Source: Vibrio gallicus (GTDB lineage Bacteria > Pseudomonadota > Gammaproteobacteria > Enterobacterales > Vibrionaceae). Taken from it: a stretch of DNA of 64,000 nt. The position numbers and the translations under genes were made by a program. The notes under the pieces were generated by a model. That model had not been told where the DNA came from and made no database searches. It worked only from the letters and a program-made list of their open reading frames with translations. Where the stretch lies: the NCBI RefSeq assembly GCF_024346875.1, contig NZ_AP024871.1:1922001-1986000 (forward strand), read 5' to 3'. Below are positions 1-64,000 of this stretch, in pieces (positions within the stretch are counted from its first letter, which is position 1; each line of letters begins with the position of its first letter).

Positions 1-992
1 GTATCCAATCCATCCCATTTATTTACTGAGATAACAATCGAACGACCCGCATTCAAAGCAAAGCCTAATAGGCTAAGGTCTTGATCTGAGATGTTTTCAC
101 GGGCATCAATAACCAGCAAAACCACGTTAGCATCTTCTACTGCTTTAAGGGTTTTAACCACAGAAAATTTTTCTACGGTTTCATTAATACGTCTACGACG
201 GCGAACACCAGCAGTATCAATCAGCACATATTCTCGGCCATCGCGTTCCATTGGGATATAGATAGAATCACGAGTGGTACCAGGCATATCGTAAACAACA
301 ACGCGCTCTTCACCAAGAATACGGTTGGTTAACGTAGATTTACCTACGTTAGGACGTCCAATGATGGCTAATTTAATTGGCTGGTCTTGAAGGCGCTTGA
401 ATTCATTTTCCGCTTCTTCTTCTGTGTATTCTAATTTCTCTTCTTCTGAATCTTCAAAACCCGTGAGATCTTCAATTTCACCTTGCTCAGCTTTAAGTTC
501 TTCTGCAAATGGGTTTAGAGCACGGTCAATCAATACGCTCACACCACGACCATGAGCCGCAGCAATCTGATACATATCATCAACGCCCAATTTCCAAAAT
601 TCAGCACTTGCTGCGTCGGCATCAATACCATCGACCTTGTTAACTACAAGCATCGCTGGTTTTTCAATCTTACGTAAATGCTGAGCAATAGCTTCATCTG
701 ATACGGTGAGGCCAGCACGGCCATCAACCATAAATAAAACCACATCGGCTTCATCGATAGCAGCTAGAGATTGTTGGGCCATTTTGGTTTCAACACCCTC
801 TTCAGTACCATCGATACCGCCGGTGTCGATCACGATAAACTCATGTTCGCCTAGCTTAGCTTGACCATATTTTCTATCGCGCGTTAAGCCTGGGAAGTCC
901 GCAACCAAGGCATCGCGAGTGCGTGTCAAACGGTTGAATAGAGTAGATTTACCTACATTTGGACGCCCAACAAGCGCAATAACTGGAACCAT
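1..992 (-). CDS. der: GTPase Der (EngA), C-terminus cut off by the window edge
   Basis: Essential double GTPase that acts in 50S ribosomal subunit maturation. The ATG is at 992 and the frame stays open to base 1, giving about 330 residues of a protein usually near 490-500. Two GTPase domains are visible: GRPNVGKS P-loops near residues 9-16 and 212-219, with NKVD and DTGG/DTAG motifs. An acidic linker rich in E/D lies between them. The C-terminal KH-like domain is outside the window. It sits downstream of bamB in the same orientation but behind a strong terminator, so it probably has its own promoter in the 159-base gap. Identity is firm; only the 3' end is unseen. Confidence 0.96.
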
Positions 993-1030
993 AACGACCT
1001 CAAAAATGAAACTGTTCTATTTAGAATAAT

Positions 1031-1065
1031 AAAAACGGCTCTTGACTTTCATTAGCCAAGAGCCG
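1031..1065 (-). terminator. Rho-independent terminator after bamB
   Basis: A perfect 9-bp stem (arms 1036-1044 and 1057-1065, CGGCTCTTG and its complement) is followed on the minus strand by a T-tract from the A-run at 1031-1035. It separates bamB from der. Confidence 0.85.
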
Positions 1066-1151
1066 AATGTGAATCATATCACAGATAATAGTATGTGTTG
1101 ATAATTAGTGGTTGAATTTCAACCGCAGTTAAACAAAAAGATCCAATGATC

Positions 1152-2315
1152 TTATTCTTCGATCTTCTTCTTCTCAACACTGCCATCTCGAGTTACGACT
1201 AAGTAGCCGTCCTCAAGCTGTAACGGTGCAACTGCAAAGCCACTATCGTCTTCTTGCTGTTGCGAAACAAACTCGCCACTACGGCGATCTAGCCAGTAGA
1301 GATAGCCTTCGCTATCACCCACGACAACCTTGTTATCAATAATGGTTGGTGGTGTGAGCAAGCGATATTCTAGCTCTCGGTTTTGCCACAGTTCAGTACC
1401 ACTGCGCGCATCAACTGCCACGATATAATCTTTGTCTGTCACAAGGTAGATAGTTCGACCATCGGTGGCCATATCTTTTGCCGAAGAGTAGTTGCGCTTC
1501 CAAGCCGGTGCACCGGAGCGTAAATCAATCGCAACCAATTGACCATTAACCCCAATGGTATACAGCATTCCACCAATAACCAGTGGTTGCGCATCAGAGT
1601 CTACGAGACGGTCAATCTCAGTTGCACCCTTTGGCGTGCCTACCGGTTGCTGCCAGATCATCTGACCACGCTCTACGATAGCTGCGGCCAAACGGCCATT
1701 TGCAGTCCCCCAAAATACCCCACCTGAGAGTGCAGTCGGTGAACTGGTACCACGTAGTGTTAGGTTCGGTACCTCGGTACTTACCGTCCACATCTCATTA
1801 CCCGTTTCTTCATCAAGGGCCACTAATGCCCCCCGTGACGTATGAACCAGCACTAAGTTAGAGTCGGTTTCAGGAACAGATAGAACCTCACCATCTACTT
1901 GCACACGCCATTTTTCTTCACCAGTATTCTCATCTAGAGAGATCATCTCTCCGTTTTCGGTACCAATAAATAGCTGTCCATAAGAGGCATTGATTCCTCC
2001 AGACAAGCGGGCGGGTACATCTTTTTCTAGATCAACTGACCAGATTTCGTCGCCAGATTCCGGATCTAATGCGACAACATCACCATCTCGGCTTGCGACA
2101 AATATCTTGCCATAGGCATAGGTTGGCGTCAGTTTAGAGTAATATTGACCAACGCCGTTACCGACAGAGGTTGACCATTCCTGTGAAGGTGTAAATTCAC
2201 TCTTCACCACAGGAACCGGTGCCATTACGATAGTATCTTCTTCGCTCGCGCACCCGACGATACCCAGAGCAATACTCGCAATTAGCGCGCGTTTTAGCCA
2301 CTTTCTGTTTGCCAT
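1152..2315 (-). CDS. bamB: Outer membrane protein assembly lipoprotein BamB
   Basis: Lipoprotein of the BAM complex, which inserts beta-barrel proteins into the outer membrane. The protein has 387 residues. It begins with a lipoprotein signal peptide ending in GIVGC, with Cys22 as the predicted lipidation site. The rest shows repeated PQQ-like beta-propeller blades with recurring motifs such as ALDPESGDEIW, SLDENTGEEKW and ALDEETGNEMW. It follows yfgM with an 11-base gap and ends the rlmN-to-bamB gene run before the terminator at 1031-1065. This matches the enterobacterial hisS-yfgM-bamB-der order. Nothing unusual in length or motifs. Confidence 0.96.
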   Translation of the reverse strand: MANRKWLKRALIASIALGIVGCASEEDTIVMAPVPVVKSEFTPSQEWSTSVGNGVGQYYSKLTPTYAYGKIFVASRDGDVVALDPESGDEIWSVDLEKDVPARLSGGINASYGQLFIGTENGEMISLDENTGEEKWRVQVDGEVLSVPETDSNLVLVHTSRGALVALDEETGNEMWTVSTEVPNLTLRGTSSPTALSGGVFWGTANGRLAAAIVERGQMIWQQPVGTPKGATEIDRLVDSDAQPLVIGGMLYTIGVNGQLVAIDLRSGAPAWKRNYSSAKDMATDGRTIYLVTDKDYIVAVDARSGTELWQNRELEYRLLTPPTIIDNKVVVGDSEGYLYWLDRRSGEFVSQQQEDDSGFAVAPLQLEDGYLVVTRDGSVEKKKIEE

Positions 2316-2326
2316 CTGCTATAACC

Positions 2327-2941
2327 TTACTTTGCTAAGTCATCAAGCTTAAGCTGAAGAGTTTGGCTTGCATCTTTCGCTTGTTGAGCTTCGGTATAAG
2401 CACTATAAGCGCCTTCACTATCACCCTTGCGTAGTAACAAGTCACCTTTAAGCTCAGCCAGACGGCCTTCGTAACCTTCTGCTTTGATTGCAGCTAGTTC
2501 AGAAATTGCACCTTCAACATCCCCGGTTTCGGCTTTAACACGAACCGCACGGATCTCAATAACAGGCAGTAAAGCTGAATCTTTGGTATTCGCCTTAGCC
2601 CACTCAAGTTGTTCTAATGCAGGCTTATAGTTAGCAGCTGCTATCTGTGCTTGAGCCAATTGCATTGCCGCTAATACTGCATATTCACGGCCAGAGTTGT
2701 TATCAATAAAGGTTTGCACATCAGCAGTAGCGTCCAGACCTTTAGTTTGCAAAGTCTGAATCGTTGTATTGTAAGCGTGTGAGGCAGCTTCTTGGTTATC
2801 AACCACTGAATCTTGGTAATAACGCCAGCCAAATAAGCCTCCAAGGCCAATAACAGCACCTAAGATTACAGCCTTACCATTTTCCTGCCACCAATCCTTA
2901 ATGGCTTCAACTTGTTGTTCTTCGCTATCGTATAGTTCCAC
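2327..2941 (-). CDS. yfgM: YfgM family protein, SecYEG-associated TPR protein
   Basis: A 204-residue inner-membrane protein with a short cytoplasmic N-terminus (MELYDSEEQQVEAIKDWW), one transmembrane helix near residues 23-41 and a periplasmic tetratricopeptide-like domain. In E. coli, YfgM associates with the Sec translocon and the chaperone PpiD and links export to periplasmic chaperones. The alanine-rich helical repeats fit the TPR_21 family. It lies between hisS and bamB with short gaps, as in E. coli. The family assignment is strong; the role is transferred from E. coli. Confidence 0.92.
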   Translation of the reverse strand: MELYDSEEQQVEAIKDWWQENGKAVILGAVIGLGGLFGWRYYQDSVVDNQEAASHAYNTTIQTLQTKGLDATADVQTFIDNNSGREYAVLAAMQLAQAQIAAANYKPALEQLEWAKANTKDSALLPVIEIRAVRVKAETGDVEGAISELAAIKAEGYEGRLAELKGDLLLRKGDSEGAYSAYTEAQQAKDASQTLQLKLDDLAK

Positions 2942-2953
2942 GACAGTTCCTCT

Positions 2954-4222
2954 TTATAGTAATTTTTGTAAGTGAGATACGAGCTCGTTCTGTGCGATCG
3001 TAGCTTGCTCACCACCTTTAAGGTCTTTCACAACTACGCTGTTTTGCTCAACTTCATTTTCGCCAAGCACTAATGCTACGTGAGCACCAACTTTATCAGC
3101 ACGCTTAAATTGTTTCTTAAAGTTACCACCACCGAAGTGATTCATAATACGCAGTTCTGGTAGCTGTTCACGCAGTGACTCTGCAAGCTTCATTCCAGCT
3201 AATAGTGTGCCTTCACCTGCGGTAACAACATAGGCATCGACAACCGGACGAACCTCATCAAGCTCTAAGGTCTCAAGCATTAATACTAAACGCTCTAGGC
3301 CCATCGCAAAGCCAACCGCTTTAGTTGGTTTACCACCGAGTTGCTCAACCAAACCATCATAGCGACCACCGCCACAAACGGTGCCTTGAGCACCTAAGCT
3401 TTCGGTAATCCATTCAAATACAGTACGGTTGTAGTAATCAAGACCACGAACTAAGCGCTGATTAACTTGGTATTCGATGCCAGCGGCGTCAAGAAGTTCA
3501 CATAGACCAGCAAAGTGCTGTTTAGATTCATCATCCAGATAATCTGAAAGACGCGGCGCATCACCAAGGATGGCTTGTACATCTGGATTTTTTGAATCAA
3601 GAACACGCAGAGGGTTGGTATGCATGCGGCGCTTGCAGTCTTCATCAAGTACGTCGATATGCTGCTCTAAAAACTCGATTAACGCTAAACGATAGTTTGC
3701 GCGAGCGTCAAGAGAGCCAATAGAGTTGAGCTCTAAACGAACGTGCTTATCAATACCCAGTTCTCGCCATAGGCGTGCTGTCATCATGATCAGTTCAGCG
3801 TCAACATCTGGGCCTTCAATGCCAAAGACTTCAACACCACACTGATGAAACTGACGGTAACGTCCCTTCTGTGGACGCTCATGACGGAACATTGGTCCCA
3901 TATACCATAGGCGCTGTTCTTGATTGTATAGCAATCCATTTTGAATCCCAGAGCGTACACAACCTGCGGTACCTTCTGGACGAAGACTTAGGCTTTCACC
4001 ATTACGGTCTTCAAAGGTATACATTTCTTTTTCAACCACATCGGTAACTTCACCAATAGCACGGCTAAATAGGTTTGTTACCTCAACGATAGGCATACGA
4101 ACTTCACTGTATCCATATGCGCTAACAACGCGTTTAACCGTTGATTCCACTTTCTGCCAAAGTGGAGATTGAGTTGGAAGGCAGTCGTTCATGCCTCGAA
4201 TTGCTTGAATAGTTTTAGCCAC
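2954..4222 (-). CDS. hisS: Histidyl-tRNA synthetase
   Basis: Charges tRNA-His. This class II synthetase has 422 residues, normal length. The N-terminal catalytic core carries motif 2 (the [17 protein letters not shown] region), the histidine-binding signature [15 protein letters not shown] and motif 3 (GFAMGLERL). A C-terminal anticodon-binding domain follows. The gene starts 43 bases after the end of ispG. That gap holds a 7-bp hairpin (arms 4242-4248 and 4254-4260) with no T-run, so it may shape the mRNA rather than terminate. Other frames here contain only shadow reading frames. Confidence 0.98.
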
Positions 4223-4265
4223 TATAAATTACCATCTCATGTCAGAGCCTAATGCTCTGAGCTCA

Positions 4266-5387
4266 TTATTCTTGAATATCGTTAATATCGATGCGTTGCG
4301 CAGGGTCTAGTAGACTTGCTTTAGCACGGATTTTCGCTTCTAGTTGCTCGATCATTTGCTGATTATCAAAGCGCTCTTTCTGGCGTTTGCCATCAAGATA
4401 AAAAGCACTCTTTTTATTACCACCAGCAACGCCCATATGTGATGCTTCTGCTTCACCCGGTCCATTAACAACGCAACCAATAATAGAGACATCCATTGGG
4501 GTTGTAATATCCTCAAGGCGCTCTTCTAGCGCATTGACAGTACCAATAACATCAAACTCTTGTCGCGAACACGTAGGACAAGCGATGAAATTAATACCAC
4601 GCGAACGAATACGCAGCGATTTTAAAATATCAAAGCCAACCTTTATCTCTTCAACTGGATTAGCAGCAAGAGAAATACGCAAAGTATCACCAATGCCCTC
4701 AGACAGCAGCATGCCTAAGCCAACAGAAGACTTAACCGCACCAGCTCTAGCACCACCAGCTTCCGTAATACCAAGGTGTAAAGGTTGATCGATTTTATTG
4801 GCTAATAAGCGATAAGACTCAACAGCTAAAAAGACATCCGATGCCTTAACGCTGACCTTAAATTGATCGAAGTTAAGGCGATCTAAGATATCAACATGAC
4901 GCATTGCTGATTCAATCAGCGCCTCTGCGGTTGGTTCACGATATTTAACCTGAATGTCTTTCTCTAATGAGCCGCCATTAACACCAATGCGAATTGGAAT
5001 ATTCTTATCGCGAGCGCAATCAACAACCGAGCGAATACGCTCTTCGTTGCCAATATTCCCCGGATTGATTCGCAGACAATCTACACCGTATTCAGCCACT
5101 TTTAAGGCGATACGATAGTCAAAGTGAATATCTGCAATCAGCGGGATTTTGACTTGTTGCTTAATCTGCTTAAAGGCTTCAGCCGCATCCATAGTCGGTA
5201 CTGACACGCGCACAATATCCGCTCCAACCTTCTCTAAGGCCTGGATCTGTGCCACGGTCGCTGCCACGTCTGTGGTGCGGGTGTTGGTCATTGACTGTAC
5301 GGCAATTGGCGCACCATCGCCGATTGGTACATCGCCAACATAAATACGCGTCGATGGACGACGCTTAATAGGAGATTCGTGATGCAT
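4266..5387 (-). CDS. ispG: (E)-4-hydroxy-3-methylbut-2-enyl-diphosphate synthase
   Basis: The 4Fe-4S enzyme of the MEP pathway that converts ME-cPP to HMBPP for isoprenoid synthesis. It has 373 residues with an N-terminal TIM-barrel segment starting [15 protein letters not shown]. The cluster ligands are visible as CPTCSRQEF (first Cys about residue 270) and, further on, [11 protein letters not shown] with the third Cys and the Glu ligand. It overlaps closely with rodZ, with a 2-base gap, so translation is probably coupled. As an Fe-S enzyme it depends on the ISC system encoded about 6 kb away. Confidence 0.98.
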
Positions 5388-5389
5388 AG

Positions 5390-6244
5390 TTACTCTGCAG
5401 TAAAACGTGCTACTTTACCCGCAGTATACCCAGAAAGATCGAATGGTTCACCCGAAATTGATAGTGATACGGCCTCAGGCGCTCCAACAACAAACTTAAA
5501 TGGTCCTTGCCCTTCAAGCTTTAATGAGTCTCCTGATTTCTTCACTCCCATATGTAGGGTTTTACCTTGGGCATCTGATACCTTGATCCAGCAGTCCGCT
5601 TTAAAGCTCATTGAGATTGCAGGTGGTATTACGGCTGGCAATTGGGTCGGTTTTTCAATCGCTAAACTAGAATCAGCAGCGGATACGGATGTAAGGTCTT
5701 CTGACGCAGACCCGGTTTCCGTTGCTATGGCTTCATCTGTCACTTCAGGTTCAGCAGGCGTTGAATCAAGTTGCTGCACCTCTTGTTGTGCAGGCTGTTC
5801 AGCAACCACATCTACGTTTTGTTCGTTCTGCCACCACCAGATTGCAGAAATACCCACGATTACCGCAAAGATACCCCAAGTGAGTTTCATGATGCGATTG
5901 TCGTGTTTCTTCTTCTGGGTTTTTTGAGAGAAGCTTTGCATCTCTTCTTCACAAGAAGCTGAAAGCTTAAGGCTATCAAAGATATCTAATACTGATTTCT
6001 CATCGACACCAACTAGCTTGGCATAAGATCGAATATAACCACGGGTAAAGGTATGAACTTGTCCCTTATGAAAGTCATTCGCCTCTATGCTATCAATTAT
6101 TGCAACTCTGAGGCGCAGTCTATCCCCGACTTCACGAGTTGAAAGGCCTAGAGATTCTCGCTTAGTTTTTAAGATTTCCCCAAGCATAATCTTTGGGGTT
6201 TCATCTGTCTTTTCTGTGTCTGTATTTGCTGAATCTGTGGTCAT
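5390..6244 (-). CDS. rodZ: Cytoskeleton protein RodZ
   Basis: A 284-residue bitopic inner-membrane protein that anchors MreB and helps set rod shape. The cytoplasmic part has an Xre/Cro-type helix-turn-helix around residues 22-85 ([19 protein letters not shown]). A basic stretch ([10 protein letters not shown]) precedes one transmembrane helix at about residues 119-138. A Pro/Glu/Thr/Ser-rich periplasmic linker then leads to a C-terminal DUF4115 domain starting near [11 protein letters not shown]. It sits between pilW and ispG as in E. coli. The upstream gap is AT-rich and shows no terminator. Confidence 0.95.
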
Positions 6245-6286
6245 TATAAATTTAAACTTTTGTTTAAAATAAAAGTAATAACAGAG

Positions 6287-6949
6287 TTATTGTAAGCCCT
6301 GCAGTTCTTTCTGCAGTAACTCTACCTCTGGTGTTACTCCTACCCGAATATGAATTCTATTAAGTCTTTGCTGTGCTAACTGAGCTTGGCCAAATCGAAT
6401 ATTAAGTTTTACTAACTCGATATCACTGCGATAGCGGTTAGGTTGAAACTCAAGAGACTTAATAAAATAAGCCTCAGCCTGATGCCATTGCCCTGCTTGT
6501 AATGCACAGAGGCCCGAGTTCTCATAACTCGCTGCGACCAATATATAGTCGCTCTGTTGTATCGCTTGCTCAAATTTTTGCAACGCTTGTTTATAGCGGT
6601 GCTGGCGGCATAAAAACACGCCGAAATCATTTAATAAGTTGCCATTATCTGGAGAAAGATCTAAAGCTCGTCTGTACCAATCTTCAGCCAGCTTTACCTG
6701 AGAAACATATTGATAATAATAGGCTAATGCAGAGGAGGAACGAACATATTTCGGTGCATACTGGTGTGCAATATCGAAATTTTGCTTTGCTCTGACAGTA
6801 TCACCAAGTTGTAAGTAACTTAGTCCAAGCTCAATGCGTGCATTGGCCGCGGCCAGAGGGGCAAATTTGGTTTTATCATCTGCGCTTTTTACTGTAACAC
6901 AGCCAAGGCAGAGACTGAGATAAAAAAGTGTGATCAATGCTTTAAACAT
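6287..6949 (-). CDS. pilW: Type IV pilus biogenesis/stability lipoprotein PilW (PilF)
   Basis: Outer-membrane pilotin-like TPR lipoprotein needed for type IV pilus secretin assembly. I prefer the ATG at 6949: it is preceded by GGAG with 6-base spacing and opens directly into a lipoprotein signal with LCLGC (Cys17). Starts further upstream, up to 6985, would add a non-signal extension. The 220-residue product has about five TPR units (for example ARIELGLSYLQLGDTVRAKQ). It lies between rlmN and rodZ, the usual gammaproteobacterial position. The name varies between PilW and PilF. Confidence 0.92.
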   Translation of the reverse strand: MFKALITLFYLSLCLGCVTVKSADDKTKFAPLAAANARIELGLSYLQLGDTVRAKQNFDIAHQYAPKYVRSSSALAYYYQYVSQVKLAEDWYRRALDLSPDNGNLLNDFGVFLCRQHRYKQALQKFEQAIQQSDYILVAASYENSGLCALQAGQWHQAEAYFIKSLEFQPNRYRSDIELVKLNIRFGQAQLAQQRLNRIHIRVGVTPEVELLQKELQGLQ

Positions 6950-7006
6950 ATGCTTCTCCAACATTGCGCTGAAGAAGCTTGTCACTCTTTTAAGGGGATA
7001 CTCTAA

Positions 7007-8137
7007 TTACAGAGTTTTGACTGGAATATCACCTTGAGAGGTTTCTTCAGTGCGCGCTTTCTGGGTACGCTTGGTACGGTCAATTACATCACCAACCAAT
7101 TGACCACATGCTGCGTCAATATCGTCGCCGCGAGTCTTACGTAACGTCACCGTATATTCGTATTGCATCAGGGTTTTCATAAAGCGATCAATACGCGAAT
7201 TGCTCGGCTTCTTATAAGGTGAACCAGGATACGGATTAAATGGTATTAAATTGATCTTTGCTGGAGTGTCTTTTAGCAGTTCTGCGAGTTGTCTCGCATG
7301 TTCCATATCGTCATTGACATGATCAAGCAAGATATACTCAACTGTCACTCGCCCACGGTTAGCATTAGAGGATGCAATATAACGACGCACTGAAGACAAG
7401 AATTCTTCGATATTCCAACGGTCATTGATTGGCATAATCTGACGGCGCAGCTCATCGGTCGGTGCATGCAATGAGATAGCCAGTGCCACATCAATATTGC
7501 CTGTCATTTGATCAAGGCCAGATACAACACCTGAAGTTGATACCGTTACGCGACGTTTAGAAAGACCAAAACCAAGGTCATCGAGCATTAGGTTCAATGA
7601 CGGGATCAGGTTCTTCATATTCAGCAACGGCTCTCCCATTCCCATCATTACAACGTTTGTAATCGGACGACGACCGGTTTCTTTTTCTAAACCGATCTCG
7701 CGAGCTGCACGCCAAATCTGACCTGCAATCTCTGAAACGCGTAGGTTACGGTTAAACCCTTGTTGCCCTGTTGAGCAGAATTTACACTCTAAGGCACAAC
7801 CTACCTGTGAAGAAACACATAGCGTCGCACGGTCACCATCAGGGATATAAACCGTTTCAACATCTTGATCGCCAACACGCATTGCCCATTTGATTGTGCC
7901 GTCACTTGAGTATTGAGCATCTGAAACAGCGGGTGCTTTAATCTCAGTTAAGCGTTGAAGCTTCTCGCGCAACTTCTTGTTTATGTTGCTCATTTTGTCG
8001 AAGTCATCGACACCAAAGTGATACATCCACTTCATTAATTGATCGGCACGAAATGCCTTTTCACCAAGCTCTTCAGCAAAATAGGTACGCAACCCTTGGC
8101 GGTCAAAATCAAGTAGATTAACTTTAGTTTTGGTCAT
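7007..8137 (-). CDS. rlmN: Dual-specificity 23S rRNA A2503 / tRNA A37 C2-methyltransferase
   Basis: A radical-SAM enzyme that methylates C2 of A2503 in 23S rRNA and A37 in some tRNAs. The ATG at 8137 is chosen because it follows a GAGAGG Shine-Dalgarno; a TTG 18 bases upstream is less likely. The 376-residue product carries the CX3CX2C cluster motif (Cys114, Cys118, Cys121) and a late cysteine near residue 344 in [10 protein letters not shown], matching the methyl-carrying mechanism. It opens the rlmN-pilW-rodZ-ispG-hisS-yfgM-bamB run, with a candidate promoter at 8176-8204. Confidence 0.97.
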
Positions 8138-8175
8138 GGAGCCTCTCAACGACAAACAACAAATCTGGGGCGCGA

Positions 8176-8204
8176 ATTGTACAGGCTTTGCACAGTTTCA
8201 ACAA
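8176..8204 (-). promoter_or_regulatory. Candidate sigma-70 promoter for rlmN
   Basis: On the minus strand, TTGTTG at 8199-8204, a 17-bp spacer and TACAAT at 8176-8181 lie just upstream of rlmN and downstream of the ndk terminator. The -35 match is modest. Confidence 0.45.
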
Positions 8205-8246
8205 GTAGTATGTGATCAAGGTCTATGAAGTGACGAGATAGAGTTT

Positions 8247-8280
8247 AAAAATCGCGGGTAGATAAACTCCGACCGCGATT
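8247..8280 (-). terminator. Terminator after ndk
   Basis: Perfect 8-bp stem, arms 8250-8257 and 8273-8280 (AATCGCGG and its complement), followed on the minus strand by a short T-run. Confidence 0.75.
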
Positions 8281-8298
8281 ATTTTAGGCAAGGCTATT

Positions 8299-8727
8299 TT
8301 ATGGTCTAGCGTGAATTTCAGAGGAAGGGAAAAAGAATTCAATCTCACGCGCAGCCGATGTAGGGCTATCAGAGCCATGTACTGAGTTATAGCGTAAACT
8401 CAAAGCATAATCAGAACGAATCGTACCACAAGCTGCCTCTTCTGGATTCGTTTTCCCCATCAGCTCTCGATAACGAGCAATGGCATCTTCACCCTCTAAT
8501 ACCTGAACCATAACCGGACCAGACATCATAAATTCTTTTAGTGAATCAAAGAATGGTTTGCCTTCATGCTCAGCATAGAAGCCACTTGCTTGTGCTTCGT
8601 CTAACTGTACCATTTTAGCACCCACTACACGTAATCCTGCCGCTTCGATACGTTGGTAGATAGCACCAATCAAATTGCGTTTTACCGCGTCAGGTTTAAT
8701 GATGGAAAACGTTCGTTCTAGAGCCAT
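8299..8727 (-). CDS. ndk: Nucleoside diphosphate kinase
   Basis: Transfers the gamma-phosphate of ATP to NDPs through a phosphohistidine and balances nucleotide pools. The product has 142 residues, the standard length. The signature NSVHGSDS is present with the catalytic His at residue 117, and KPDAVKRN near the N-terminus is typical. It is monocistronic here, with terminators on both sides, at 8247-8280 and the pepB terminator at 8774-8800. Confidence 0.98.
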
Positions 8728-8773
8728 GATATATCCTTATTCGTCTTATTATTATTACCGTTATAGTTATCTC

Positions 8774-8800
8774 AAAAAACAGGCTTCATTACGAAGCCTG
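8774..8800 (-). terminator. Terminator after pepB
   Basis: Perfect 8-bp stem (CAGGCTTC at 8780-8787, complement at 8793-8800, loop ATTAC) with a six-T run on the minus strand from the A-run at 8774-8779. Confidence 0.88.
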
Positions 8801-8818
8801 AGATCACATGCTGGATGT

Positions 8819-10102
8819 TTATTGATTAATAAGTAGATTAGCTAGGGTGCGAATGCCGCTCCCCGTTGCACCAGCAGGCCATTTTGCCGTGGCTGATTTA
8901 CGGTAGGTTGCCGCACAATCGAAGTGCAACCAACCTTGTTTATAATCTTCAACAAAGTAAGACAAGAAAGCAGCTGCAGTTGATGCACCTGGAGAGTAAT
9001 CCCCAGACGATATATTTGAAAGGTCAGCAAAGTTTGACGGTAGCATTCCGCGATGGAAGTCAGCCAACGGCAATTGCCATAGACCTTCACGCTCTTGCTG
9101 CGCACACGCTAACGCTTGCTCTGCTAGGGCATCATCGAAGCTAAATAGAGCATGGTAGTCGTTACCTAATGCATTTTTAGCCGCACCTGTAAGGGTTGCA
9201 CAATCAATGATCAGCTCAGGATTTTGCTCACTTGCATAAATAAGGCCATCAGCAAGGACCAGGCGACCCTCGGCATCGGTGTTCATTACTTCTACGGTTT
9301 TGCCGTTCTTATAAGTAATCACGTCACCTAGCTTCAGTGCACGACCAGAAATCATATTTTCAGCGCAGCATAGAATCAGCTTCACGCGCTTATTTAAGCC
9401 ACGTAAAATAGCAAGACCTAGGCCACCAGTAATGGTACTTGAGCCACCCATGTCGGATTTCATTGCCGTCATAAAGGCTGAGCCCTTAATGCTATAACCG
9501 CCTGAATCAAAGGTAATACCTTTACCAACTAAGCACGCCATGATTGGTGCTTCAGGATCGCCAGTTGGGTTGAAGTCTAGCTGTAGCATTGCCGAAGTAC
9601 GCTCCGAACCACGACCAACCGCATAAATACCTTCCCAACCTTCGGTTAGGAGGTCTTTGTCCTTAACGATGCGATAGGTAACGTGCTGTGGAGCTAGAGA
9701 TTTAATAAACTCACCTGCCATCGTCGCCAGTTGACGAGGTGCGACTTCTTCAGCACTCTTATTGATAATATCGCGGGTCCAGTTTGAAACCTTAATACGA
9801 CCTTCAAGTTCAGCTTGATCGGCTTCGGCTAGCGTATCCCAAACCATTTCATTGTTTTTCTTGGCATTGCGATAACCCTGATGGAAAGACCAGACTTCTT
9901 CTAATCCCCAGCCTTCGCCAGTTAATGATACGTTTTTGATGCCTTGGGTATCGAGTTTACGAGCTGCTTTTTGAATCGCACCTTGATCATGGCCTTTGCC
10001 AATATGGATTGTAGCGCTGTCACCGTTGAAGGAAAGAATTGCATTCTCTCCCCATTGAGATGGGGCTTGCTCTGTAGTTAATTTTATTTGCATTGTAGAC
10101 AT
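8819..10102 (-). CDS. pepB: Aminopeptidase B (M17 leucyl aminopeptidase family)
   Basis: Cytosolic dinuclear-metal aminopeptidase that releases N-terminal residues from small peptides. The 427-residue product carries the M17 signature NTDAEGRL around residue 272 and a [14 protein letters not shown] metal/catalytic segment. Its length and its position next to the isc genes match PepB rather than PepA. The ATG at 10102 follows AGGAGAGG, a strong Shine-Dalgarno. It lies downstream of the isc operon terminator, so it probably has its own promoter in the 10103-10221 gap, where I could not define one. Confidence 0.95.
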
Positions 10103-10221
10103 AACCTCTCCTTGCCTTCTACTTTTATTACTGTATTAAACTCGGTCAACGAGCTTATCTAGATATAACCTATCTAATGCTTTTATTTAAGACATTATGC
10201 ATAGACTGCTTTCAAAAGCAC

Positions 10222-10244
10222 AAAAATCGGGCATAAAAGCCCGA
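10222..10244 (-). terminator. Terminator of the isc operon
   Basis: Stem TCGGGC/GCCCGA (10227-10232, 10239-10244) followed on the minus strand by a T-run from the A5 at 10222-10226. It lies downstream of iscX. Confidence 0.75.
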
Positions 10245-10328
10245 CCTTCATCATATAAATACTATTGGATGAACATTTAGAGTCCATTGACTTTGTGACT
10301 CAATATTGACGGCCAAAGTTCAATCTAT

Positions 10329-10523
10329 TTAATCGATTTCATCCATCCAGCATAAAATAATAGCCTCTAGAATTTTTTCATTGCAGTGATTGGGCTCATC
10401 TTCAAACCCTTCAAGGGCGATAACCCACTCTTGCAAATCGGTGAAGCGAACAGTCTTAGGGTCCAGCTCAGGAAACTGCTCAATCAACTCTATGGCAATG
10501 TCACGACTATCAATCCATTTCAT
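10329..10523 (-). CDS. iscX: Fe-S assembly protein IscX
   Basis: A small acidic protein of 64 residues that binds IscS and iron and modulates cluster assembly (YfhJ family). The sequence MKWIDSRDIAIELIEQFPEL and the acidic C-terminus (CWMDEID) are characteristic. It is the last gene of the isc operon, 17 bases after fdx, as in E. coli. Confidence 0.95.
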   Translation of the reverse strand: MKWIDSRDIAIELIEQFPELDPKTVRFTDLQEWVIALEGFEDEPNHCNEKILEAIILCWMDEID

Positions 10524-10540
10524 GACGCTATACTCCTTGT

Positions 10541-10879
10541 TTAGTGATCTTCTGCTGCATGATTAAGGGTGTATTTCGGGATCTCTACCACTAGGTCTTG
10601 ATCCGCTACCTTTGCTTGACAGCCTAAGCGCGATTCAGGCTCTAATCCCCATGCTTTATCTAGCATATCATCTTCTAGCTCTTCACTCTCTTCAAGTGAA
10701 TCGAAGCCTTCACGAATAACAACATGACAGGTAGTACAAGCACATGACTTTTCACATGCATGCTCAATACCAATACCGTTTTTAAGTGCTACATCCAGTA
10801 CAGTTTCACCTGCTTGCGCTTCAAACACAGCACCATCAGGGCATAGATCATCGTGTGGCAATACAACTATCTTAGGCAT
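10541..10879 (-). CDS. fdx: ISC-system [2Fe-2S] ferredoxin
   Basis: Adrenodoxin-type ferredoxin that supplies electrons during Fe-S cluster assembly. The product has 112 residues. The cluster ligands are visible as Cys42, Cys48, Cys51 and Cys87 (CEKSCACTTC, then RLGCQA). The acidic helix ESEELEDDMLD is the usual partner-binding surface. It sits between hscA and iscX with short gaps, in the conserved isc order. Confidence 0.97.
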   Translation of the reverse strand: MPKIVVLPHDDLCPDGAVFEAQAGETVLDVALKNGIGIEHACEKSCACTTCHVVIREGFDSLEESEELEDDMLDKAWGLEPESRLGCQAKVADQDLVVEIPKYTLNHAAEDH

Positions 10880-10893
10880 AATTAATATCTTCT

Positions 10894-12744
10894 CTAAATA
10901 TCATCGACTGATTGCCCGGACAATGCCTGGCGAATTGATTTATCCATACGACGAGATGCAAACTCTTGGCTTGCTTTGTCGGTTTGCTTGATGCCTTCTT
11001 CAATTGCATCAGCATCTTGTTGGTTACGCAATTGGATCAAAGACTCAACGGCTTGCAGCAGCTCTGCACGTTCTGGATCCGATAGCAACTCATCACCATC
11101 ACTGTGCATGGCGGCAATTAAGCCTTCGATAACCCGGTCAGCCTCTACACGCTGCTCAGCCAATGCGCGAGCTTGCATGTCATCTTTAGCGTAAGTCATT
11201 GACTCTTTCAGCATATTAGCAACTTCGTCATCACTTAAACCATATGAAGGCTTAACCTGGATCTCAGCGTTTATACCAGTGCTCTTCTCCATTGCGCTTA
11301 CCGACAATAAACCATCTGCATCTACTTGATACGTTACTCGAATATGAGCAGCACCAGCGGCCATCGGTGGAATCCCCTTTAAGGCAAACTTAGCTAATGA
11401 GCGGCAGTCTTCTACCATCTCACGCTCACCTTGCACTGTATGCACTGACATCGCGGTTTGACCATCTTTAAAAGTGGTGAACTCTTGCGCCCTTGCTACA
11501 GGAATTGTGGTATTACGAGGGATGATTTTTTCAACCAAGCCGCCCATAGTTTCGATTCCCAAAGATAGCGGAATGACATCTAGCAGTAACATCTCTGAAT
11601 CAGGCTTATTGCCGGCTAAGATATCGGCTTGAATTGCCGCGCCGATCGCCACAACTTCATCTGGGTTAATGCTGGTAAGTGGGGTGCGTCCAAAGAACTC
11701 ACCAACCATATTGCGAACTAGCGGGGTTCGGGTGGAGCCACCAACCATCACCACTTCTAATACGTCTTGTTTCTCGATCTCTGCATCTTTTACTGCGCGT
11801 CGACAAGACATCAAGGTACGCTTAATCAGCGGCTGAATTAGCTGTTCAAGCTCACTGCGAGACACCTCACCTTGCCAATCCAATACCGATACTTGCGCAA
11901 CGTCTTGGTTAGAAAGGGCTATCTTAGTTTTGGTCGCGGCATTGAGTAAAATACGGCTCTGCTGCGCAGTTAATGAGTCTAATCCGATCTGTTTTTGTAG
12001 GTATTCAGCTAATAGGTGATCAAAGTCATCACCGCCTAAAGAAGAGTCACCACCGGTCGATAGCACCTCAAATACGCCACGTGATAAGCGTAATATTGAG
12101 ATATCAAAGGTACCACCACCTAAGTCATAGACTGCAATAATACCCTCTTGCCCCGAATCAAGACCGTATGCAATTGCTGCCGCTGTCGGTTCATTGAGCA
12201 AGCGTAATACGGTTAGACCCGCTAGAGTAGCTGCATCTTTAGTCCCTGCACGCTGCGCATCATCAAAGTAGGCAGGTACGGTAATAACGACACCTGTCAA
12301 CTCACCACCAAGGCTTTGTTGCGCGCGCTCTGAAAGTGACTTTAAGATATCGGCTGAAACCTCAATCGGGTTTTTATCCCCTTGTGGAGTACCAAGCAGC
12401 GGAAGACCATTGTCGCTAATCCCAAGCTTATAAGGCAGGTTAGGGAAACGCTGCTGTACATCTGTTGCTGAGCGACCTAACAGGCGCTTAACTGAGATAA
12501 TAGTGTTTGCAGGATCAGACTCAGCAAGCTCTAAAGCAGGATAACCCACTTGGGTCTGTTGTTGCTGATAATGAACAGCAGAAGGCAAAATTGTACGCCC
12601 TTGCTCATCACTTAACGTGTTAGCTTCTCCGCTACGAACCGTCGCCACAAGAGAGTTTGTGGTTCCCAGATCAATACCGGCAGCCAGCTTATGCTCGTGA
12701 GGTGCAGAGCTTTGACCCGGCTCTGCTATTTGAAGTAATGACAT
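10894..12744 (-). CDS. hscA: Fe-S cluster chaperone HscA (Hsp66)
   Basis: Specialised Hsp70 that, with HscB, drives cluster transfer from IscU. The product has 616 residues, slightly shorter than DnaK as expected for HscA. The ATPase domain shows [15 protein letters not shown] near the N-terminus, [14 protein letters not shown] and [12 protein letters not shown]. The substrate-binding domain follows, with [12 protein letters not shown] at its start. It lies 21 bases after hscB. No DnaJ or GrpE genes are nearby, which supports the ISC role over general folding. Confidence 0.98.
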
Positions 12745-12765
12745 GTGTTTCCTTTTATTAAGCGA

Positions 12766-13281
12766 CTAGCCCATCAAACGGTCTTCGAGGCGCTCAATCT
12801 CTACATTTAGCTTATCAATAAACTTTAATTTTCTAACGCTATCGGCGGCTTGTTCCCAGTCCGACTGCTGTAGTTGTTGCTGAACTTGTTGCAACTGCTG
12901 CTTATGCATTGTCGATACTTTATCTGAAAAATCAAATAACAAACTCTCAGCATCGTGAGCTGTCTCTATTTCTTCTAGCTCTTCTCGCAGCTCCATTTGT
13001 TGCATTAGAAACATCGGATCTTGAAGGGTTTGCTGCTCTGCTCGAATATCGACGCCGTTTTGTAGCAATAGGTATTCTGCGCGCTGAATAGGGTTCTTTA
13101 GAATTTGATAAGCATCGTTAATATTGGCCGCTTTTTGCACCGACATTAAGCGGTCTCGCTCTGAAGCCGTAGCGAAGTTATCAGGGTGAAAACGACGTTG
13201 AAGTTCGCGGAATTGAGAAGAAAGAAGGCTACCATCGAGCTCAAACTGCGTTGGTAGCCCAAATAGTTCAAAATGATTCAT
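12766..13281 (-). CDS. hscB: Fe-S cluster co-chaperone HscB (Hsc20)
   Basis: J-domain co-chaperone that delivers IscU to HscA and stimulates its ATPase. The 171-residue product has an N-terminal J-domain with His-Pro-Asp at residues 32-34 (RRFHPDNF). A C-terminal helical domain rich in Gln/Leu/Glu follows and binds IscU. It is separated from iscA by a hairpin with a T-run (13304-13333), which could lower expression of the chaperone half of the operon. Confidence 0.97.
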   Translation of the reverse strand: MNHFELFGLPTQFELDGSLLSSQFRELQRRFHPDNFATASERDRLMSVQKAANINDAYQILKNPIQRAEYLLLQNGVDIRAEQQTLQDPMFLMQQMELREELEEIETAHDAESLLFDFSDKVSTMHKQQLQQVQQQLQQSDWEQAADSVRKLKFIDKLNVEIERLEDRLMG

Positions 13282-13303
13282 CTGGATTCTCTGTATCGAA
13301 ATA

Positions 13304-13333
13304 CAAAAGTAGGGAAGCTTACACTTCCCTACT
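13304..13333 (-). terminator. Hairpin with short T-run between iscA and hscB (candidate attenuator)
   Basis: Perfect 10-bp inverted repeat, arms 13308-13317 and 13324-13333 (AGTAGGGAAG and its complement), loop of six. On the minus strand it is followed by TTTTG. It lies inside the isc operon, so partial termination or mRNA processing is the likely role. Confidence 0.6.
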
Positions 13334-13344
13334 CTTAAATTTGA

Positions 13345-13668
13345 TTAGACATTGAAGCTTTCGCCACAACCACATTCGCTTTTCGCGTTAGGGTTATTGA
13401 ATTCGAAACCTTCATTCAAGCCTTCTTTTACATAATCAAGCTCTGTACCATCAAGATAAACTAGGCTCTTGGCATCGATAATTACTTTTACGCCTTTTTG
13501 CTCAAAAACCGTATCTTCTTCGTTTAGTTCGTCTACGAATTCAAGCACATAAGCCATACCTGAACAGCCTGTGGTTTTTACACCTAAGCGCAAGCCAATT
13601 CCTTTTCCTCGGCTAGACATGAATGCCTGTACGCGATCCGCTGCGGTTTGTGTCATTGTGATGGCCAT
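13345..13668 (-). CDS. iscA: Iron-sulfur assembly protein IscA
   Basis: A-type carrier that receives clusters from IscU and passes them to targets, especially 4Fe-4S proteins. The ATG at 13668 is chosen: it gives a 107-residue protein of family length, [13 protein letters not shown] at the N-terminus, and has AAGG upstream. A longer frame to 13710 would run through the iscU-iscA gap. The three conserved cysteines are visible in GCSGMAYV and CGCGESF. Directly downstream of iscU. Confidence 0.96.
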
Positions 13669-13691
13669 ACTACAACCTTTTTTCTTTAAAC

Positions 13692-13709
13692 TGGGGAGCA
13701 CGCTCCCCA
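13692..13709 (-). other. Intercistronic hairpin between iscU and iscA
   Basis: Arms TGGGGAGC (13692-13699) and GCTCCCCA (13702-13709) form a compact GC-rich stem. There is no T-run on the minus strand, so a processing or stability element is more likely than a terminator. Confidence 0.5.
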
Positions 13710-13713
13710 ACTA

Positions 13714-14097
13714 TTATTCTTGATGTTTCTTTTTGTAATCTGTTACTGCAGCTTTAATTGCGTCTTCAGCAAGGATAGAGCAGTGAATTTTCACTGGTGG
13801 CAATTCTAACTCTTCTGCAATTTCAGAGTTTTTGATAGCGGCAGCTTCATCAACCGTTTTACCTTTAACCCACTCAGTTACTAGTGAGCTTGAGGCAATA
13901 GCACTACCACAACCGTAGGTTTTGAATTTCGCATCTTCAATGATACCTTCTGGTGTCACCTTGATTTGAAGTTTCATTACGTCGCCGCACGCAGGTGCAC
14001 CAACCATACCACTACCTACCGCTGGATCTTCTTTATCAAAAGCTCCTACATTGCGCGGATTTTCATAGTGATCAATTACTTTTTCACTGTAAGCCAT
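13714..14097 (-). CDS. iscU: Fe-S cluster scaffold protein IscU
   Basis: Scaffold on which [2Fe-2S] clusters are built from IscS-derived sulfur. The product has 127 residues, the standard length. The cluster-ligand cysteines are visible in GAPACGDV (Cys37), YGCGSAI and KIHCSIL. The HscA recognition motif appears here as LPPVK, just before the third Cys. It is 33 bases downstream of iscS. All functional residues I can check are intact. Confidence 0.98.
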   Translation of the reverse strand: MAYSEKVIDHYENPRNVGAFDKEDPAVGSGMVGAPACGDVMKLQIKVTPEGIIEDAKFKTYGCGSAIASSSLVTEWVKGKTVDEAAAIKNSEIAEELELPPVKIHCSILAEDAIKAAVTDYKKKHQE

Positions 14098-14130
14098 AAT
14101 AAATTCCTCTAATTGTCCACATCCGTGGAA

Positions 14131-15345
14131 TTAGTGATGTGCCCACTCAACGGTGTCCAGATCAATCCCTTCTTTGAACATATCCCATAATGGGGACATT
14201 TCGCGTAGTTTTGTTACTGCTTCACAGATTTGCTGTGCAGCGTAATCTATTTCTTCTTCAGTGGTGTGACGACCAAATGAGAAGCGCACTGAGCTATGTG
14301 CTAGTTCGTCATTTAGACCGAGTGCGCGCAATACATATGATGGTTCCAAGCTTGCCGAAGTACATGCTGAACCTGAAGATACCGCAAGGTCTTTTAATGC
14401 CATAAGCAGTGATTCACCCTCAACAAAAGCGAAGCTTACGTTTAGGTTATGAGGAACACGTTGCTCTAGGTCACCATTAATTGTGAGCTCTTCTAAGCCT
14501 TTTAACTTATCTAATAGGCGATTACGCAGGCTAAGAGCATGCTGATAATCTTTTTCCATATCTAATTTAGCGACACGGAACGCTTCACCCATACCCACGA
14601 TTTGATGAGTAGGTAGAGTACCAGAGCGGAAACCACGCTCATGACCACCACCGTGCATTTGCGCTTCTAAGCGAATGCGTGGTTTACGGCGAACATATAG
14701 TGCGCCAATACCTTTCGGACCATATACCTTGTGTGCAGACAAAGACATAAGGTCAACCTTAGTTTCTTGTACATCAATAGGCAGTTTACCTGCTGATTGA
14801 GCTGCATCGACATGGAATATAATCTTGCGTTCACGGCATAACTCACCGATAGAGTTAATGTCTTGAATAACACCGATCTCATTATTTACATGCATAATAG
14901 AAACTAATACCGTGTCTTCACGCATTGCATCTTTTAGCTTGTTGAGGTCGATAAGGCCGTTTGCTTCTGGTTCAAGGTAAGTCACCTCAAAGCCATCACG
15001 CTCTAATTGACGACATGGGTCAAGTACTGCTTTGTGTTCAGTTTTGCTTGTAATTACGTGCTTACCGCGCTTCGAGTAGAAGTTAGCTGCACCTTTAATT
15101 GCAAGGTTGTCAGATTCAGTTGCACCTGAAGTAAATACGATCTCGCGAGGATCGGCATTGAGAAGATCGGCAATCTGTTCACGAGCCGTATCAACGGCTT
15201 CTTCTGCTTGCCAACCAAAACGGTGCGATCGCGATGCCGGATTACCAAATGTGCCGTCCATAGTCAGAAATTGGACTAGCTTTTGTGCGACACGCTCATC
15301 TACAGGACAAGTCGCTGAATAGTCTAAATAAATAGGCAGTTTCAT
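14131..15345 (-). CDS. iscS: Cysteine desulfurase IscS
   Basis: PLP enzyme that takes sulfur from cysteine and forms a persulfide for Fe-S clusters and tRNA thiolation. The product has 404 residues. The PLP lysine lies in SAHKVYGP (around residue 206) and the persulfide cysteine in [14 protein letters not shown] (Cys328). It starts 27 bases after iscR. It precedes iscU in the usual order and is the largest gene of the iscR-side half of the operon. Confidence 0.98.
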
Positions 15346-15372
15346 TTATTTACTCCAAGTAAAACTGTTGCT

Positions 15373-15870
15373 CTATGAGCGGACGTTGATACTAATTTTC
15401 TCAGTGATTGAACTTGGGGTATTGTGAACCGAAAGCTCCATATCTTGACGCCCAGAAATTTCTAAAACTTCGTTATCCAACATCAACTCACCAAGAGAGA
15501 TATTGTTTAAAAAACTACTGATTCGGGAGCTAAGATCACGCCATAAGGTATGAGTTAAACAGCGCGAACCTCCCTGACAATCTGCTTTTCCATTACAACG
15601 AGTTGCCTCTACTGATTCATCAACAGCAGAGATAATGGTTCCGATAGCAATATCATCGGCTACTTTGCCAAGATTATATCCCCCACCAGGACCACGAACA
15701 CTCGCAACCAGACCTGCCTTACGCAGTTTGGAAAACAGTTGTTCCAAATAGGAAAGAGATATACCTTGACGCTCAGAGATATCAGCCAGTGGCACTGGGC
15801 CCGTCTGAGAATGCAGCGCCACATCAAGCATAGCTGTAACGGCATATCTTCCTTTGGATGTAAGCTTCAT
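15373..15870 (-). CDS. iscR: Fe-S responsive transcriptional regulator IscR
   Basis: Rrf2-family regulator that, when holding a [2Fe-2S] cluster, represses the isc operon, and when apo activates other pathways. The ATG at 15870 gives 165 residues beginning [14 protein letters not shown], the family start. An upstream extension to 15921 would run into the IscR sites. A winged helix-turn-helix is followed by the cluster ligands [16 protein letters not shown], with the Cys-X5-Cys-X5-Cys-X2-His pattern. Two type 1 IscR sites lie at 15911-15960, so autoregulation is expected. Confidence 0.97.
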
Positions 15871-15910
15871 ATCACACTCTTTCCGATTTCTAGAATAGGG
15901 AAAGTCTCCC

Positions 15911-15960
15911 ATACCCGACAAAAACGGTCAAGTATTTATTTGAGTGATTTAGTCAGGTAT
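15911..15960 (-). promoter_or_regulatory. Two abutting type 1 IscR binding sites upstream of iscR
   Basis: The 25-bp blocks 15911-15935 and 15936-15960 each match the type 1 IscR motif as I remember it (ATA..GAC..GTC..TAT). I count about 23/25 for the first and 22/25 for the second. They touch end to end upstream of iscR. On the minus strand the first contains TTGACC, a plausible -35; I could not place a convincing -10. Confidence 0.75.
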
Positions 15961-15984
15961 TTAACCATTACTATTACATGGTTA

Positions 15985-16716
15985 TTATTTACGCGAAACT
16001 GACTTATCAATTGAGGATAAAACCCCTCTCAATATATTGAGCTCTTGTGCCTCAGGCCTAGCTCGGCTAAATAAGCGCTTTAGCTTACTCATAACCTGGC
16101 TTGGTTTGTCCTTAGAGATAAACTGGGTATTGGTTAGTACTTTTTCAAGGTGCTGATAGAACATTTCCAGTTCACTATGTCGCGAATATTCGATCTGTGT
16201 CGCTTCAGGGAAAGCAGATTGTTGATGATCGAGAAATGCCATACGTATTTCATAGGTCAATGTTTGTACTGCCATCGCAAGATTCAATGAGCTGTACTCT
16301 GGATTTGCTGGGATACTGACATGATATTGGCAAATCTGAAGCTCCTCGTTACTCAAACCAGTACGCTCACGACCAAACACCAAGGCCACCGGAGCACTTT
16401 GTCCATTTTCTACAAATTTTGCTCCGCACTCTCGTGGTTCTAGCATTGGCCAATCTAAAGTTCGTGAGCGTGCACTAGAGCCGACAACTAATACACAATC
16501 CGCAACGGCAGCCTCAAGGGTTGGATAGACCTTAGCGCTTTTCACCACATCATTAGCACCGGCGGCTAAAGCCATGCTTTGTTCATCGACGTCACATTGT
16601 GGGTCAACCAATACCAGCTGGTGAAGCCCCATCACTTTCATTGCCCTTGCCGCTGAGCCAATATTTCCGGGATGAGAGGTACCGACCAGTACAACTTTGA
16701 CTTGGTTTAGCATCAT
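15985..16716 (-). CDS. trmJ: tRNA (cytidine/uridine-32-2'-O)-methyltransferase TrmJ
   Basis: SPOUT-family methyltransferase that 2'-O-methylates position 32 of several tRNAs. The product is 243 residues, or 242 if the second of two consecutive ATGs is used; AAGGA upstream fits either. The N-terminus [20 protein letters not shown] and the motifs [15 protein letters not shown] and [15 protein letters not shown] are typical of the SpoU/TrmH fold. It lies between iscR and the divergent suhB, as in E. coli. A weak hairpin (arms 15963-15968 and 15978-15983) follows the stop codon. Confidence 0.95.
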
Positions 16717-16905
16717 GTTTTCCTTGCAAAATTAAATCAACAGAATGGTAACACAACCCATTTCCCGCAGGGGAAACAAAATACATCGGCTCTTTAAAGC
16801 AACACTAAAATTAATTCGAATAAAAAATAACCACTTCCATTTTGCGTCATTCTTGCTTATACTCCGCCTCGCTTTAGTTCTTTAACATCCGTTGGGTATA
16901 TAAAT

Positions 16906-17709
16906 ATGCATCCTATGCTGAATATTGCGATTCGCGCTGCGCGAAAAGCAGGCAATCATATTGCTAAATCTCTAGAAAACGCTGACAAAATCGAATCATC
17001 TCTAAAGGGCACTAATGACATAGTGACCAACGTAGATAAAGAAGCAGAATATTTAATCATTGAAACGATTAAAGCTTCTTACCCTGATCACAGCATCATT
17101 GCAGAAGAGTCTGGCCTACAACAAGGCAAAGACGACGCTGTACAATGGATCATTGACCCACTGGATGGCACAGCAAACTTCGCTAGAGGCATACCACACT
17201 TCGCTGTTTCAATTGCAGTTCGCATTAATGGTAAAACAGAAGTTGCTTGTGTTTATGACCCAATGCAAAACGACCTGTTCACAGCACAACGTGGTTCAGG
17301 CGCTCAGCTTAACAACTCTCGTGTCCGCGTTAAGCAACTAAAAGACCTTCAAGGTACTCTACTTGCGACTGGTTTCCCTCACAAACATAAGCAACACTCT
17401 GAATCTTACTTTAAAATTCTAAGTGCTCTATTTGTGGAAGCTTCTGACATCCGTCGTACTGGTTCTGCGTCGCTTAACCTTTGCTACCTTGCAGCTAATC
17501 GCGTTGATGGCTACTTTGAGCTTGGCCTTAAACCGTGGGAAATAGCTGCGGGCGAACTTATTGCTCGTGAAGCAGGTGTTATTCTAACTGACTTCTCTGG
17601 CGGCACTGACTACCTAAAATCAGGTAATATCGTTGCTTCTAGTGCACGTGGCGTTAAATCTATTCTTAAGCACATTCGTGAAAACTCGAATGAAGCTATG
17701 CTTAAATAA
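16906..17709 (+). CDS. suhB: Inositol-1-monophosphatase SuhB
   Basis: Mg2+-dependent inositol monophosphatase family protein. In E. coli, SuhB is also part of the rRNA transcription antitermination complex with NusA/NusG. The 267-residue product carries AEESG, the metal-site motif WIIDPLDGTANF and the C-terminal motif KPWEIAAGELIAREAG. It is divergent from trmJ with a 189-base gap. Two hairpins follow the stop. The gene downstream is convergent glmM. Confidence 0.97.
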   Translation: MHPMLNIAIRAARKAGNHIAKSLENADKIESSLKGTNDIVTNVDKEAEYLIIETIKASYPDHSIIAEESGLQQGKDDAVQWIIDPLDGTANFARGIPHFAVSIAVRINGKTEVACVYDPMQNDLFTAQRGSGAQLNNSRVRVKQLKDLQGTLLATGFPHKHKQHSESYFKILSALFVEASDIRRTGSASLNLCYLAANRVDGYFELGLKPWEIAAGELIAREAGVILTDFSGGTDYLKSGNIVASSARGVKSILKHIRENSNEAMLK

Positions 17710-17717
17710 TTAACCCA

Positions 17718-17757
17718 ATATAAAAGCCAAGTCGCTTGCGCGCTCTTGGTTTATATT
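17718..17757 (+). terminator. First hairpin after suhB
   Basis: Imperfect long stem: AATATAAA plus CCAAG on the left pair with CTTGG and TTTATATT on the right, with a two-base bulge, around a GC-rich loop. The U-run is poor, so it may be a 3' end-stabilising hairpin. Confidence 0.45.
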
Positions 17758-17769
17758 AGATTTGTATAA

Positions 17770-17798
17770 AAATGGTCACCTTTGGTGACCATTTTTTT
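17770..17798. terminator. Bidirectional terminator between suhB and glmM
   Basis: GGTCACC (17774-17780) and GGTGACC (17784-17790) pair around TTT. The stem is flanked by an A-run on the left and a run of eight T on the right, so it can stop transcription of both convergent genes. Confidence 0.85.
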
Positions 17799-19135
17799 TA
17801 GCAGTACTGCTTAACTACGTCAGCAATGCCGTTCGCTAGCTTAAGCACTAACTCTCCATCTTCACCTTCAACCATAACTCGAATTAGTGGCTCGGTACCA
17901 GATTTACGTAATAACACTCGACCTTTATCGCCAAGCTCAGTTTCTGCATCTATTACGGCTTGTTTAACTACATCGAGCTCCATCGGGTTAGTGTTACCGC
18001 TAAAGCGTACATTCACTAACTCTTGTGGGTAAAGTGACATACCTTGAGACAGGTCATATAGGCTCATATCACTATCAACAATAGAGGCTAATACTTGTAG
18101 CGCAGCGACGATAGCATCCCCAGTTGTTACCTTATCAAGCAAGATGACGTGACCTGAGTTTTCAGCCCCAATCATCCAACCTTTCTGTTGCAGTTGCTCC
18201 ATCACATAACGGTCACCGACCGCAGCACGAGAGAATGGTATTCCCAGCTGTTTCAGGCCATTTTCCATGCCTAGGTTAGTCATTAGCGTGCCAACAACCC
18301 CCCCTTTCAATTCACCACGACGAAGTGCATCGCGCGCAATAATATAAGCAATTTGGTCACCATCGACCTTATTACCTTTATGGTCAACCATAATGATGCG
18401 GTCACCATCGCCATCAAATGCTAAACCAAGGTCAGCTTTTTCTTCGACTACGCGGGCTTGCAATGCGCGTACATCGGTAGCACCCACTTTCTCATTGATG
18501 TTCAAACCATTAGGTTCGCAGCCCATAACTATCAGCTCTGCACCAAGCTCTTTAAACACATTTGGTGCAATGTGATAGGTAGCGCCATTGGCGCAATCTA
18601 CAACAATTTTCAACTTAGATAGATTTTGGTGATGAGGGAAGGTGCTCTTACAAAATTCAATGTAACGACCTGCCGCATCTTTTAAGCGAGATGCCTTACC
18701 CAGTAGAGCCGATTCAACACACTCGATATCTTTGTCTAGCTCAGCTTCTATCGCCAGTTCGATATCATCGGCTAGCTTGGTACCTTCAGATGAAAAGAAT
18801 TTAATGCCGTTATCATAATACGGGTTATGAGAGGCTGAGATCACGATACCCGCTTCTGCACGAAAGGTTTGGGTCAGGTATGCAACAGCAGGTGTTGGCA
18901 TAGGTCCGGTAAAGGTCGCTTTTAGACCTGCCGCGGCTAATCCTGCTTCTAGTGCAGATTCAAGCATATAGCCAGAGATACGAGTATCCTTGCCAATAAT
19001 GACTTTTTTGGTGCCTTGCTTAGCAAGTACGCGACCCGCAGCCCAGCCTAATTTTAAAACAAAATCAGGAGTTATAGGGTATTGACCAACCTTGCCTCGG
19101 ACACCATCGGTGCCAAAATAACGTCTCTTCGACAT
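17798..19135 (-). CDS. glmM: Phosphoglucosamine mutase
   Basis: Interconverts glucosamine-6-P and glucosamine-1-P on the way to UDP-GlcNAc for peptidoglycan and LPS. The product has 445 residues. The phosphoserine is Ser102 in [12 protein letters not shown], the metal loop is DGDGDR, and the C-terminal phosphate-binding motif is [11 protein letters not shown]. It lies 14 bases after folP, as in the E. coli ftsH-folP-glmM order. In E. coli, secG and tRNA genes follow; here suhB follows instead. Confidence 0.98.
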
Positions 19136-19149
19136 AATATTACCTAGTA

Positions 19150-19980
19150 TTATTTTAATTGTTGGATAAAGTTTAGAACTTTTATCGCATCTACGGTTTG
19201 CTCTACATCATGCACACGAATAATCTGTGCACCCTTTTGTACGGCAATAACAGCACAAGCAATGCTACCTGCAACTGCTTGCGTCGCTGTTTTATCCAAT
19301 AGTTTAAATACCATGGATTTACGCGACATGCCCGCCAAAATAGGCAAACCAAATTGGTGTAACTTATCCAGTTGTTCAAGTAACTGATAATTGTGCTGTA
19401 AGGTTTTACCAAAGCCAAAGCCTGGGTCAAGAATAAGCTTATCCTTATCAATCCCCGCTTTTGCACATGCCGCTATGCGCTGCTTTAAAAACTCGCCGAT
19501 GTCATGTACAAGATCATCATAGCGAGGGTTAGCTTGCATCGTACGTGGCTGACCTTGCATATGCATAAGACATATAGGTAGACCACTTTCAGCCGCGGCT
19601 TGAAGTGCGTTTGGCTCTTGAAGAGCTCGCACATCATTAATGATATCAGCTCCTGCCAGTGCAGCTTGACGCATGACCTCAGCTTTACTGGTATCAATTG
19701 ATATCCATACATCAGACTGACTGCGCAATGCCTTAATAACTGGAATAACGCGTTGTAGCTCATCTTCTAAACTAACGTCTGGGGCTCCAGGGCGTGTTGA
19801 TTCACCGCCGATATCTATAATGGTTGCACCATGAGATATCATCTGCACCGCGTGTTCGATAGCGTTATCAATACCATCGAATTGACCACCATCAGAAAAT
19901 GAATCTGGAGTGACATTTAGGATGCCCATCACCTGAGGTGTGGTTAGATCTAAATGTTTTGAATTATTGGTTAGTATCAT
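19150..19980 (-). CDS. folP: Dihydropteroate synthase
   Basis: Folate pathway enzyme that condenses 6-hydroxymethyl-dihydropterin pyrophosphate with p-aminobenzoate; the target of sulfonamides. The product has 276 residues. Both family signatures are present: [15 protein letters not shown] near the N-terminus and [16 protein letters not shown] after it. Later come DPGFGFGKT and GMSRKSM. A terminator hairpin separates it from ftsH upstream, so its expression may rely on readthrough or on a promoter I did not find in the 62-base gap. Confidence 0.98.
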
Positions 19981-20001
19981 AATTTTGAAAGGTATAAACA
20001 G

Positions 20002-20027
20002 AAAAACCCCGAGCGAACTCGGGGTTT
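20002..20027 (-). terminator. Terminator after ftsH
   Basis: Stem AAACCCCGAG/CTCGGGGTTT (20004-20013, 20018-20027) with a CGAA loop and T-run on the minus strand. It is intra-operonic between ftsH and folP. Confidence 0.82.
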
Positions 20028-20042
20028 GTTATTAACTATTGA

Positions 20043-21989
20043 TTATTCGGACTCTTTGTCCGTTTTTTCTGGTTTAGTCGCTTCTACATCTGCTTTTGAT
20101 TCAGCTTCTGTATCTGACTTAGCTTCTGGCGCAGCTTCCGCTTTTGGCTGCTCAACAGGCTGACTTTGTTCACCCCATCCAGCTGGCTCACGAATCACGT
20201 CATGGCGTTCCATTAGGTCATCAATCTGACCTGCATCAATGGTTTCGTACTTCATCAGTGCATCTTTCATGGTATGCATGATATCCATGTTCTCTTCAAG
20301 GATCTGACGAGCACGAGCATAGTTGCGGTCGATGATTTGACGAATCTCATCATCAATCAGCTTAGCGGTATCATCAGACATGTGTTTAGTCTGAGTTACG
20401 CTACGACCCAAGAATACTTCGCCTTCTTCTTCTGCATAAAGAAGAGGACCTAGCTTCTCAGAGAAGCCCCACTGAGTCACCATCTTACGAGCGATATCAG
20501 TCGCACGTTCGATATCATTTGATGCACCAGTAGATACACGCTCTTTACCGTAGATAAGCTCTTCAGCTAGACGACCACCGTATAGGCTTGAGATCATCGA
20601 CTCAAGGTGACGACGGTTCATGCTGACGCGATCTTGCTCTGGTAGGTACATAGTCACACCCAGCGCACGGCCGCGTGGAATAATCGATACCTTGTACACA
20701 GGATCGTGCTCAGGAACCAAGCGACCAATGATTGCGTGGCCTGCTTCGTGGTAAGCCGTTGACTCTTTAATGTCATCAGTCATTACCATAGAGCGACGTT
20801 CTGCACCCATCATGATCTTGTCTTTTGCTTGCTCAAACTCAGCCATAGCAACGTTGCGCTTGTTACCACGAGCCGCGAATAGTGCTGCTTCGTTTACAAG
20901 GTTAGCAAGGTCTGCACCAGAGAAACCTGGAGTACCACGAGCAATCAAAGATGGCTCTACATCGCTAGCAAGGGGAACCTTGCGCATGTGTACTTTCAGG
21001 ATCTGCTCACGACCACGTACATCCGGAAGACCAACCACTACCTGACGGTCAAAACGACCAGGACGAAGTAATGCAGGGTCCAATACGTCTGGACGGTTAG
21101 TTGCAGCGATAACGATAATACCCTCGTTACCCTCAAAACCATCCATCTCTACCAACATTTGGTTCAACGTTTGCTCACGCTCATCGTGACCACCACCAAC
21201 ACCTGCGCCACGCTGGCGACCTACGGCATCGATCTCATCGATGAAGATGATACAAGGCGCTGCTTTCTTCGCTTGCTCGAACATGTCACGCACACGAGAT
21301 GCACCAACACCGACGAACATTTCTACGAAATCAGAACCAGAGATAGTAAAGAACGGAACTTTAGCCTCACCAGCAATCGCCTTCGCAAGTAGAGTTTTAC
21401 CTGTACCAGGAGGACCGACTAGCAAGACACCCGTTGGGATCTTACCGCCCAGTTTCTGGAATCGGCTTGGATCACGTAAGTAATCCACGAGCTCTTTAAC
21501 GTCTTCTTTGGCTTCATCACAGCCAGCCACATCAGAGAATAGCGTTTTGATCTGCTCTTCACTCATCATACGTGCTTTAGATTTACCAAACGACATGGCA
21601 CCTTTGCCACCGCCGCCTTGCATCTGACGCATAAAGAAGATCCACACACCAATCAAAAGAATCATCGGGAACCAAGAAATAAAGATAGTTCCTAGTAAGC
21701 TTTGTTCTTCTGGTGCTGTGCCAGACACTTTAACTTTTTTATTGATAAGATCATCAAGTAGCTTAGTGTCGTACACAGGCATGTACGTCACATTACGTGA
21801 ATTATCATTGCGATAAAAAACAATTTCTTTATCGTTGATTTTTGCTTCACGAACTTGGCCTTGACCAACTTCCTGTACGAATGTGGTGTAATCCACACTT
21901 TTTCCGTTGCTGTCCCCAGGCCCAAAGCTCTGGAAAACGGACATTAGCACTACAGCTATTACCAGCCACAGAATTAGATTTTTTGCCAT
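20043..21989 (-). CDS. ftsH: ATP-dependent zinc metalloprotease FtsH
   Basis: Membrane-anchored AAA+ protease that degrades misfolded membrane proteins and regulators such as LpxC. From the ATG at 21989 it has 648 residues; a TTG three codons upstream (21998) has a GAGG at workable distance and cannot be excluded. Transmembrane helices lie near residues 4-24 and 98-120, around a periplasmic domain. Walker A GPPGTGKT, Walker B IIFIDEID, the SRH region and zinc motif HEAGH (around residue 415) are all present. The C-terminus ends in an acidic/Lys/Ala tail. Confidence 0.97.
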
Positions 21990-22076
21990 GTCACTCAAGG
22001 TGTAAGCCTCTCGATAACTAATTGTAATTAAAGATAGATTACTACAGTTTACACACTGTAGCCAGATTGTTAAATG

Positions 22077-22706
22077 TTAGCCTTTGTAGCCAGTTGCAAC
22101 AATGTAAACCTCTCGCGAACGAGCTCGCGACGAATCTGGTTTACGAGTTTTTACAACCTTAAACAAGTCTCTGCATTCCTTAACGTATTGGTCGAACCCT
22201 TCGCCTTGGAATACCTTAACTACAAAGCTACCATTTGGAGCTAGAACTTGTCGACACATATCGAGGGCAAGCTCAACCAAATACATAGCTCTTGGTTGAT
22301 CTACAGACAAATTGCCTGCCATATTTGGTGCCATGTCTGACATTACTACGTCAACCATGCTTGGTTGGATCCTTTCTAACAAAGCATCTAGCACTGCTTC
22401 GTCACGAAAATCACCTTGTAAGAATGCCACACCTGCTATGGAATCCATAGGTAAAATGTCGCACGCTATGACCTGCCCCTCATCCCCAACAATTTTTGTT
22501 GCGTACTGAGACCAACCACCGGGTGCCGCGCCCAAATCCACGACTGTTTGACCCGGCTTTAGGAGCCTATCTTTGTCTTGAATCTCTTCAATCTTAAAGA
22601 TAGCGCGTGAACGATAGCCTTTTTTCTTCGCCTCGCTCACGTATTTATCATCGAAGTGTTCCTTCAACCAGCGGCCAGAACTTGCAGAATGTTTTTGTTT
22701 ACTCAT
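22077..22706 (-). CDS. rlmE: 23S rRNA 2'-O-uridine methyltransferase RlmE (FtsJ/RrmJ)
   Basis: Heat-shock methyltransferase that modifies U2552 in the 23S rRNA A-loop late in 50S assembly. The product has 209 residues. The Rossmann SAM-binding motif [15 protein letters not shown] and the catalytic segments MSDMAPN and VVKVFQGEG are visible. It opens the rlmE-ftsH-folP-glmM run and is divergent from yhbY. The 138-base gap between them must hold both promoters; I did not resolve them. Confidence 0.97.
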
Positions 22707-22844
22707 TAAAATCCCAAAATAACGATGTTTTTTGCCACTATTTACCTTATTAAAGGCTAATAAATGACTTGGGTATAGTCTTCATACAGATATGAAGCTA
22801 AAATAGTATTTTTCAACCCTTACACGAAAGAATTTGGCCGCGAT

Positions 22845-23141
22845 ATGAATTTAAGCACCAAACAAAAACAGCACCTAAAAGGCCTAGCACACAACCTTAA
22901 GCCGGTTGTACTAATGGGCGCAAATGGATTGACAGAGGCTGTTCTAGCGGAAATCGAAATCGCTCTCGATCATCATGAACTTATTAAAGTAAAAGTTGCA
23001 TCAGAAGATCGTGACACGAAAAACTTAATTATCGATGCTATCGTTCGCGAAACTGGCGCAGAGAAAGTACAAACAATTGGTAAAACTCTTGTTCTGTATC
23101 GCCAAACCCAAGCGCGCAAAATCGAGATCCCTCGTAAATAA
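22845..23141 (+). CDS. yhbY: YhbY family ribosome-associated RNA-binding protein
   Basis: A 98-residue CRM-domain protein that binds pre-50S ribosomal particles in E. coli. The fold signatures are LSTKQKQHLKGLAHNLKPVV and the GANGLTEAV loop (GxxG-like), followed by ELIKVKV. It is divergent from rlmE and convergent with greA, as in many gammaproteobacteria. A bidirectional terminator follows. Confidence 0.93.
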   Translation: MNLSTKQKQHLKGLAHNLKPVVLMGANGLTEAVLAEIEIALDHHELIKVKVASEDRDTKNLIIDAIVRETGAEKVQTIGKTLVLYRQTQARKIEIPRK

Positions 23142-23155
23142 TACGAGTATAGAGA

Positions 23156-23186
23156 CAAAAAAGGCTGCATTACGCAGCCTTTTTTC
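23156..23186. terminator. Bidirectional terminator between yhbY and greA
   Basis: AAGGCTGC (23161-23168) and GCAGCCTT (23174-23181) pair around ATTAC. There is an A-run on the left and TTTTTT on the right, serving both convergent genes. Confidence 0.88.
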
Positions 23187-23188
23187 TT

Positions 23189-23662
23189 TTATAGATACTC
23201 TACCTGGTCGATTTCAAAGTCTTTCACACCACCAGGGGTGGTGATAGTTACTTCATCGCCTTCCATTTTGCCGATAAGACCACGAGCAATTGGAGAGCTT
23301 ACTGAGATACGACCTAATTTAATATCAGCTTCATCATCGCCAACAATTTGATACTTAAACTGTTCTTCAGTATCCACATCAATCAGGGTTACCGTTGTAC
23401 CAAAAATAACCTTTCCAGAGTTATCCATCTTGGTTACGTCGATTACCTGAGACACGGATAGCTTGTATTCGATGTCTCGAATTTGCGCTTCGCAGATACC
23501 TTGCTCTTCACGAGCTGCATGATATTCAGCGTTCTCTTTAAGGTCACCGAGTTCACGAGCCTCTGCAATTGCAGCTGAAATTTGTGGACGCAGCTTCAAC
23601 AGACGCTCAAGTTCTACTTTTAGTTGCTGTTCGCCACGAACAGTCATAGGTACTTTTTGCAT
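23189..23662 (-). CDS. greA: Transcription elongation factor GreA
   Basis: Binds the RNA polymerase secondary channel and stimulates cleavage of backtracked RNA. The ATG at 23662 follows AGAGG and gives 157 residues beginning [14 protein letters not shown], as in the family. An upstream extension to 23698 is less likely. The N-terminal coiled-coil carries the acidic tip in [10 protein letters not shown], and the C-terminal FKBP-like domain includes [16 protein letters not shown]. The leader contains a terminator-like hairpin (see 23697-23729). Confidence 0.97.
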
Positions 23663-23696
23663 ATTAACCTCTATGTCCAAACAAAAATAGGACAAC

Positions 23697-23729
23697 AAAA
23701 AAACCTATTAAGTAAATAGCTCAATAGGT
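23697..23729 (-). terminator. Terminator-like hairpin in the greA leader (GraL-like attenuator candidate)
   Basis: On the minus strand a 10-bp stem (one G-U pair; outer arms ACCTATT/AATAGGT) closes a 7-base loop and is followed by a T-run from the A-run at 23697-23703. It lies between the candidate promoter at 23752-23780 and the greA start, so transcripts of about 45-50 nt would end here. Confidence 0.6.
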
Positions 23730-23751
23730 ATAAATCAATTGGATTACATGG

Positions 23752-23780
23752 ATTGTACCCAAAAAGGCGTCATTTTTCAT
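23752..23780 (-). promoter_or_regulatory. Candidate greA promoter
   Basis: Minus strand: ATGAAA at 23775-23780, a 17-bp spacer and TACAAT at 23752-23757. It lies about 20-55 bases upstream of the leader hairpin. Confidence 0.45.
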
Positions 23781-24165
23781 CTAAATTAACACCCACCTCT
23801 TAAGTGAACTTCGTGAGCAACATCACATTCAACCAATTGATTATAAGTGCGTTTTTTGACCGTTTTTATAAAAAACAACAAACTAGTTGCTATTCATATA
23901 ATTTTATATACCACGTTAACTCACTGTTTTAATTGCATATGCACCCTAACTCATAGGGTGGTATTTAAAAAGTTCCCTAGCTTTATATCATTTTACTTCC
24001 TGAGAGGTTCTAAATTGAGTCAAAATTCCTTCCAGAGCAATTCTTATCAAGCAATAAAAAACCACAGATAACAATAACTTAGTGGGAGCTAGATAACAGG
24101 GGTTGTCTCAAAAAAGTTTGGGCTATCACTATGCCTATTATGGACAATACTTTTAGGATTTAGAA

Positions 24166-25239
24166 ATGAACAAGAAAATTATTGCGCTAGCCGTTACTGC
24201 GGCTGCATTTGGAACACAGACACATGCTGTTGAACTATACAATGACAACGGTTCTACTTTCTCAATCGGTGGACACGTATCTGTAAGCGCTAAAGGCAAC
24301 TCGGGTGATGTATATAACTCAGACAGCAAGGCATTCGAGAGCGGCGGCACCGATATCATTGCTAACTCTCCTCGTATCAACTTCAATGCCACTCAAGACC
24401 TAGGCAATGGCTTTACGGCTGATGCTAAGGGTGAGTGGTCTCTAAACTACCTTGATGGTGGTGCAAACTCATTCACTACCCGTCTTGGTTACATTGGCGT
24501 GACTCACGAAACATTTGGTCGCGCTGTAGCGGGCACCCAATGGTCTCCGTACTATGACGTTGCGGGTATCGCTGATATGCCAATCGCATTTGCGAACGAC
24601 TTCCTGTACGACAACCACGGTGCCCTAGGTACGGGTCGTGCGGAAAATATGGTTTCTTACCGTAATGACATCCAATTAGGTGACAACCTATCTATCTTCG
24701 GTGGCCTAGGTTGGCAAGACAATGCGACGAGTGGTTTTGACTCTCGTGGTCAAGTGGCAGTGGGTGCAAACTTTGCTGACTTCATGGTAGGTTACTCATA
24801 CAACGCAGGTGATCGTACTAACGGTGTAATCGGAACCAAAGAAGCAACCTCTCACGCACTTTCTGCGAAGTATGGTTCTTACGGTAACGGCCTTTACGTA
24901 GCTGCTGTTTATACTATGAATGAGTACATGCACGGCACGTCAAACTACAACACCAATGCGGTACTCGCTAATGACATCGCTCTTAAAGATTCTGACGGTA
25001 TCGAATTTATTGCAGCATACGCATTTGCAAACAGCCTAAACCTATCTATCAACTATGAATCTGTTGAAAGTAGCGACAAGGTAGCAGACGGCACGGTATA
25101 CAGCCAAATGGCTTTCCAAGCTGAGTACAACATTACTCCTAAGTTCGTTACCTTTGCAGGTTACCAGGTTGACCTAGGTTCTGATCTGTACGAAAAAGAG
25201 AATGACATGTGGAACATGGGTGTTCGTTACTACCTATAA
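24166..25239 (+). CDS. OmpU-like outer membrane porin
   Basis: A 357-residue general porin with a Sec signal peptide of about 21 residues (MNKKIIALAVTAAAFGTQTHA). Alternating beta-strands and Gly/Asn/Asp-rich turns follow, typical of a 16-stranded trimeric porin. The segment GRAVAGTQWSPYYDVAG resembles the constriction loop region of Vibrio OmpU-type porins. The gene follows a 503-base AT-rich region and occupies the position of ompU in V. cholerae (between greA and dacB). Oddly, the last residue is Leu (GVRYYL) instead of the usual terminal Phe of the BAM recognition signal. Specificity cannot be read from sequence. Confidence 0.88.
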   Translation: MNKKIIALAVTAAAFGTQTHAVELYNDNGSTFSIGGHVSVSAKGNSGDVYNSDSKAFESGGTDIIANSPRINFNATQDLGNGFTADAKGEWSLNYLDGGANSFTTRLGYIGVTHETFGRAVAGTQWSPYYDVAGIADMPIAFANDFLYDNHGALGTGRAENMVSYRNDIQLGDNLSIFGGLGWQDNATSGFDSRGQVAVGANFADFMVGYSYNAGDRTNGVIGTKEATSHALSAKYGSYGNGLYVAAVYTMNEYMHGTSNYNTNAVLANDIALKDSDGIEFIAAYAFANSLNLSINYESVESSDKVADGTVYSQMAFQAEYNITPKFVTFAGYQVDLGSDLYEKENDMWNMGVRYYL

Positions 25240-25263
25240 TGGTATAGCCAATACCGCTTAATA

Positions 25264-25297
25264 GCGAAACACCTGCCAATAGGCAGGTGTTTGTTTA
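25264..25297. terminator. Bidirectional terminator between porin and phoX
   Basis: AAACACCTGCC (25267-25277) pairs perfectly with its complement at 25282-25292 around AATA, followed by TTGTTT-like sequence. It serves the porin and the convergent phosphatase gene. Its left side is repeated at 27371-27390. Confidence 0.82.
25265..25284. repeat. 20-bp direct repeat, copy 1 (left of phoX)
   Basis: CGAAACACCTGCCAATAGGC here is identical to 27371-27390. This copy is the left side of the intact porin terminator. The two copies bracket the phosphatase gene. Confidence 0.9.
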
Positions 25298-25312
25298 ATA
25301 AGCTACCCTTGG

Positions 25313-27211
25313 TTAAGCACCAATTACACCTCCATCTTTACGTGTAATGGCAATAACAGACGAACGAGGGATACTATCCCCACCTTGAGGAAAATGAGAA
25401 TCAGCCAGTTTCTCACCTGGGTGTTGAACCCCCACAAACATGGTTTTATTGTCTTGTGAGAATGTTAACCCTGTAATTTCACTCGCTACTGGTCCCGTTA
25501 GAAAGCGACGAATTTCACCAGTACTAGGATCACTGCACAGCATTTGATTGTTCCCCATTCCCGCAAATTCACCTTGGTTTTTATAGTTGCCATCGGTTTG
25601 AATCCAAAGGCGACCAAAACGGTCAAAATCGATTCCATCAGGGCTATTAAACATATTATCTTTATTGATGTTATCACTGCCAGCCATTAAACCTGACTCG
25701 TGAACCTCTGGGTTCCCAGCTAACACATATATATCCCATTCAAACGTGCTTGCGGTATGTTTACCATTATCGGGTCTCCAGCGAATGATATGTCCATAAG
25801 GATTTTTTGGTCGCGGATTTGCAGCATTGAGCCCTTGAGATTCTTTAACTCCACGGTGCTTATTATTAGTTAATGTGGCAAAAACGGAATTATCATGTGG
25901 GTGCACAGCAACCCATTCCGGACGGTCCATGGTTGTTGCACCGAGCTGAGTAGCAGCAAGACGCGCAAAGATCATTACAGAGGCAGCATCTGGAAAACCA
26001 TTTTCTGGAGTAAGACCATTTTTACCCCAAGTCATTTCCAGCCATTCACCTCTCCCAGTTTGTTCGCCTTCGGTACCGGTGAATTTCGCTACATAAAGTG
26101 TTCCTTGCTCAAGTAAGTCTAGGTTTGTACTCGAATTCGGAACGTATTTGTTTTTAGAAATGAACTTATAGAGATGCTCTCCGCGCTCATCATCGCCCAT
26201 ATATACGACTACATGGCCAGATTCATCAAGGGTTAAGGCGGCATTTTCATGCTTAAATCGACCGAGTGCGCTCCGTTTTTTCGGTACTGAGTTGGGATTC
26301 ATTGGGTCGATTTCTACAACCCACCCCATGCGATTTGATTCGTTGGGGTGTTTCGCCATATCAAAGCGTTCATCGTGTTTAAACCAATCATAACCCCAAT
26401 CTTGTTTTTTAAGGCCATAACGAGCATAGCTATCACCAAGCTCAGCATTAGATGAAGAGCCAAAGTATCCATTGAAGTTTTCTTCACAGGTTAAATATGT
26501 CCCCCACGGAGTTTGTCCATTGGCACAGTTATTCATGGTGCCAAGGATTTTAGTTCCAGATGGGTCGCTAGCCGTTTTAAGAAGAGCATGCCCTCGAGCA
26601 GGACCTGTCATTTCCATTTCTGTGTAAGCGGTGATGCGGCGATTGACTGCTCCTTTGGGATTAACTATCCACTTGCCATTTTTGTTGATCAGTTCAACAA
26701 CTGACACACCATGAGCCGCCTGCGCTTTACGTACATCATCAGCAGAAATATTTTCACCTTGATGGGCGTATAAATACTCTTTATTCACATATTCATTATT
26801 TACAGCCAGCACAGCTCGATCATTTGAAATAGGGAAAAATGTCATCCCATCGTTGTTATCGCCGAACTGCTTCTCTTGAGCCGTAGAGTCGTTTGACTGA
26901 CTAAACTCAGGTGCACCATCAATAACAGGGTCACCCCACGAGATAAGGACATCAGCATTATAACCCGCAGGCACCACAACCGTATCCGCTGTCGAGGCTG
27001 GAATAGCATCGAAGCCCATGATATCGGTTTTACTGGCCATAGAGCCTGCAACAGCCTGACTAATTGGACTAGCAGCAAAGAAAGCAACGCTACTTGCAGC
27101 CCCCGTATTTTTAAGAAAACTTCTGCGTGACATAGCCGCTTCGATAAATCGATTAAATTCAGGTTCCTGCTGTAAAGGACGCTGATCATCATCATGGTCG
27201 AACTGTTTCAT
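25313..27211 (-). CDS. phoX: Tat-exported PhoX-family (DUF839) alkaline phosphatase
   Basis: Predicted periplasmic phosphatase of the PhoX family, which uses Ca2+ and Fe3+ and releases phosphate from phosphomonoesters. The 632-residue product begins with a long N-region and a twin-arginine motif, MSRRSFLKNTG, near residues 27-37, followed by a hydrophobic stretch. Family hallmarks are TYLTCEENFNGYFG, DERFDMAKHP, NPYGHIIRW, SPDGIDFDRFGRLWIQTDGN and GVQHPGE. It is flanked by 20-bp direct repeats and sits where V. cholerae, as I recall, has porin and dacB adjacent. A weak Pho-box-like element lies upstream. Substrate is inferred from family. Confidence 0.85.
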   Translation of the reverse strand: MKQFDHDDDQRPLQQEPEFNRFIEAAMSRRSFLKNTGAASSVAFFAASPISQAVAGSMASKTDIMGFDAIPASTADTVVVPAGYNADVLISWGDPVIDGAPEFSQSNDSTAQEKQFGDNNDGMTFFPISNDRAVLAVNNEYVNKEYLYAHQGENISADDVRKAQAAHGVSVVELINKNGKWIVNPKGAVNRRITAYTEMEMTGPARGHALLKTASDPSGTKILGTMNNCANGQTPWGTYLTCEENFNGYFGSSSNAELGDSYARYGLKKQDWGYDWFKHDERFDMAKHPNESNRMGWVVEIDPMNPNSVPKKRSALGRFKHENAALTLDESGHVVVYMGDDERGEHLYKFISKNKYVPNSSTNLDLLEQGTLYVAKFTGTEGEQTGRGEWLEMTWGKNGLTPENGFPDAASVMIFARLAATQLGATTMDRPEWVAVHPHDNSVFATLTNNKHRGVKESQGLNAANPRPKNPYGHIIRWRPDNGKHTASTFEWDIYVLAGNPEVHESGLMAGSDNINKDNMFNSPDGIDFDRFGRLWIQTDGNYKNQGEFAGMGNNQMLCSDPSTGEIRRFLTGPVASEITGLTFSQDNKTMFVGVQHPGEKLADSHFPQGGDSIPRSSVIAITRKDGGVIGA

Positions 27212-27370
27212 GCTTACTTCCCTTCGGTGTTTATGTTCGCCTTTAAAAGGCTGCGAGTTATGCCGACACCATAGAAGCTGGTTATTGCACTAATATTGCA
27301 GCGAAATAACACAAATATGACCAATAATCTTATTATTACTAAGCATGCAGTGAGCAATAAAAACCGTTGA

Positions 27371-27390
27371 CGAAACACCTGCCAATAGGC
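27371..27390. repeat. 20-bp direct repeat, copy 2 (right of phoX)
   Basis: Exact copy of 25265-25284, but the following bases (CACTG) no longer complete the hairpin, so this copy is not a terminator. It lies just upstream of dacB. Confidence 0.9.
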
Positions 27391-27440
27391 CACTGTTTTT
27401 GTTTATACTGACAACACTTTAATCGGCCAATAGGACGCAT

Positions 27441-28814
27441 ATGCGCCGCCTCTTCATTCTAGCTGTCGGAATATTCTCATACCAAACCGCTATGGCATCC
27501 ATTGCCCCCTACTCTCAGCTACCTCAAGGCAGTAGTGTCGGTATTATTGTTAGGGATAATAACAGCGAACTTGAATCACATAATCCTAACCAATTGATGC
27601 CTCCTGCCAGTACCCTAAAACTGGTTACCGCCCTTGCATCTAAGCTGTATTGGCCTCGCGGTGATTTTCGCTTTGATACCCAACTATTAAAGCAGCAACA
27701 AAATTATGTGGTGCGCTTTACTGGAGATCCGAGCCTGCTTCGCTCGGATCTCAAAACGCTATTAAGCCCCCTAAAAGGTAAAATCATTAATGGTGACTTA
27801 TTGCTCGATGACTCGATATTTGATGGCTATACACGAGGCGTAGGTTGGCCATGGGATGTACTCGGTGTATGTTATGCCGCGCCAGTTAGCGCGATATCTA
27901 TCGAGGGGAATTGTGTACAAGCCTCAATTACCACTAACGCCAATGGCAGTACTCGCGTATATGTTCCCTCTTTTCAACCAATTGGGGTGCAAAGTAGCGT
28001 AGTCAGCGTTACCAAGCAGCAGCAACAACAGAGCTTTTGTGATCTTGAATTAAATACCTTCCCTGATAACCACTACAGATTAAGTGGTTGTCTTCAGCCA
28101 CGAAGCAAGCCCTTACCCTTGAAGTTTGCATTGCAGTCCTCTGAGCTGTATGTCGCGGCGGTTATTAAACAGATATTTACTGACTGGGGCACCACAATAA
28201 CTGGCCATATTCAGCGCGGAAAGACGAACCAACACGCCAAGCTTATTACCCAACACCACTCAGCCAGCATAGACGAGTTACTACAAATCATGCTTCGAGA
28301 TTCAAACAATCTATATGCTGATTCCATAACCAAAAGATTAGGACATGAGGTATTTGGTGTGAGTGGTAGCTTTGCCAGTGGTACTGCTGCCCTCAAGAAG
28401 CTACTGCATGACAAAGCGAATATAGACCTGAGTTTAGCGGTATTAAATGATGGTTCGGGCTTATCTCGAAACAACCGAATTCAGCCGAAAACCATGATGC
28501 AGATACTGCAATATCTACAAACCCACGATCATCAGCTTGGGATCTTATCTATGCTGCCAGTGGCTGGAGAAACTGGCACCCTAAAACATAGACCAAGCAT
28601 GCGCAAAGACCCAATAAAAGGCCATATCCTTGCCAAAAGTGGATCTCTTTTTGGTACCCACAACATCGTTGGTTATACACTGGATGATAAAGGGAATATT
28701 AAGGGAAGCTTTGTCGAGTATGTATCAAACTATCACCCCAAGAAAGGCAGTGATATTCCACCGGCAATTACGGTATTTGAACAGAACTTCTATCGCAATT
28801 TACTAAACAAATAG
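27441..28814 (+). CDS. dacB: D-alanyl-D-alanine carboxypeptidase/endopeptidase (PBP4)
   Basis: Periplasmic class C low-molecular-mass penicillin-binding protein that trims or cleaves peptidoglycan cross-links. The product has 457 residues. A signal peptide covers about residues 1-19 (ending near AMAS). The catalytic motifs are SxxK as PASTLKLV, SxN as RDSNNLY, and KSG in LAKSGSLFGTHNIVGY. The large insertion between the first two motifs is typical of PBP4. A good Shine-Dalgarno (AGGA) precedes the ATG. It is convergent with mgtE. Confidence 0.95.
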   Translation: MRRLFILAVGIFSYQTAMASIAPYSQLPQGSSVGIIVRDNNSELESHNPNQLMPPASTLKLVTALASKLYWPRGDFRFDTQLLKQQQNYVVRFTGDPSLLRSDLKTLLSPLKGKIINGDLLLDDSIFDGYTRGVGWPWDVLGVCYAAPVSAISIEGNCVQASITTNANGSTRVYVPSFQPIGVQSSVVSVTKQQQQQSFCDLELNTFPDNHYRLSGCLQPRSKPLPLKFALQSSELYVAAVIKQIFTDWGTTITGHIQRGKTNQHAKLITQHHSASIDELLQIMLRDSNNLYADSITKRLGHEVFGVSGSFASGTAALKKLLHDKANIDLSLAVLNDGSGLSRNNRIQPKTMMQILQYLQTHDHQLGILSMLPVAGETGTLKHRPSMRKDPIKGHILAKSGSLFGTHNIVGYTLDDKGNIKGSFVEYVSNYHPKKGSDIPPAITVFEQNFYRNLLNK

Positions 28815-28832
28815 CAGGCCAAAGGCCTGCTA
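28812..28832. terminator. Compact hairpin between dacB and mgtE
   Basis: Perfect 9-bp stem TAGCAGGCC/GGCCTGCTA with an AAA loop. The dacB stop codon is its first three bases. There is no clear T-run on either side. Confidence 0.55.
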
Positions 28833-28835
28833 TCA

Positions 28836-29681
28836 TCACGCGATACCAAGGAAGTGGTTTACCACGCTGAAATATATCCACATTCCAGAGATATCGACGA
28901 TAGACGCCAATACCGGGCTGACCAATACCGCAGGATCAAGCTTAAATGCACGCGCAATTATCGGTAAGACCCCTCCCAACGTGGTTGAGATAGTCACCTG
29001 TATAAAAAGTGCTATAGCAACGGCAAGAGCAATGGTATTAAGATCATAACCCCCGGTTGTACTGCCATCGCTAAACAGCAGTATTCGCCCAACGATCACT
29101 AACGCAATCACAAAGCCAATACACAGCGCAACTCGGCTTTCTTTCCATAATACCGATAGCCATTGGCGCTTTTTCAGCTCACCGGTGGCTAAGGCGCGAA
29201 TAACCAAGGTTGCCGCCTGAGTACCGGTATTGCCACCAGCGGCAGCAATAACTGGCATATAAATAGCCAACAGAACCAGTTGGCTCAGTGTATCTTCATA
29301 ACTGGCGATAATCAGTCCAGAAACGATCCCCATCAAGGCTAACCCTATAATCCAGCCTATTCTCTGCTGTACATGAGCTAATACGCTAGTCGAGAGATAG
29401 CCTTTATGTGGCTCAGCCTCTGAACGAATAAAACCAAGTTGATGCGCAAAGTGGCGTGCGCGGACATCATCTCCACACAACTCCAGTTCACTTATCATCT
29501 TTTGCACATAAGCCACAGAGCACTGATTAAGTATGCCTACGGCTTCTTCGATTGGCATTTTTTGAAGCAGTGCCAACTGCTGACTTGTATCATATTGCAA
29601 GAATGCACTGGTTGCCGCACATATCTCCTCACGAGAAAATGAATTCAAGTCGTGAGCAATTGTAGTGTTCATTACCGTCAT
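28836..29681 (-). CDS. mgtE: MgtE-type magnesium transporter lacking CBS domains
   Basis: Inner-membrane Mg2+ channel/transporter of the MgtE/SLC41 family. The ATG at 29681 follows GGAG at 7 bases and gives 281 residues; an upstream extension to 29738 lacks support. A short helical N-domain of about 100 residues is followed directly by five transmembrane segments, with AAGGNTGTQAATLVIRALA and PVLASIVDISG (pore Asp) matching the MgtE channel. The CBS pair found in classical 450-residue MgtE is missing, so gating by that domain cannot occur. A candidate leader peptide precedes it (29870-29914). Confidence 0.9.
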   Translation of the reverse strand: MTVMNTTIAHDLNSFSREEICAATSAFLQYDTSQQLALLQKMPIEEAVGILNQCSVAYVQKMISELELCGDDVRARHFAHQLGFIRSEAEPHKGYLSTSVLAHVQQRIGWIIGLALMGIVSGLIIASYEDTLSQLVLLAIYMPVIAAAGGNTGTQAATLVIRALATGELKKRQWLSVLWKESRVALCIGFVIALVIVGRILLFSDGSTTGGYDLNTIALAVAIALFIQVTISTTLGGVLPIIARAFKLDPAVLVSPVLASIVDISGMWIYFSVVNHFLGIA

Positions 29682-29791
29682 GGCGAATCTCCCGATCAGC
29701 GGTACAAAAGCACGGTAACGACCATCAAAATAAAACACATAGCACCCCAGCGAATAGGCTGAGATCGGCTTTATTTACAGCTAGATTTACA

Positions 29792-29881
29792 GGAGAAAAA
29801 CAGAAGAGAAATAGAAAATGAATTCCCTACCACTGAGGGCAGAGACAGATAACAGTCACACCGACAGGGTTATTTTTCTCC
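29792..29881 (-). promoter_or_regulatory. Long-range 9-bp pairing in the mgtE leader RNA
   Basis: The minus-strand segments GGAGAAAAA (from 29873-29881, the end of the leader ORF) and TTTTTCTCC (from 29792-29800) are perfectly complementary with a 72-nt loop. A ribosome finishing the leader ORF would cover the first arm. Confidence 0.45.
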
Positions 29882-29914
29882 CCTTCTACTAGGAGGATGG
29901 TCGGTAGTGTTCAT
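29870..29914 (-). CDS. Candidate leader peptide of mgtE (MgtL-like)
   Basis: A 14-codon ORF, MNTTDHPPSRRGEK, starts at ATG 29914 with a GGAG Shine-Dalgarno at 6 bases and stops at TAA 29870-29872, 188 bases before mgtE. An acidic residue followed by prolines and then arginines resembles the layout of enterobacterial MgtL (Asp/Pro then Arg-Arg-Arg), which senses low Mg2+ by ribosome destabilisation. The last codons form one arm of a long-range RNA helix. Translation is inferred only from the ribosome-binding site and arrangement. It could be a chance short ORF, but the coincidence of position, spacing and composition is strong. Confidence 0.55.
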   Translation of the reverse strand: MNTTDHPPSRRGEK

Positions 29915-29980
29915 AGTTATCTCCAAAGGTTACTGGATTAGCCCAGCGGGCGTAATATAGCAAAATGTTATCAGCCAATA

Positions 29981-30010
29981 AATACAAAATGGGCACCCAT
30001 AGGCGCCCAT
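29981..30010 (-). terminator. Terminator after tyrS
   Basis: ATGGGCGCC and GGTGCCCAT (minus strand; one G-U pair) form a 9-bp stem at 29989-30010 with a 4-base loop, followed by TTTGTATTTATT. Confidence 0.82.
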
Positions 30011-30067
30011 TAATAACTACTTACACTTTATATTCCTATGGCTGAGGGTTACTCAACTCAAGTAGGA

Positions 30068-31255
30068 TTATTTTAGTGTAATACGTGCAAACTTACGCTT
30101 GCCTACCTGGAATACGAAAGTGCCCGCTTGAGGAACAAACTTGCTATCGGTTAGTTTTTCACCATCGATCTTAGCAGCACCTTGTTTCACCATGCGCATC
30201 GCTTCAGATGAAGAAGAACACAATTCAGCTTCTTTTAACAGATTGCTTACTGGACGTCCTACCTCAAATTCAAACTCAGGCATTTCATCTGGAATCGCGC
30301 CTTTCTGGAAACGATTGATGAACTCTTGCTCTGCCGCATCCGCATCAGCTTCTGAGTGGAAGCGTGCAATGATTTCTTTTGCCAGTAGGATCTTCACATC
30401 GCGAGGATTAGCACCGTTAGCAACATCAGCCTTAAACTGTGCGATTTCTTCTAGAGGACGGAATGACAGCAACTCATAGTAGCTCCACATTAGGTCATCA
30501 GAGATCGACATGATCTTACCAAACATCTCAGTAGGTACATCGCTCACACCAATATAGTTATGAGCAGACTTAGACATCTTCTTCTCACCATCAAGACCAA
30601 CCAATAACGGCATAGTCAAAACAGCTTGTGGTTTTTGACCGTGTGCCTTTTGCAGTTCGCGTCCCATAAGTAGGTTGAACTTTTGGTCCGTACCACCTAA
30701 TTCAACATCGGTTTCCATTGCAACAGAATCATAACCTTGAAGAAGTGGGTACATAAATTCATGGATAGCGATAGGCTGACCATTGCTATAGCGTTTCTTA
30801 AAGTCATCACGCTCTAGCATACGCGCTACAGTTTGGTTAGCCGCTAGACGAAGCATACCTTCTGCGCCTAGTTCACCTAACCACTCAGAGTTAAAGGCGA
30901 TCTTGGTCTTCTTAGGATCTAGGATCTTAAAAACCTGCTCTTTATAGGTTTCGGCATTACGCAGTACATCTTCACGAGTCAGTGGCGGACGTGTCGTGTT
31001 TTTGCCTGTAGGGTCACCAACCATACCGGTGAAATCACCAATAAGGAACGTTACGTCATGACCTAGGTCTTGGAAGGTACGTAATTTATTTAGAATTACC
31101 GTATGACCAAGGTGGATATCAGGCGCCGTTGGATCAGCACCCAATTTAATACGTAGAGGGCGTCCCTCTTTAAGTTTTTCAATCAATTCACTTTCAGGAA
31201 TTAATTCATCCGTACCACGTTTAATCTCAGCCAGTGCGGTTTCGAAACTCGCCAT
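30068..31255 (-). CDS. tyrS: Tyrosyl-tRNA synthetase
   Basis: Class I synthetase that charges tRNA-Tyr. The ATG at 31255 follows GGGAG and gives 395 residues; the longer frame to 31342 has no support. The HIGH motif is HLGH (residues 48-51), the KMSKS motif is KKMSKS near residue 228, and an S4 RNA-binding domain forms the C-terminus ([20 protein letters not shown]). The length and motif forms match the shorter TyrRS type found at this position in Vibrio. Divergent from the M23 peptidase gene. Confidence 0.97.
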
Positions 31256-31378
31256 GTCGTGCTCCCACAAAATCAGGAAAAAATAATATCGTGACAGTGT
31301 ACTTGAATAGCGAATAGATTTGAAAGCCGTTAGACTAATCAAATATGAATTTTAACTGTTTATTTAACGAATCGGGCT

Positions 31379-32674
31379 ATGCTAACCATTTTTAAACGTT
31401 TACCCCTTTTGCACCGAGCGTTAATTTGCCTATTTGCTGCGCTTATTATTATGGCGTTATTTTTTCTCCCTGACCCAGCGCAGCTGAGTCAGCATAGGAG
31501 TAATTACCAGGTAGGCAAACTATATTCGCTCCCTATTGATGAGTCGCTACTTAACCGTAGCGAGGTAACCACTTTGCCACGCGTCACCCGCTGGGAAAAT
31601 ATTGTCGTACGTCCAGGAGAAAGTGCTGCGGTTCTTTTTAAGCGTATTGGTCAATCAAGTGGCTTACTGCATCGGCTTATCCATAGTGACCCGCAGATAA
31701 ATAAGCAATTATCACTACTAAGGCCGAATGATGAGCTTTTTTTTGGATTCAATAAACAAGATCAGCTAATTCAAATCAGACGCCAACTCAGTACCTTTGA
31801 AACCTTTGTGGTCAATAAGACTACAGATGGTTTTCGTGCTGAGATTGAACAAAAACAGGTAAATGTGCAATTCAATTACACTGAAGCTACGATCACCTCT
31901 AGCTTCTGGAATGCCGCTATTGATGCCAACCTAACCCCAAATCAGATAATGAGTGTGGCTGGGATATTTGGCTGGGATATTGATTTTGCCCTTGATATCC
32001 GCCCACAAGACAGCTTCAAGTTATTGTACGAAGAAAAGATTGTTGAGGGTGAGATTGTTGATCAAGGTCGGATACTGGCCGCTCAATTTTCCAACCAAGG
32101 GCAAACCTTTAAAGCCATACTCGATGAAGAGAGTGGTAACTACTATGACGAGCAAGGGAGAGCGATGAAAAAGGCATTCTTGCGCTCACCAGTAGATTTT
32201 CGTCGCGTCACCTCAAACTTCAATCCAAATCGTCGCCATCCAGTAACCGGCAAAGTTACCGCTCACCGTGGTACAGATTATGCGGCGCCAGTAGGAACAC
32301 CCATCTATTCAGCAGGAGATGGGGTGGTCTTGAAGTCAGGTTACAACCAGTTCAATGGTAATTATGTATTTATCAAACACAGCAATACCTATATCACCAA
32401 GTACCTGCATCTACAAAAGCGCCGCGTAAAAGGCGGACAACGAGTAAAACAGGGCGAGACCATCGGTACCTTAGGTGGCACAGGGCGTGTTACTGGGCCA
32501 CACCTTCACTATGAGTTCTTGGTTAATGGGGTACACAAGAACCCACGCACCGTTAAGCTACCGCAATCTAAGTCATTAACTGGAAGTAAAAAGCAGCAGT
32601 TCCTTAGCCTTGCCCAGCAGCGCCTCACTGAATTGGAGCGCTATCGTACTCTGCTAACTGCACATGTTGATTAG
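31379..32674 (+). CDS. M23 family peptidoglycan DD-metalloendopeptidase (MepM-like)
   Basis: A 431-residue membrane-anchored murein hydrolase of the MepM/YebA group, which cleaves cross-links to allow wall growth. A transmembrane anchor spans about residues 14-30. An OapA/LysM-like region follows (VVRPGESAAVLFKRIG). The catalytic M23 domain has HRGTDYAAP with His296 and Asp300, and HLHYEF with His375/His377. Metal ligands are intact, so activity is expected. Divergent from tyrS, convergent with the RND pump gene. The exact substrate bond is family knowledge. Confidence 0.92.
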   Translation: MLTIFKRLPLLHRALICLFAALIIMALFFLPDPAQLSQHRSNYQVGKLYSLPIDESLLNRSEVTTLPRVTRWENIVVRPGESAAVLFKRIGQSSGLLHRLIHSDPQINKQLSLLRPNDELFFGFNKQDQLIQIRRQLSTFETFVVNKTTDGFRAEIEQKQVNVQFNYTEATITSSFWNAAIDANLTPNQIMSVAGIFGWDIDFALDIRPQDSFKLLYEEKIVEGEIVDQGRILAAQFSNQGQTFKAILDEESGNYYDEQGRAMKKAFLRSPVDFRRVTSNFNPNRRHPVTGKVTAHRGTDYAAPVGTPIYSAGDGVVLKSGYNQFNGNYVFIKHSNTYITKYLHLQKRRVKGGQRVKQGETIGTLGGTGRVTGPHLHYEFLVNGVHKNPRTVKLPQSKSLTGSKKQQFLSLAQQRLTELERYRTLLTAHVD

Positions 32675-32715
32675 AAAAGTGTTGCGCAAGCAGCTGTAAT
32701 TACATCGCTTCTCTA

Positions 32716-35700
32716 TTACTTCACCTTAGGCTTACTCTCTCGTCCGAACATAAGCAGACAGGGAGTAAGCACTAACGTAAGTACAGTTGCAAAGGCAAGC
32801 CCACCGGCAATTGCACTGGCAAGTTGCGTCCACCATTGCGTGCTTGGCGCGCCAACCTCAATCTTCTGGTTAATCAGGTCTACATTGGTTTGTAACACCA
32901 TAGGCATCAAGCCTAAAATGGTGGTTATTGAGGTTAACATTACCGGTCGTAGACGCTGTACTCCAGTACGCAAGATAGCATCTTCCTTAGATAATCCGCG
33001 CTTTCGCAACTGGTTAAAGGTATCAATTAGTACAATATTGTTGTTAACCACTATCCCAGCCAGAGCAATAACGCCAATGCCCGACATGATAATCCCAAAC
33101 GGTTTTTGCATTATCAGTAGCCCTGCAAAGACCCCTACCGTTGAAAACAACACTGCACTTAAGATCAATAACGCTTGGTAAAAACTATTAAACTGAGTTA
33201 TCAAGATCAACGCCATTACCGCAAGCGCCGCCATAAATGCAGATTGTAAGAAAGCAGAAGAATTTTGTTGTTCTTCGTTTTGCCCTTTAATACGAAACTC
33301 AACGCCGTTAGCAAGAGGCAAATCATCGAGGGCTGCCTGAATATCAGGTAGCTGTTGTGCGAGGTTATATCCCTCGGCCATATCTGCAACAACATTAACA
33401 ATACGCTTACCGTCTAAGCGATGAATAGTGTCTTGCTTTGGTTCGGGCTTGATGGTGGCAAAGTTAGTAATAGGCACTAAACCTGCGTGGGTTTTGACCC
33501 GTAATTCATCGAAGCGCCCAATATCTCTTTTATGATCGGGAAAGCGCACTAGAATATCCACCTGATCATCAGTGTCATCGGGAAGATAATCCCCCACAAC
33601 AAGACCATTGGTCACAAACTGCACTGTGTTACCAACCAAGCTAGCGTCGGCGCCAAAACGCGCCGCATCTGCTCGATTCACATCTATAGTCCAATCAATC
33701 CCCGCTTTACTTGAGTTGTCACTGATATTGGTTAGAGCTGGATTACTATCTGCCCACAGACGAACTTGTTTCGCAGCGGCATCAATCAATGTAGGATCCC
33801 TAGAAGTCACCTCAATCACCAGATCATTTTCCACAGGAGGGCCTGCATCTGGGAATTTAAATTCGATCTCGACGCCAGCAAATTGGTCGGTATTGACTCT
33901 AAGCTGTTCAATTATCTCTTTAACTGGGCGCCTATTTTGCCAATCTACAGGGGTTATCTGAATCGAACCTATTTCGTCAGTGCCTCCTGTTTTGGTGTAC
34001 ACACTATCTAACTCTGGGTGACCAAGGATGACACTCTCAATTTGGCGCATGATCTGATCTTTCTCTTGTATTGAAAGATCCCCATGTGAACGAGCCTTAA
34101 CCGTAAAGAAAGGCGGATCAACCTCAGGGAAGAATTCAGCCCCTAGACCGGCCTTGTTATAAGCAAAGCCAACCGCAACCGCCATCAATATCGCCGTCGA
34201 CAATACCTTGAGTGGATGCTTAATTGCGATAGATAAAGTGCGATAATAAAGCCAAGTAAATCCGGTGGTCTGTGAAAAGTCCCCTTGTTGGATCTGCTGC
34301 GCTCTACGCTGCTTAACTTGGGTCATATACTGCGGCTTGCCCACTAAACTACCAAGCACAGGCACAAATATCAGCGCCATGACCAATGAAGCACTCAGGG
34401 TCGCAATGAGAGTCAGTGGCAAATACTTCATAAATTCGCCAGTGGTATCTGGCCAAAATAGAAGGGGTGCAAATGCGGCTAACGTCGTCGCTGTTGAGGC
34501 GGTAATTGGCCAAGCCATACGCTTAGCTGCTTCTTGATAGGCTTGTTTGCGAGGGATCCCTTGCTGCATTTTTCGATCTGCAAACTCAGTCACTACGATG
34601 GCGCCATCCACCAGCATTCCGACTGCCATAATTAAGGAGAACAATACGACAATATTGACGGTCAACCCAAATACGGATAGCACTAATAAGCCAGTAAGAA
34701 ATGAACCCGGGATCGATATTCCTACCAGTAGTGCGGTGCGAACCCCAAGGATTGCGATAATCACAATAACAACCAAGATAATTGCAGATAGCACATTGTT
34801 TTGCAGATCAGTAAGCATCATATCGACGTCTTTAGAGCCGTCATAGGTGTACTTTACCAATAAGTTACTCGGCCACTGCGGCAATTGTTGTGCTTGCTCG
34901 ATAACCGCTTTAACCAAGTGCACCGATTCAATAATATTTTCACCAGCACGCTTTTTAACATCGAGGACAACTGCATCTTCGCCGTCTAACCTTGCAAAGC
35001 TCTCAGGGTCTCTATATGAACGACGGATCGTTGCCACATCGCCAAAGGTGATCACCTGCTTGCCATCCACTTTAACGGGCAGATCCATAACATCTTGTAG
35101 GGTGGAAAATACCGAGGGAACCTTAACTGAAAAACGCCCATACCCCGTATCGACAAAGCCGGCTGCCACCACACGATTGCTGGCCGCTATCAGGTTATAG
35201 ATATCGCCTTGATTTAGCCCATAGCTCTCGGTTAACAGGGGATCAACGATAACCTCAACAATATCTTCTCGGTCACCAGCAATATCGACTTCGAGTATTT
35301 GCTTAAAGCTCTCTAGCCTATCTTGCAGCTGTCGACCTATCTGCACTATGGTGCGCTCTGGCACCGTACCATAAAGGGCAATTGACAATACTGGCTCTTC
35401 ACTTGCCAGCGTTACCTCATTAACGATGGGATCATCACTGTCTGCGGGCAGGCGTGACTTGGCAAGATCAACCGCTTCTCTGACATCGGTCATCGCTTTA
35501 TTAAGGTCTGAACCCGCCACAAACTCTAGCGTTACTGAGCCATGGCCTTCTGAGGCTGTAGAGGTCATTTTTTTAACCCCTTCAATAGACCGCAACTCTT
35601 GCTCTATGGGGCGAACCAGCAGACGCTCGGCATCTAAAGGAGAGATACCTTGGTGTCCAATAGAAACATATATGATTGGGATCGTAATATCGGGGCTAGA

Positions 35701-35808
35701 TTCCTTAGGTATCGTTAGATAGGTAGCTGCCCCAGCAATTAGCAACATAACTAACAGAGTTAAAATGGTGCGTGAACGTAAAAGTGCCGCATCAATAAGC
35801 GCAAACAT
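32716..35808 (-). CDS. RND-family efflux pump inner-membrane transporter
   Basis: A 1030-residue proton- or sodium-driven RND permease, AcrB-like in size and architecture: two halves, each with one N-terminal helix, a large periplasmic region and six further helices. The intramembrane acidic site reads GMLVDGAIVVTEFADRK, with one Asp in place of the Asp-Asp pair of AcrB. GIGVIALAGIVVNNNIVLID is the second-half motif. It follows its adaptor by 12 bases. Position beside erpA and hemL recalls V. cholerae VexF, but I cannot confirm this. Substrates are unknown; no outer-membrane factor gene is present. Confidence 0.9.
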   Translation of the reverse strand: MFALIDAALLRSRTILTLLVMLLIAGAATYLTIPKESSPDITIPIIYVSIGHQGISPLDAERLLVRPIEQELRSIEGVKKMTSTASEGHGSVTLEFVAGSDLNKAMTDVREAVDLAKSRLPADSDDPIVNEVTLASEEPVLSIALYGTVPERTIVQIGRQLQDRLESFKQILEVDIAGDREDIVEVIVDPLLTESYGLNQGDIYNLIAASNRVVAAGFVDTGYGRFSVKVPSVFSTLQDVMDLPVKVDGKQVITFGDVATIRRSYRDPESFARLDGEDAVVLDVKKRAGENIIESVHLVKAVIEQAQQLPQWPSNLLVKYTYDGSKDVDMMLTDLQNNVLSAIILVVIVIIAILGVRTALLVGISIPGSFLTGLLVLSVFGLTVNIVVLFSLIMAVGMLVDGAIVVTEFADRKMQQGIPRKQAYQEAAKRMAWPITASTATTLAAFAPLLFWPDTTGEFMKYLPLTLIATLSASLVMALIFVPVLGSLVGKPQYMTQVKQRRAQQIQQGDFSQTTGFTWLYYRTLSIAIKHPLKVLSTAILMAVAVGFAYNKAGLGAEFFPEVDPPFFTVKARSHGDLSIQEKDQIMRQIESVILGHPELDSVYTKTGGTDEIGSIQITPVDWQNRRPVKEIIEQLRVNTDQFAGVEIEFKFPDAGPPVENDLVIEVTSRDPTLIDAAAKQVRLWADSNPALTNISDNSSKAGIDWTIDVNRADAARFGADASLVGNTVQFVTNGLVVGDYLPDDTDDQVDILVRFPDHKRDIGRFDELRVKTHAGLVPITNFATIKPEPKQDTIHRLDGKRIVNVVADMAEGYNLAQQLPDIQAALDDLPLANGVEFRIKGQNEEQQNSSAFLQSAFMAALAVMALILITQFNSFYQALLILSAVLFSTVGVFAGLLIMQKPFGIIMSGIGVIALAGIVVNNNIVLIDTFNQLRKRGLSKEDAILRTGVQRLRPVMLTSITTILGLMPMVLQTNVDLINQKIEVGAPSTQWWTQLASAIAGGLAFATVLTLVLTPCLLMFGRESKPKVK

Positions 35809-35820
35809 AAGCCTTATCCC

Positions 35821-36912
35821 CTACTGATGCACGGCGATAACGCGATCACCATCTCGAACAAACCCTTGACCTGTGGTAACGATCTCAACCTTGTCACCTA
35901 AGCCTGAAAGCCATACCCCATCTTGCTGCGCCTTAACTATCTGTATCGGCACAAAGCGAATCATATCGCCTTCAACTAAGGTTTTAACTCCAAGGTTACC
36001 AGCCTCATCTAAGGCGAGCATTGCGGGAGTGACCTTAACCGCCATTCTGGTATCGAGCTCTAGCTCAACCTCCGCGCTTACCCCTGATGGAAGCTGTTGT
36101 TCAGGATTTGCTATCTCAATCTCGATAGGAAAGGTATTGGTTGCAATAGATGAGTTTCGCGAAACATAGCGTAGAGTGCCAACAATAACCTCTCCGCCTA
36201 GCAGTTGAATATTGGCGGGTTGCCCTTTTTTCACCCTCTGTATATGACGCTCACTCAGGTCTACTTCAATAACAAGTTTATCGAGATCAATAAGGTGTGC
36301 TACCTGATCGCCACGCGCAACATAATCACCGACCTCAACGTACAACTGATCGATAACCCCCGCAAACGGAGCACGAATAACACTGTTTTTAAGCGCCAGA
36401 TTGACATTGGCAACCCCAGCTTTAGCGTTGGCTAATTGTGCCTCTGAATTGGCAAAAGCGACTTCATTTTGCAGGCCTCGCTTTTTCAAAGAGCTCGCGG
36501 CATCAAACTCTTTTTGCCTAACCTTTAATAAAGACTTAGCACGCGTTAACTGAATCGCGAGATCCCCCTTGTCGACATTGGCAATAACCTGTCCACGCTC
36601 GACCGTCTCGCCTTTTTTAACCCGTACTCGCTCGATTCGACCGTCGAGTTCTGCACTCAGTTCAACGTCTCGATTGGGAGCTGTGCGGCCATATAGATCA
36701 ATCTTTCGTGCCACGGGTTTTGCCTCAAAAGAAGAAACAACAACACGCGCTAAAGGAACCGGGGTTTTATTGGTGGAGGAGGCATTACTTGAGGAGGGTT
36801 GATCAGCTTGTAGAGATCCAGCCAAAAGCCAAGCACAGATAGCAACAGCAATGACTAAAGAAATAATCCATGGGCGCTGTGAAAACACGCGCCCTATATT
36901 TGAAGGTGTCAT
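35821..36912 (-). CDS. RND efflux periplasmic adaptor (membrane fusion protein)
   Basis: Links the RND permease to a TolC-type channel. The ATG at 36912 follows AAGGGA and gives 363 residues; the extension to 36960 is less likely. An N-terminal membrane anchor or signal (about residues 14-36) is followed by a Ser/Asn/Thr-rich linker, the lipoyl halves (GRIERVRVKKGETVERGQVIANVD and APFAGVIDQLYVEVGDYVARG), a short alpha-hairpin and a beta-barrel domain. No lipobox is evident. It forms a two-gene unit with the downstream permease; no local regulator gene is seen. Confidence 0.92.
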   Translation of the reverse strand: MTPSNIGRVFSQRPWIISLVIAVAICAWLLAGSLQADQPSSSNASSTNKTPVPLARVVVSSFEAKPVARKIDLYGRTAPNRDVELSAELDGRIERVRVKKGETVERGQVIANVDKGDLAIQLTRAKSLLKVRQKEFDAASSLKKRGLQNEVAFANSEAQLANAKAGVANVNLALKNSVIRAPFAGVIDQLYVEVGDYVARGDQVAHLIDLDKLVIEVDLSERHIQRVKKGQPANIQLLGGEVIVGTLRYVSRNSSIATNTFPIEIEIANPEQQLPSGVSAEVELELDTRMAVKVTPAMLALDEAGNLGVKTLVEGDMIRFVPIQIVKAQQDGVWLSGLGDKVEIVTTGQGFVRDGDRVIAVHQ

Positions 36913-37014
36913 ATAAATCCCTTTAGTAATAGTCGATATCCTTTCAACTATTACGACCAATCAATTTCGATTAGTCAGTATAATGCACTTACCTTCATAT
37001 ATCTGAGTATAGGA

Positions 37015-37356
37015 TCACACGCTAAATGATGCACCGCAGCCACAAGTAGTGGTCGCATTTGGGTTATCAATAAAGAATCGAGCCCCAGATAGGCCCTCAG
37101 TGTAATCTACCGTGCCACCGATAAGGTATTGCAAAGACATAGGGTCAACCACAAGAGTCACCTCATCTTTAACTATGATAGCGTCACCATCATTAACTTT
37201 TTCGTCAAAAGTGAAACCGTATTGGAAGCCACTGCAACCACCACCAGTAATATAAACACGCAGTTTTAGATCTGGATTTTCTTCTTCGGTAATTAATACT
37301 TTAACGCGCGCCGCAGCTGCGTCTGAAAAATTCAAAGGTACATCTAGTTCACTCAC
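37015..37356 (-). CDS. erpA: Iron-sulfur cluster insertion protein ErpA
   Basis: A-type carrier that delivers clusters to essential Fe-S proteins such as IspG/IspH. The start is a GTG at 37356: it follows AGGAG at 7 bases and yields 113 residues matching family length ([15 protein letters not shown]). The conserved cysteines lie in [12 protein letters not shown] and [11 protein letters not shown]. It is divergent from hemL. Its promoter overlaps an IscR-like site at 37423-37447, which would tie it to the isc operon. Confidence 0.96.
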
Positions 37357-37414
37357 AGGAACTCTCCTAAAAAACGATGGTGCCACTAGGGTTACAAACC
37401 CAGATTATGCAGTG

Positions 37415-37447
37415 ATTATGTAATACCTGAGCAAAGTGTTCAAGTAT
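37415..37447 (-). promoter_or_regulatory. erpA promoter with overlapping type 1 IscR-like site
   Basis: Minus strand: TTGAAC at 37438-37443, 17-bp spacer, CATAAT at 37415-37420. The block 37423-37447 starts ATACCTGAG and ends TTCAAGTAT on the plus strand and matches about 20 of 25 positions of the type 1 IscR motif, covering the -35 and spacer. Confidence 0.6.
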
Positions 37448-37552
37448 TCAAAATTTCAAAGCGAATTCAACACGTAATTTGCGCCTTATCTCGCCTTGCT
37501 CTCCCAGTTATGTGTACAATAGCGCCACTTTTCGAAATCAAGGATTCTAAGA

Positions 37553-38836
37553 ATGAGCAAATCAGAGGCACTCTATCAACAAGCTCAAACCGTTATCCCT
37601 GGCGGTGTGAACTCTCCAGTTCGGGCCTTTAATGGGGTTGGTGGCTCTCCACTATTTATTGAGAAAGCTGATGGCTGTCGTATTTTCGATGCCGATGGCA
37701 AAGACTATATTGATTATGTCGGCTCTTGGGGGCCTATGATTCTTGGTCACAATAACCCAGCTATTCGTGATGCAGTGGTTGAAGCCGCTCAGCGCGGCCT
37801 TAGCTTTGGTGCTCCGACCGAGCTAGAAATCAAAATGGCGCAACTGGTATCTAGTATCGTTCCATCCATGGAACAGGTGCGCATGGTAAGCTCTGGTACA
37901 GAAGCGACCATGAGCGCAATTCGATTGGCTCGTGGTTATACCAATCGTGACAAGATCATCAAATTTGAAGGCTGCTATCACGGCCATGCTGACAGCTTAC
38001 TAGTTAAAGCTGGCTCTGGCGCCTTAACCCTTGGTCAACCAAGTTCACCAGGTGTTCCGGCTGATTTTGCTAAGCATACCCTTACCGCAACCTTCAATGA
38101 CATCGATTCTGTTATCTCTTTGTTTGAGGCAAATCCAGAACAAGTTGCATGTATCATCGTTGAGCCTGTGGCTGGTAACATGAACTGCATTCCACCCGTT
38201 GATAACTTCCTACAGAAGCTGCGTAGCGTATGTGATAAATACAATGCGCTGCTTATTCTTGATGAAGTAATGACTGGGTTCCGTGTCGCACAAGGCTGTG
38301 CTCAAGCCTACTATGACGTGAAACCAGACCTAACCACATTAGGCAAAGTAATTGGTGGTGGTATGCCAGTTGGTGCCTTTGGTGGACGCAAAGAAGTCAT
38401 GCAATATATCGCACCAACTGGACCGGTGTACCAAGCCGGTACTCTATCTGGTAACCCGATAGCTATGGCAGCAGGCTTCGCTTGCTTAACCGAACTGACT
38501 CAACCGGGTAACGAACAGCGCCTTGCTCAAATCACGAAGACACTGGCTGATGGTTTTAAATCGGCTGCCGACAAACAAGGTATTCCACTGGTTGTGAACC
38601 AAGTAGGTGGTATGTTCGGTTTCTTCTTCACCGATAAAAGTGAAGTGACCAGCTATCAGGACGTGACCGAGTGTGATGTTGAACGCTTTAAGGCTTTCTT
38701 CCACCTTATGCTAGAAGAAGGCATTTACTTAGCACCTTCTGCATTTGAAGCAAGCTTTACCTCTTTGGCTCACAGCGAAGCAGATATCAATGCAACCCTT
38801 GCTGCAGCCGAGCGTTGTTTTGCTAAATTAAAATAA
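37553..38836 (+). CDS. hemL: Glutamate-1-semialdehyde 2,1-aminomutase
   Basis: PLP enzyme that forms 5-aminolevulinate for heme synthesis. The product has 427 residues. The family start [23 protein letters not shown] and the PLP lysine in [18 protein letters not shown] (Lys265) are present, as are [19 protein letters not shown] and [12 protein letters not shown]. It is monocistronic, with a strong terminator at its 3' end, and divergent from erpA. Confidence 0.98.
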
Positions 38837-38846
38837 ACTTTTAACT

Positions 38847-38876
38847 GCACAGGGAGCACATCCCTGTGCTTTTTTT
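38847..38876 (+). terminator. Terminator after hemL
   Basis: Perfect 9-bp stem (GCACAGGGA at 38847-38855, complement at 38861-38869) followed by seven T. Confidence 0.92.
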
Positions 38877-38928
38877 GCACTAGGGTATATGATGATAAAT
38901 ACTCTAATGTGAAACTGAAGACACACAA

Positions 38929-40014
38929 GTGCCTGATAAAATAAAACTAAATTCAAGCCAATGGCTATTAATTGCCGCACTCATATTTTCGGCTTACGCC
39001 TGTTATACCCTGATCACCCCTTACATTAACTCAATAGTGATGGCATTTATCATTTCGCTGTTGATGTTTCCGATCCATCATAAGCTTGAACAAAAGATGC
39101 CTAGCATGCGTAATACCTGTGCACTGCTCTCTTGCATCATTTTGACCTTTATCGTTGTCATTCCCCTATTACTCGTATTTACTGCGATCGTTCAGCAAGG
39201 TTCTAGCTTTTCGCAAGATGTGTATCAATGGGTCTCTGGCGGTGGAATCCAAGAGCTATTTTCACAACCTTGGATTGTGAAAGGTCTAAAATTTATAAAT
39301 ACCTACCTCCCCTTTGATACATTAGAGCCTAGTGAGATAGGGCAAAAAATTGCAGAACTTGCGTCTAGTTTTGGCACTCACTTAGTCGCTATCAGTGCCA
39401 CAGTGATTGGTAATGCGACGACCTTCTTACTTAATTTTGGCTTGATGCTGTTTGTGTTGTTTTTCTTGTTGCGAGATCGCGACCATATTATCTCAGCAAT
39501 GCGCCATATCCTGCCATTGTCTCGCTCTCAAGAAGATCGCCTACTAGATGAAATAGAGCAGGTATCAAAATCTGCGGTTATGGGCTCTTTCTTAACCGCC
39601 ATTGCTCAAGGTCTTGCGGGTGGTATCGCAATGTGGCTAGCGGGCTTCCCTGGCTTATTCTGGGGAACTATGATGGGCTTCGCCTCCTTTATTCCAGTCA
39701 TAGGCACAGCGCTTATTTGGGTTCCGGCCTGTTTATATCTACTGATTAGTGGTGAAACGGGTTGGGCTATATTCTTATTAGTGTGGTGCGTGACTATCGT
39801 AGGCTCTATTGATAACATCCTGCGCCCACTACTCATGCAAGGCAGTGCAGGGATGAGCACCTTAATGATCTTCTTTTCTCTGCTTGGCGGTTTGCATGTG
39901 TTCGGCTTAATTGGTTTAATCTACGGCCCGTTAATCTTTGCCATCACTTTGGTGCTGTTCAATATGTACGAAGAAGAATTTAAAGACTTTCTCGACAGTC
40001 AGGATCAAAGATAA
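38929..40014 (+). CDS. AI-2E family (PerM-like) membrane permease
   Basis: A 361-residue integral membrane protein of the AI-2E/PerM family, some members of which export small molecules or act as Na+/H+ antiporters. Around eight transmembrane helices are visible, beginning WLLIAALIFSAYACYTLI, with the conserved LFFLLRDRD turn and a C-terminal block GLIYGPLIFAITLVLF. The start is a GTG with only a weak Shine-Dalgarno; no ATG in a sensible position replaces it. rsmC follows after 15 bases. The transported substrate cannot be read from sequence. Confidence 0.85.
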   Translation: MPDKIKLNSSQWLLIAALIFSAYACYTLITPYINSIVMAFIISLLMFPIHHKLEQKMPSMRNTCALLSCIILTFIVVIPLLLVFTAIVQQGSSFSQDVYQWVSGGGIQELFSQPWIVKGLKFINTYLPFDTLEPSEIGQKIAELASSFGTHLVAISATVIGNATTFLLNFGLMLFVLFFLLRDRDHIISAMRHILPLSRSQEDRLLDEIEQVSKSAVMGSFLTAIAQGLAGGIAMWLAGFPGLFWGTMMGFASFIPVIGTALIWVPACLYLLISGETGWAIFLLVWCVTIVGSIDNILRPLLMQGSAGMSTLMIFFSLLGGLHVFGLIGLIYGPLIFAITLVLFNMYEEEFKDFLDSQDQR

Positions 40015-40029
40015 ATACGAGTTAAAAAT

Positions 40030-41049
40030 ATGAGTGTTTACACACCTCCAAGCCAAATAGCCCAACGCCAGATGGAATACTTTTCAGGAAAGCGGATAGT
40101 TATCGCCGGTGAAGCAGAGGATCTATTCCCTAAGCAGTTGCTTGAGGTTGCCGAATCTGTGACTGTCTTTACTACTCACTTTGGTTACCATCAGCAGATG
40201 CAAAGTCAGGGTATCAATAGTCAATTTGGTGTGGAATATGACAACCAAGACAACTGCGATATGGTGTTACTCTATTGGCCAAAAGCGAAGAGTGAGGCGC
40301 AATATCTGCTCAATATGCTATTTAGCAAGTTGGGAAGTGACACCGAGATAGCTGTGATTGGTGAGAACCGCTCCGGGATAAAAAGCATCGAAAAGATGTT
40401 TACTCCTCTAGGTACAATCAAGAAATATGATTCAGCTCGTCGCTGCTCTTTCTACTGGGGTATATGCCAGCAGCAACCACCAGCATTTAATCTTGATGAT
40501 TACTTTAAGTCATACCCTGTCACTCTAGGCAATCACAAGCTTGATGTTATCAGTATGCCGGGTGTATTTAGCCATGGCGAATTTGACCTTGGTTCTAAGC
40601 TGTTGCTAGACAGCCTTCCTAAGCTATCAGGCAAGGTTTTAGACTTTGGTTGTGGAGCTGGCATAATCGGCACAGCAATGAAACTGGCCAATCCTAAGAT
40701 TGAAATAGAGATGTGTGATATTAGTGCTTTTGCCCTAGAGTCTAGCCGCCGCACCTTAACCGCAAACGGTATACAAGGTCGTGTTTTTGCCAGCGATGTC
40801 TATTCACATACTAGTGATAACTACCGCTTTATCGTCAGTAACCCCCCGTTCCACTCAGGATTAGATACCAGCTACAGCGCAACTGAAACCTTGTTAGCCA
40901 AAGCCCCAACCAAGCTAACAGCGCGTGGCGAACTAATTATTGTGGCAAATAGTTTCTTAAAATACCCACCTATTATCGAACAGGCTTTCAACAACTGCGA
41001 AACCATCAATAAAACTAATAAATTTGTTATTTATCACGCAACTAAATAA
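40030..41049 (+). CDS. rsmC: 16S rRNA m2G1207 methyltransferase RsmC
   Basis: Methylates G1207 of 16S rRNA on the 30S subunit. The product has 339 residues in two halves. The N-terminal half is a degenerate methyltransferase-like domain. The C-terminal half carries the SAM-binding motif [14 protein letters not shown] and the base-binding NPPFHSGLD. It is 15 bases downstream of the PerM-like gene and probably co-transcribed. A terminator follows. Confidence 0.96.
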
Positions 41050-41069
41050 CATTACTCGTATGTTTCAAA

Positions 41070-41094
41070 AGTGTGTTTAGCGACACGCTTTTTT
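41070..41094 (+). terminator. Terminator after rsmC
   Basis: AGTGTGT (41070-41076) pairs with ACACGCT (41083-41089; one G-U) around a six-base loop, followed by TTTTTT. Confidence 0.75.
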
Positions 41095-41167
41095 AACATA
41101 TGGCTTTGTATAACGCAGTAACAAGGGTAAATTGCAAGGCACCTTAGGCTTATTATGTCTTGCTTTC

Positions 41168-44100
41168 ATGGCTCAAAACTCAACAACTCCCAAATTCAAA
41201 AGTATCAAAAGCAACCTAATGGCAATATTCTTGATTGTCAGCTTAACCCCTATGCTGATAGTCGGATATTTCTTTCTACGTGCCCATAGCTTAGATCTCA
41301 CCGAACAAAGCACGCAATATCTCATTGCTGCTAGAAATGGTGCCAGTCAAAAGGTTTCAACCTACTTCAATAACCTCGATGCTGAGGTGGTGGGCTTTGT
41401 ACACTCCGAGTTAGCCTATTCCAGTGGTGGGCGCTTCTATGGCCTGATTGATGGCTTTCGCCGCTTAGGCAAAACCATTGAACAGTCTAGAGAAATTGGT
41501 CAGAAACGTTATGTTCCAGGTACTAGCGCAGTATTGAGCCAACCAACAGTGCGCAACTCAGCTAACTTTGTGGGTGTTGAGCGATATCGACTGATCCATG
41601 ACCGATACCACAGCACCTATCTAGATCTTTTACAACGCTCAGATTTTGACGATATTTTATTGGTCGACCTAGATGGTAACGTCGCCTATTCAACGCTAAA
41701 AAACGACTATTTTGCGACAAATCTAGACTCAGGTCGTTATCAAAGCAGTCAACTAGGTAAGCTATTCGATAGCCTCAAGGCAAGCATGTCGAATAAACAG
41801 AAAGACTTGCTCAAATACAACGACTTAGTACTAATGAGCGACTTTAGCCGAGCAACAGGTACCGATATAAAACAAAGGGTTGTGTGGTTTGCTTCACCTA
41901 TTATCCAGCAAGGCCATCTGCACAGCTACGCCTTTATGCGCCTACCTATCGAGCGTTTAAAAAGTATTATCACCGACGATTCAGCAAATAATGTCAGTAT
42001 TTTATTGCTCGACCAATATCAAAATCTGCTCTCTGGAAATCCAGAACATGTAGAAGAGATCTCAGCCCTACAACAGCACAAATCTTCTGTAGATATCACT
42101 CAATACACCGACGACAATAATGCCATCATGATGGCCTCTTTTTCCCCATTAGAGATCCACGGCATGCTGTGGTCTATTTTTTCACAATCTCCTGAAGAGC
42201 TAGCTTTTGCTCGGGTTTCTAACCTACAGAAACTATTTATCGGCATCATTATTGTGGCCTTGATACTGGTTTTTATTACCTCGCACTACCTCGCCAATCT
42301 CATTACTCGACCTTTACTCAAGCTCACTTGGGCCGCCGAGCGTATCTCAGCAGGTGACCTGGCAGAAGAAGTAGAAGGGGCTCAAAGAAAGGATGAGATT
42401 GGTCGATTGGCGGTAAGCTTTGCGCGTATGCAGCGCTCAGTACGAGAGAAAATTGCGCTTATCGAACATCAAAACCAAGAGCTTGAGTATAATCTGCAGA
42501 CCATAGCCAAGCAGAACCAAGACCTGCAAAGTGCAGATAAACTTAAAGATGAGTTTCTCGCCACCACCTCTCATGAACTGCGTACTCCACTGCATGGCAT
42601 GATAGGTGTAGCACAAACCTTATTGTCTGGAGCGCATGGCAATGTCCCAAGTGCACAGTGTTTTCAGCTGGAAATTATTATAAACAGTGGCAACCGCCTA
42701 TCGAACCTAGTTGATGACTTGTTGGACTACCATAAGATGCGCTATGGCGACCTAAAATTGGAGCACCATGCGGTGTCGGTAGCAAGCTCTGCGCAATTGG
42801 TGGTTGAGCTTTCTAATCACTTAATCGTCAATAAACCGGTGAGACTCCTGAACCATATTGACCCGCGCCTACCTATGGTCAGCGCGGATCCACAAAGATT
42901 GGAACAGGTTTTATACAACCTTATTGGCAACGCAATAAAGTTTACTAATGAAGGTAAGGTGGTACTCAATGCTACCCAGGAAGCGGAACAACTGGTTATT
43001 GAGGTCATTGATACTGGCCGAGGTATTCCGGAACAGGATCTAGCAACAATTTTCGAGCCATTAATGCAAAGTCAGTCTGCTCGCTATCAACACGGCACTG
43101 GGTTAGGTTTGTCGATAAGTAAGCACTTGATTGAATTAATGGATGGCACGCTATCGGTCAGCAGTCAGCCACTATTAGGGACAACGTTTAGGCTCACCTT
43201 GCCCTTAGCTAATGAAGGTCAACTACGTGACCAAACAGAGACCGAGCACTTTAAGATTGTCAGTAATGAGATGCTTAACCTTACCCAAGAGCCTATAGCT
43301 TTGCCAGAAAACCCCGACGGCAAGCTGATACTGATTGCCGATGATGAACCGGTTAATTTACGCATACTGGAAAGCTTCCTACGTTTAGAAGGATACCGTG
43401 TCGCGTGTGCTAGTGATGGGCAGCAAGCCCTAAATATGGTTGAACAACAAAAGCCAGCGATGTTGTTGCTCGATATTATGATGCCTGAGGTTACCGGCTA
43501 TGAAGTATGCCAAAGGTTGCGTCAAAACTACTCGCGCTATGAACTGCCGATCGTGATGCTCACCGCGCTTAATCAAACGGAAGATAAGATAAAGGGCTTT
43601 GAAGTTGGGGCTAATGATTACCTTGTAAAGCCGTTCAACAAACATGAGTTGTCCGCTCGAATTAAGGTTCATATTGATGCTAGCCTCTCCCTGAAACGTA
43701 AGCAGCAAAACCTAGTACTAAGCGAAGAGCTATCTCAACTTGAGCAGACCGAAGCCATATTATTAGATACTCAATCCAAGCTACTTGAGCAACTAGAAAA
43801 CACCCCAGAAGCGATAATATGCATCAACCAAAAGCATAAAATCAGCTACGCTAACCACACTGCTACACAGCTATTCAAGCGTTCAATTGAGCAACTACGA
43901 CGTTCAAGTATCGAAGAGTTTATCGCGCCTAAATACCTCACATTCGATCAGCCACACCGTAGCATGGATATAGATATTTTCATTCAAGAACAGAAGCACA
44001 TCGTACCCAGCGACATTTTCACTCTCCCGTTAGAGACCGGAATGCGCGGCATGTTTATCTTCAACAATGACCCGCATAATGTGAAGCAGCATATTTCTAA

Positions 44101-44548
44101 TCTAGAAATTGCACTAGATGCTATGTCTCAATATGCCTTTGCCGGAGACCACTCCCAATTAGAGACCATTCGTGAATTAGGCGGCGATTTTTCTCAATTA
44201 GTCACTAAGGTTGAAGGTGAAAAAAGTGGCAAGCAGCAAGCACTGCGCCAGCTAATAGTAGAGTGTATGAATCAGGCAATTGAATACTGGGAGACCCATG
44301 ATGGGCAAACTAAATTCACCTTTGCTGAGCAAAGTGGCTTATGGCGAGTCTACCTCGATAGAAGTACACTGCAAACGCGCACTTTAGATAAGTACCTAAG
44401 ACCTGAGACTCTGCCTAAAACCCCCCGTTGGCGAACTGTGCTTAGCTCTATGGACTATATCCTTGTGCATACAGACAAAGATGACGCACTAAGAGCTCAA
44501 CTCATCTCATTAAGAGACCAATTACAGCACCTCGTAATCCAAAACTAG
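41168..44548 (+). CDS. chiS: ChiS-type hybrid sensor histidine kinase/response regulator for chitin
   Basis: One-protein chitin sensor and transcription regulator as known in V. cholerae, where the periplasmic chitin-binding protein holds it inactive and it binds DNA directly. From the ATG at 41168 it has 1126 residues: TM1 about 17-37, periplasmic domain, TM2 about 355-378, HAMP, coiled coil, HisKA with His469 in HELRTPLHG, HATPase (NAIKFTNEG, DTGRGIP, GTGLGLSISKHL), receiver with Asp769 (LLLDIMMP), then a long C-terminal region with a PAS-like segment and the DNA-binding part. A TTG at 41132 has a better Shine-Dalgarno, but the ATG puts the kinase His at the V. cholerae position I remember. 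It lies just upstream of the operon it is expected to control. Confidence 0.92.
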   Translation: MAQNSTTPKFKSIKSNLMAIFLIVSLTPMLIVGYFFLRAHSLDLTEQSTQYLIAARNGASQKVSTYFNNLDAEVVGFVHSELAYSSGGRFYGLIDGFRRLGKTIEQSREIGQKRYVPGTSAVLSQPTVRNSANFVGVERYRLIHDRYHSTYLDLLQRSDFDDILLVDLDGNVAYSTLKNDYFATNLDSGRYQSSQLGKLFDSLKASMSNKQKDLLKYNDLVLMSDFSRATGTDIKQRVVWFASPIIQQGHLHSYAFMRLPIERLKSIITDDSANNVSILLLDQYQNLLSGNPEHVEEISALQQHKSSVDITQYTDDNNAIMMASFSPLEIHGMLWSIFSQSPEELAFARVSNLQKLFIGIIIVALILVFITSHYLANLITRPLLKLTWAAERISAGDLAEEVEGAQRKDEIGRLAVSFARMQRSVREKIALIEHQNQELEYNLQTIAKQNQDLQSADKLKDEFLATTSHELRTPLHGMIGVAQTLLSGAHGNVPSAQCFQLEIIINSGNRLSNLVDDLLDYHKMRYGDLKLEHHAVSVASSAQLVVELSNHLIVNKPVRLLNHIDPRLPMVSADPQRLEQVLYNLIGNAIKFTNEGKVVLNATQEAEQLVIEVIDTGRGIPEQDLATIFEPLMQSQSARYQHGTGLGLSISKHLIELMDGTLSVSSQPLLGTTFRLTLPLANEGQLRDQTETEHFKIVSNEMLNLTQEPIALPENPDGKLILIADDEPVNLRILESFLRLEGYRVACASDGQQALNMVEQQKPAMLLLDIMMPEVTGYEVCQRLRQNYSRYELPIVMLTALNQTEDKIKGFEVGANDYLVKPFNKHELSARIKVHIDASLSLKRKQQNLVLSEELSQLEQTEAILLDTQSKLLEQLENTPEAIICINQKHKISYANHTATQLFKRSIEQLRRSSIEEFIAPKYLTFDQPHRSMDIDIFIQEQKHIVPSDIFTLPLETGMRGMFIFNNDPHNVKQHISNLEIALDAMSQYAFAGDHSQLETIRELGGDFSQLVTKVEGEKSGKQQALRQLIVECMNQAIEYWETHDGQTKFTFAEQSGLWRVYLDRSTLQTRTLDKYLRPETLPKTPRWRTVLSSMDYILVHTDKDDALRAQLISLRDQLQHLVIQN

Positions 44549-44561
44549 CCAATCCTCTCCA

Positions 44562-44592
44562 CAAGCCCCACGTTATTTTTAATTGGGGCTTG
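44562..44592 (+). terminator. Hairpin after chiS
   Basis: CAAGCCCCA (44562-44570) pairs perfectly with TGGGGCTTG (44584-44592) around a T-rich loop. The following T-run is poor. Confidence 0.6.
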
Positions 44593-44740
44593 GTTATTAA
44601 CACTTCCCTTACTTATCCAACACTGCTTTTTTTACACCTCAAACAAAGGCTATGAAAAGCGCTAAATAGCGCTGTAGATTTCGCACTCACTCGCTATAAT
44701 CGGCTTTATTTGGGCGCAAAACTTCACTTTTAATCATTAA

Positions 44741-44756
44741 TGCGAGTGCTATCACA
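44741..44756 (+). promoter_or_regulatory. CRP-like site upstream of the chitin operon
   Basis: TGCGAGTGCTATCACA matches TGTGA-N6-TCACA at nine of ten key positions. Catabolite control of sugar uptake genes makes it plausible. Confidence 0.5.
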
Positions 44757-44950
44757 ACATTCAAAGTCACTTAATTTTAACTCACAAATAAAGAGCCTGA
44801 ATACTCATACCTCACATCACACATACTAATAAAAACATACAACCAATTGCTATTAAACAACCCAAAAGAAAGTAAGCACTAACAAACAATCAACACTGCA
44901 AAGTAAAGCAAGGGTTAAACACTGTTTACCTACTGTCATTTAGAGATAGG

Positions 44951-45023
44951 TTTTAACGATATTAACGTACATTGCGGCCATTTTGACGTTTTTAACGAGC
45001 ACGCAAATTGACGATTTTTACAG
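44951..45023 (+). repeat. Three imperfect 18-bp repeats (TTTTRACGN..) upstream of the chitin operon
   Basis: Units at 44951-44968, 44981-44998 and 45006-45023 share TTNACG/TTGACG with a second TTAACG-like half 9-10 bases on. Units 1 and 2 match at 14/18, units 2 and 3 at 12/18. Starts are 30 and 25 bases apart. Regulator binding, possibly ChiS, is inference. Confidence 0.5.
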
Positions 45024-45169
45024 AAAGCATAACTTTACTCTTAACCAAAGGATTTGAGCCCAACTCTCCCCCTACATCGAGAGCACCAAACTGATGGAAT
45101 ATGGATAACGGCTCAACATGAATTGGTGGCATTACACAATAATTCAGCAAACGAAACAAAGGACATACC

Positions 45170-46843
45170 ATGCTTGCTACTATTAAAAAGACAGCGATTG
45201 CTACCGCGTTAATCGCGACGACAGCAACGGCTGTTTCTGCTCCAGCAGAAGCTCGTTCAGAACTGACCATAGTCCCAGATTTTTACCCAACAATGGTTCG
45301 CAACTTCAACCCGTATCTTGCGACAAATCTACGTACTACCACTGAGTTCATCTATGAGCCTTTGGTTGTTTTCAATGAAATGCACGGCAACAAGCCAGTA
45401 ATGCGTTTGGCTGAAAACTTCAAGATGGCTGACGACTTAATGAGTGTCACCTTTGACATTCGTAAAGGGGTAAAATGGTCTGACGGCCAAGCTTTTACCG
45501 CAGATGATGTTGTCTACTCATTTAATCTAGTAAAAAGCAAAACCTCTTTAGACCAAACTGGTATTAATAAATGGGTTGCTAAGGTTGAGAAGTTAAATGA
45601 CCATCAGGTTCGATTTGTATTAACCGAAGGCAACTCTAACGTACCTTACGAGATTGCGAAGGTACCAGTTGTCGCAAAACACATCTGGTCTAAAGTAGAA
45701 GATCCAACTTCATATACTAATGAAAACCCAGTTGGTACAGGCCCGTTTACTGAGATTGACACCTTTACTCCTCAGCTTTATATCCAATGTGCTAACCCAA
45801 ATTACTGGGATGCATCAAATCTTGATGTCGACTGCTTGCGCGTTCCTCAAATCGCGAACAACGACCAATTACTAAGCAAGATTGTTAACTCTGAACTGGA
45901 TTGGACCTCATCATTCATTCCTGATATTGAGCGTACTTACAAATCAGTTAACCCAAATCATGGCTACTGGTATCCAGCAGCTGGTACACAAGCGCTGATG
46001 GTTAACTTTAAAAACCCTGATGCAGCAAAGCATGAAGCCTTAACTAACGTTGACTTCCGTCGCGCAATGAGTATGGCTATCGACCGTGAAACCATCATCG
46101 ATATCGCATTCTATGGCGCGGGCACTGTGAATGACTTTGGTTCAGGTCTAGGTTACGCATTTGAAGCTTGGTCTGATGAAGGCGTACACAACAAGTACAA
46201 AAACTTCAACTCGTATGATGCTGATGGCGCAAAAGCGCTACTTGAAAAGATTGGCTTCAAAGACACCAACGGTGATGGCTTCGTAGAAACCCCTTCAGGC
46301 AAGAAGTTTGAGCTGTTAATTCAATCACCAAACGGCTGGACTGACTTCAACAATACCGTTCAACTTGCTGTTGAGCAGTTAAACGAAGTTGGCATCAAGG
46401 CTCGTGCACGTACTCCTGAGTTTGCGGTATACAACCAAGCAATGCTTGAGGGTACTTATGACTTAGCTTATACCAACTACTTCCACGGCGCTGACCCGCA
46501 CCTATATTGGAACAGTGCGTATAACTCAGCACTACAAGAAGGCAGCGGTATGCCGCGTTTTGCAATGCACTTCTACAAAAACGCAGACCTAGACAACCTG
46601 CTAAACAGCTTCTACAAAACAGCTGATAAGAAAGAGCAAATGCAGATTGCACATAACATCCAACGCATTATTGCAACGGATCAGGTAACTATCCCAGTGA
46701 TGTCTGGTGCAAGTACTTATCAATATAACACCACTCGCTTCACGGGTTGGTGGAATGAAGATAATGCGAAAGGCCGTCCAAACATTTGGGCTGGTATCCC
46801 AGAGCGTCTTCTACACGTTCTTGACCTAAAACCAGTTAAGTAA
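45170..46843 (+). CDS. cbp: Chitin-oligosaccharide ABC transporter substrate-binding protein (CBP)
   Basis: Periplasmic family 5 solute-binding protein for (GlcNAc)n. In V. cholerae the homologue also represses ChiS until chitin oligosaccharides bind. The 557-residue product has a signal peptide ending near APAEA (residue 29). The SBP_bac_5 core follows (MRLAENFKMADDLMSVTFDIRKGVKWSDGQAFTADDVVYSF). A hairpin with T-run follows the gene, so it is likely made in excess over the membrane parts. Confidence 0.94.
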   Translation: MLATIKKTAIATALIATTATAVSAPAEARSELTIVPDFYPTMVRNFNPYLATNLRTTTEFIYEPLVVFNEMHGNKPVMRLAENFKMADDLMSVTFDIRKGVKWSDGQAFTADDVVYSFNLVKSKTSLDQTGINKWVAKVEKLNDHQVRFVLTEGNSNVPYEIAKVPVVAKHIWSKVEDPTSYTNENPVGTGPFTEIDTFTPQLYIQCANPNYWDASNLDVDCLRVPQIANNDQLLSKIVNSELDWTSSFIPDIERTYKSVNPNHGYWYPAAGTQALMVNFKNPDAAKHEALTNVDFRRAMSMAIDRETIIDIAFYGAGTVNDFGSGLGYAFEAWSDEGVHNKYKNFNSYDADGAKALLEKIGFKDTNGDGFVETPSGKKFELLIQSPNGWTDFNNTVQLAVEQLNEVGIKARARTPEFAVYNQAMLEGTYDLAYTNYFHGADPHLYWNSAYNSALQEGSGMPRFAMHFYKNADLDNLLNSFYKTADKKEQMQIAHNIQRIIATDQVTIPVMSGASTYQYNTTRFTGWWNEDNAKGRPNIWAGIPERLLHVLDLKPVK

Positions 46844-46857
46844 TTAGCTCCGAGAGT

Positions 46858-46882
46858 AGCGGCGCAATAGCGCCGCTTTTTC
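46858..46882 (+). terminator. Intra-operon hairpin between cbp and the permease genes
   Basis: Perfect AGCGGCGC (46858-46865) / GCGCCGCT (46870-46877) with AATA loop, followed by TTTTCT. Partial termination would favour the binding protein. Confidence 0.82.
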
Positions 46883-46973
46883 TCCTAACAAACCCTGTTG
46901 TATTACGCTGCCCAAGTAGTTGCTACAGATTTCACAAAGCTGTATCCGGAATCACGGATGATTAGGTGTATGT

Positions 46974-47960
46974 ATGGGATATTTTCTTAGACGTTTATCG
47001 TTTTATTGCTTGGCGCTACTTGTAGCTGCCACGATCAACTTTATAATTCCGCGCGCAATGCCGGGCGACCCAGTCACAATGATGTTCGCGCATGCGACAG
47101 CACAGGTAACCCCTGAGCGAATCGAAGCAATGAGACAATTGCTTGGTTTTGTAGACGGCCCATTATGGGTTCAATATTTTACTTATCTAAAGAGCATTCT
47201 TAGCTGGGAGCTAGGAACCTCAATTAAATTCTACCCGCTGAGTGTTAATGAATTACTTGGTGGAGCTTTTGGCTGGTCTCTATTTCTAGCAGGGACTGCA
47301 GTTATTCTTTCATTTTCCATCGGCTCTATTCTAGGCATCTTTGCCGCATGGAAACGCGGTAGCAAGTACGATACCTTCATCACTCCCGGTATGCTTATCG
47401 TACAAGCTGTACCACAAGTGGTTATTGCAATGTTGGCGATGTTTATCTTTGCCATAGGGCTGAAATGGTTTCCAACCGGTTATGCGTATACACCTGGAAC
47501 AACTCCAGACTGGACCTCATGGGCCTTTATAAAAAATGTCGCTTATCACGCATTCCTACCCCTTGTTTGTGCTTCTCTTGTGCAAATTGGTGGCTTCCTG
47601 GTCAACATGCGTAACAACATGATTAACCTGCTTGCCGAAGACTACATCACAATGGCAAAAGGCAAAGGCTTGAGCGAAAACCGTGTGGTATTTAACTACG
47701 CTGCTCGTAACGCACTATTGCCAAGTGTTACCGCTCTATCTATGTCACTTGGTATGGCTATCGGTGGACAGTTAATCATCGAAATCATCTTTAACTACCC
47801 AGGTTTAGGTACGGTTCTATTTAATGCTATTACTGCACGTGACTATCAGGTTTTGCAGGGACAACTGCTGATTATGACTCTATTTATGCTGTTCTTTAAC
47901 CTGTTGGCCGACATGCTCTATGTTGTATTGGACCCTCGCCTACGTAAGGGAGGCAAATAA
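46974..47960 (+). CDS. Chitin-oligosaccharide ABC transporter permease 1 (DppB-like)
   Basis: A 328-residue inner-membrane permease of the peptide/sugar (DppB/OppB) type. Six transmembrane segments are visible. The N-terminus is MGYFLRRLSFYCLALLVAATINFIIPR, and the ATPase-coupling EAA loop lies around YITMAKGKGLSENRVVFNYAARNALLPSV. It is 131 bases after cbp and 3 bases before the second permease. Assigned to chitin oligosaccharides from context. Confidence 0.93.
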   Translation: MGYFLRRLSFYCLALLVAATINFIIPRAMPGDPVTMMFAHATAQVTPERIEAMRQLLGFVDGPLWVQYFTYLKSILSWELGTSIKFYPLSVNELLGGAFGWSLFLAGTAVILSFSIGSILGIFAAWKRGSKYDTFITPGMLIVQAVPQVVIAMLAMFIFAIGLKWFPTGYAYTPGTTPDWTSWAFIKNVAYHAFLPLVCASLVQIGGFLVNMRNNMINLLAEDYITMAKGKGLSENRVVFNYAARNALLPSVTALSMSLGMAIGGQLIIEIIFNYPGLGTVLFNAITARDYQVLQGQLLIMTLFMLFFNLLADMLYVVLDPRLRKGGK

Positions 47961-47962
47961 TC

Positions 47963-48991
47963 ATGAAAGACATCTTTAAACTAATTCGCGGTAATACCGT
48001 TGCCATGATTGGTGTTTCAATCCTGAGTATCTTTTTGTTTATTGCGATTTTTGCACCACTTATTACCTCGCACGCTCCCGATAAGCGTACCGGTAAGCCC
48101 CATGAGTATCCGGCACCTATCGTGAAGATGGCTCAAGCTAATCCTGACGGATGGGTAGCAGAGAATATTGCCAACCATCCCCGTACCCTACATATGTCTA
48201 AAGATGCAGAGCATACTCTAGGCACAACCCGTATGGGACGTGATGTTTGGGCACAAGTTGCCTATGGTGCTCGCGTATCACTAGCGGTGGGTTTTGGTGC
48301 AGGTCTAACTGTATGCTTCTTGGCTACCGTAATCGGAGTTTCTGCTGGCTACTTTGGTGGTAAAGTCGATGAATTTCTAACCGCTGCCATGAATATCATG
48401 CTGGTTATACCCCAGTACCCATTACTATTTGTGGTTGCCGCATTTATCGGGGAGGCAGGTCCGCTAACCATAGCCTTGATAATAGGTATTACCTCCTGGG
48501 CTTGGGGTGCAAGGGTGGTTCGAGCTCAAACCCTCGCTCTGCGTGAAAAGGAATTTGTAAAAGCCGCCGAGGTACTTGGTGAGTCACCGTTTCGCATTAT
48601 CTTTGTCGAGATCCTACCCAACCTTATCTCCATTGTAGGTGCAAGCTTTATCGGTTCGGTAATGTACGCCATCATGATGGAAGCAACCATTTCCTTCCTT
48701 GGAATGGGTGACCCGAACACTATTAGCTGGGGCATCATGTTGTATAACGTACAGACCTCCTCTTCGATGCTAATCGGTGCATGGTGGGAACTACTTGCTC
48801 CATGTCTGGCACTGACACTATTAGTGACAGGCTTAGCGCTACTTAACTTTGCTGTGGATGAGATTGCAAACCCACAACTGCGCTCACATAAAGGTATGCG
48901 TCGTTGGAAGAAAATGGCTAAGCAAGACGAGAAGATTCGTAAAGAGCAGCTGGAAACACCCCCAAGTCACCCTATAATGCGCGGAGAATAA
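47963..48991 (+). CDS. Chitin-oligosaccharide ABC transporter permease 2 (DppC-like)
   Basis: A 342-residue partner permease of the DppC/OppC type. An N-terminal transmembrane helix is followed by a periplasmic stretch with GTTRMGRDVWAQVAYGARVSL, which is typical of DppC, then five more helices. The EAA loop is REKEFVKAAEVLGESPFRIIFVEILPNLI. The C-terminal tail is charged (MRRWKKMAKQDEKIRKEQ) and cytoplasmic. Two bases separate it from the first permease, three from the ATPase gene. Confidence 0.93.
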   Translation: MKDIFKLIRGNTVAMIGVSILSIFLFIAIFAPLITSHAPDKRTGKPHEYPAPIVKMAQANPDGWVAENIANHPRTLHMSKDAEHTLGTTRMGRDVWAQVAYGARVSLAVGFGAGLTVCFLATVIGVSAGYFGGKVDEFLTAAMNIMLVIPQYPLLFVVAAFIGEAGPLTIALIIGITSWAWGARVVRAQTLALREKEFVKAAEVLGESPFRIIFVEILPNLISIVGASFIGSVMYAIMMEATISFLGMGDPNTISWGIMLYNVQTSSSMLIGAWWELLAPCLALTLLVTGLALLNFAVDEIANPQLRSHKGMRRWKKMAKQDEKIRKEQLETPPSHPIMRGE

Positions 48992-48994
48992 ATT

Positions 48995-49981
48995 ATGACT
49001 GAACCGTTAATTTCTGTCCGCGACCTATGCGTGGATTATATTACCGATGCAGGCGACGTACGTGCCTGTAATAAAGTAAGCTTTGACATCGCCCCAGGTG
49101 AAGTCTTTGGTCTAGCTGGCGAATCCGGTTGTGGTAAATCCACGGTGGCCTTTTCGCTGATGCGCCTACATAAGCCACCTGCATTTATCACTGGTGGTGA
49201 GGTGATATTCAATGGCGAAGATATCCTTCAATACAGCGATAACCGTATGCAAGGTTTTCGCTGGAGTGAGATGTCAATGGTATTCCAAAGCGCAATGAAC
49301 GCGCTAAACCCAGTACTGCCTATGGAAGAGCAATTCTGCGATGTGATCATGCGTCATACCAATATGACCCGTGATCAAGCTAGAGTTCGAGCTGAAGGTC
49401 TACTTGAGATTGTCGATATCCACCCAAGTCGCTTAAGTGACTATCCGCATCAGTTTTCTGGTGGTATGCGTCAACGCTTAGTAATTGCAATAGCCCTTGC
49501 CTTAAACCCTAAGATGATCATCATGGATGAGCCGACTACAGCATTGGATGTAGTTGTACAGCGAGAGATCTTACAAAAGATCTATGCCCTAAAAGAAGAG
49601 TTTGGTTTCTCAATCTTATTCATCACCCATGACTTATCTCTGATGGTCGAGTTTTCTGACCGAATTGGGATTATGTACTCTGGAGAGTTGATTGAGGTTG
49701 CGCCTGCAAAACAGATCTTAGAGACCCCTTATCATCCGTATACCCGCGGTTTGGGAAGCTCCTTCCCACCACTAATTGGTCCGAAAACCAAGTTAACAGG
49801 GATTCCGGGAAATCCGCTTAACCTACTGCAAATACCGCAAGGCTGCCGTTTTCAGGCGCGCTGTGATCGCGTACATGAGGCTTGTCGTAGCGACGCAACT
49901 CACCTAAGACAGATAGAGCCTAACCGCTATTCAAACTGTCACCTTTACGGTGAGCCAATCATTCAAACGGCAGTTAGCTAG
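48995..49981 (+). CDS. Chitin-oligosaccharide ABC transporter ATPase 1 (DppD-like)
   Basis: A 328-residue ABC ATPase of the peptide/sugar OppD/DppD type. Walker A is GESGCGKST, the signature is FSGGMRQR and Walker B is KMIIMDEPTTALDV. The C-terminal region has the OppD/DppD four-cysteine segment (CRFQARCDRVHEAC...NCHL), which in relatives can hold an Fe-S cluster. Pairs with the second ATPase as a heterodimer. Confidence 0.94.
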   Translation: MTEPLISVRDLCVDYITDAGDVRACNKVSFDIAPGEVFGLAGESGCGKSTVAFSLMRLHKPPAFITGGEVIFNGEDILQYSDNRMQGFRWSEMSMVFQSAMNALNPVLPMEEQFCDVIMRHTNMTRDQARVRAEGLLEIVDIHPSRLSDYPHQFSGGMRQRLVIAIALALNPKMIIMDEPTTALDVVVQREILQKIYALKEEFGFSILFITHDLSLMVEFSDRIGIMYSGELIEVAPAKQILETPYHPYTRGLGSSFPPLIGPKTKLTGIPGNPLNLLQIPQGCRFQARCDRVHEACRSDATHLRQIEPNRYSNCHLYGEPIIQTAVS

Positions 49982-50000
49982 AGCTATTCGGAGAACAAAC

Positions 50001-50996
50001 ATGAGTAAACCTACAGGCGAGCTACTAATTGAAGGCAAAAACCTAGTCAAAGACTTTCCAGTCAGCAGCCATGCACTAAAAAACCCAATGATGCGTGCTA
50101 TCAACGACGTATCATTCAAGATGTACAAAAGCCGCGGATTGGCCGTAGTTGGTGAGTCCGGCTCAGGTAAGTCAACCACAGCTAAAATGATAGCTAAGAT
50201 GTATGCCCCAACAACGGGCAACATCGAATATCGTGGAAGAGATATTCAAACTATTCAGAAAAAGAAAGAGCTGATGCACTACCGCGAAGGTGTGCAGATG
50301 GTATGGCAAGACCCGTTTGGCTCACTAAACCCGACCCACAACATCTTCCACCATATTGCTCGACCACTGATCATTCATAACAAGGTATCAGCCAGTAATA
50401 AAAAAGAACTGCAAGAGCGCGTCTACGATCTTTTAGATCAGGTCGGACTGATCCCACCGAAAGAAACTGCGGCTAAATTCCCGCATCAACTATCTGGTGG
50501 CCAGCGTCAAAGGGTTAACCTTGCCCGAAATATCGCAGTTGGAGCTGAGGTGGTATTAGCCGATGAACCAACATCCATGCTAGATGTTTCGATTCGTGCA
50601 GGGGTGTTAAATCTGATGGAAGAGATGAAGTTTGAGAAGCAAATGTCTCTGCTTTACATCACTCACGACATCGCAACAGCACGTTACATCGCCGAAGATA
50701 TCTCAGTAATGTATGTCGGGCATATGGTGGAATGGGGTGATACCGATGAGGTTATTGCAAACCCTCAGCACCCATATACTCAATTGCTGATCTCTGCCGT
50801 GCCCGATCCATCTAAATCGATTCACGAGAAGCTTAAAGGCAATAAGGGTGAGATCCCGCTTTGGACACCAGAATCAGTTGGCTGTCCATTTGCTGGGCGT
50901 TGCCAACAAGCGACAGAGCAATGTAAAGAGAAACTACCTGGGGTAACTCAGTTATCTGAAAACCATTTTGTACGCTGCTACTTGCACGAAAAATAA
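50001..50996 (+). CDS. Chitin-oligosaccharide ABC transporter ATPase 2 (DppF-like)
   Basis: A 331-residue ABC ATPase and partner of ATPase 1. The ATG at 50001 follows CGGAG and is preferred over an upstream in-frame start at 49950, which would overlap the previous gene. Walker A is GESGSGKST, the signature LSGGQRQR and Walker B VVLADEPTSMLDV. The C-terminal motif GCPFAGRCQQATEQCKE is typical of DppF/OppF. The terminator at 51017-51041 follows. Confidence 0.94.
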   Translation: MSKPTGELLIEGKNLVKDFPVSSHALKNPMMRAINDVSFKMYKSRGLAVVGESGSGKSTTAKMIAKMYAPTTGNIEYRGRDIQTIQKKKELMHYREGVQMVWQDPFGSLNPTHNIFHHIARPLIIHNKVSASNKKELQERVYDLLDQVGLIPPKETAAKFPHQLSGGQRQRVNLARNIAVGAEVVLADEPTSMLDVSIRAGVLNLMEEMKFEKQMSLLYITHDIATARYIAEDISVMYVGHMVEWGDTDEVIANPQHPYTQLLISAVPDPSKSIHEKLKGNKGEIPLWTPESVGCPFAGRCQQATEQCKEKLPGVTQLSENHFVRCYLHEK

Positions 50997-51016
50997 TCTA
51001 ACGATTCACTCCTTTA

Positions 51017-51042
51017 TGCCCCCGTCAAGGGGGCAATTTTTA
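51017..51042 (+). terminator. Intra-operon terminator before the GH9 gene
   Basis: TGCCCCC (51017-51023) pairs with GGGGGCA (51029-51035) around GTCAA, followed by TTTTTA. It divides transporter genes from catabolic genes. Confidence 0.82.
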
Positions 51043-51055
51043 TAACGAGACAGAT

Positions 51056-52753
51056 ATGAAGATCCTTATTAATCACCTTGGATTTTCGCCAAAGAGTCCA
51101 AAGAAGGGGGTTATGCTTGCCCCTGATAGTGCACACTCTGGGCATGTAGAGATCCGCCGCTGTAGCGACCATCAACGAGTTCTTGAGGTGCCGCTTGGCT
51201 CTCCTACTATTACCGACAATTGGCAAATTGGGTATAGCTATGAATTTGATTTTTCAGCTTTAACCAATATTTGCGAGTACTATGCCAGCTATAACGAGAC
51301 TCACTCTCACCATTTCGCCATCTCGCAAAGGCTGCTATATCAACACACCTTTTCCGATGTAATCCATTACTTTAAATCGCAGCGTTGCGGTGGTATCTAT
51401 GATGAAGCTGATCGACGCGCTACTATATTTGGCAGTGAAGAGATCAGAGACGTACAGGGTGGTTGGTATGACGCCTCTGGGGATGTCAGTAAATATCTAA
51501 GTCATCTATCTTATGCTAACTATCTAAATCCACAGCAAATACCATTAGTAGTCTGGAGCTTACAACACAGCTTGCAAATACTAAGAGAGGCGCAAATTGC
51601 ACCTCAATACACTCAAACTCGACTCATCGAAGAAGCCAAGCATGGCGCAGATTTCTTATTGAAAATGCAGCACCAATCTGGCTTTTTCTATATGACGGTG
51701 TTTGATAAATGGACTAAAGTCCCCCAGCAAAGGGAGCTATGTGCCTATCAAACCCAGCAAGGGTATAAAGGCAGTGACTATGAAGCTGGATTTCGTCAAG
51801 GTGGCGGCATGAGCATCGCAGCCTTAGCCGCTGTAGGTCGTGAGCCCCTAATTGAGGCTTCAATACGCACTGCCTATATTGAAGCGGCACAGAAAGGTTA
51901 CTGGCACCTCAAGAAGCATAACCTCAATTATCTCGATGATGGTCAGCAAAATATCATAGATGAATATTGTGCGCTTGTTGCCTGTTGCGAGTTATACCGC
52001 ACTACTACACAACAAACCTTTTTAGATGAGGCGCGCGCTTGGGCTAAGCAGCTGATGCTGCGTCAACATAGTGATGCCAACTACTGCGGATTTTGGAGTG
52101 CAAATGCGCAACGTCCTTACTTTCATGCCTCAGATGCTGGACTGCCTGTGATTGCTCTATCGCAATATGTGCAGTTAGAGACCGATCCTAAACAGGCAGA
52201 ATTAGCGACCCATACCATAGAGCAAGCCATCACATTTGAACTCAATATTAGTCACGAAGTTGCGAACTCTTTTGCCTATCCTCGCCAGTACGTTAAAGAC
52301 CTAGACAGCAGCAAACGCAGTGCGTTTTTTATTGCACAAAACAATGAGAGTGGCTATTGGTGGCAAGGCGAAAACGCTCGTTTAGCTTCGCTAGCATGTA
52401 TGGGATACATGGTCAGTAACCAGGTGAAAGCAGAACTAAAAGTTGACCTACAACACTACAGTCAATCGTGTCTAGATTGGATATTAGGCTGTAACCCATA
52501 TGACATGTGCATGCTAGATGGCCACGGTCACAATAACCCAGATTATCTTCCTGAGCTGGGGTTCTTTAATGCTAAAGGTGGGATATGTAATGGTATTACC
52601 GCAGGCTTTAACGACCCACATGATATTGCCTTTAATCCACAGCCTCAGGCTGACGATATGGAACAGAACTGGCGCTGGGCAGAGCAGTGGATCCCTCATG
52701 CTACTTGGTATCTACTCGCGATTGCACTGCAAGCAAAACAGGAGAGCTTATGA
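51056..52753 (+). CDS. Cytoplasmic family 9 glycoside hydrolase, probable exo-glucosaminidase
   Basis: A 565-residue GH9 enzyme with no signal peptide, so cytoplasmic. An N-terminal Ig-like (CelD_N) domain is followed by the (alpha/alpha)6 barrel with GGWYDASGDVSKYLSHLSYANY and the C-terminal signature region NPYDMCMLDGHGHNNPDY. Classical GH9 enzymes are cellulases, but the Vibrio/Photobacterium proteins at this operon position are known as exo-beta-D-glucosaminidases acting on partly deacetylated oligosaccharides. Specificity here is from context. Its TGA overlaps the ATG of the kinase gene (ATGA). Confidence 0.88.
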   Translation: MKILINHLGFSPKSPKKGVMLAPDSAHSGHVEIRRCSDHQRVLEVPLGSPTITDNWQIGYSYEFDFSALTNICEYYASYNETHSHHFAISQRLLYQHTFSDVIHYFKSQRCGGIYDEADRRATIFGSEEIRDVQGGWYDASGDVSKYLSHLSYANYLNPQQIPLVVWSLQHSLQILREAQIAPQYTQTRLIEEAKHGADFLLKMQHQSGFFYMTVFDKWTKVPQQRELCAYQTQQGYKGSDYEAGFRQGGGMSIAALAAVGREPLIEASIRTAYIEAAQKGYWHLKKHNLNYLDDGQQNIIDEYCALVACCELYRTTTQQTFLDEARAWAKQLMLRQHSDANYCGFWSANAQRPYFHASDAGLPVIALSQYVQLETDPKQAELATHTIEQAITFELNISHEVANSFAYPRQYVKDLDSSKRSAFFIAQNNESGYWWQGENARLASLACMGYMVSNQVKAELKVDLQHYSQSCLDWILGCNPYDMCMLDGHGHNNPDYLPELGFFNAKGGICNGITAGFNDPHDIAFNPQPQADDMEQNWRWAEQWIPHATWYLLAIALQAKQESL

Positions 52754-53619
52754 GTTATCTAGTCGGCATCGACGGTGGTGGAACCTCCTGCCGTGCGCGG
52801 GTAACAACCGAGCAAGGCGAGTGGCTAGCCGATGGAAAAAGCGGCAGTGCAAATCTGCTCCTTGGCCCTAGCCGCGCTCTAGATGCGATAATTGAATCCT
52901 TGTTAGATGCTGGGTTTCACGCAGAGCAATTTAAGGACATGCATATAGGAGCGGCATTAGCTGGCGCCGAACAAGCCAGTGCTTGGCTGGAGTTCATGGC
53001 CCTGCCTCATCCCTTTGCATCGATAACCCTAAACACGGATGCCTATGGGGCATGCTTGGGAGCTCACCAAGGTCAAGATGGCGCGATAATGATTGCCGGT
53101 ACAGGCAGCTGTGGCATCTTGTTACAACAGGGGCAGCAACATGTAGTAGGTGGGCGCGAATTTCCAATCTCTGATCAAGGCAGTGGTGCGGTGATGGGGC
53201 TTAGACTGATACAACAAGTATTACTAGCCCAGGATGACATTCGCCCAAGCACTCAGTTAACCCAATTAATAATGACACATTTTGAGCATGATATTGATGC
53301 CATAGTGCTGTGGTCAAAGAGCGCTCTGCCCCGTGATTATGCCCAGTTTTCACCGCAGATTTTTGCCTTGGCCCAAGAGTGCGATCCCCTTGCGATTGAA
53401 TTGCTACAGCAAACTGCACAAGATATTGAAATGTTTTTATGGGCTCTACACAAAAAAGGAGCCCGCCAGATCTGCCTAATGGGAGGGATTGCTGAACGCA
53501 TTCAAGCATGGCTATCTCCGGCAATAAATCAATTTATCACTACACCGAAGGGAGACGCCATGCATGGCGCTCTAATGCTGGCCAATCAGCCACTCCACAA
53601 TTTGTATTCACGAGGCTAA
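52750..53619 (+). CDS. N-acetylglucosamine kinase, BadF/BadG/BcrA/BcrD ATPase family
   Basis: Phosphorylates GlcNAc released inside the cell, giving GlcNAc-6-P. The ATG at 52750 overlaps the GH9 stop and follows GGAG; earlier in-frame starts lie inside GH9. The 289-residue ASKHA-fold protein has GIDGGGTSCRARV (phosphate 1), NTDAYGACLGAHQG and AGTGSCGILL (phosphate 2). One base separates it from the GH20 gene. In V. cholerae the homologue is annotated as a GlcNAc-specific kinase. Confidence 0.9.
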   Translation: MSYLVGIDGGGTSCRARVTTEQGEWLADGKSGSANLLLGPSRALDAIIESLLDAGFHAEQFKDMHIGAALAGAEQASAWLEFMALPHPFASITLNTDAYGACLGAHQGQDGAIMIAGTGSCGILLQQGQQHVVGGREFPISDQGSGAVMGLRLIQQVLLAQDDIRPSTQLTQLIMTHFEHDIDAIVLWSKSALPRDYAQFSPQIFALAQECDPLAIELLQQTAQDIEMFLWALHKKGARQICLMGGIAERIQAWLSPAINQFITTPKGDAMHGALMLANQPLHNLYSRG

Positions 53620-53620
53620 C

Positions 53621-55510
53621 ATGACACACCTGATTATCACCCAAAGCGTGTCCCAAAAAGACCAACATACCGCGCAGTTTGAGCTAACACTAAGCAACCA
53701 AACCCCGCACTCGTTAGAAGAGTGGAGCCTATGCTTCTCTATTACTCGCTTTCTAAAGCCAAATAGTAGCTCTATAGGAACACTCGCCCAATTAGGCAGT
53801 CGCTGCATCTTGAGTGACCTGCCTGTTATTGCGCAAGGCGACAGTATTCAGCTTTGTTTTGAGATGGAGAGCCCTGCTCTAAGATTGGAATGCGATGGTA
53901 TTCTAGAGGCATACCTTGTAACCCAAACCGGCCAACAACCGGTAACAGTGCATGCCCCAACGCTCACTGAAGCCTATAATGAGCCGAGCGTTGTGCCAAG
54001 TGTAGAAGCCAGTGCCCTTCCAATTATTCCGATGCCCAATGAGGTCACGGTTACCCAAGGCACGCTGACTTTAGACAATATTTGTCATTATCAAGCTACT
54101 GCAGATGCCGCACTGCCTGCCATTATATGGTTAAAGCAAGCGGTGTCACAGATACAATTTGAAGCCAGCGACACTAACCCAAGCTTGGTATTTGAACAAC
54201 TAGATTCACTCACCGAAGGCGGCTATCAGCTGTGCATAACGCAAAGCCAAGTCACCATTACCGCTAACGACCAGCAGGGCTTTCGCAATGCTATCGCTAG
54301 CCTAATACAACTACTTGGCTCAGGCACTGAGCTTACCTGTGTACAGATCCAAGATGCACCTCTGTATAGCTATCGCGGCATGATGCTAGATTGTTGTCGA
54401 CACTTCCACAGCTTAGATACTGTAAAGAGTGTCATTGACCAACTTGCTCGCTATAAATACAACTACTTCCATTGGCATCTTACCGACGATGAAGGCTGGC
54501 GATTAGAAATTAACGCCTTCCCTGAGCTAACAGAGATCGGAGCGTGGCGAGGGCCAAATGAGGTTCTCACCTCTCAGTTTAGGCATATAGACCGTAAATA
54601 CGGTGGCTACTACACCCAACAACAAGTACGTGAGGTTATTGAATTTGCTGACGCGCGCGGCATTACTGTTATTCCAGAAATTGATATTCCTGGTCATTGT
54701 CGCGCAGCAATCAAGTCTCTGCCACATCTACTGGTCGACAATCAAGACCACTCTAGTTACCGCAGTGTCCAACACTATACCGACAACGTTCTGTCACCAG
54801 CACTAGAAGGAACTTACCACTTCCTTGATACGGTTATCGAAGAAGTAGCGGCACTGTTTCCTGCACCTATGTTACATATTGGTGCCGATGAAGTGCCAGA
54901 AGGGGTATGGAGCGACAGTGAACTGTGTCAAAAACAGATGCAAACTCTAGGCTTAAACTCAGCCAAAGAGCTACAAGGCCATCTGCTACGTCACGTAGAA
55001 CAAAAACTGGCGCAGCTTGGTAAGCGGATGTTGGGTTGGGAAGAGGCTCAGCATGGGGACAAAGTCAGCACCAATACCGTTATCTATTCATGGCAAAGTG
55101 AACAAGCAGCTATCGAGTGCGCCGGTAAGGGGTTTGATGTGGTATTGCAACCGGGTCAGTTCACCTATCTAGATATGGCGCAGGATTTTGACAAGACAGA
55201 ATCTGGATTTTATTGGGCTAATGTCACCCCACTTGAACACGCTTATCACTATACACCGATGCAAGATATCGCCCATGACAACCCGATTCGTGACAAGATA
55301 TTAGGTGTTCAAGCAGCGCTGTGGTGTGAGTTAATCGACAGCCCACAAAAGTTAAACTATATGGTTCACCCTAGGCTACAAGCTATAGCGGAGGTCAGCT
55401 GGACCCAGCCCCAACATCGTCAATGGCTCGACTTCTTATCTCGCCTAAAAAGCGACCTAAAAGGGCTTGATGCCAGAGGGATAAACTACAGAAACCCTTG
55501 GGGTAAGTAA
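53621..55510 (+). CDS. Cytoplasmic family 20 beta-N-acetylhexosaminidase
   Basis: Hydrolyses (GlcNAc)2 and longer chains from the non-reducing end. The product has 629 residues and no signal peptide. An N-terminal beta domain (CHB_HEX-like) and a GH20b domain precede the TIM barrel. Barrel motifs are GMMLDCCRHFHS, HWHLTDDEGWRLEI and the catalytic HIGADEVP with Asp423-Glu424. It is the last gene of the operon here. Without an adjacent phosphorylase, it should be the main route for chitobiose. Confidence 0.94.
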   Translation: MTHLIITQSVSQKDQHTAQFELTLSNQTPHSLEEWSLCFSITRFLKPNSSSIGTLAQLGSRCILSDLPVIAQGDSIQLCFEMESPALRLECDGILEAYLVTQTGQQPVTVHAPTLTEAYNEPSVVPSVEASALPIIPMPNEVTVTQGTLTLDNICHYQATADAALPAIIWLKQAVSQIQFEASDTNPSLVFEQLDSLTEGGYQLCITQSQVTITANDQQGFRNAIASLIQLLGSGTELTCVQIQDAPLYSYRGMMLDCCRHFHSLDTVKSVIDQLARYKYNYFHWHLTDDEGWRLEINAFPELTEIGAWRGPNEVLTSQFRHIDRKYGGYYTQQQVREVIEFADARGITVIPEIDIPGHCRAAIKSLPHLLVDNQDHSSYRSVQHYTDNVLSPALEGTYHFLDTVIEEVAALFPAPMLHIGADEVPEGVWSDSELCQKQMQTLGLNSAKELQGHLLRHVEQKLAQLGKRMLGWEEAQHGDKVSTNTVIYSWQSEQAAIECAGKGFDVVLQPGQFTYLDMAQDFDKTESGFYWANVTPLEHAYHYTPMQDIAHDNPIRDKILGVQAALWCELIDSPQKLNYMVHPRLQAIAEVSWTQPQHRQWLDFLSRLKSDLKGLDARGINYRNPWGK

Positions 55511-55517
55511 TTGCAAT

Positions 55518-55549
55518 ACCCCAGATAGCTCAAACGCTTGTCTGGGGTA
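55518..55549. terminator. Hairpin between the chitin operon and fbpC
   Basis: TACCCCAGA (55518-55526) pairs with TCTGGGGTA (55541-55549). T-runs on both sides are weak, but it sits between convergent genes. Confidence 0.6.
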
Positions 55550-55557
55550 ATTTCCTG

Positions 55558-56583
55558 TTAGGAAAACGCCAACAGTGAGGTGGTTGCAAGCCTTACGTCA
55601 ACATAGCTACCCACTTCAAGCTGCTCTGCAGAACTTGACAGCATTCGACAGCCATCAATCTCTACTACATATCGGAAGTGATCACCCATAAACTGCTGCT
55701 CAAGTACTCGAGTCGCACCCTGTTCATTTTTAGATAGCAATAGATGTTGTGGACGCAATAATATGTGCGCCTTATCCTCTACCTGTTGGTTGGCTGTAGC
55801 ATGTACGATCCCCAATGAGGTTTGATACTTCCCCTCACCAAGGGCAATTGCAGGTAAGTAACTGCCACCACCAAGAAAGTCTGCTACAAAACGGCTAGAA
55901 GGGTTGTGGTAAAGGTCTGATGCACTACCAAACTGCTCAATCACTCCCTTATTCATCACTGCCATCTTATCGGCAAAAGCAAACGCCTCTTCACGGCTGT
56001 GGGTAACAAAGATAGCGGTAACCCCCGCCTTCTTAAATATGCCTCGGATCTGAGAGATCAACTTATGTCTAACTTGAGTATCAATATTAGAAAACGGCTC
56101 ATCAAGCAGTAAAAGATCGGGATTGTAGGCCAGAGAGCGCGCAATTGCGACCCGCTGTTGCTGTCCACCTGATAACTGGTGTGGATAGCGATCCCCCAGC
56201 TTTTGCAGATGCACCATTTCAAGCATATCTTGTACACGTTCCGCTTGAATTTCTTTACTTAGATCCCGGATTCCAAAACAGATATTCTGCGCTACGGTCA
56301 AATGAGGAAATAGCGCATAGTCTTGGAAGATCATTCCTATGTTACGCTGTTCAGGAGCAAGCCAACGCTTACCATCATCGATAATATGGCCGTTGAGCTC
56401 TAGATGTCCCTGAGTCAAAGGAAGCAGCCCTGATATTGCTTTTAATAGGGTTGTTTTTCCGCAGCCACTGGCCCCCAACAAACAGACTATCTCTCCTTGT
56501 TGAACCGTCAAAGAAAGGTTCTCTAGCACTACCTGAACATCATACTTACAGGTTAGATTCTTAATGGTTAATGTACGGCTCAT
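55558..56583 (-). CDS. fbpC: Ferric iron ABC transporter ATPase FbpC
   Basis: A 341-residue ATPase of the FbpABC-type Fe3+ importer. Walker A is GASGCGKTT (about residues 37-45), the signature LSGGQQQR, Walker B LLLLDEPFSNID and the switch His VTHSREEAF. A C-terminal regulatory TOBE-like domain follows (HILLRPQHLLL). Its ATG shares a base with the fbpB stop, so translation is coupled. Confidence 0.94.
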   Translation of the reverse strand: MSRTLTIKNLTCKYDVQVVLENLSLTVQQGEIVCLLGASGCGKTTLLKAISGLLPLTQGHLELNGHIIDDGKRWLAPEQRNIGMIFQDYALFPHLTVAQNICFGIRDLSKEIQAERVQDMLEMVHLQKLGDRYPHQLSGGQQQRVAIARSLAYNPDLLLLDEPFSNIDTQVRHKLISQIRGIFKKAGVTAIFVTHSREEAFAFADKMAVMNKGVIEQFGSASDLYHNPSSRFVADFLGGGSYLPAIALGEGKYQTSLGIVHATANQQVEDKAHILLRPQHLLLSKNEQGATRVLEQQFMGDHFRYVVEIDGCRMLSSSAEQLEVGSYVDVRLATTSLLAFS

Positions 56584-58208
56584 TAGTGTGCTTGCTCCAG
56601 AGAACGGTTAACAATTATTAAGGGGATAAGTCCAACTAAAACCAACAGCACCGCAGGCATTGCGGCCAGCTCAAGCTGCTCATCTGAGGCGAAGTTGTAG
56701 ACGTAAGTCGCAAGGGTTTCAAAGTTAAATGGTCGCAACAATAAAGCCGCATTTAGCTCCTTCATTGACTCAATAAACACCAATAGAAATGCGATCAAAG
56801 CACCTCTTTTCATCAGTGGAATATGAACCCTAGTTAGCATCTGAGTGCTATTGCACCCCATAGTACGTGCAGCCATATCCAATGAGGGCGATACCTTATT
56901 AACACTGCTTTCGATAGTGCCAATCGCCACGGCAGAAAAACGCACCACAAAAGCAAACACCAGGGCAAACATTGACCCAGACAAGATTAATCCCGGCCTG
57001 CCCCAATCCATATACTTTGCCACATCATTGATCCAGTGATCAGCGGTAAGCACGGGTACCATAATGCCGATAGCCAACACAGTTCCGGGTACGGCATACC
57101 CCAATGAGGCACCGCGCGCACAGGCATTACCTAGTTTTGAGTTAGAAAGCCTCTGATTAAAGTTCACTAAGATTGCCACCATCAAAGCAAAGCTTGCAGC
57201 CATCACAGAAACCTTGAGGCTATTAATTGAGTATTGATAAAACTCAGTGGTCCAGCTTTGCTCAAAGTAGGCTAACGCATACATACCAAGTTGTATCAGA
57301 GGAAAAATAAACGCCACAGCCACAATAGACCAACACCAGATAACGGCAGCCCACTTCTTCCAACCGTGCAATTGATATCGAAATTCTTCATGGCTATTAA
57401 ATTGATGTTGAAACAACTTTTGGCGGCGTCTGCTATAGCGTTCACTACTGATCAATAAAATGATCACCAGCAACATTACCGCCGAGATCTTGGCCGCTGC
57501 GCCAAGGTTTGAGTAGCCAAGCCAGGTATCATAAACAGCGGTAGTAAGGGTACTAACGGCGAAGTAGTTCATGGTCCCAAAATCCCCTATCGCCTCCATC
57601 GCGACCAAAGACAATGAAACAGCGATAGAAGGACGAATGATAGGTAGGGAAATACGCCAAAAACTCTGCCATGGTGAACACTTCAATAGCCTAGCTGACT
57701 GTAAAATACTCACGCTCTGCTCCATAAAAGCAGCGCGACATAATAGGTACACATAAGGGTAAAGCACCAATGACATCACCCATATTGCCCCGCCTAAGGT
57801 GCGCATATCAGGAAACCAATATTCGCGAGGCCCCCAACCCGTTAAGTCTCGAAGCATCACTTGAATTGGGCCTGCAAAATCGAACCAATCAGTAAATATA
57901 TAACCTACGATATAGCCCGGCATTGCCATCGGCAATACCAGTGCCCATTGCAATATGCGAGCACTAGGCAGTTGACACATAGCCATTAGCCAAGCACTTG
58001 GAATACCAAGGGCTAACGACAGCAGCATTACACCAAATACTAACCAAAAAGTATTGCTTATATAGGTCGGCATTACGGTTTGCAATAGGTGTGAAAACAG
58101 CTCGTTATCACCGCCTAAGCTGGTATAGAAGATAGCAAGAATAGGTAACACCAAAATCAGGGAAACTAGACCGCTGCTGATGTTAAATAGAGGATAATGT
58201 TCTTTCAT
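56583..58208 (-). CDS. fbpB: Ferric iron ABC transporter permease FbpB
   Basis: A 541-residue permease made of two fused halves, each with six transmembrane helices and an EAA loop (first half ARLLKCSPWQSFWRISLPIIRPS, second half AARTMGCNSTQMLTRVHIPLMKRG). This is the normal architecture for FbpB/SfuB. The start at 58208 is the only sensible ATG, but no Shine-Dalgarno precedes it; CCTCC lies 4-8 bases upstream on the sense strand. A hairpin with T-run separates it from fbpA. Confidence 0.93.
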   Translation of the reverse strand: MKEHYPLFNISSGLVSLILVLPILAIFYTSLGGDNELFSHLLQTVMPTYISNTFWLVFGVMLLSLALGIPSAWLMAMCQLPSARILQWALVLPMAMPGYIVGYIFTDWFDFAGPIQVMLRDLTGWGPREYWFPDMRTLGGAIWVMSLVLYPYVYLLCRAAFMEQSVSILQSARLLKCSPWQSFWRISLPIIRPSIAVSLSLVAMEAIGDFGTMNYFAVSTLTTAVYDTWLGYSNLGAAAKISAVMLLVIILLISSERYSRRRQKLFQHQFNSHEEFRYQLHGWKKWAAVIWCWSIVAVAFIFPLIQLGMYALAYFEQSWTTEFYQYSINSLKVSVMAASFALMVAILVNFNQRLSNSKLGNACARGASLGYAVPGTVLAIGIMVPVLTADHWINDVAKYMDWGRPGLILSGSMFALVFAFVVRFSAVAIGTIESSVNKVSPSLDMAARTMGCNSTQMLTRVHIPLMKRGALIAFLLVFIESMKELNAALLLRPFNFETLATYVYNFASDEQLELAAMPAVLLVLVGLIPLIIVNRSLEQAH

Positions 58209-58282
58209 TTAGGAGGTTCTATTGACCCTTTGGGTTTATTGGAATTTCACTTGTATCTGCAAAATCCAAGGAGCTTATAAAC

Positions 58283-58316
58283 AACAAAAGGCGCTCAGTC
58301 TCTAAGACTCAACGCC
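58283..58316 (-). terminator. Intra-operon hairpin between fbpA and fbpB
   Basis: GGCG/CGCC ends (58290-58293, 58313-58316) and an inner AGTCT/AGACT stem with one mismatch, followed on the minus strand by TTTTGTTGTTT. It would limit transcription from fbpA into fbpBC. Confidence 0.65.
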
Positions 58317-58369
58317 AAACTCGTAATTATACGCGGGTTTTGTTCCTCGTTATGTAAAGTGGGTCTGAT

Positions 58370-59383
58370 TTACAGATCAAACTTCACCTGATCTAACAGT
58401 TTTACCGCCTTTTCATGGTTATCGGCTATCTTCTCTAGAGCAAGGGTATCAGCCTTAAACTCGCCCCATGAAGCAACTAATTCAGAGCGTTTCACACCTG
58501 GTTTAACTGGATATTCATAGTTATCCTCAGCGTACATTTGCTGCGCCTTATCAGCGGTTAAAAACTCCATAAGCTTTATAGCGTTATCATGGTTTGGTGC
58601 ATGCTTCGCCATTGCCATGCCGCTTACATTGACATGCGTACCGGTTGATTCTTGACCTGGGAAGTTAATATACACCGAATCAGCCCATACTTTTTGCTCG
58701 GCTGTTTCTAGCATCTTGCCTAGGTAATAACTATTGCCTAAAGCCAAGTCACATAAACCTTCTTTGATAGCCTTAACTTGGGCGCGATCGTTACCCTGTG
58801 GTTTACGCGCTAGGTTTGCTTTTACGCCTTCTAACCACGTCTTTGCCTCAGCTTCACCATAATGTGCAATCATCGCTGATACCAAAGATACGTTATAAGG
58901 GTGCTTACCACTACGAGTACAGATTTTGCCTTTGTACTCTGGGTTCGCTAAGTCCTTGTAGTCAAAATCAGTCGCTAATTTACCAACGCGATCTCGCGAA
59001 GAGTAAACATTACGCGCACGCAACGTTAGAGCAAACCATTCGTTGTCACTATCACGATATTGTGCCGGTACATTTTGATTAATCTGTTCACTATTAACCG
59101 GTTGAACTACCTCTTTATTTGCCAGTTCAACAAGACGGCTAATGTCAGTAGTTAACACAACATCAGCAGGGCTATATTCACCCTCTTTGGTAAGTTGCTC
59201 AGCAATCCCTGTTTTTGAGAATTTCACATTAACCTTGATACCGGTTTCTTTAGTGAATTCGTCAAACATAGGTTGAACCAAGAATGGTTGGCGGTAAGAG
59301 TAAACATTGACTTCTTCAGCAGCCATTGCGATAGGAGAAAGTACAGTGCCAACAGCAGCCGTCATAACCAAAAGATTCTTCAT
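58370..59383 (-). CDS. fbpA: Ferric iron periplasmic binding protein FbpA
   Basis: A 337-residue periplasmic Fe3+-binding protein. The signal peptide is cleaved near IAMA-AEE (residue 21). The core begins VNVYSYRQPFLVQPMFDEFTKETGI. A tyrosine pair lies in ALGNSYYLGKML, the usual Fe3+-binding position. Promoter and Fur box lie directly upstream (59403-59453), and a long palindrome is 53 bases beyond. First gene of fbpABC. Confidence 0.95.
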   Translation of the reverse strand: MKNLLVMTAAVGTVLSPIAMAAEEVNVYSYRQPFLVQPMFDEFTKETGIKVNVKFSKTGIAEQLTKEGEYSPADVVLTTDISRLVELANKEVVQPVNSEQINQNVPAQYRDSDNEWFALTLRARNVYSSRDRVGKLATDFDYKDLANPEYKGKICTRSGKHPYNVSLVSAMIAHYGEAEAKTWLEGVKANLARKPQGNDRAQVKAIKEGLCDLALGNSYYLGKMLETAEQKVWADSVYINFPGQESTGTHVNVSGMAMAKHAPNHDNAIKLMEFLTADKAQQMYAEDNYEYPVKPGVKRSELVASWGEFKADTLALEKIADNHEKAVKLLDQVKFDL

Positions 59384-59402
59384 CTTGCTTTCCTAGTTAA
59401 AG

Positions 59403-59417
59403 TGAGAATAATTATCA
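59403..59417 (-). promoter_or_regulatory. Fur box at the fbpA promoter
   Basis: TGAGAATAATTATCA matches the 7-1-7 Fur motif (TGATAAT-N-ATTATCA) at 14 of 15 positions. It lies just downstream of the -10 and would cover the start of transcription. Confidence 0.8.
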
Positions 59418-59425
59418 GTTCGGTT

Positions 59426-59453
59426 ATTATATTCACGCACCTATGCAAGGCAA
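59426..59453 (-). promoter_or_regulatory. fbpA sigma-70 promoter
   Basis: Minus strand: TTGCCT at 59448-59453, 16-bp spacer, consensus TATAAT at 59426-59431. Confidence 0.7.
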
Positions 59454-59505
59454 TGCTTAAAAACAAGTATTGGCGTACTTTTAATAGTTGTTGTTAGAAA
59501 TTGTG

Positions 59506-59546
59506 AACGCGCGCATGATATTGAGAATCAATATCATGCGCGCGTT
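59506..59546. repeat. 19-bp perfect palindrome with GAA loop and Fur-like core
   Basis: AACGCGCGCATGATATTGA (59506-59524) and its exact complement (59528-59546) flank GAA. The central 19 bases from GATATTG to CAATATC match the classical Fur box at 16/19 by my count. It lies between the amtB terminator and the fbpA promoter. T-runs are too short for a normal terminator on either strand. Confidence 0.85.
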
Positions 59547-59578
59547 TTAAACATAGGCCTATAAATGGGTTTCCCCAT

Positions 59579-59604
59579 AAAAAAAACCTGCCCAAGGGCA
59601 GGTT
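59579..59604 (-). terminator. Terminator after amtB
   Basis: AACCTGCCC (59585-59593) pairs with GGGCAGGTT (59596-59604). The A-run at 59579-59586 gives eight T on the minus strand. Confidence 0.92.
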
Positions 59605-59634
59605 CGTTTATATTATCGTTTGTTAATTTGCTGT

Positions 59635-60864
59635 TTATTTCACAGTCATAAACTCTGGGTATGCACCAATACCACAGTCATGGATATCCATTCCTTCGAT
59701 TTCTTCTTCTTCGGTAACACGGATTCCCATGGTTGCTTTAAGTATGCCCCATACCACTAAGCTTGCACCAAATACCCAGCCAAAGATAACCCCAGCGCCT
59801 AATAGCTGCATACCAAAGGTCGCATCAGCATTACTTAGAGGCACTACCATAAGACCAAAGAAACCACACACGCCGTGTACTGAGATAGCACCTACTGGAT
59901 CATCAATCTTGATCTTATCAAAGGCTACGATACTGAACACCACAATAACGCCAGCTACTGCACCAATACCTACAGCGGCCATTGGCGATGGTGATAGAGG
60001 GTCAGCAGTAATAGCGACAAGACCCGCTAACGCGCCATTCAAAATCATGGTTAGGTCTGCTTTACCCCATGTTATCTTACAAACCAATAGAGCTGTGATT
60101 GCACCAGCTGCGGCAGCTGCATTCGTATTTAGGAAGATTTGACCAACAGCGGTTGCGTTTTCAAAGTCAGATATCATCAACTGTGAGCCGCCGTTAAATC
60201 CAAACCAGCCAAACCAAAGAATAAATGTACCTAGTGTTGCTAATGGCATGTTTGAACCCGGAATAGGGTGTACTGAGCCATTCTTGCCGTATTTGCCTTT
60301 ACGAGCACCTAGCAGAATAACACCAGATAATGCTGCGGCAGCACCTGCCATATGTACAATACCTGAGCCGGCAAAGTCACTAAAGCCTGCTTCAGAAAGG
60401 AAGCCACCACCCCAAGTCCAATACCCTTCCATTGGATAAATAAACCCGGTTAATACCACACTAAAGATCAAGAAAGACCACAGTTTCATACGCTCAGCGA
60501 CAGCACCTGATACCACTGACATAGAGGTTGCAACAAATACTACTTGGAAAAAGAAGTCAGACTCTAGGGAGTGATCTGCGCCCTCACCCTGAGAACCAAT
60601 CAGGCTCCCAAATGATGGTAGCCAGCTACCCGCACTATTATCAACGTACATAATGTTGTAACCAACAACTAGGTATACGGTACACGCTATCGCATATAGG
60701 CAGAAGTTTTTGGTAAGGATTTCAGTGGTGTTCTTAGAGCGTACTAGCCCAGCCTCTAGCATTGCGAAGCCGGCTGCCATCCACATGACCAACGCACCTG
60801 AAATCAAAAAGAAGAATGTATCTAGAGCGTAGCGAAGCTCAGTTACTGTTGCTGCAATTTCCAT
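59635..60864 (-). CDS. amtB: Ammonium transporter AmtB
   Basis: A 409-residue Amt/Mep/Rh channel that conducts ammonium under nitrogen limitation. The N-terminal helix reads FFFLISGALVMWMAAGFAMLEAGLVRSKN, and about eleven transmembrane segments follow. AGSGIVHMAGAAAALSG carries the conserved His of the channel, and VHGVCGFFG the second. The C-terminal tail (EEEEIEGMDIHDCGIGAYPEF) is the region that contacts GlnK. It is 25 bases after glnK, the usual pairing. Confidence 0.97.
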   Translation of the reverse strand: MEIAATVTELRYALDTFFFLISGALVMWMAAGFAMLEAGLVRSKNTTEILTKNFCLYAIACTVYLVVGYNIMYVDNSAGSWLPSFGSLIGSQGEGADHSLESDFFFQVVFVATSMSVVSGAVAERMKLWSFLIFSVVLTGFIYPMEGYWTWGGGFLSEAGFSDFAGSGIVHMAGAAAALSGVILLGARKGKYGKNGSVHPIPGSNMPLATLGTFILWFGWFGFNGGSQLMISDFENATAVGQIFLNTNAAAAAGAITALLVCKITWGKADLTMILNGALAGLVAITADPLSPSPMAAVGIGAVAGVIVVFSIVAFDKIKIDDPVGAISVHGVCGFFGLMVVPLSNADATFGMQLLGAGVIFGWVFGASLVVWGILKATMGIRVTEEEEIEGMDIHDCGIGAYPEFMTVK

Positions 60865-60889
60865 AATTAACTCTCTCGTCCGTGATAAA

Positions 60890-61246
<357 letters not shown>

Positions 61247-61270
61247 TTAATTCGATAACAATCATATTAA

Positions 61271-61287
61271 TACAAAGGGCGTGCCAA
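61271..61287 (-). promoter_or_regulatory. Sigma-54 promoter of glnK-amtB
   Basis: Minus strand TTGGCACGCCCTTTGTA fits the -24/-12 pattern TGGCAC-N5-TTGCA with one mismatch. It lies 43 bases before the glnK start codon. Confidence 0.8.
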
Positions 61288-61347
61288 CTTTTTAAGTCAT
61301 TGAAAATCAAAGATAATTATATTTAAATGTAAATAAACCCTCATCAA

Positions 61348-61364
61348 TGCACAAATTTAGTGCA
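61348..61364. promoter_or_regulatory. NtrC site 1
   Basis: TGCACAAATTTAGTGCA matches the NtrC dyad TGCAC-N7-GTGCA exactly. Its centre is about 97 bases upstream of the expected start. Confidence 0.75.
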
Positions 61365-61396
61365 ACCTATTCACCAAAAAAGAACATTTATTTATC

Positions 61397-61429
61397 AAAA
61401 CACCATTTTAGTGCATTACCTAAATGGTG
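61397..61429 (-). terminator. Hairpin after yacL
   Basis: CACCATTT (61401-61408) and AAATGGTG (61422-61429) pair around a 13-base loop. Four T follow on the minus strand. Confidence 0.55.
61399..61415. promoter_or_regulatory. NtrC site 2 (half-degenerate)
   Basis: AACACCATTTTAGTGCA has the right half intact and two mismatches on the left. Its centre is 51 bases, about five helical turns, from site 1. It overlaps the yacL terminator hairpin. Confidence 0.55.
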
Positions 61430-61431
61430 GA

Positions 61432-61800
61432 TTATTGACCGGTGGTAACAAAGCGTAGCCATTGCTGAATAAGAGCCTCAAAATCTTCTAGCCCACACAC
61501 CGCATAGCTTTCACTATCATACAGCTCAAAATCAGGCTCAAGTTCATGTTCAGACTGAAATAACATTGCGTTCTCTTGAACAAGAACCTCACCAGATTCG
61601 ATGGTGAGGGAGATTTCATTACCCACTAATTTATGAGCCTCACAGAAGCTTTGCTGGGCTACAGCAATCAAAGCATTAACTTGCTCAATTTTGGTTAGAT
61701 CACGACCAACCTCTTCTTGTAACCAGCGACCAATGATCTCATGCCCCATACTGGTTCGAACGCTAAACTCGCCAAATCCACGCTTAAACTCAAATTCCAT
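61432..61800 (-). CDS. yacL: YacL family protein (UPF0231)
   Basis: A 122-residue acidic protein of unknown function, widespread in gammaproteobacteria near acnB. The ATG at 61800 follows GAGG and gives MEFEFKRGFGEFSV. A GTG at 61815 is less likely. SMGHEIIGRWLQEEV and the C-terminal LEDFEALIQQW are family-conserved segments. No transmembrane segment or enzyme motif is visible. It follows acnB after a terminator, the same order as acnB-yacL in E. coli. Confidence 0.9.
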   Translation of the reverse strand: MEFEFKRGFGEFSVRTSMGHEIIGRWLQEEVGRDLTKIEQVNALIAVAQQSFCEAHKLVGNEISLTIESGEVLVQENAMLFQSEHELEPDFELYDSESYAVCGLEDFEALIQQWLRFVTTGQ

Positions 61801-61841
61801 GCTTGCCTCAATCACTTTAGTTTGAGCTCGGATTTTACCGC

Positions 61842-61868
61842 AAAAAAAACCGCTGCAAAGCAGCGGTT
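61842..61868 (-). terminator. Terminator after acnB
   Basis: AACCGCTGC (61848-61856) pairs with GCAGCGGTT (61860-61868) around AAA. The A-run at 61842-61849 gives a T-run on the minus strand. Confidence 0.9.
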
Positions 61869-61891
61869 TGATCTTTTATTTATATTGTTGC

Positions 61892-64000
61892 TTAAGCAGG
61901 CTCTTGAAAAATAACCGTGTCTGCTTTTTCTGTGTACTGTCCCATGCGATGGAAGTTCAGGTAACGGTAAGTATCCGCTGCCGTCGCGTCGATCTGCGAT
62001 GAGTACTCTAGGTATTCTTCCTTAGTCGGAATACGACCTAAAATAGCCCCTACTGCCGCAAGTTCTGCTGAAGCCAAATAAACATTAGCGCCATTACCTA
62101 AACGGTTCGGGAAGTTACGTGTGGACGTCGAGATTACCGTTGCTTTGTCCGCAACGCGCGCTTGGTTACCCATACACAGTGAACAACCTGGAGTTTCGAT
62201 ACGAACCCCTGCACGTCCAAAGATGCCGTAGTAGCCTTCTTCTGTCAGTTGGTCACGGTCCATCTTAGTCGGAGGTGCAACCCAAAGACGAGTATCTAGC
62301 TGGCCGTTGAATTTCTCCAATAGCTTACCTGCTGCGCGGAAGTGCCCAATATTGGTCATACATGAGCCAATGAATACCTCATCAATATCAGTACCTTGTA
62401 CTTCAGATAGTGGACGTGCATCATCAGGATCATTAGGTGCGCACAAGATTGGCTCATCGATCTCAGCCAGATCAATCTCAATCACATGCTTATACTCAGC
62501 GTCTTTATCCGCTTGCATCAGCTCTGGACTATCTACCCACTCTTGCATAGCGGTAATGCGACGCTCAATAGTACGGCGGTCACCGTAACCTTCAGCGATC
62601 ATCCACTTAAGCATCACTATGTTAGAGTTTAAGTACTCTTCGATAGACTCTTGAGAGAGCTTAACCGTACAACCTGCAGCGCTTCGCTCCGCAGATGCAT
62701 CAGATAGCTCAAATGCCTGCTCTACGCTTAGGTGTTCAACACCCTCAATCTCAAGAACGCGACCAGAGAATTCATTGATCTTGCCTGCTTTCTCAACCGT
62801 AAGTAGACCTTGCTTGATGCCGTAATAAGGGATGGCATGAACCAGATCACGTAGCGTGATACCCGGCTTCATTTCGCCTTTAAAGCGCACCAAGATAGAT
62901 TCAGGCATATCCAGAGGCATAACACCCGTTGCCGCAGCAAAGGCCACAAGACCAGAACCTGCAGGGAAAGAAATACCTAGTGGGAAACGAGTATGTGAAT
63001 CACCGCCCGTACCGACAGTATCAGGAAGCAACATACGGTTTAGCCATGAGTGGATAACACCATCACCTGGGCGAAGCGATACACCGCCGCGGTTCATGAT
63101 GAAATCAGGTAGTGTATGGTGAGTATTTACATCAACAGGTTTTGGATACGCTGATGTGTGACAGAAAGACTGCATCACAAGGTCAGCAGAGAAGCCCAAA
63201 CATGCTAAGTCTTTTAGCTCATCACGCGTCATAGGACCGGTTGTATCTTGAGAACCCACTGTGGTCATTTTAGGTTCGCAGTATTGTCCTGCACGTACAC
63301 CTTCTACGCCACAGGCTTTACCCACCATTTTCTGCGCTAGCGTGTAGCCTTTACTCGATGCCAATGGGTCAACAGGTTTAGCAAACAAATCTGTTTCTTC
63401 TAGACCTAGAGATGTACGAGCACGGCTAGTCAAGCCACGACCCACAATCAGAGGGATACGCCCGCCGGCACGAACTTCATCAAGCAGTACTTTGCCTAGT
63501 TCAAATGTAGAGATTACCTCACCGTTCTTACGCACTACGCCTTCATATGGGAAGATATCGATGACATCTCCCATATTCATGCTTTGCACGTCCAGTTCAA
63601 TTGGCAATGCACCTGAGTCTTCCATAGTGTTATAGAAAATAGGTGCGATCTTTCCACCTAAACAGATACCGCCAGTACGCTTGTTTGGCACGTTCGGAAT
63701 ATCGTCACCCATAAACCACAGCACAGAGTTTGTCGCTGATTTACGAGAAGAGCCTGTTCCAACAACATCACCAACGTAAGCTAATGGAATGCCATCTTTT
63801 TGCAGCTCTTCTATTTGGCGAATAGGGCCTACACTGCCTTGCTCATCAGGATGGATGCCTTCGCGCTCCATCTTAAGCATGGCTTTTGCGTGCACTGGGA
63901 TGTCAGGACGTGACCATGCATCGGGCGCGGGTGACAAATCATCCGTGTTGGTCTCACCTGTCACCTTGAATACTTTAACGGTAATTTTCTCAGCAACTTT
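61892..64000 (-). CDS. acnB: Aconitate hydratase B, N-terminus cut off by the window edge
   Basis: The main TCA-cycle aconitase, a [4Fe-4S] enzyme that interconverts citrate and isocitrate. The frame is open to base 64000. The GTG at 63964 is an internal Val codon, since the residues before it ([12 protein letters not shown]) are also typical of AcnB. About 702 of about 865 residues are present. The swivel segment [18 protein letters not shown], and the cluster cysteines in GSCMTN and [12 protein letters not shown] are visible. The HEAT-like N-terminal domain lies outside. Confidence 0.97.

Follow-up and report, generated by a model that had tools for sequence, protein, structure and literature searches.

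The window, meaning the whole 64,000-nt stretch of Vibrio gallicus DNA that was analysed, contains on its minus strand an mgtE gene preceded by a leader with a short ORF. The initial annotation had described a 14-codon ORF with a GGAG ribosome-binding site, 188 bases before the gene, and the coordinates bear this out: the stop of the ORF ends 188 nt upstream of the mgtE ATG (29681). The features of the locus are listed below, with the type of evidence considered for each in brackets.

29954..29959, minus strand: −10-like promoter hexamer TATATT, with TTTTGC preceding (position count of TAnnnT over leaders)
29933..29946, minus strand: P0, a 5' hairpin immediately 5' of the ORF Shine-Dalgarno (shuffle z, lineage turnover of the stem)
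29921..29924, minus strand: GGAG as Shine-Dalgarno for the leader ORF, spaced 6 nt from the ATG (conservation of spacing)
29870..29914, minus strand: leader ORF MNTTDHPPSRRGEK, 14 codons, ATG to TAA, core M-[NQ]-x-x-D-[HQYF]-P-P-S (conservation and pN/pS)
29902..29909, minus strand: 5' strand of P4, ORF codons 2-5 (two-sided changes in the alignment)
29857..29865, minus strand: 3' strand of P4, directly after the ORF stop, GTCGGTGTG in the window and most commonly TCGGTATTG elsewhere
29896..29903, minus strand: 5' strand of P1, CGACCATC, the Asp-His-Pro codons, overlapping P4 (constancy of codon usage)
29873..29881, minus strand: 5' strand of P2, GGAGAAAAA, the ORF tail (swap test)
29824..29845, minus strand: Pc, hairpin CUGCC..GGUAG between the 3' strands of P4 and P2 (shuffle z)
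29792..29824, minus strand: C-rich, G-poor tract, a candidate Rho loading site, with the 3' strand of P2, TTTTTCTCC (29800..29792), at its end (base composition)
29719..29726, minus strand: 3' strand of P1, GATGGTCG, within a conserved block preceding mgtE (count of 8-pair matches over leaders)
29671..29720, minus strand: P3, CGTTACCGT with ACGGTAAT (mgtE codons 2-4) (swap test and folding of inserts)
28836..29681, minus strand: mgtE, encoding 281 aa with the MgtE transport domain and no CBS domain (PF01769 match)

P3 encloses the mgtE Shine-Dalgarno (29693..29689) and start codon. The promoter-like hexamer is kept in position: a TAnnnT lies at −52 to −30 from the ORF start in all 150 sufficiently long leaders, whereas three control offsets give 29, 21, and 48 of 150. 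A strong terminator-like hairpin (AATGGGCGCC..GGTGCCCATT, 29988..30011) is located behind tyrS and ahead of the presumed mgtE promoter.

The gene product gives a single significant Pfam match, PF01769 (E 2.3e-34). Neither CBS (PF00571) nor MgtE_N (PF03448) is listed for it by Pfam at E<=10, in agreement with its initial description as CBS-less. The same genome encodes two other MgtE proteins, both with MgtE_N and CBS domains. The 534 and 507 nt upstream of these paralogs contain neither a D-x-P-P ORF nor the conserved start block, and one paralog is preceded by a GTG-started Pro-Pro ORF of different sequence.

A DNA search of 60 relatives finds the leader in 28 of the 36 other genomes of the window's genus, and an ORF starting MNxxDHPP precedes mgtE in all 30 fetched loci (29 genomes, the window's included). 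An exact 23-base pattern, in which the third codon positions were left free at Asp, His, and Pro, was run on a collection of species genomes and matches 102 stretches, with mgtE downstream in 97. Three of the remaining five stretches stop short of the gene, and the other two are from unrelated bacteria by title. Vibrionaceae (Vibrio, Photobacterium, Salinivibrio, and Enterovibrio) account for 78 of the 80 titles listed of the 102 matches.

For a sampling independent of the motif, we started from the protein and used 197 Vibrionaceae genomes at a match cut-off of E<=1e-40. The mgtE protein is matched in 122 of them, in the CBS-less form in 121; the other one matches only via a full-length paralog, and at least two of the 121 CBS-less copies are broken. 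Conservation of the ORF in the mgtE leaders of relatives had been proposed as a check, and in this sample the ORF, as M-[NQ]-x-x-D-[HQYF]-P-P-S, precedes a copy of CBS-less mgtE in every matching genome (121 of 121). It is found by the exact pattern in 75, at 201-327 nt before the gene. For the other 46, the ORF was read in every fetched leader (46/46), 45 of them at 257-377 nt before the gene, with Gln or Tyr replacing His in some and GTG starts in five. A divergent leader (L197) has Phe at the His position (MQNVDFPPS...) and is separated from its gene by 125 nt; it lacks the conserved block. Eight further genomes, seven Salinivibrio and one of the window's genus, have the pattern with no mgtE match, and the gene is present but shortened in all three that were fetched. 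The other 68 Vibrionaceae genomes have neither the pattern nor an mgtE match at the thresholds used. The leader ORF and the conserved block are both absent before a second CBS-less mgtE (open frame 279 aa) in a Photobacterium-like genome (L160, G203:C12). With this distribution, we regard an origin of the leader ORF by chance as excluded. Behind an intact leader, mgtE itself appears to be broken or shortened, by an early stop or a change of frame, in L047, L065, L076, L092, L115, and L037, and in G159 and G240.

Outside the family, a genome assigned to a different family of the order (L205:713-763, plus strand) combines a CBS-less mgtE (open frame 302 aa) and a complete leader, comprising the ORF MNDSDHPPSIKVGNNP, the GGTGGTCGTTAC block, and a P2 that is altered yet complementary. 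The remaining non-Vibrionaceae mgtE matches have open frames of at least 428 aa (E<=1e-25, 197-genome sample of the order). The other-family genome suggests that leader and gene were transferred as one unit.

Constraint on the ORF was examined in 153 leaders, a set in which some genomes occur twice and which was partly picked with a motif requiring Asp and Pro-Pro. The start, the Shine-Dalgarno spacing, and the stop are all kept, and the length ranges from 11 to 19 codons. GGAG is present within 16 nt in 150 of the 153 leaders, with a spacing of exactly 6 nt in 148. The initial annotation had also proposed a test for codon-level constraint. In 52 distinct 14-codon ORFs, pN/pS over codons 2-14 is 0.44, compared with 1.60 and 1.13 in the shifted frames, indicating that changes preserving the amino acid are favoured in the ORF frame. 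The corresponding values are 0.31 against 5.88 and 0.75 for codons 2-9, and 0.47 against 1.21 and 1.19 for codons 10-14. In addition, the Asp codon is GAC in 153/153 and the His codon CAT in 144/145, third positions having been left free, and the near-absence of their synonyms is a sign of RNA constraint on the ORF. By these comparisons, the leader ORF appears to be constrained both as a coding frame and as RNA.

At the peptide level, Asp5 and Pro7-Pro8 are present in 153/153 leaders of the partly motif-picked set and were read directly in the 46 leaders reached via the protein alone. The constant core is Asp-x-Pro-Pro-Ser, with His, Gln, Tyr, or Phe as residue 6 and a variable tail. The initial annotation had drawn a parallel with enterobacterial MgtL from a layout of Asp, Pro-Pro, and Arg-Arg. 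The Asp and Pro-Pro hold, but Arg-Arg occupies codons 10-11 in only 2 of the 153 leaders, the most frequent pairs there being Met-Lys (55), Leu-Asn (20), and Ile-Lys (18). The EPDP motif of MgtL is in none of the 153 leader peptides, and early acidic residues are fewer in the Vibrio peptide than in MgtL. The parallel is retained as a functional analogy, but not as homology; the ORF lies before mgtE in every matching genome.

Several helices involve the ORF. The end of the ORF had been reported as perfectly complementary to a downstream leader segment (the tail:UUUUUCUCC helix, here P2), and the match is exact, GGAGAAAAA (29881..29873) pairing with TTTTTCTCC (29800..29792). In a swap test of the P2 core, the own partner scores −14.01 and exchanged partners −12.21 (sd 0.17), with 0/300 exchanges reaching the former. 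By shuffling, P2 has a mean z of 1.13 and a median of 0.87 (59 tails), with several values below zero, and it is weak or absent in some clades.

P4 is formed by codons 2-5 and the bases directly after the stop. In the alignment (100 of 102 distinct rows), 90.9% of P4 cells are paired, and pairing falls to 24-51% when the partner is slid by one to three columns. Cells changed on both sides number 34, compared with 9.6 (sd 2.2) after shuffling (0/500); four pairs have a two-sided change, compared with 2.2 after shuffling (26/500). At columns 7:77, A-U is replaced by G-C in 25 rows. These sequence-level results leave relatedness in, and a swap test to which each of the 10 codon classes contributes one item is borderline, at about 0.06. 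In the clade of the window itself, P4 is weak. Across the alignment, P4 appears to have the strongest covariation among the leader helices.

P1 can form all 8 of its pairs in 130 of 153 leaders (with GATGGTCG in 100, GGTGGTCG in 29, and GGTGGTTG in 1), the site having been selected as the best within 120 nt. The ORF strand of P1 hardly varies, and no informative change for covariation is found in the 153 leaders. The swap test of P3 (CGUUACC with mgtE codons 2-4) is modest, with 7/500 reaching the own partner. Inserts of at least 14 nt between the conserved block and the mgtE Shine-Dalgarno fold with z>1 in 34 of 35 distinct sequences (mean z 3.14), while a small hairpin restricted to the surroundings of the Shine-Dalgarno does not reach significance (17 distinct, mean z 0.70). 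The bases around the mgtE start are highly constant. An N-terminal extension of MgtE as the source of the conserved block was considered and rejected, because the insert from block to start differs in length between leaders and, where longer, folds into a hairpin.

Two further hairpins flank these elements. P0 has a mean z of 2.18, with z>1 in 95 of 115 distinct sequences, compared with a mean z of 0.17 for a control region upstream; its stem sequence changes between lineages, and the hairpin is weak in Salinivibrio. Pc has a mean z of 2.47, with z>1 in 125 of 129 distinct sequences. Pc is listed as terminator-like, but its U tract is poor. Two terminator-like matches fall in the interval from ORF to gene, each followed by a poor U tract (three in the searched stretch, compared with 0.5 expected). 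Between stop+45 and stop+110, the 153 leaders have a C content of 0.26 and a G content of 0.11, a C/G ratio of 2.31 compared with 0.98, 0.97, and 0.85 in three neighbouring parts; this C-rich, G-poor tract covers the P2 partner and the bases ahead of it.

Since P4 crosses P2 and shares bases with P1, these folds compete, and mutually exclusive RNA folds appear to overlap the leader ORF. In the window, the minimum-energy fold contains P1 and P2; the z of the whole leader is −1.71, and 13/200 shuffles fold as well. The comparison of leaders shows a conserved ORF tied to this mgtE subfamily, competing helices, and a C-rich tract. The earlier suggestion that ribosome position could switch the RNA fold is partly supported, in that the leader ORF is frame-constrained and its tail fits its own partner better than exchanged ones. 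The picture was incomplete: P4 had been missed, and P1 and P3, added here, give a switch-like layout. A direct anti-Shine-Dalgarno role of the CU-rich segment, the P2 partner, was also considered as a selected feature and rejected: over 59 leaders its pairing does not exceed that of shuffles (mean z 0.18, p<=0.05 in 7%), although this pairing does occur in the modelled ensemble of the window with a ribosome at the stop.

We consider the element to be a translation-operated attenuator of mgtE, in which Mg2+ shortage leads to ribosome drop-off and raises uptake, with a probability of roughly 0.55. That the ORF acts as a leader switch is very likely. Given a switch, Mg2+ is fairly likely to be its signal, because the target gene belongs to a Mg2+-transporter family and by analogy to known leaders. 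A ribosome that completes the ORF would sit over the tail at the stop and block P2. The C-rich tract would then be open for Rho, the mgtE start would be closed, or both, and mgtE would be off. P1, through the Asp-His-Pro codons, would reach the mgtE start region, where P3 could fold over the start. Drop-off of the ribosome at Asp-x-Pro-Pro-Ser would leave the tail free, P2 (and P1) would form, and mgtE would be on. Low cytoplasmic Mg2+ would favour drop-off, as for MgtL, and uptake would rise when Mg2+ is short. In this scheme we infer the drop-off, the output by Rho or translation, and the nature of the signal.

In modelled ensembles, the mean exposure of the mgtE Shine-Dalgarno over 86 leaders is 0.50 when the leader is free and 0.41 with a ribosome at the stop. 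With so small a mean effect, Rho and transcription, rather than hiding of the start site, may be the main output. For the window alone, placing a ribosome at the stop takes the modelled unpaired fraction of the mgtE ribosome site from 0.56 down to 0.08. In the model, P2 is lost as well when the ribosome is stalled at Pro8 (sum 12.5 to 1.9); therefore, the scheme needs true drop-off and not a mere pause, which lowers our confidence in it. The low mean z of P2 (just 1.13), the weakness of P4 in the window's clade, the smaller number of early acidic residues than in MgtL, the unsupported anti-Shine-Dalgarno role of the P2 partner, and the L160 copy without leader also count against the attenuator.

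A leader of the same layout could instead sense how readily consecutive prolines are translated (through EF-P activity, charged tRNA-Pro, or the overall capacity for elongation) rather than Mg2+, which we regard as unlikely but as deserving weight. Pro-Pro-Ser is nearly constant and residue 6 is free among His, Gln, Tyr, and Phe, as such a sensor would suit; MgtP is reported to respond to proline, as is the mgtA leader ORF by that paper's citation (PMC3641672), and EF-P is reported to act on translation of mgtB and mgtA (PMC5299641, PMC6460261). However, the Asp two codons ahead of Pro-Pro is also constant, including in the divergent L197, in leader sets that were partly motif-picked, and the target gene is a Mg2+ transporter. 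The RNA itself could bind Mg2+ or another ligand, with the ORF merely coupling, and both the very constant bases around the mgtE start and the constant third codon positions in the ORF would be consistent with this riboswitch. We consider it improbable: no Rfam family is matched at curated score in the window, the three weak leader matches of a lax search are to unrelated families and far below the scores of those families, and the ORF has a frame-biased constraint, a kept start and ribosome site, and a tail that varies in length but always ends in a stop. A small trans-acting protein whose gene happens to be located in the leader would fit the strong conservation of the first nine residues. 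We consider this very improbable, because both the sequence of the tail and its length (11-19 codons) are free to vary, and because pairing of the ORF bases with RNA nearby suggests that the ORF acts in cis.

A Mg2+-responsive attenuator would have counterparts among described leaders. As reported, mgtL is a short ORF that encodes acidic and proline residues early on and lies in alternative folds before mgtA, and drop-off at EPDP turns transcription on (PMC11282234, PMC11552253); mgtL and corL are described as translated inversely to mgtA and corA (PMC11552253, PMC11282234), and Rho is described as acting on an open tract at mgtA and corA. The Vibrio leader resembles mgtL in its early acidic and Pro ORF, its alternative folds, and the Mg2+ transporter gene downstream. 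It differs in peptide, target family, and clade, in having D-x-P-P-S at codons 5-9, and in the extra helix to the gene start (P1/P3). The corL/corA system is similar in the reported inverse translation of leader ORF and transporter, alternative folds, and Rho (PMC11552253), but its target is of the CorA family. In Salmonella, mgtQ, between mgtC and mgtB, is likewise described as a translation-aborting mini-ORF whose own bases form alternative stem-loops that hide or free the transporter ribosome site, with acidic codons required for mgtB translation (PMC8092293). It has 8 codons and lies within an operon, Asp2 and Glu5 are decisive, and its single Pro is said to act via base pairing (PMC8092293), whereas the Vibrio ORF is close to the presumed 5' end and has a constant Pro-Pro.

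Two structured RNAs share other aspects. The mgtE motif takes in the Shine-Dalgarno and AUG of an mgtE, but it is a riboswitch candidate reported exclusively in Thioalkalivibrio, no Vibrio being named in that text (PMC11109978). The M-box (ykoK) is a Mg2+-related leader, and its pe20 case in M. tuberculosis is reported to have a conserved leader ORF and Rho (PMC12810186). No covariance-model match to the M-box or the mgtA Mg sensor is found in the window (Rfam). By analogy, the Vibrio element most likely works like mgtL, corL, and mgtQ while being unrelated in sequence, and we do not file it as a member because peptide and target family differ.

Tentatively, and with some doubt, we propose that Vibrionaceae evolved an Asp-x-Pro-Pro-Ser nascent-peptide Mg2+ sensor independently of MgtL, for an MgtE without CBS sensor, so that feedback moved from the protein to the leader. 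The module would travel with its gene, since the two occur together in one genome outside the family; it also precedes a short protein, with the MgtE N part and one helix, in Salinivibrio and a few vibrios. If this is true, the MgtE family has a leader-peptide switch, kept throughout a bacterial family, and the same regulatory idea arose outside the enterobacterial mgtA/mgtB/corA systems. It would also suggest why an MgtE can dispense with its CBS sensor, and provide a short motif on which to test the roles of Mg2+, acidic residues, and runs of proline in ribosome release. Among the literature matches listed (titles and abstract starts, most subscription journals being outside the scope), none describes such an mgtE leader-peptide switch, which is no proof of absence. 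RNA-seq of Photobacterium damselae reports an MgtE at a fold change of 5.35, by its sign up at 1% NaCl (PMC10308900); the value is not assignable to one MgtE and is not used as evidence here.

The short gene after the conserved leader encodes 124-131 aa in Salinivibrio, V. xiamenensis, and one genome of the window's genus (L083, L123, L053, L199, L082, and L131). Where the protein was read (L083, L123, L053, and L199), it consists of the MgtE N part and one membrane-like helix, the transport domain being lost; L082 and L131 are assigned by length alone. It has eight relatives of 126-128 aa, of which two were tested and gave no Pfam match; those named are hypothetical or uncharacterized Salinivibrio proteins. 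The short MgtE-N protein may be a small regulatory membrane protein.
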